Shown here piece after piece: positions 1 to 9,794 of a DNA stretch of 9,794 bases (positions within the stretch are counted from its first letter, which is position 1; the number at the start of each line of letters is the position of its first letter). The translations under genes were made by a program, and so were the position numbers. The notes under the pieces were generated by a model that saw nothing but the letters and a program-made list of their open reading frames with translations, had not been told where the DNA came from and made no database searches. The DNA comes from Candidatus Omnitrophota bacterium (lineage in GTDB: Bacteria > Omnitrophota > Koll11 > Gygaellales > Profunditerraquicolaceae): the NCBI GenBank assembly GCA_028719045.1, contig JAQULD010000059.1, positions 1 to 9,794 on the forward strand. Reading direction: 5' to 3'.

Positions 1-337
1 TGAATTTTTCCCTGCCCAGGTCCTGGCGCTTCAGCCCTTCTTTCGCGATCGCTTTTTCCACCACGTTTTGCGTGGCGATCCCGGCGTGGTCTGTGCCCGG
101 CATCCATAGCGCTTCTTCGCCTTTCATGCGGTGATACCGGATAAGTATATCCTGGATAGTATTATTCAAGGCATGCCCCATATGCAATATGCCCGTGACA
201 TTCGGCGGAGGTATAACTATGCAGAAAGGTTTCTTTGAAGGGGTTACTTTAGCGCCAAAAAGATTATTCTCTTCCCATTTTTTATACCAGGTATCTTCGG
301 TTTCCTTGGGATTATAACATTTCGGGATTTCATTCAT
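1..337 (-). CDS. valS: Valyl-tRNA synthetase, N-terminal part (runs off left edge)
   Basis: Class I aminoacyl-tRNA synthetase that charges tRNA-Val with valine in the cytoplasm. Only the first 112 codons are in the window; the frame is open to base 1. Seen in the translation: an N-terminal segment with [11 protein letters not shown] at about residues 17-27, the class I signature [15 protein letters not shown] at 43-57 (HMGH is the HIGH-type ATP-binding motif), and [10 protein letters not shown] at 81-90. The last two are typical of ValRS and separate it from IleRS and LeuRS. The start ATG is at 335-337. A purine-rich AAAGGAA lies about 13 bases upstream, a slightly long spacing, and no better in-frame start is visible. 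It follows the DUF2997 gene by 26 bases, so it could be cotranscribed with the cassette upstream. The KMSKS motif and editing domain would lie outside the window. Confidence 0.96.
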
Positions 338-363
338 TTGAACAAACCGTTTCCTTTATGTGA

Positions 364-573
364 TTACTTATCTTTGATTTTTGACTGTGGGTTTACCTGC
401 GCCGCGGGGGTTTCATAATATTCCGCGGATAGATTTTTCTCCTGCACCGTGCCGATATCTTTCGTGAGGGATTCCAGGGTTTTCATGCATCCGGGGCCTT
501 TCATCCCTTTAATATGGACTTTCAGTTCCCCGTCATCATTTATGAACAACTCTATTTCATGTCTGTTAGCCAT
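364..573 (-). CDS. DUF2997 family small protein
   Basis: A 69-residue protein of unknown function. It looks like DUF2997: a short beta-type start (HEIELFINDDGELKVHIKG, residues 5-23), then GPGCMKTLESLTKDIGTV with a conserved-looking Cys29, then EYYET at 51-55. In cyanobacteria and other bacteria this family is commonly encoded next to DUF1257 (Ycf35), as it is here: the Ycf35-like gene ends 25 bases upstream. ATG 573 is chosen because GGAGG sits five bases before it; a GTG at 585 is in frame but overlaps that ribosome-binding site. The last 15 residues are polar and probably disordered. No enzymatic motif is visible. The likely role, inferred only from neighbours, is a partner of the Ycf35/Ycf46-like proteins. 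Confidence 0.85.
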   Translation of the reverse strand: MANRHEIELFINDDGELKVHIKGMKGPGCMKTLESLTKDIGTVQEKNLSAEYYETPAAQVNPQSKIKDK

Positions 574-598
574 CCTTACCTCCACTATCGTCGGGTGT

Positions 599-997
599 TT
601 AGTCCCATTTCCTGGCTACGAGCCTTATAGTGTTATCTTGTACTTTTTCCTCTTCGGCGATAACGTATCCCTGTTTTTTAAGTTCTTCGGTGACCTTGTT
701 GTAGGCGTATCTTTGTCTTATCCGTTTTATGAAATCCTGCTGCTGCCTTAACTGCTGGCTGTTTAATCCGTTTGTGTCGGCTACTATTTTGTAGTCGCCT
801 TTTTCAGTTTTCTCAAACCCTATATCCTTGCCGTTCTCGTCTTTAAGGACCAGGTCCACCTTGTGGATTACCCCGTCGGCGGTGCGCATGGACGCCGTTT
901 CCTTATATTCATGATATTCCCGGCCCAGGTCGATGATCGACTTGATCAAAACAGCCAGGCATCTTATTTCTAACCCGATAATCCCTCCTCCAGACAT
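599..997 (-). CDS. Ycf35-like protein (DUF1257)
   Basis: A 132-residue protein resembling cyanobacterial and plastid Ycf35 (DUF1257), a family without an established activity. The C-terminal half carries the family pattern: DIGFEKTEKGDYKIVAD (58-74), FIKRIRQRYAYNKV (89-102), then KKQGYVIAEEE (107-117) and the terminal DNTIRLVARKWD (121-132). The N-terminus (MSGGGIIGLEIRCLAVL) differs from the usual MSHF-type beginning but keeps the hydrophobic spacing. ATG 997 is chosen because it follows a very strong GGAGGAGGAG with a three-base gap. An upstream in-frame ATG at 1162 would add 55 residues translated from the inverted-repeat cluster and is rejected. It is followed after 25 bases by the DUF2997 gene, and together with the Ycf46-like ATPase this forms the cassette discussed in the findings. 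Confidence 0.86.
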   Translation of the reverse strand: MSGGGIIGLEIRCLAVLIKSIIDLGREYHEYKETASMRTADGVIHKVDLVLKDENGKDIGFEKTEKGDYKIVADTNGLNSQQLRQQQDFIKRIRQRYAYNKVTEELKKQGYVIAEEEKVQDNTIRLVARKWD

Positions 998-1000
998 ACG

Positions 1001-1010
1001 CTCCTCCTCC
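1001..1010 (-). promoter_or_regulatory. Strong ribosome-binding site of the Ycf35-like gene
   Basis: Minus-strand GGAGGAGGAG ends three bases before ATG 997. It decides the start of the Ycf35-like gene against the upstream ATG at 1162 and lies immediately downstream of the inverted-repeat cluster, so translation here does not depend on coupling to the zinc-ribbon gene. Confidence 0.85.
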
Positions 1011-1017
1011 CACACCA

Positions 1018-1160
1018 GTGGGACACCCGCGCAATGTTCCACACAAGCGCGGGGTGTTAGTGGGACACCCGCGCAATTCCGCCACCAGGCGGACACCGGC
1101 GCAATTCCACATAAGCGCCGGGTGAAAGCATAAGCGCGAATGTTAATGTGACACCCGCGC
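1018..1160. repeat. Cluster of GC-rich imperfect inverted repeats
   Basis: This gap between the zinc-ribbon gene and the Ycf35-like gene holds four copies of a core close to GACACCCGCGCAAT (about 1022-1035, 1064-1077, 1092-1105 and, degenerate, 1149-1163). Opposite-orientation partners are AGCGCGGGGTGTTA (1046-1059), AGCGCCGGGTGA (1114-1125) and AGCGCGAATGTTA (1132-1144). Neighbouring copies fold into hairpins: 1023-1057, 1047-1074, 1094-1123 and a weaker one at 1133-1160. Where the left arm changes from CACCCGCGC to CACCGGCGC, the right arm changes from GCGCGGGGTG to GCGCCGGGTG, so pairing is kept, including a single bulged G. No T-run follows, so this is not a standard intrinsic terminator. 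It resembles REP or BIME-type intergenic palindromes. Confidence 0.8.
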
Positions 1161-1166
1161 ATTGAA

Positions 1167-1880
1167 TCAATGCATGCCGAAAAAACACGCCCTGAATTGC
1201 AGCAGCATGACCAGTAATGCCGCGCCCAACAGGAATATGCGCCAGGACATGGCGCTTCTTAATTCTTCCAGGCGCACCGCGGTAGTTTCTTTTTTTAATT
1301 CGGTTTCAAGATTCCTGTTCCTTATCCAGTCGTCTATCACCGCTGAACTATACCCTTCTTTTCTGATCCTTCCCATTAACGCCTGTATGTCTATGGGAAG
1401 ATTATCATCCGTGGAGCTGTATATTTTACCGTCAATGTTCAAGGTGATCACGTTGTTAGATTCCCGCTGCGTGTCCCGGTCTCCCGACATCGTAAAATCA
1501 AGCCCGCATACCCAGCAGTTCTTTCTGCCGCTTTGATTTATCGCCTGGCAGGAAGGGCATTTCTTGAGCGTTTTGGCCGTTTTCTGGTATTCTTCGGCCA
1601 TTTTTGTCTTTAGCGGCTGCCTGCAGAAACTGCAATTCTGGGCCTCCGGGAGGTTTTCATTTCCGCAGTACGGGCAAAGCAGCTTATAATTAAGGTCTTG
1701 GTTAGCCTTGGCAGTCTGCTGGTGTTCTTCCTGGCAGACTGTATCCTTTATTTCGACCTGGATTTTTTTGTCGCCTACCTCCAGGAATTCAAAGCGCTTA
1801 GATATCCTGCAATCCTGGTTGACCAGGTCCTGGGGGTTGTTTTCCAGTCTTTCGAAACGCTTCAGGAATTTCTTAAGCAT
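1167..1880 (-). CDS. Double zinc-ribbon protein with C-terminal membrane anchor
   Basis: A 237-residue protein I cannot assign to a named family. It has a charged N-terminus (MLKKFLKRFERLE). Two zinc-ribbon modules follow: C69-x2-C72 with C83-x2-C86, and C108-x2-C111 with C122-x2-C125. Next is a segment NVITLNIDGKIYSSTDDNLP (143-162), then a charged helical stretch (about 165-210). A single hydrophobic helix (about 213-234, WRIFLLGAALLVMLLQF) ends three residues after Cys232 and Phe233-Phe234. With no signal peptide, the predicted topology is tail-anchored, with the zinc ribbons in the cytoplasm. The gene starts two bases after the stop of the Ycf46-like ATPase, so the two are almost certainly translationally coupled. 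Its likely role, by inference, is a membrane adaptor for that ATPase. The ribosome-binding site is weak, consistent with coupling. Confidence 0.85.
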   Translation of the reverse strand: MLKKFLKRFERLENNPQDLVNQDCRISKRFEFLEVGDKKIQVEIKDTVCQEEHQQTAKANQDLNYKLLCPYCGNENLPEAQNCSFCRQPLKTKMAEEYQKTAKTLKKCPSCQAINQSGRKNCWVCGLDFTMSGDRDTQRESNNVITLNIDGKIYSSTDDNLPIDIQALMGRIRKEGYSSAVIDDWIRNRNLETELKKETTAVRLEELRSAMSWRIFLLGAALLVMLLQFRACFFGMH

Positions 1881-1882
1881 TA

Positions 1883-3427
1883 TTACAATTCCAGTCTTCT
1901 TTCTTTAGGCTGCAGGATTTCTTTCGTAACGCTGCTGGCGATCCTTGCCCTGCATTTTGACCAGTTCCGCGTGCGGTCGATGTCTTCTTTCATAGTCACC
2001 GAAAGCGGGACGCTCTGTTTTATGTTCTTCAATATGTCTTGCGTGTTTATGTCCCTGTTTTCCAGGAAAGCGTCGTATAACGCCGATATGACCGCTTGTT
2101 CTATCTCGGCGCCGCTGTACCCGTCGCTTTCATGAGCCAGCAATTCCAGGTCGAAATTAGCGGGGGTCCGTTTTCTTTTTCTTAAATGTATCCCGAATAT
2201 CTCTTTCCTCTCGTCTTTAGAGGGCAGGTCAACGAAGAATATTTCGTCGAATCTGCCTTTACGCAAAAGCTCAGGCGGTAGAAGCTGGATATTGTTGGCT
2301 GTGGCGATCACAAATACAGAGGCTGTTTTTTCCTGGAGCCAGGTAAGGAATGTGCTGAATACCCTCGCAGAGGTCCCGGCGTCGGAAAATGTGGAACTCT
2401 GCACGCCGGATAATCCTTTTTCGATTTCATCGAGCCATAAAATGATCGGCGAAAGGGTTTCCGCGGTCTTGATGGCCCTGCGCATATTTTCTTCCGATGA
2501 ACCTACTATTCCGCTGAAAACCGCCCCGATATCCAGCCTTAAAAGCGGGATTTTCCAAAGATTGGAAACCGCTTTGGCGGTAAGGCTTTTGCCGCATCCC
2601 TGTATGCCGATAAGCATGATGCCTTTCGGCTGGGGCAGCCCGAAATCATGGGCCTTCTGGGTGAAAGCCACGCCTCTTTTGGAAAGCCAGTCTTTTAGGC
2701 AGTCCAAGCCTCCGACATTGTTGAACTCTTCTTTTAACTCGTAGTATTCCAGTAATTTGCTTTTTCTTATCGCCTGCTTTTTTTCTTCCAGTATCCCTTC
2801 GATGTCGCTTTCGTTGAGTTTCTTATCTATGACTATTACCCTGGCAAAAGCGTTTTCAGCTTCGGACCGGGTAAGCCCCAGAGCGGCCTTGACCAGCCGT
2901 TCTTTCGCTTCAGGGGTAAGGTCTATTTTTATTTCATCGTTCTTTGAAACGACATCGATGATTCCGTCAAGAAGCTCATTCGTTTCTTCGTAGGTCGGCA
3001 GGTCGTAATCCACCACCACCAGTTCTTTTTCGAGCTCTATCGGTACCGTTAAGACGGGGGAAAGGATTATCAGTGTTTCATAGGTGCTTTTCAAATTGTT
3101 AACCAGGTCGCGCAGTTTCCTGATCACGGTCTGGTCGTTTAAAAAAGAGTGGAAATCCAGGAACACGAACAGCGCCGGATCGGTGCATTTCTCCACATAA
3201 GTCAGCGCGTTCAGGGGATCGCGGGTAGCTTCGTCTATTTTTGAAGGGTCATCTTCCAATTTAAATATCCCGCGGGTAATAGACCAGAGAAAGAGTTTCT
3301 TGTGGCGCTGTTCAGCCATGGCTTTTAGCTTTTCCAGGATGCGGGCTTCTTCCCAGCTGACCAGGTAGATAAGCGGGTAGCGCGCCCTGATCAGGATGTC
3401 TATTTCCCTATCGCATTTAGTTTCCAT
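1883..3427 (-). CDS. Ycf46-like AAA+ ATPase
   Basis: A 514-residue cytosolic AAA+ protein of the CDC48/FtsH-like branch, matching the organisation of Ycf46. The N-terminal domain begins with REIDILIRARYPLIYLVSWEE (8-28), a Ycf46-like opening, and runs to about residue 225. The AAA domain shows Walker A GIQGCGKS (274-281), Walker B IILWLDE (328-334), sensor 1 IATANN (374-379), two candidate arginine fingers in RKGRFDE (Arg389, Arg392), and a sensor-2 region GYSGAEIEQAV (436-446). All catalytic residues look intact, so it should hydrolyse ATP and probably act as a hexamer on protein clients. ATG 3427 is chosen because AAGGAG lies seven bases upstream; an earlier in-frame TTG at 3460 lies inside the previous gene. 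Ycf46 has been linked to inorganic-carbon use in a cyanobacterium, which cannot be assumed here. Confidence 0.9.
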   Translation of the reverse strand: METKCDREIDILIRARYPLIYLVSWEEARILEKLKAMAEQRHKKLFLWSITRGIFKLEDDPSKIDEATRDPLNALTYVEKCTDPALFVFLDFHSFLNDQTVIRKLRDLVNNLKSTYETLIILSPVLTVPIELEKELVVVDYDLPTYEETNELLDGIIDVVSKNDEIKIDLTPEAKERLVKAALGLTRSEAENAFARVIVIDKKLNESDIEGILEEKKQAIRKSKLLEYYELKEEFNNVGGLDCLKDWLSKRGVAFTQKAHDFGLPQPKGIMLIGIQGCGKSLTAKAVSNLWKIPLLRLDIGAVFSGIVGSSEENMRRAIKTAETLSPIILWLDEIEKGLSGVQSSTFSDAGTSARVFSTFLTWLQEKTASVFVIATANNIQLLPPELLRKGRFDEIFFVDLPSKDERKEIFGIHLRKRKRTPANFDLELLAHESDGYSGAEIEQAVISALYDAFLENRDINTQDILKNIKQSVPLSVTMKEDIDRTRNWSKCRARIASSVTKEILQPKERRLEL

Positions 3428-3434
3428 TTTGTGG

Positions 3435-3440
3435 CTCCTT
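3435..3440 (-). promoter_or_regulatory. Ribosome-binding site deciding the Ycf46-like start
   Basis: Minus-strand AAGGAG lies seven bases before ATG 3427, which supports the 514-residue form of the ATPase over a longer one starting at TTG 3460. Confidence 0.8.
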
Positions 3441-3450
3441 TTGAACGGAT

Positions 3451-3633
3451 TTAGCCGCAATAACCATCCGGCTCATTCCCGCCGGCGTCTTCCCTGATAG
3501 CTTTGAGCACTCCCGCCGCGTCATTGTTCAGGGCGGTAAGCGCGAGTTTTCCGTCTTTACGGATATAGATTTCCAGGAAACCTTTGCTTTGGCTCCTGTT
3601 TTTTTGATTGTTTTGGGTTGATTTGCGGTCCAT
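3451..3633 (-). CDS. Small hypothetical protein (60 aa) upstream of the AAA+ ATPase
   Basis: A 60-residue protein that I do not recognise. It has a polar N-terminal tail rich in Asn, Gln, Ser and Lys (residues 1-17). A short predicted beta pair follows (GFLEIYIRKDGKLALTAL, 18-35), then a helix (NDAAGVLKAIRED), and it ends in GYCG. The gene fits snugly between cimA (27 bases upstream) and the Ycf46-like ATPase (23 bases downstream), and codon use resembles its neighbours, which supports it being real. The ribosome-binding site is weak (GGAAACC about six bases from ATG 3633). The LEIYIRKDGKL stretch resembles IELFINDDGEL near the start of the DUF2997 protein in the same cassette, so it may be a distant relative. 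Function unknown. Confidence 0.7.
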   Translation of the reverse strand: MDRKSTQNNQKNRSQSKGFLEIYIRKDGKLALTALNNDAAGVLKAIREDAGGNEPDGYCG

Positions 3634-3660
3634 TCGGCAGGTTTCCGGGATTTAGGCCAG

Positions 3661-5229
3661 CTATTCTACCTTATCTTTAAGCAATTTGTATTCAACGCTG
3701 TCAAACAGCGCCTGCCAGCTCGCTTCGATGATGTTGCCGGAAACGCCTATCGTGTTCCAGGTATCTTTTTCATCCTGTGATTGGATCAGAACGCGCACAC
3801 GCGCGGCAGTGCCGGCTTTTTCTTCGAGCACCCTTACTTTGAAGTCGGAAAGGCGCATTTTAGATAAAGTGGGATAAAATTCTTTTAGCGCCTTGCGTAA
3901 GGCGTTATCCAGGGCGTTAACCGGGCCGTCGCCCTCTGCCGCGGTATGCTCCATGGCCCCTTTTACTTTGACTTTTATTATCGCTTCTGAGGTGATTTTT
4001 TTATCTGTTTTCTTTTCCACCACTACGCGGAAATCCTCAAGTTCGAAGAATTTCTTGTATTTCTTAAACGCTCTTTTCAATAACAGTTCGAATGAAGCTT
4101 CAGCCGCTTCGAAGTGGTAACCTTCGTGTTCCAGCTTTTGCAGGAGTTTCAGTATCTTCTGGGTTTTGGGATCGTCTTTATTCAGGTCAAGTTCGAGGTC
4201 TTTTGCGCGGAGCAGGACACCTGTTTTGCCTCCGAGCTCTGACACCAGGAACCTGCGCCGGTTGCCGACAAGTTCAGGGTCGATATGTTCGTATGCTTTC
4301 GGGTTCTTCATGATGGCATTTATATGCATGCCGCCTTTATGCGCGAAAGCGGATATTCCCGTGTAAGGCTGGCCGCTTGCCTGTTTCATATTGCTTATCT
4401 CGCTGACAAAAAGCGAGACCTTTGTCAGGTTCTTTAATTTTTCATCGGTGATGCAGTCGTAGCCCATTTTAAGCTTAAGATTGGCTATGATGGGGATGAG
4501 GTCAGCGTTCCCGCACCTTTCGCCGTAGCCGTTTATCGTCCCTTGAATCATGTCCGCCCCGGATTCGACCGCGGAAAGCGAGTTTGCCACCGCAAGGCCG
4601 GCGTCGTTGTGGCAGTGGATGCCGATACAGACGCCTACCTCAGGTTTTATTTCCCGGATCACTTTCTGTACTGTAAAGGGGAGGCTTCCGCCGTTAGTGT
4701 CGCATAAGACAATGGCTTTCGCTCCCGCTCCCCTAGCGGCGGTTATACACCGCAGGCTGTATTCTTTATTTTCGGCGTAGGCGTCGAAGAAATGTTCCGC
4801 GTCATAAAAAACTGTCAGGCCGCTTGCGGCCAGGAAACTTACCGTGTCCTTGATCATGTCCAGGTTTTCTTCAAGGGTGGTTTTGATCACGTCCTTTACG
4901 TGCAGGTCCCAGGTTTTTCCCACGATAGTAATGAACTTTGCCCCTGATTTTATGAGGTCGCCGATATTCTTATCATGGCTTGCCTTGATACCCGCGCGCC
5001 TGGTCATGCTGAAAGCGACAAGTTTTGCGTTCTTAAGGCGGACCTTCGACATCTTTTTGAAGAATTCCATGTCCTTGGGGTTAGAGCCCGGCCAGCCGCC
5101 TTCGATGTAATGGATACCCACGTCATCGAGTTCTTTGGCGATCTGGACCTTGTCCATGGCCGAATAGGAAATACCTTCTCCCTGAGAGCCGTCCCTTAAA
5201 GTAGTATCGTATAAAATTATCTCGCGCAT
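3661..5229 (-). CDS. cimA: (R)-citramalate synthase
   Basis: Condenses pyruvate and acetyl-CoA to (R)-citramalate, the first step of threonine-independent isoleucine synthesis. It is a 522-residue, two-part enzyme of the isopropylmalate synthase superfamily. The TIM barrel shows YDTTLRDGSQGEGI (7-20), GGWPGSNPKDMEFF (44-57), the metal-binding HCHND (205-209) and NGYGERCGNADL (233-244). A C-terminal LeuA-type regulatory domain occupies about 395-522 (HTAAEGDGPVNALDNAL at 428-444). The NPKDMEFF segment and overall layout favour the Geobacter/Leptospira-type CimA over LeuA or homocitrate synthase, although LeuA-like specificity cannot be excluded from sequence alone. ATG 5229 has GGGAAG upstream; an in-frame ATG at 5334 lies inside lysC and is rejected. 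It follows lysC by 32 bases. The intact regulatory domain suggests feedback control, probably by isoleucine. Confidence 0.9.
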   Translation of the reverse strand: MREIILYDTTLRDGSQGEGISYSAMDKVQIAKELDDVGIHYIEGGWPGSNPKDMEFFKKMSKVRLKNAKLVAFSMTRRAGIKASHDKNIGDLIKSGAKFITIVGKTWDLHVKDVIKTTLEENLDMIKDTVSFLAASGLTVFYDAEHFFDAYAENKEYSLRCITAARGAGAKAIVLCDTNGGSLPFTVQKVIREIKPEVGVCIGIHCHNDAGLAVANSLSAVESGADMIQGTINGYGERCGNADLIPIIANLKLKMGYDCITDEKLKNLTKVSLFVSEISNMKQASGQPYTGISAFAHKGGMHINAIMKNPKAYEHIDPELVGNRRRFLVSELGGKTGVLLRAKDLELDLNKDDPKTQKILKLLQKLEHEGYHFEAAEASFELLLKRAFKKYKKFFELEDFRVVVEKKTDKKITSEAIIKVKVKGAMEHTAAEGDGPVNALDNALRKALKEFYPTLSKMRLSDFKVRVLEEKAGTAARVRVLIQSQDEKDTWNTIGVSGNIIEASWQALFDSVEYKLLKDKVE

Positions 5230-5261
5230 CGTTTTACTTCCCTGTGGTTTTGCCAAAGCCC

Positions 5262-6479
5262 CTATTTGGAAAGGCCGAACGCCTTGTGCAGTGCCTTTAC
5301 CGCGGACTCGGCATATTTTTTCTTGATGATGCATGAAATGCTTATTTCAGAGGTGGAGATCATTTCAATGTTTATTTTGTTGTCTGCCAGCGTCTCGAAC
5401 ATTTTCCCAGCGACACCGGAATGTGTTTTCATTCCCACGCCGACTATGGATATCCTCGCTATGTCGTCGTCTTCCACGGTTTCAAGGCCGCCTATATCCC
5501 TGGCGGCTTTCTTGGTCAATTTTATAGCTTCCTGTGCGTCGCTTTTCGGCACGGTAAACGAGATGTCGGTAAGCCTTGTGTGCGAAACGTTTTGCACGAT
5601 CATATCGACGTTTATGCCGCCGCTGGAAAGCGCGTTAAATATCTTCGCCGCGATGCCGGGTTTGTCCGGGACATTGCAGATAGTGATCTTTGATTCATTC
5701 TTGGTCAGGGTTATTCCTGTAACCAGGACATCTTCCATGTGCTTTACCTCCTTGATGATCATAGTGCCGGGATTATCCGCGAATGAAGACCTTACATGTA
5801 TCGGGACATTGAACTTCTTGGCGACTTCTATGGAGCGCGCCTGCATTACCTGGGCGCCCAGGGAAGCCATTTCCAGCATTTCGTCATAGGTTATTTCTTT
5901 TATTTTTCTCGCTTCGGGCTCTATCCTCGGATCCGTGGTATAGATGCCTTCGACATCGGTATAAATCTCGCATTCGTCAGCGGAAAGTGTTTTAGCTAAC
6001 GCCACCGCCGTAAGGTCAGAACCGCCGCGGCCTAAGGTGGTGATATCCATGTCAGGGGTCATGCCCTGAAAACCGGCCACGATCACTATTTTGCCCTTCT
6101 TTAATTCTTCATGGATCTTTTCCGAACCGATCTTTACTATCCGGGCTTTCGTGTGGCTGGTATCGGTGATGATGCCGACCTGTGAGCCGGTAAATGATAT
6201 AGCTTCATAACCCAGTTTGTGTATAGCCATGGCCAGGAGCGCTACCGATATCTGCTCTCCTGTGGAAAGGAGCATATCCATTTCCCTTTTTGGGGGATTA
6301 TTGGATATTTTTTCAGCCAGTTCTATCAGTTCGTCGGTAGTATCGCCCAGAGCCGAAACAACCACTACCAGGTCACAGCCCTTTTTTTTGTAACTTACCA
6401 CGCGCCTGGCGACGTTCTTTATCCTGTCGGGGTTGGCAACGGAAGAGCCGCCGTATTTCTGCACCACAAGTTTTTTCAT
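5262..6479 (-). CDS. lysC: Aspartate kinase, monofunctional, with two ACT domains
   Basis: Phosphorylates L-aspartate, the entry step to lysine, threonine and methionine. The 405-residue length matches the monofunctional (Bacillus LysC-like) class. The kinase domain shows KYGGSSV (8-14), LSTGEQISVALLA (71-83), TLGRGGSDLTAVALA (148-162) and EIYTDVEGIYTTDPR (171-185). The ACT domains occupy about 253-330 (VPDKPGIAAKIFNAL) and 341-405 (VGVGMKTHSGVAGKMF), and they normally bind lysine or threonine for feedback inhibition. ATG 6479 has GGAGAG seven bases upstream. The gene begins 19 bases after the end of the broken PilZ frame and is followed after 32 bases by cimA. A second start inside the gene could make a separate ACT-only subunit (see the 5736-5753 entry). 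Confidence 0.96.
   Translation of the reverse strand: MKKLVVQKYGGSSVANPDRIKNVARRVVSYKKKGCDLVVVVSALGDTTDELIELAEKISNNPPKREMDMLLSTGEQISVALLAMAIHKLGYEAISFTGSQVGIITDTSHTKARIVKIGSEKIHEELKKGKIVIVAGFQGMTPDMDITTLGRGGSDLTAVALAKTLSADECEIYTDVEGIYTTDPRIEPEARKIKEITYDEMLEMASLGAQVMQARSIEVAKKFNVPIHVRSSFADNPGTMIIKEVKHMEDVLVTGITLTKNESKITICNVPDKPGIAAKIFNALSSGGINVDMIVQNVSHTRLTDISFTVPKSDAQEAIKLTKKAARDIGGLETVEDDDIARISIVGVGMKTHSGVAGKMFETLADNKINIEMISTSEISISCIIKKKYAESAVKALHKAFGLSK
5736..5753 (-). promoter_or_regulatory. Internal ribosome-binding site and ATG in lysC (possible beta-subunit start)
   Basis: Within lysC, minus-strand AAGGAGG (5747-5753) stands eight bases before the in-frame ATG of Met248 (5736-5738). 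Initiation here would give a 158-residue protein containing both ACT domains. Known relatives, such as Bacillus subtilis aspartokinase II and the Corynebacterium enzyme, make an overlapping beta subunit of about 160 residues from just such an internal start. The match in position and the near-perfect Shine-Dalgarno make this a likely functional site. Confidence 0.7.
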
Positions 6480-6498
6480 CTAATTACTCTCCGGATGA

Positions 6499-6801
6499 TT
6501 ACGTTTTTCTCACAAAGGCGATGCCGGTGACGTATTTCTCACGGTCGTGTATATTAAGGCAGTAGGTGACCTTTCCCCAAAGGCCGGTCGCGTCTTCGCA
6601 ATGAGTAAAAGGGAATTTTATCTACAACTTTATGTTTTCTTTCTCTTGAATGGATTTATCGCTGATAAAGCAAAGCCCTCCGGGATTTATATTGTCTACC
6701 GGGAAATCGGACGCTACAGCATATTGTTTGGGTTCGATTATCCTGCAGCTGAGTTTTGAATCAGGAACCTTTACCCTGCCCCAACGCCGTTTGTCTTCCA
6801 T
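6499..6801 (-). pseudogene. PilZ-domain protein interrupted by an in-frame amber codon
   Basis: PilZ domains bind cyclic di-GMP. This frame encodes 59 residues, then TAG (6622-6624), then 40 further residues to a TAA at 6499-6501. Before the stop: KRRWGRVKV (4-12, an RxxxR motif) and VDNINPGGLCF (35-45, corresponding to the D-x-S-x-x-G motif, with Asn in place of Ser). After the stop: LWGKVTYC and KYVTGIAFV, which match the last PilZ strands. The full 100-codon length is that of a complete single PilZ domain. A single G-to-T change from GAG would create the TAG. ATG 6801 is preceded by AAGGAAGG; an in-frame GTG at 6807 abuts that site. If the stop is obeyed, the 59-residue product lacks part of the barrel and is probably inactive. 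It lies 59 bases after apgM and 19 before lysC. Confidence 0.75.
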
Positions 6802-6860
6802 CGCCACCTTCCTTTTAGTTTAAGATTATTCCTGCGCTTAATGCAACTTTTGAAACAAAT

Positions 6861-8054
6861 TTATTTAAGGATATACCCTAACAGTTCATGGCCCTTATCG
6901 AGGTATAAACTGCTTTTTTCCGCTTCTTTTTCATTGTATCCCGAAGCTCCTTCCCCGATAATATCCTTGCCGAATACCGCGAAAGGAACGGGGTCGCTGG
7001 TATGCGTTTTCAATGAGACAGGAGTCGGATGGTCCGCCAGGACCAGGATCCGGAAATTTTCTTTATGTTTAAAGGCCTCCAGGATAGTTCCCACTACCAG
7101 CTGGTCGAATCTTTCTATCGCGGTGATCTTTTCCCTCAGGTCTCCGTTATGGCCGGCTTCATCCGGAGCTTCCACGTGTAAAAAAACGAAATCATTGTGC
7201 TCCAGGCAGCGCAGGGCCGCTTTAGCTTTTCCTTCGTAATCAGTGTCGTAATATCCTGTCGCGCCCGGTACATCGACAACTTCCAGGCCGAGGATCCGTC
7301 CCAGCCCTTTTATCAAATCTACGGCTGAGATGACGCATCCCGAAAGGCCGTATTTGTCCTTAAATTTAGGCATATCCGGTTTTTTCCCCTGGCCCCAAAA
7401 CCAGAGCATGTTAGCCGGGTTCTCTTTCAGGTCGATCCTCACCAGGTTTATTTCGTGGTTTTCAAGTAGATTGCGGGAATCCCGCATCAATTTTACGATT
7501 AAGTCGCTGTTTTTTCCTTTAGGCAGGTTCTTCGGGATATTTTGCCCGATTATGTCATGGGGAGGCTTGCATTCCAGTTCATCCAGCCCCAGCGCGTGTC
7601 CGTTTTTAATTACGAGGAGGTTACGGTAACTGATGCCCGGGTAAAATCTAAAGTTTTCGTTTCCCAGTTTTTTACCGATAAATTCCATTAAAAGCGATGA
7701 TTCTTTAGAGCTTATGTGGCCGGAGCTGTAATCGGTTAAAGTTTCACCGGATACGGTGATCAGGTTGCAGCGAAAGGCGACGTCCCCTTCTTCCAGGTTG
7801 ATCCCGAGGTTCGCGGCTTCCAGCGGCCCCCTCCCGGTGTAAAAAACCTTAGGGTCATAACCGAGTATCGAAATATTGGCGACATCGGATGCCGGGTTCA
7901 TTTTTTCAGGGATAGTTTTTACCCTGCCTATTTTTCCGTGCAGGGCGAGAAAATCCATGTTCGGCGTCCGGGCAGCCTCTAAAGGCGTGCGCCCGTTTAG
8001 TTCGTCAACCGGATAATCGGCCATGCCGTCTGCGACAAGGATTATGTATTTCAT
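6861..8054 (-). CDS. apgM: ApgM-type cofactor-independent phosphoglycerate mutase / proposed homoserine kinase
   Basis: A 397-residue cytosolic enzyme of the alkaline phosphatase superfamily. The metal and nucleophile motifs are intact: LVADGMADYPV (6-16), PASDVANISILGYD (54-67, where Ser56 is the likely phospho-acceptor), HVEAPDEAGHNGD (293-305), ADHPTP (340-345) and KTHTSDPVPF (349-358). Archaeal-type ApgM interconverts 2- and 3-phosphoglycerate. A closely related bacterial subgroup has been proposed to act as homoserine kinase because it sits in threonine operons. Here it lies upstream of lysC and cimA, which favours the homoserine-kinase proposal, although no homoserine dehydrogenase or threonine synthase is in the window. 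The start ATG 8054 lies nine bases after the lemA stop and has no clear Shine-Dalgarno, so translation may be coupled to lemA. Confidence 0.88.
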   Translation of the reverse strand: MKYIILVADGMADYPVDELNGRTPLEAARTPNMDFLALHGKIGRVKTIPEKMNPASDVANISILGYDPKVFYTGRGPLEAANLGINLEEGDVAFRCNLITVSGETLTDYSSGHISSKESSLLMEFIGKKLGNENFRFYPGISYRNLLVIKNGHALGLDELECKPPHDIIGQNIPKNLPKGKNSDLIVKLMRDSRNLLENHEINLVRIDLKENPANMLWFWGQGKKPDMPKFKDKYGLSGCVISAVDLIKGLGRILGLEVVDVPGATGYYDTDYEGKAKAALRCLEHNDFVFLHVEAPDEAGHNGDLREKITAIERFDQLVVGTILEAFKHKENFRILVLADHPTPVSLKTHTSDPVPFAVFGKDIIGEGASGYNEKEAEKSSLYLDKGHELLGYILK

Positions 8055-8063
8055 AGCGATAAA

Positions 8064-8630
8064 TTAAAATTTAACTTCAGGGACAGTTTTGGCCTGTTCC
8101 TGGGCCTTGAAGTATTCCGTCGCCGTTTTATAGCCGGACATTCCCGCCACGATGTTCCCCGGGAACGTCCTGACGGTAATATTGTAATCTCTTACAGCTT
8201 CATTATAGCGCATTCTTTCTACCGCAATGCGGTTTTCCGTGCCGGATAATTCATCCATCAGCCTTAAAAAAGTCTGGTCGGCTTTTAGGGTGGGATAGTT
8301 TTCGGCAACCATAAGAAGCCGCGACAAAGCCCTGTCGATGTCTGAAGCGGCTTTTACTTTTTCGTCAACGTTTCCCGCTTTCGCCCACTGCGAGCGCGCG
8401 TTTGTAACATCCTCAAATACCGTTTTCTCGTGGGCGGCGTAACCTTTGACCGTATTGACAAGGTTAGGGATTAAATCATTCCTTCTTTGCAGCTGGTTTT
8501 CCACCTGCGCCCATTTAGCGGTGATAGTTTCGTTTTTTGAGACTATGGCGTTATAAACGGAAACGCCTGAGATAAAAACCACGGCAACGATTGCTAAAAT
8601 CGCTACAAGAACAATAGAAATACCTTTCAT
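8064..8630 (-). CDS. lemA: LemA family membrane-anchored protein
   Basis: A 188-residue LemA-family protein: one N-terminal membrane helix (about 5-27, ISIVLVAILAIVAVVFISGV), then long helices forming a bundle. The family hallmark WAQVENQLQRRNDLIPNLVNTVKGY is at about 40-64, and the C-terminal helix NEAVRDYNITVRTFPGNIVAG follows at about 143-163. Its molecular role is not settled. It is very often paired with a TPM-domain protein, as here, where the TPM gene ends 13 bases upstream. ATG 8630 is preceded by AAGGAG in that gap. The bundle would sit outside the cytoplasmic membrane if the helix acts as an N-in signal anchor. Confidence 0.95.
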   Translation of the reverse strand: MKGISIVLVAILAIVAVVFISGVSVYNAIVSKNETITAKWAQVENQLQRRNDLIPNLVNTVKGYAAHEKTVFEDVTNARSQWAKAGNVDEKVKAASDIDRALSRLLMVAENYPTLKADQTFLRLMDELSGTENRIAVERMRYNEAVRDYNITVRTFPGNIVAGMSGYKTATEYFKAQEQAKTVPEVKF

Positions 8631-8643
8631 AATCTCTCCTTTT

Positions 8644-9537
8644 TTAGAATCCTCCGCCTGCTCCTCCGCCTCCGCCTCCGCCTCCGCCGAAACCTCCGCC
8701 TCCGAAGCCGCCTCCGCCGAAACCTCCGCCTCCGTAATTAGAGTAAGTCCCTGTGCCGTATACCTGCGGTCCGAAGAAACTTTTACGTTTATCCGCAGGA
8801 AGGTTAACCCAATGAAAATAGCGTATGATCATGGAGCATCCATAGCCGGCTAATACCAGCGCGCTGGCTAATTTGGAAACATTTAAGAACGCGGCCGCGA
8901 ACAGCAAAGAAAAGGGCAATCCTACATAAACCGGCCAGAACAAATTCCAGAACAGGAAGAAAAAGAACGCGAACAAATATATAAAAGGGTCGTTTCCGGA
9001 CTTGCGTTGCGGCGCTTCAATAGTTACGCCCTGCAGGCTTTCCAGCACTACATTTTGGCTTCGCGCGATGGTTTTCGCTATTTCCATCACACCGTTATAC
9101 AGCCCTTGCTGGTAATCGCCGTTTTTAAAATAAGGCACCATATAATTCCTGCCTATTTCTCCGCAAAGGCCGTCAGGTAAAACCCCTTCCACGCCGTAAC
9201 CTGTTTCGATGCGCCAGCGCCTTTCCTGTATGGCCAGAAGCACGAGCACTCCGTTATCTTTACCTTTTTTCCCCGGTTTCCAGCTGTCAAAGAGCAGGCG
9301 GGCGTATTCTTTTTCGTCATAAGGAGCAATGCTGCCAATGGTGACGACCGCGATCTCAGCGCTGGTTTTTTCTTCAAGTTCCAGGATTATCGAGGAAAGT
9401 TTTTGCTTGTAACCTTCCGAGATCACCCCGGCGAAATCGTTGACTAACCCTTGCGGTTTGGGGACTGTCTCATTTGCCTGAACGCCGGTTATGGAAATTA
9501 CAAAGAACAAAGGAACTATCAGCCATTTCTTGAGCAT
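8644..9537 (-). CDS. TPM-domain (Psb32/YgcG-like) membrane protein with Gly-rich tail
   Basis: A 297-residue protein. It has a signal peptide (1-21, likely cut after VQA), then a TPM/TLP18.3 domain (about 28-160). Visible motifs are LVNDFAGVIS (31-40), SAEIAVVTI (59-67), GKKGKDNGVLVLLAI (89-103) and RIETGYGVEGVLPDG (109-123). Two hydrophobic segments follow (about 184-204 and 206-238), and a glycine/phenylalanine tail (269-297) ends the protein. The TPM domain should lie outside the cytoplasmic membrane. Family members have been linked to phosphatase activity or membrane-protein maintenance, with no general role proven. It is paired with lemA, a common arrangement. ATG 9537 starts five bases after the stop of the upstream frame and its ribosome-binding site is weak, which suggests coupling. 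Confidence 0.94.
   Translation of the reverse strand: MLKKWLIVPLFFVISITGVQANETVPKPQGLVNDFAGVISEGYKQKLSSIILELEEKTSAEIAVVTIGSIAPYDEKEYARLLFDSWKPGKKGKDNGVLVLLAIQERRWRIETGYGVEGVLPDGLCGEIGRNYMVPYFKNGDYQQGLYNGVMEIAKTIARSQNVVLESLQGVTIEAPQRKSGNDPFIYLFAFFFFLFWNLFWPVYVGLPFSLLFAAAFLNVSKLASALVLAGYGCSMIIRYFHWVNLPADKRKSFFGPQVYGTGTYSNYGGGGFGGGGFGGGGFGGGGGGGGGAGGGF
8647..8733 (-). repeat. Short tandem repeats encoding the Gly/Phe tail
   Basis: The 3' end of the TPM gene is a run of glycine codons built from short units close to GGAGGCGGAGGTTTCGGC, giving GGGGF-type peptide repeats and then a near-pure glycine run. Such tracts are typical of this family's C-terminus and are prone to length change by slippage. 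Confidence 0.85.
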
Positions 9538-9542
9538 AATGA

Positions 9543-9788
9543 TTATAATCCGTCTGTCAGGTCAGCGATCTTTTCCAGTTCCGCGGCAAAATCGAAAAAT
9601 AATCTTTCCGTTTCCCTGTAGTTCAACTTTAAATTTTTATTTTTAATTTCTAATATCCTGCTCGCGGCCCCGGTTCCTACGGAAAATTCCTTTACCAGCG
9701 ATTGTGATATCTCCTCTTTTTTATAGGTGGGGTTTTCCCCCTTAACCTTAAGAGGTTCCTTGCCCCGTGCAGGGGTGAAGTAACTGCT
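9543..9788 (-). CDS. Hypothetical protein, C-terminal fragment without a visible start
   Basis: An open frame of 81 codons ends with TAA (9543-9545), five bases before the TPM gene. The translation from about residue 22 on looks like real protein: KKEEISQSLVKEFSVG, a charged stretch KNKNLKLN, then ETERLFFDFAAELEKIADL, a likely amphipathic helix. I do not recognise the family; a helix-turn-helix or an oxygen-tolerance-type tail can only be guessed at. Oddly, the frame has an in-frame TAA at 9789-9791 and no ATG, GTG or early TTG after it. The gene is therefore frameshifted near the window edge, has lost its start, or begins at a rare codon. The boundary given is that of the open frame, not a proven start. 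Confidence 0.4.
   Translation of the reverse strand, partial: SSYFTPARGKEPLKVKGENPTYKKEEISQSLVKEFSVGTGAASRILEIKNKNLKLNYRETERLFFDFAAELEKIADLTDGL
9729..9775 (-). other. Three adjacent small hairpins
   Basis: Within 47 bases lie three short perfect stems: GGGG-TTTT-CCCC (9729-9740), AACCT-TAAG-AGGTT (9744-9757) and CCCC-GTGCA-GGGG (9763-9775), written on the plus strand. They overlap the 5' part of the startless frame at 9543-9788. They could be part of a structured RNA or an inserted repeat, or arise by chance in a G/C-run-rich stretch. Confidence 0.35.
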
Positions 9789-9794
9789 TTAAAC

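What the first reader, a model, noticed from the sequence alone, without database searches (positions are those of the whole stretch)
364..3633. Ycf46/Ycf35/DUF2997 cassette outside photosynthesis, with a membrane-tethered zinc-ribbon partner
The sequence shows a Ycf46-like AAA+ ATPase, a double zinc-ribbon tail-anchored protein, a Ycf35-like protein, a DUF2997 protein and a 60-residue protein in consecutive order. Ycf46 and Ycf35 are named from plastid and cyanobacterial genomes, and none of the three main families has a settled biochemical function. No photosynthesis gene is visible, and the ferredoxin gene that can accompany DUF1257/DUF2997 elsewhere is not present. A reasonable inference is an AAA+ remodelling module recruited to the membrane through the zinc-ribbon protein, with Ycf35 and DUF2997 as adaptors or clients.
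Basis: partly seen in the sequence, partly recalled or inferred. Interest (0 to 1): 0.72.

Follow-up and report, generated by a model that had tools for sequence, protein, structure and literature searches.

The report
Membrane-docked Ycf46 ATPase cassette
A five-gene unit in a non-photosynthetic bacterium carries the same little-understood motor protein (Ycf46) and partners that algae keep in their chloroplasts, plus a probable membrane protein bearing a repeated short tag that looks like a plug for the motor, which gives a concrete way to test what this old mystery module does.

Summary
On the minus strand at 364-3633 lie five closely packed genes: a 60-aa protein (P60), a Ycf46-type ATPase, a double-zinc-ribbon protein with one C-terminal hydrophobic segment (ZR), DUF1257/Ycf35 and DUF2997, in an Omnitrophota-like contig. 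In one Omnitrophota order 9 of 117 genomes have DUF1257; all 9 have ATPase-ZR-DUF1257-DUF2997 in this order with P60 upstream. The ATPase-DUF1257-DUF2997 core is not tied to photosynthesis: it occurs in many bacterial phyla, two archaeal MAGs, plasmids and phages. (1) ZR starts with two copies of RFxxLE; this motif recurs at a terminus of proteins encoded beside Ycf46-type ATPases in seven sequence-unrelated groups, but in none of four ZR relatives examined that lack the cassette. (2) P60 ends in [FY]CG in all ten loci of this group, and two viral cassettes show the same tail. Best reading: a two-tier p97/Vps4-like remodelling ATPase docked to the membrane through RFxxLE, with DUF1257 and DUF2997 as core partners. 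Docking and function are inferred. The motif is absent beside nine cyanobacterial ATPases and most loci of a second sample, which added no new carrier family.

The parts
3451..3633 (-). P60: 60-aa protein, beta-hairpin-like motif LEIYIRKDGKL, C-terminus GYCG
   Evidence: same gene directly upstream of the ATPase in 9 of 9 cassette-bearing genomes of the order, all ending [FY]CG; A6: I24, C59, G60 invariant in 10 rows
1883..3427 (-). Ycf46-type ATPase, 514 aa: degenerate N-terminal AAA-like domain (about 1-200) plus active AAA domain (Walker A GIQGCGKS with Cys278, Walker B ILWLDEIEK)
   Evidence: phrog_8638 4e-157; model residues 1-494 align to p97 D1-D2
1167..1880 (-). ZR: 237 aa; twin N-terminal RFERLE / RFEFLE motifs, two zinc ribbons (8 invariant Cys), LNIDGKIYSSTD segment, C-terminal hydrophobic stretch
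   Evidence: (A3, 18 rows)
1842..1859 (-). first RFxxLE motif of ZR (RFERLE, residues 8-13), inferred docking element
   Evidence: position computed from residue numbers
1779..1796 (-). second RFxxLE motif of ZR (RFEFLE, residues 29-34), inferred docking element
   Evidence: position computed from residue numbers
1182..1238 (-). C-terminal hydrophobic segment of ZR (residues 215-233), inferred membrane anchor
   Evidence: Kyte-Doolittle mean 2.17 over 19 residues
599..997 (-). DUF1257 (Ycf35-like), 132 aa
   Evidence: PF06868 79.3 bits; model
364..573 (-). DUF2997, 69 aa, with the Gly and Cys that are invariant in A5
   Evidence: PF11211 38.8 bits; A5
1008..1163 (.). GC-rich direct repeats (4 imperfect copies of a 28-nt unit) in the gap between ZR and DUF1257; a 14-base core of them matched none of 262 fetched loci

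Best explanation
The cassette encodes an ATP-driven protein-remodelling machine of the p97/Vps4 kind that works at the cytoplasmic face of the membrane. Shown: gene content, order, conservation, motifs, predicted fold of the ATPase. Inferred, in order of confidence: (1) The Ycf46-type ATPase forms a ring with a degenerate upper AAA tier and one active tier, and threads or remodels proteins. (2) ZR is its dedicated membrane receptor: its two N-terminal RFxxLE motifs dock onto the ATPase (most likely the inactive N-terminal tier), the zinc ribbons present a further partner, and the C-terminal segment anchors it. In some other lineages the receptor is swapped for an unrelated protein (TPR, NHL propeller, signal-peptidase-like or other membrane protein) that keeps the RFxxLE plug. 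(3) DUF1257 and DUF2997 (with P60, a hairpin protein ending in Cys-Gly) act as small core partners that select or hold the substrate. (4) The cysteine in the Walker A loop makes the motor redox-sensitive.
For: Order kept in 9 of 9 DUF1257-bearing genomes out of 117. AAA model aligns over p97 D1-D2. Motif RFxx[LI]E at a terminus in the first sample (90 loci: window, 80 genome loci, 9 phage/plasmid loci): 24 of 473 same-strand ORFs within 3.5 kb of the ATPase versus 2 of 425 farther away and 0 of 239 near but opposite-strand; 200 shuffles mean 0.37, max 4; six permuted motifs 0. The carriers fall into seven groups without detectable similarity. ZR relatives without the cassette lack it (0 of 4 examined), those with it have two copies each (9 of 9, and the window). 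In two genomes no other convincing gene has the motif near its N-terminus. Motif neighbour present in 8 genomes without a PF06868 match, which points to the ATPase as partner. Walker A Cys in 71 of 90 loci; Cys269 of Synechocystis slr0374 is listed among the light-reduced peptides (PMC13214033, passages) and falls where the Walker A Cys lies in cyanobacterial homologues (269-274 in seven of nine).
Against: No interaction data and no complex prediction. The motif is not universal: 24 of 90 loci in the first sample, none of nine cyanobacterial rows. Second sample of 90 loci: 10 loci have it (7 of 30 Armatimonadota, 2 of 30 Planctomycetota, 1 of 30 Myxococcota). Eight of those 90 loci repeat the first sample; among the 82 new ones it is 6 of 209 same-strand versus 0 of 111 opposite-strand ORFs, Fisher p 0.096, and five of the six are the Armatimonadota NHL proteins already known, the sixth (L179) possibly chance. 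These loci show only about 1.5 kb on each side; two more Armatimonadota carriers (L149, L159) have the motif in frames without a matching ATG. Homologous carriers are not independent, so the first sample's Fisher p of 6e-8 is too small. Docking surface unknown. P60-DUF2997 kinship rests on 18 columns. Walker A Cys is Thr, Ala or Ser in 19 of 90 loci.
Confidence: 0.47

Rival explanations
1. Thiol/iron-sulphur module: the ATPase, DUF2997 and P60 serve maturation or repair of redox or radical-SAM enzymes; the invariant DUF2997 Cys and the P60 Cys-Gly tail carry a chemical group or metal, and membrane docking is secondary.
For: Invariant Cys in DUF2997 (31 of 31 rows); Cys-Gly tail of P60 in all 10 rows of A6 and in two viral cassettes; radical-SAM/Fer4_12 neighbours in L007, L031, L039 (Pfam) and look-alikes by eye in L004, L035, L060; fed7 beside DUF2997/ycf35 in cyanobacteria (PMC4284462, passage); ycf35/ycf46 among plastid genes whose presence in red algae goes with habitat, which the authors link to iron (PMC5940233, passages); a light-responsive Cys in slr0374.
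Against: No Fe-S or radical-SAM gene recognised by eye in this window or in the stretches around the Omnitrophota cassettes printed (no profile search was made there); 43 of 80 genome loci have neither DUF1257 nor DUF2997 within 3 kb; P60 is lacking in most loci.
Confidence: 0.21
2. RFxxLE proteins are substrates, not receptors: the terminal motif is an entry tag by which the ATPase grips and unfolds them.
For: The motif lies at N- or C-termini, as degrons and loading signals do; Pvc15, an AAA ATPase of injection systems, handles effectors through N-terminal signal peptides (PMC11495950, start of abstract in a search listing).
Against: Mostly one carrier per locus, two copies in ZR, and no sign of the motif spreading over two genomes fit a dedicated receptor better than a client pool.
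Confidence: 0.16
3. The motif binds DUF1257 or DUF2997 rather than the ATPase.
For: In Omnitrophota all parts sit together.
Against: Eight motif-bearing genomes have no PF06868 match (G005, G007, G008, G011, G018, G020, G024, G028); PF11211 was not searched there and the MAGs may be incomplete.
Confidence: 0.11
4. Anti-phage or mobile-element system (IetA-like ATPase).
For: PADLOC IetA models match, but only over the AAA domain (258-481 of 514); the ATPase or the cassette rides on phages and plasmids.
Against: No other PADLOC component among the five proteins beyond weak chance matches; phages carry the cassette themselves; in at least four genomes and the window the unit lies between a citramalate-synthase-like and a valS-like gene (by eye); red-algal plastids hold both genes.
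Confidence: 0.05

Closest known systems
Synechocystis slr0373-slr0374(Ycf46)-slr0376 operon
   Same: Ycf46 ATPase in a three-gene operon; cyanobacterial loci here show a small RHH-like gene, the ATPase, then DUF1257. Passages report stress-responsive expression, unknown function, and that inactivating slr0374 reduces activity of carbonic anhydrase EcaB (PMC7496141, passages; the primary papers were not seen)
   Different: No ZR, no RFxxLE neighbour, no P60; upstream partner is another small protein that mostly ends in LVPC; that slr0376 is the DUF1257 gene is inferred from synteny, not tested
Cyanobacterial duf2997-ycf35-fed7 cluster
   Same: DUF2997 and DUF1257 adjacent (PMC4284462, passage)
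   Different: Ferredoxin instead of ATPase, ZR and P60
Phage/plasmid AAA-DUF1257-DUF2997 sets (Rhizobium phage RHph_I4, Paenibacillus pPPM1a, IMG/VR contigs)
   Same: Same three core families close together (10 of 16 viral loci)
   Different: Extra genes vary; no ZR match; small protein with the CG tail seen only in L091 and, as the end of DUF2997, in L105
p97/Cdc48 and Vps4 (AAA remodelling ATPases)
   Same: Two-tier AAA architecture, Vps4/D2-like active domain; recruitment by short linear motifs on partner proteins (recalled)
   Different: No p97 N domain or MIT domain seen; first tier degenerate; RFxxLE is not one of their known motifs (recalled)
Pvc15 AAA ATPase of contractile injection systems
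   Same: AAA ATPase acting on proteins through N-terminal peptides (PMC11495950, start of abstract in listing); some spirochaete Ycf46-type genes sit among baseplate genes
   Different: No injection-system genes recognised by eye near the Omnitrophota cassettes

Membership tests
Ycf46-type ATPase (SpoVK/Ycf46/Vps4 group, phrog_8638) | full-length similarity incl. N-terminal non-canonical domain plus AAA with Walker A/B and lid | tested here: met
   phrog_8638 525 bits over 6-506; AAA and AAA_lid_3 above cut-off; 1-494 aligns to p97 D1-D2
DUF1257 / Ycf35 (PF06868) | PF06868 above gathering score over the whole domain | tested here: met
   79.3 vs 22.2 bits, profile 4-103 of 103
DUF2997 (PF11211) | PF11211 above gathering score; Gly and Cys that are invariant in A5 | tested here: met
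   38.8 vs 24.1 bits; G15 and C29 in A5, 31 rows
DUF2997 (for P60) | PF11211 match and the invariant inner Cys | tested here: not met
   no PF11211 match; profile comparison covers only 18 columns of the hairpin, probability 76; the inner Cys is absent. DUF2997-like hairpin at most
Double zinc ribbon (PF12773) | two ribbons of paired Cys, score over cut-off | tested here: met
   28.2 vs 27.3 bits; eight Cys invariant in 18 rows
Tail-anchored membrane protein | single C-terminal transmembrane segment, no signal peptide, membrane localisation | tested here: inconclusive
   one C-terminal hydrophobic stretch by hydropathy only; localisation not testable
CDC48/p97 | NCBIfam CDC48 model above cut-off, two intact AAA domains | tested here: not met
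   TIGR01243 116.6 vs cut-off 802.65 bits; one canonical Walker A in the sequence (read by eye)
IetA anti-phage ATPase | NCBIfam IteA/IetA equivalog cut-off | tested here: not met
   NF042959 79.9 vs 510 bits
eCIS/injection-system ATPase | located among baseplate/tube genes | tested here: not met
   none recognised in the window or in the Omnitrophota stretches, by eye; seen in spirochaete loci
KA1 fold (for DUF1257) | clear structural match well above background | tested here: inconclusive

The most novel reading that the evidence does not exclude
Ycf46-type ATPases use a hitherto undescribed docking code: a terminal RFxxLE peptide (variant near LIxLE[LI]D at the C-terminus in Anaerolineales) carried by exchangeable, unrelated receptor proteins, which assigns one conserved motor to different places in the cell, the membrane in Omnitrophota. 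This would be a bacterial parallel to the MIM and SHP/VIM recruitment motifs of Vps4 and p97 (recalled), inside a protein family kept in algal plastids.
Probability: 0.38. Interest if true: 0.82.

Novelty: new variant of a known kind. Interest (0 to 1): 0.62.

Why it matters
Ycf46 and Ycf35 have long been listed in plastid genomes without a settled biochemical role. Showing that they form, with DUF2997, a core spread over bacteria, archaea and phages frees the question from photosynthesis, and the twin RFxxLE motif plus the conserved Cys-Gly tail give small, cheap experiments (peptide binding, tail variants) that can decide what the motor is attached to. If the docking code is real, it also predicts partners of Ycf46-type ATPases by a simple motif search.

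Tried and rejected
Tried without result: genome scan with ZR alone (38 pattern matches, none a relative); protein search with P60 (only itself), solved instead by looking at the same position in relatives; BLASTP of P60 against DUF2997 (nothing); sequence search of solved structures for DUF1257 and DUF2997 (best E 0.0049, nothing convincing); Foldseek for DUF1257 (no match under 1e-3). Weighed and dropped: photosynthesis-derived cassette (and the wide spread); ATPase fusions suggested by very long open frames in L188, L214, L218, which look like GC-rich read-through frames; Walker A Cys as a marker of DUF1257 or P60 presence, since cassettes with Thr there exist (L002, L005, L056, L057, L058, L066, L069); RFxxLE as a genome-wide client tag, since the DNA pattern is no commoner than its backward control in G133 (9 vs 16) and G155 (22 vs 37) and, of the 30 of 31 places read, only ZR has it near the N-terminus of a convincing gene (L253 has a look-alike near a C-terminus). 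The tree of 73 ATPases shows the motif label scattered (11 changes, at least 8 forced by supported branches), so it is not one clade's quirk, but gains and losses cannot be told apart; ATPase rows under 430 aa and the phage/plasmid rows were left out of that tree. The hope that a second sample would confirm the motif independently was only weakly met: new loci alone give p 0.096 and no new carrier family. Literature statements rest on searches of one open-access library. Judged by titles and starts of abstracts, none listed describes the ATPase-DUF1257-DUF2997 set, and 'RFxxLE' gave no paper; most of the 32 papers with Ycf46 and 31 with Ycf35 were not opened. Papers of which passages were seen: PMC4284462, PMC12016546, PMC13131479, PMC5874918, PMC5940233, PMC7496141, PMC13214033.
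Full report
What is there. The window (9,794 bases; no whole genome held) carries on its minus strand, between a citramalate-synthase-like gene (3661-5334) and the start of a valyl-tRNA-synthetase-like gene (both named by eye; the latter about 1-337), five genes: P60 (3451-3633), the ATPase (1883-3427), ZR (1167-1880), DUF1257 (599-997) and DUF2997 (364-573). Gaps are 2-27 bases except 169 bases between ZR and DUF1257, which hold GC-rich direct repeats; a 14-base core of these matched none of 262 fetched loci. Pfam confirms DUF2997, DUF1257, AAA plus lid and, narrowly, the double zinc ribbon; P60 has no family. The closest ATPase relatives are up to 84% identical and, where named to a taxon, mostly Candidatus Omnitrophota; ZR has 43 listed relatives including itself, the others 39-55% identical.

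Conservation of the whole unit. Among 117 genomes drawn evenly over the phylum, 2 have DUF1257. Among 117 of the same order, 9 have DUF1257 and 14 have a ZR match at 1e-8. All 9 DUF1257 genomes have ZR directly before DUF1257, and the ATPase before ZR. P60 stands directly upstream of the ATPase in all 9: L010, L011, L132-L135, L137, L138 and L136 (in L137 it lacks an ATG and was seen by eye). In all nine and in the window it ends in [FY]CG, although the aligned proteins are only 16-41% identical to that of the window (A6; L136 not in A6). The tail [FYLW]CG occurs in 14 of 4,292 ATG-started ORFs of 45-120 aa over the loci held then; 10 of the 14 are P60, including L033 from a lineage outside this order (-LCG), two are in viral cassettes (L091, a 46-aa protein right after DUF2997; L105, DUF2997 itself), two look unrelated (L018, L083). 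Five further ZR matches occur in genomes without a DUF1257 match; in the four whose surroundings were fetched no ATPase or DUF1257 was found nearby.

Spread of the core. The 80 best ATPase loci of the genome collection come from at least a dozen bacterial phyla, two Hodarchaeota MAGs, and one Methanoregulaceae MAG whose ATPase groups with Armatimonadota and may be a binning error. Within 3 kb on the same strand, 25 of 80 have DUF1257 and DUF2997 (both Hodarchaeota have both), 10 DUF1257 only, 2 DUF2997 only, 43 neither. Of 16 viral loci (IMG/VR) 10 carry all three. Rhizobium phage RHph_I4 and plasmids of Paenibacillus and Bacillus carry annotated ATPase-DUF1257-DUF2997 sets; the Geminocystis plasmid has them with other genes between. 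ATPase matches at 1e-90: 85 of 121 Armatimonadota, 46 of 149 Planctomycetota, 98 of 140 Myxococcota genomes; among the 30 loci taken from each, DUF1257 was within reach in 2, 9 and 27. The 9 Omnitrophota genomes have no type I or type II reaction-centre match, while the control Synechococcus does. So 'outside photosynthesis' is right, but the plastid and cyanobacterial form looks like the special case.

The RFxxLE motif. ZR begins with two copies of RFxxLE (A3, 18 rows: R8, F9, E13, R29, F30, L33, E34 invariant). Reading neighbours of other ATPases showed the same motif at the N-terminus of proteins with no other likeness: NHL propellers in Armatimonadota, TPR proteins in Hydrogenedentota and Planctomycetota, zinc-ribbon membrane-type proteins in Myxococcota, and at the C-terminus in small spirochaete proteins and signal-peptidase-like zinc-ribbon proteins of Planctomycetota. 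Count in the first sample of 90 loci: 24 of 473 same-strand ORFs within 3.5 kb, against 2 of 425 farther away and 0 of 239 near on the opposite strand; shuffled proteins give 0.37 on average (maximum 4 in 200 runs), six permuted motifs give 0; 24 of 90 loci have it. This sample is also where the motif was noticed. After removal of the motif the 25 carriers fall into seven groups without detectable similarity (the zinc-ribbon group joins Omnitrophota and Myxococcota). A second sample of 90 loci gives 10 of 228 same-strand against 0 of 126 opposite-strand ORFs (7 of 30 Armatimonadota, 2 of 30 Planctomycetota, 1 of 30 Myxococcota loci). Eight of these loci hold an ATPase already in the first sample; the 82 new ones give 6 of 209 against 0 of 111 (Fisher p 0.096), five of them the Armatimonadota NHL protein again and one (L179) possibly chance. 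Two more Armatimonadota carriers lie in frames whose ATG does not precede the motif (L149, L159). So the second sample is consistent but adds no new carrier family, and the motif is confined to part of the ATPase family: nine cyanobacterial rows and most sampled Myxococcota and Planctomycetota do without it within the stretch seen. Eight genomes with a motif neighbour have no PF06868 match, which points to the ATPase as the partner. All 9 cassette ZRs and that of the window carry two copies; 0 of 4 ZR relatives without the cassette carry any. A DNA pattern for RFxx(L/F)E plus a hydrophobic residue finds 9 and 22 places in two genomes, fewer than its backward control (16 and 37), and of the 30 of 31 places read only ZR has it near the N-terminus of a convincing gene: a dedicated plug rather than a common tag, in these two genomes. 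In Anaerolineales a polytopic-looking protein after the ATPase ends in LIxLE[LI]D or close to it in L027, L036, L038, L050, L070 and L073, a possible variant.

How it most likely works. A two-tier AAA motor is held at the membrane by ZR, whose N-terminal plugs bind the motor; DUF1257, DUF2997 and P60 are the small constant partners that present or hold what is remodelled. The loop cysteine could tie its activity to the thiol state of the cell. Shown here: genes, order, motifs, predicted folds. Inferred: every binding step, membrane topology and the nature of the substrate. The only published phenotype seen is reduced activity of carbonic anhydrase EcaB when slr0374 is inactivated, reported second-hand in PMC7496141 (passages), where the enzyme is called extracellular; an enzyme outside the cytoplasm that depends on a cytoplasmic motor would fit a role at the membrane, but this is an inference.

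Verdict.

Noticed in passing
window 6482-6807 (-): PilZ-like ORF (named by eye) is interrupted by an in-frame stop after residue 61; the frame stays open beyond it for 40 residues. Pfam finds nothing in the first part. Described only.
   Followed up: partly
window 1008-1163: Four imperfect copies of a 28-nt GC-rich unit between ZR and DUF1257; a 14-base core matched none of 262 loci held.
   Followed up: partly
L075, L077, L079, L081-L085, L089, upstream of the ATPase: Cyanobacterial Ycf46 genes are preceded by a ribbon-helix-helix-like (by eye) 115-129-aa protein with a CPxC motif and, in eight of nine, the C-terminus VPC: a second case of a small upstream protein with a Cys at its end.
   Followed up: no
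L045 5752-9546, L004, L057 9846-10442: Ycf46-type genes in Treponema sit among phage-baseplate-type genes; a myxobacterial cassette is followed by an eCIS_core protein.
   Followed up: partly
L031, L039, L044: In Planctomycetota the cassette is followed by a zinc-ribbon membrane protein (signal-peptidase-like by Pfam in L031), a TPR-like protein and a PilT-like ATPase (by eye), and preceded in L031 and L039 by a radical-SAM protein; a P60-like hairpin gene lies directly upstream of the ATPase in L039 and, weakly, in L044.
   Followed up: partly
L007 6284-6862, L004 3369-3974, L035 7375-7935: Radical-SAM/4Fe-4S-type proteins beside the ATPase or its partners end with a short DUF2997-like hairpin (VTINAEGSLTMTGF in L007), suggesting a shared small module.
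   Followed up: no
L057 4312-7263, L059 2259-4328: FHA-domain proteins precede the ATPase in these two loci, L057 from Myxococcota.
   Followed up: no
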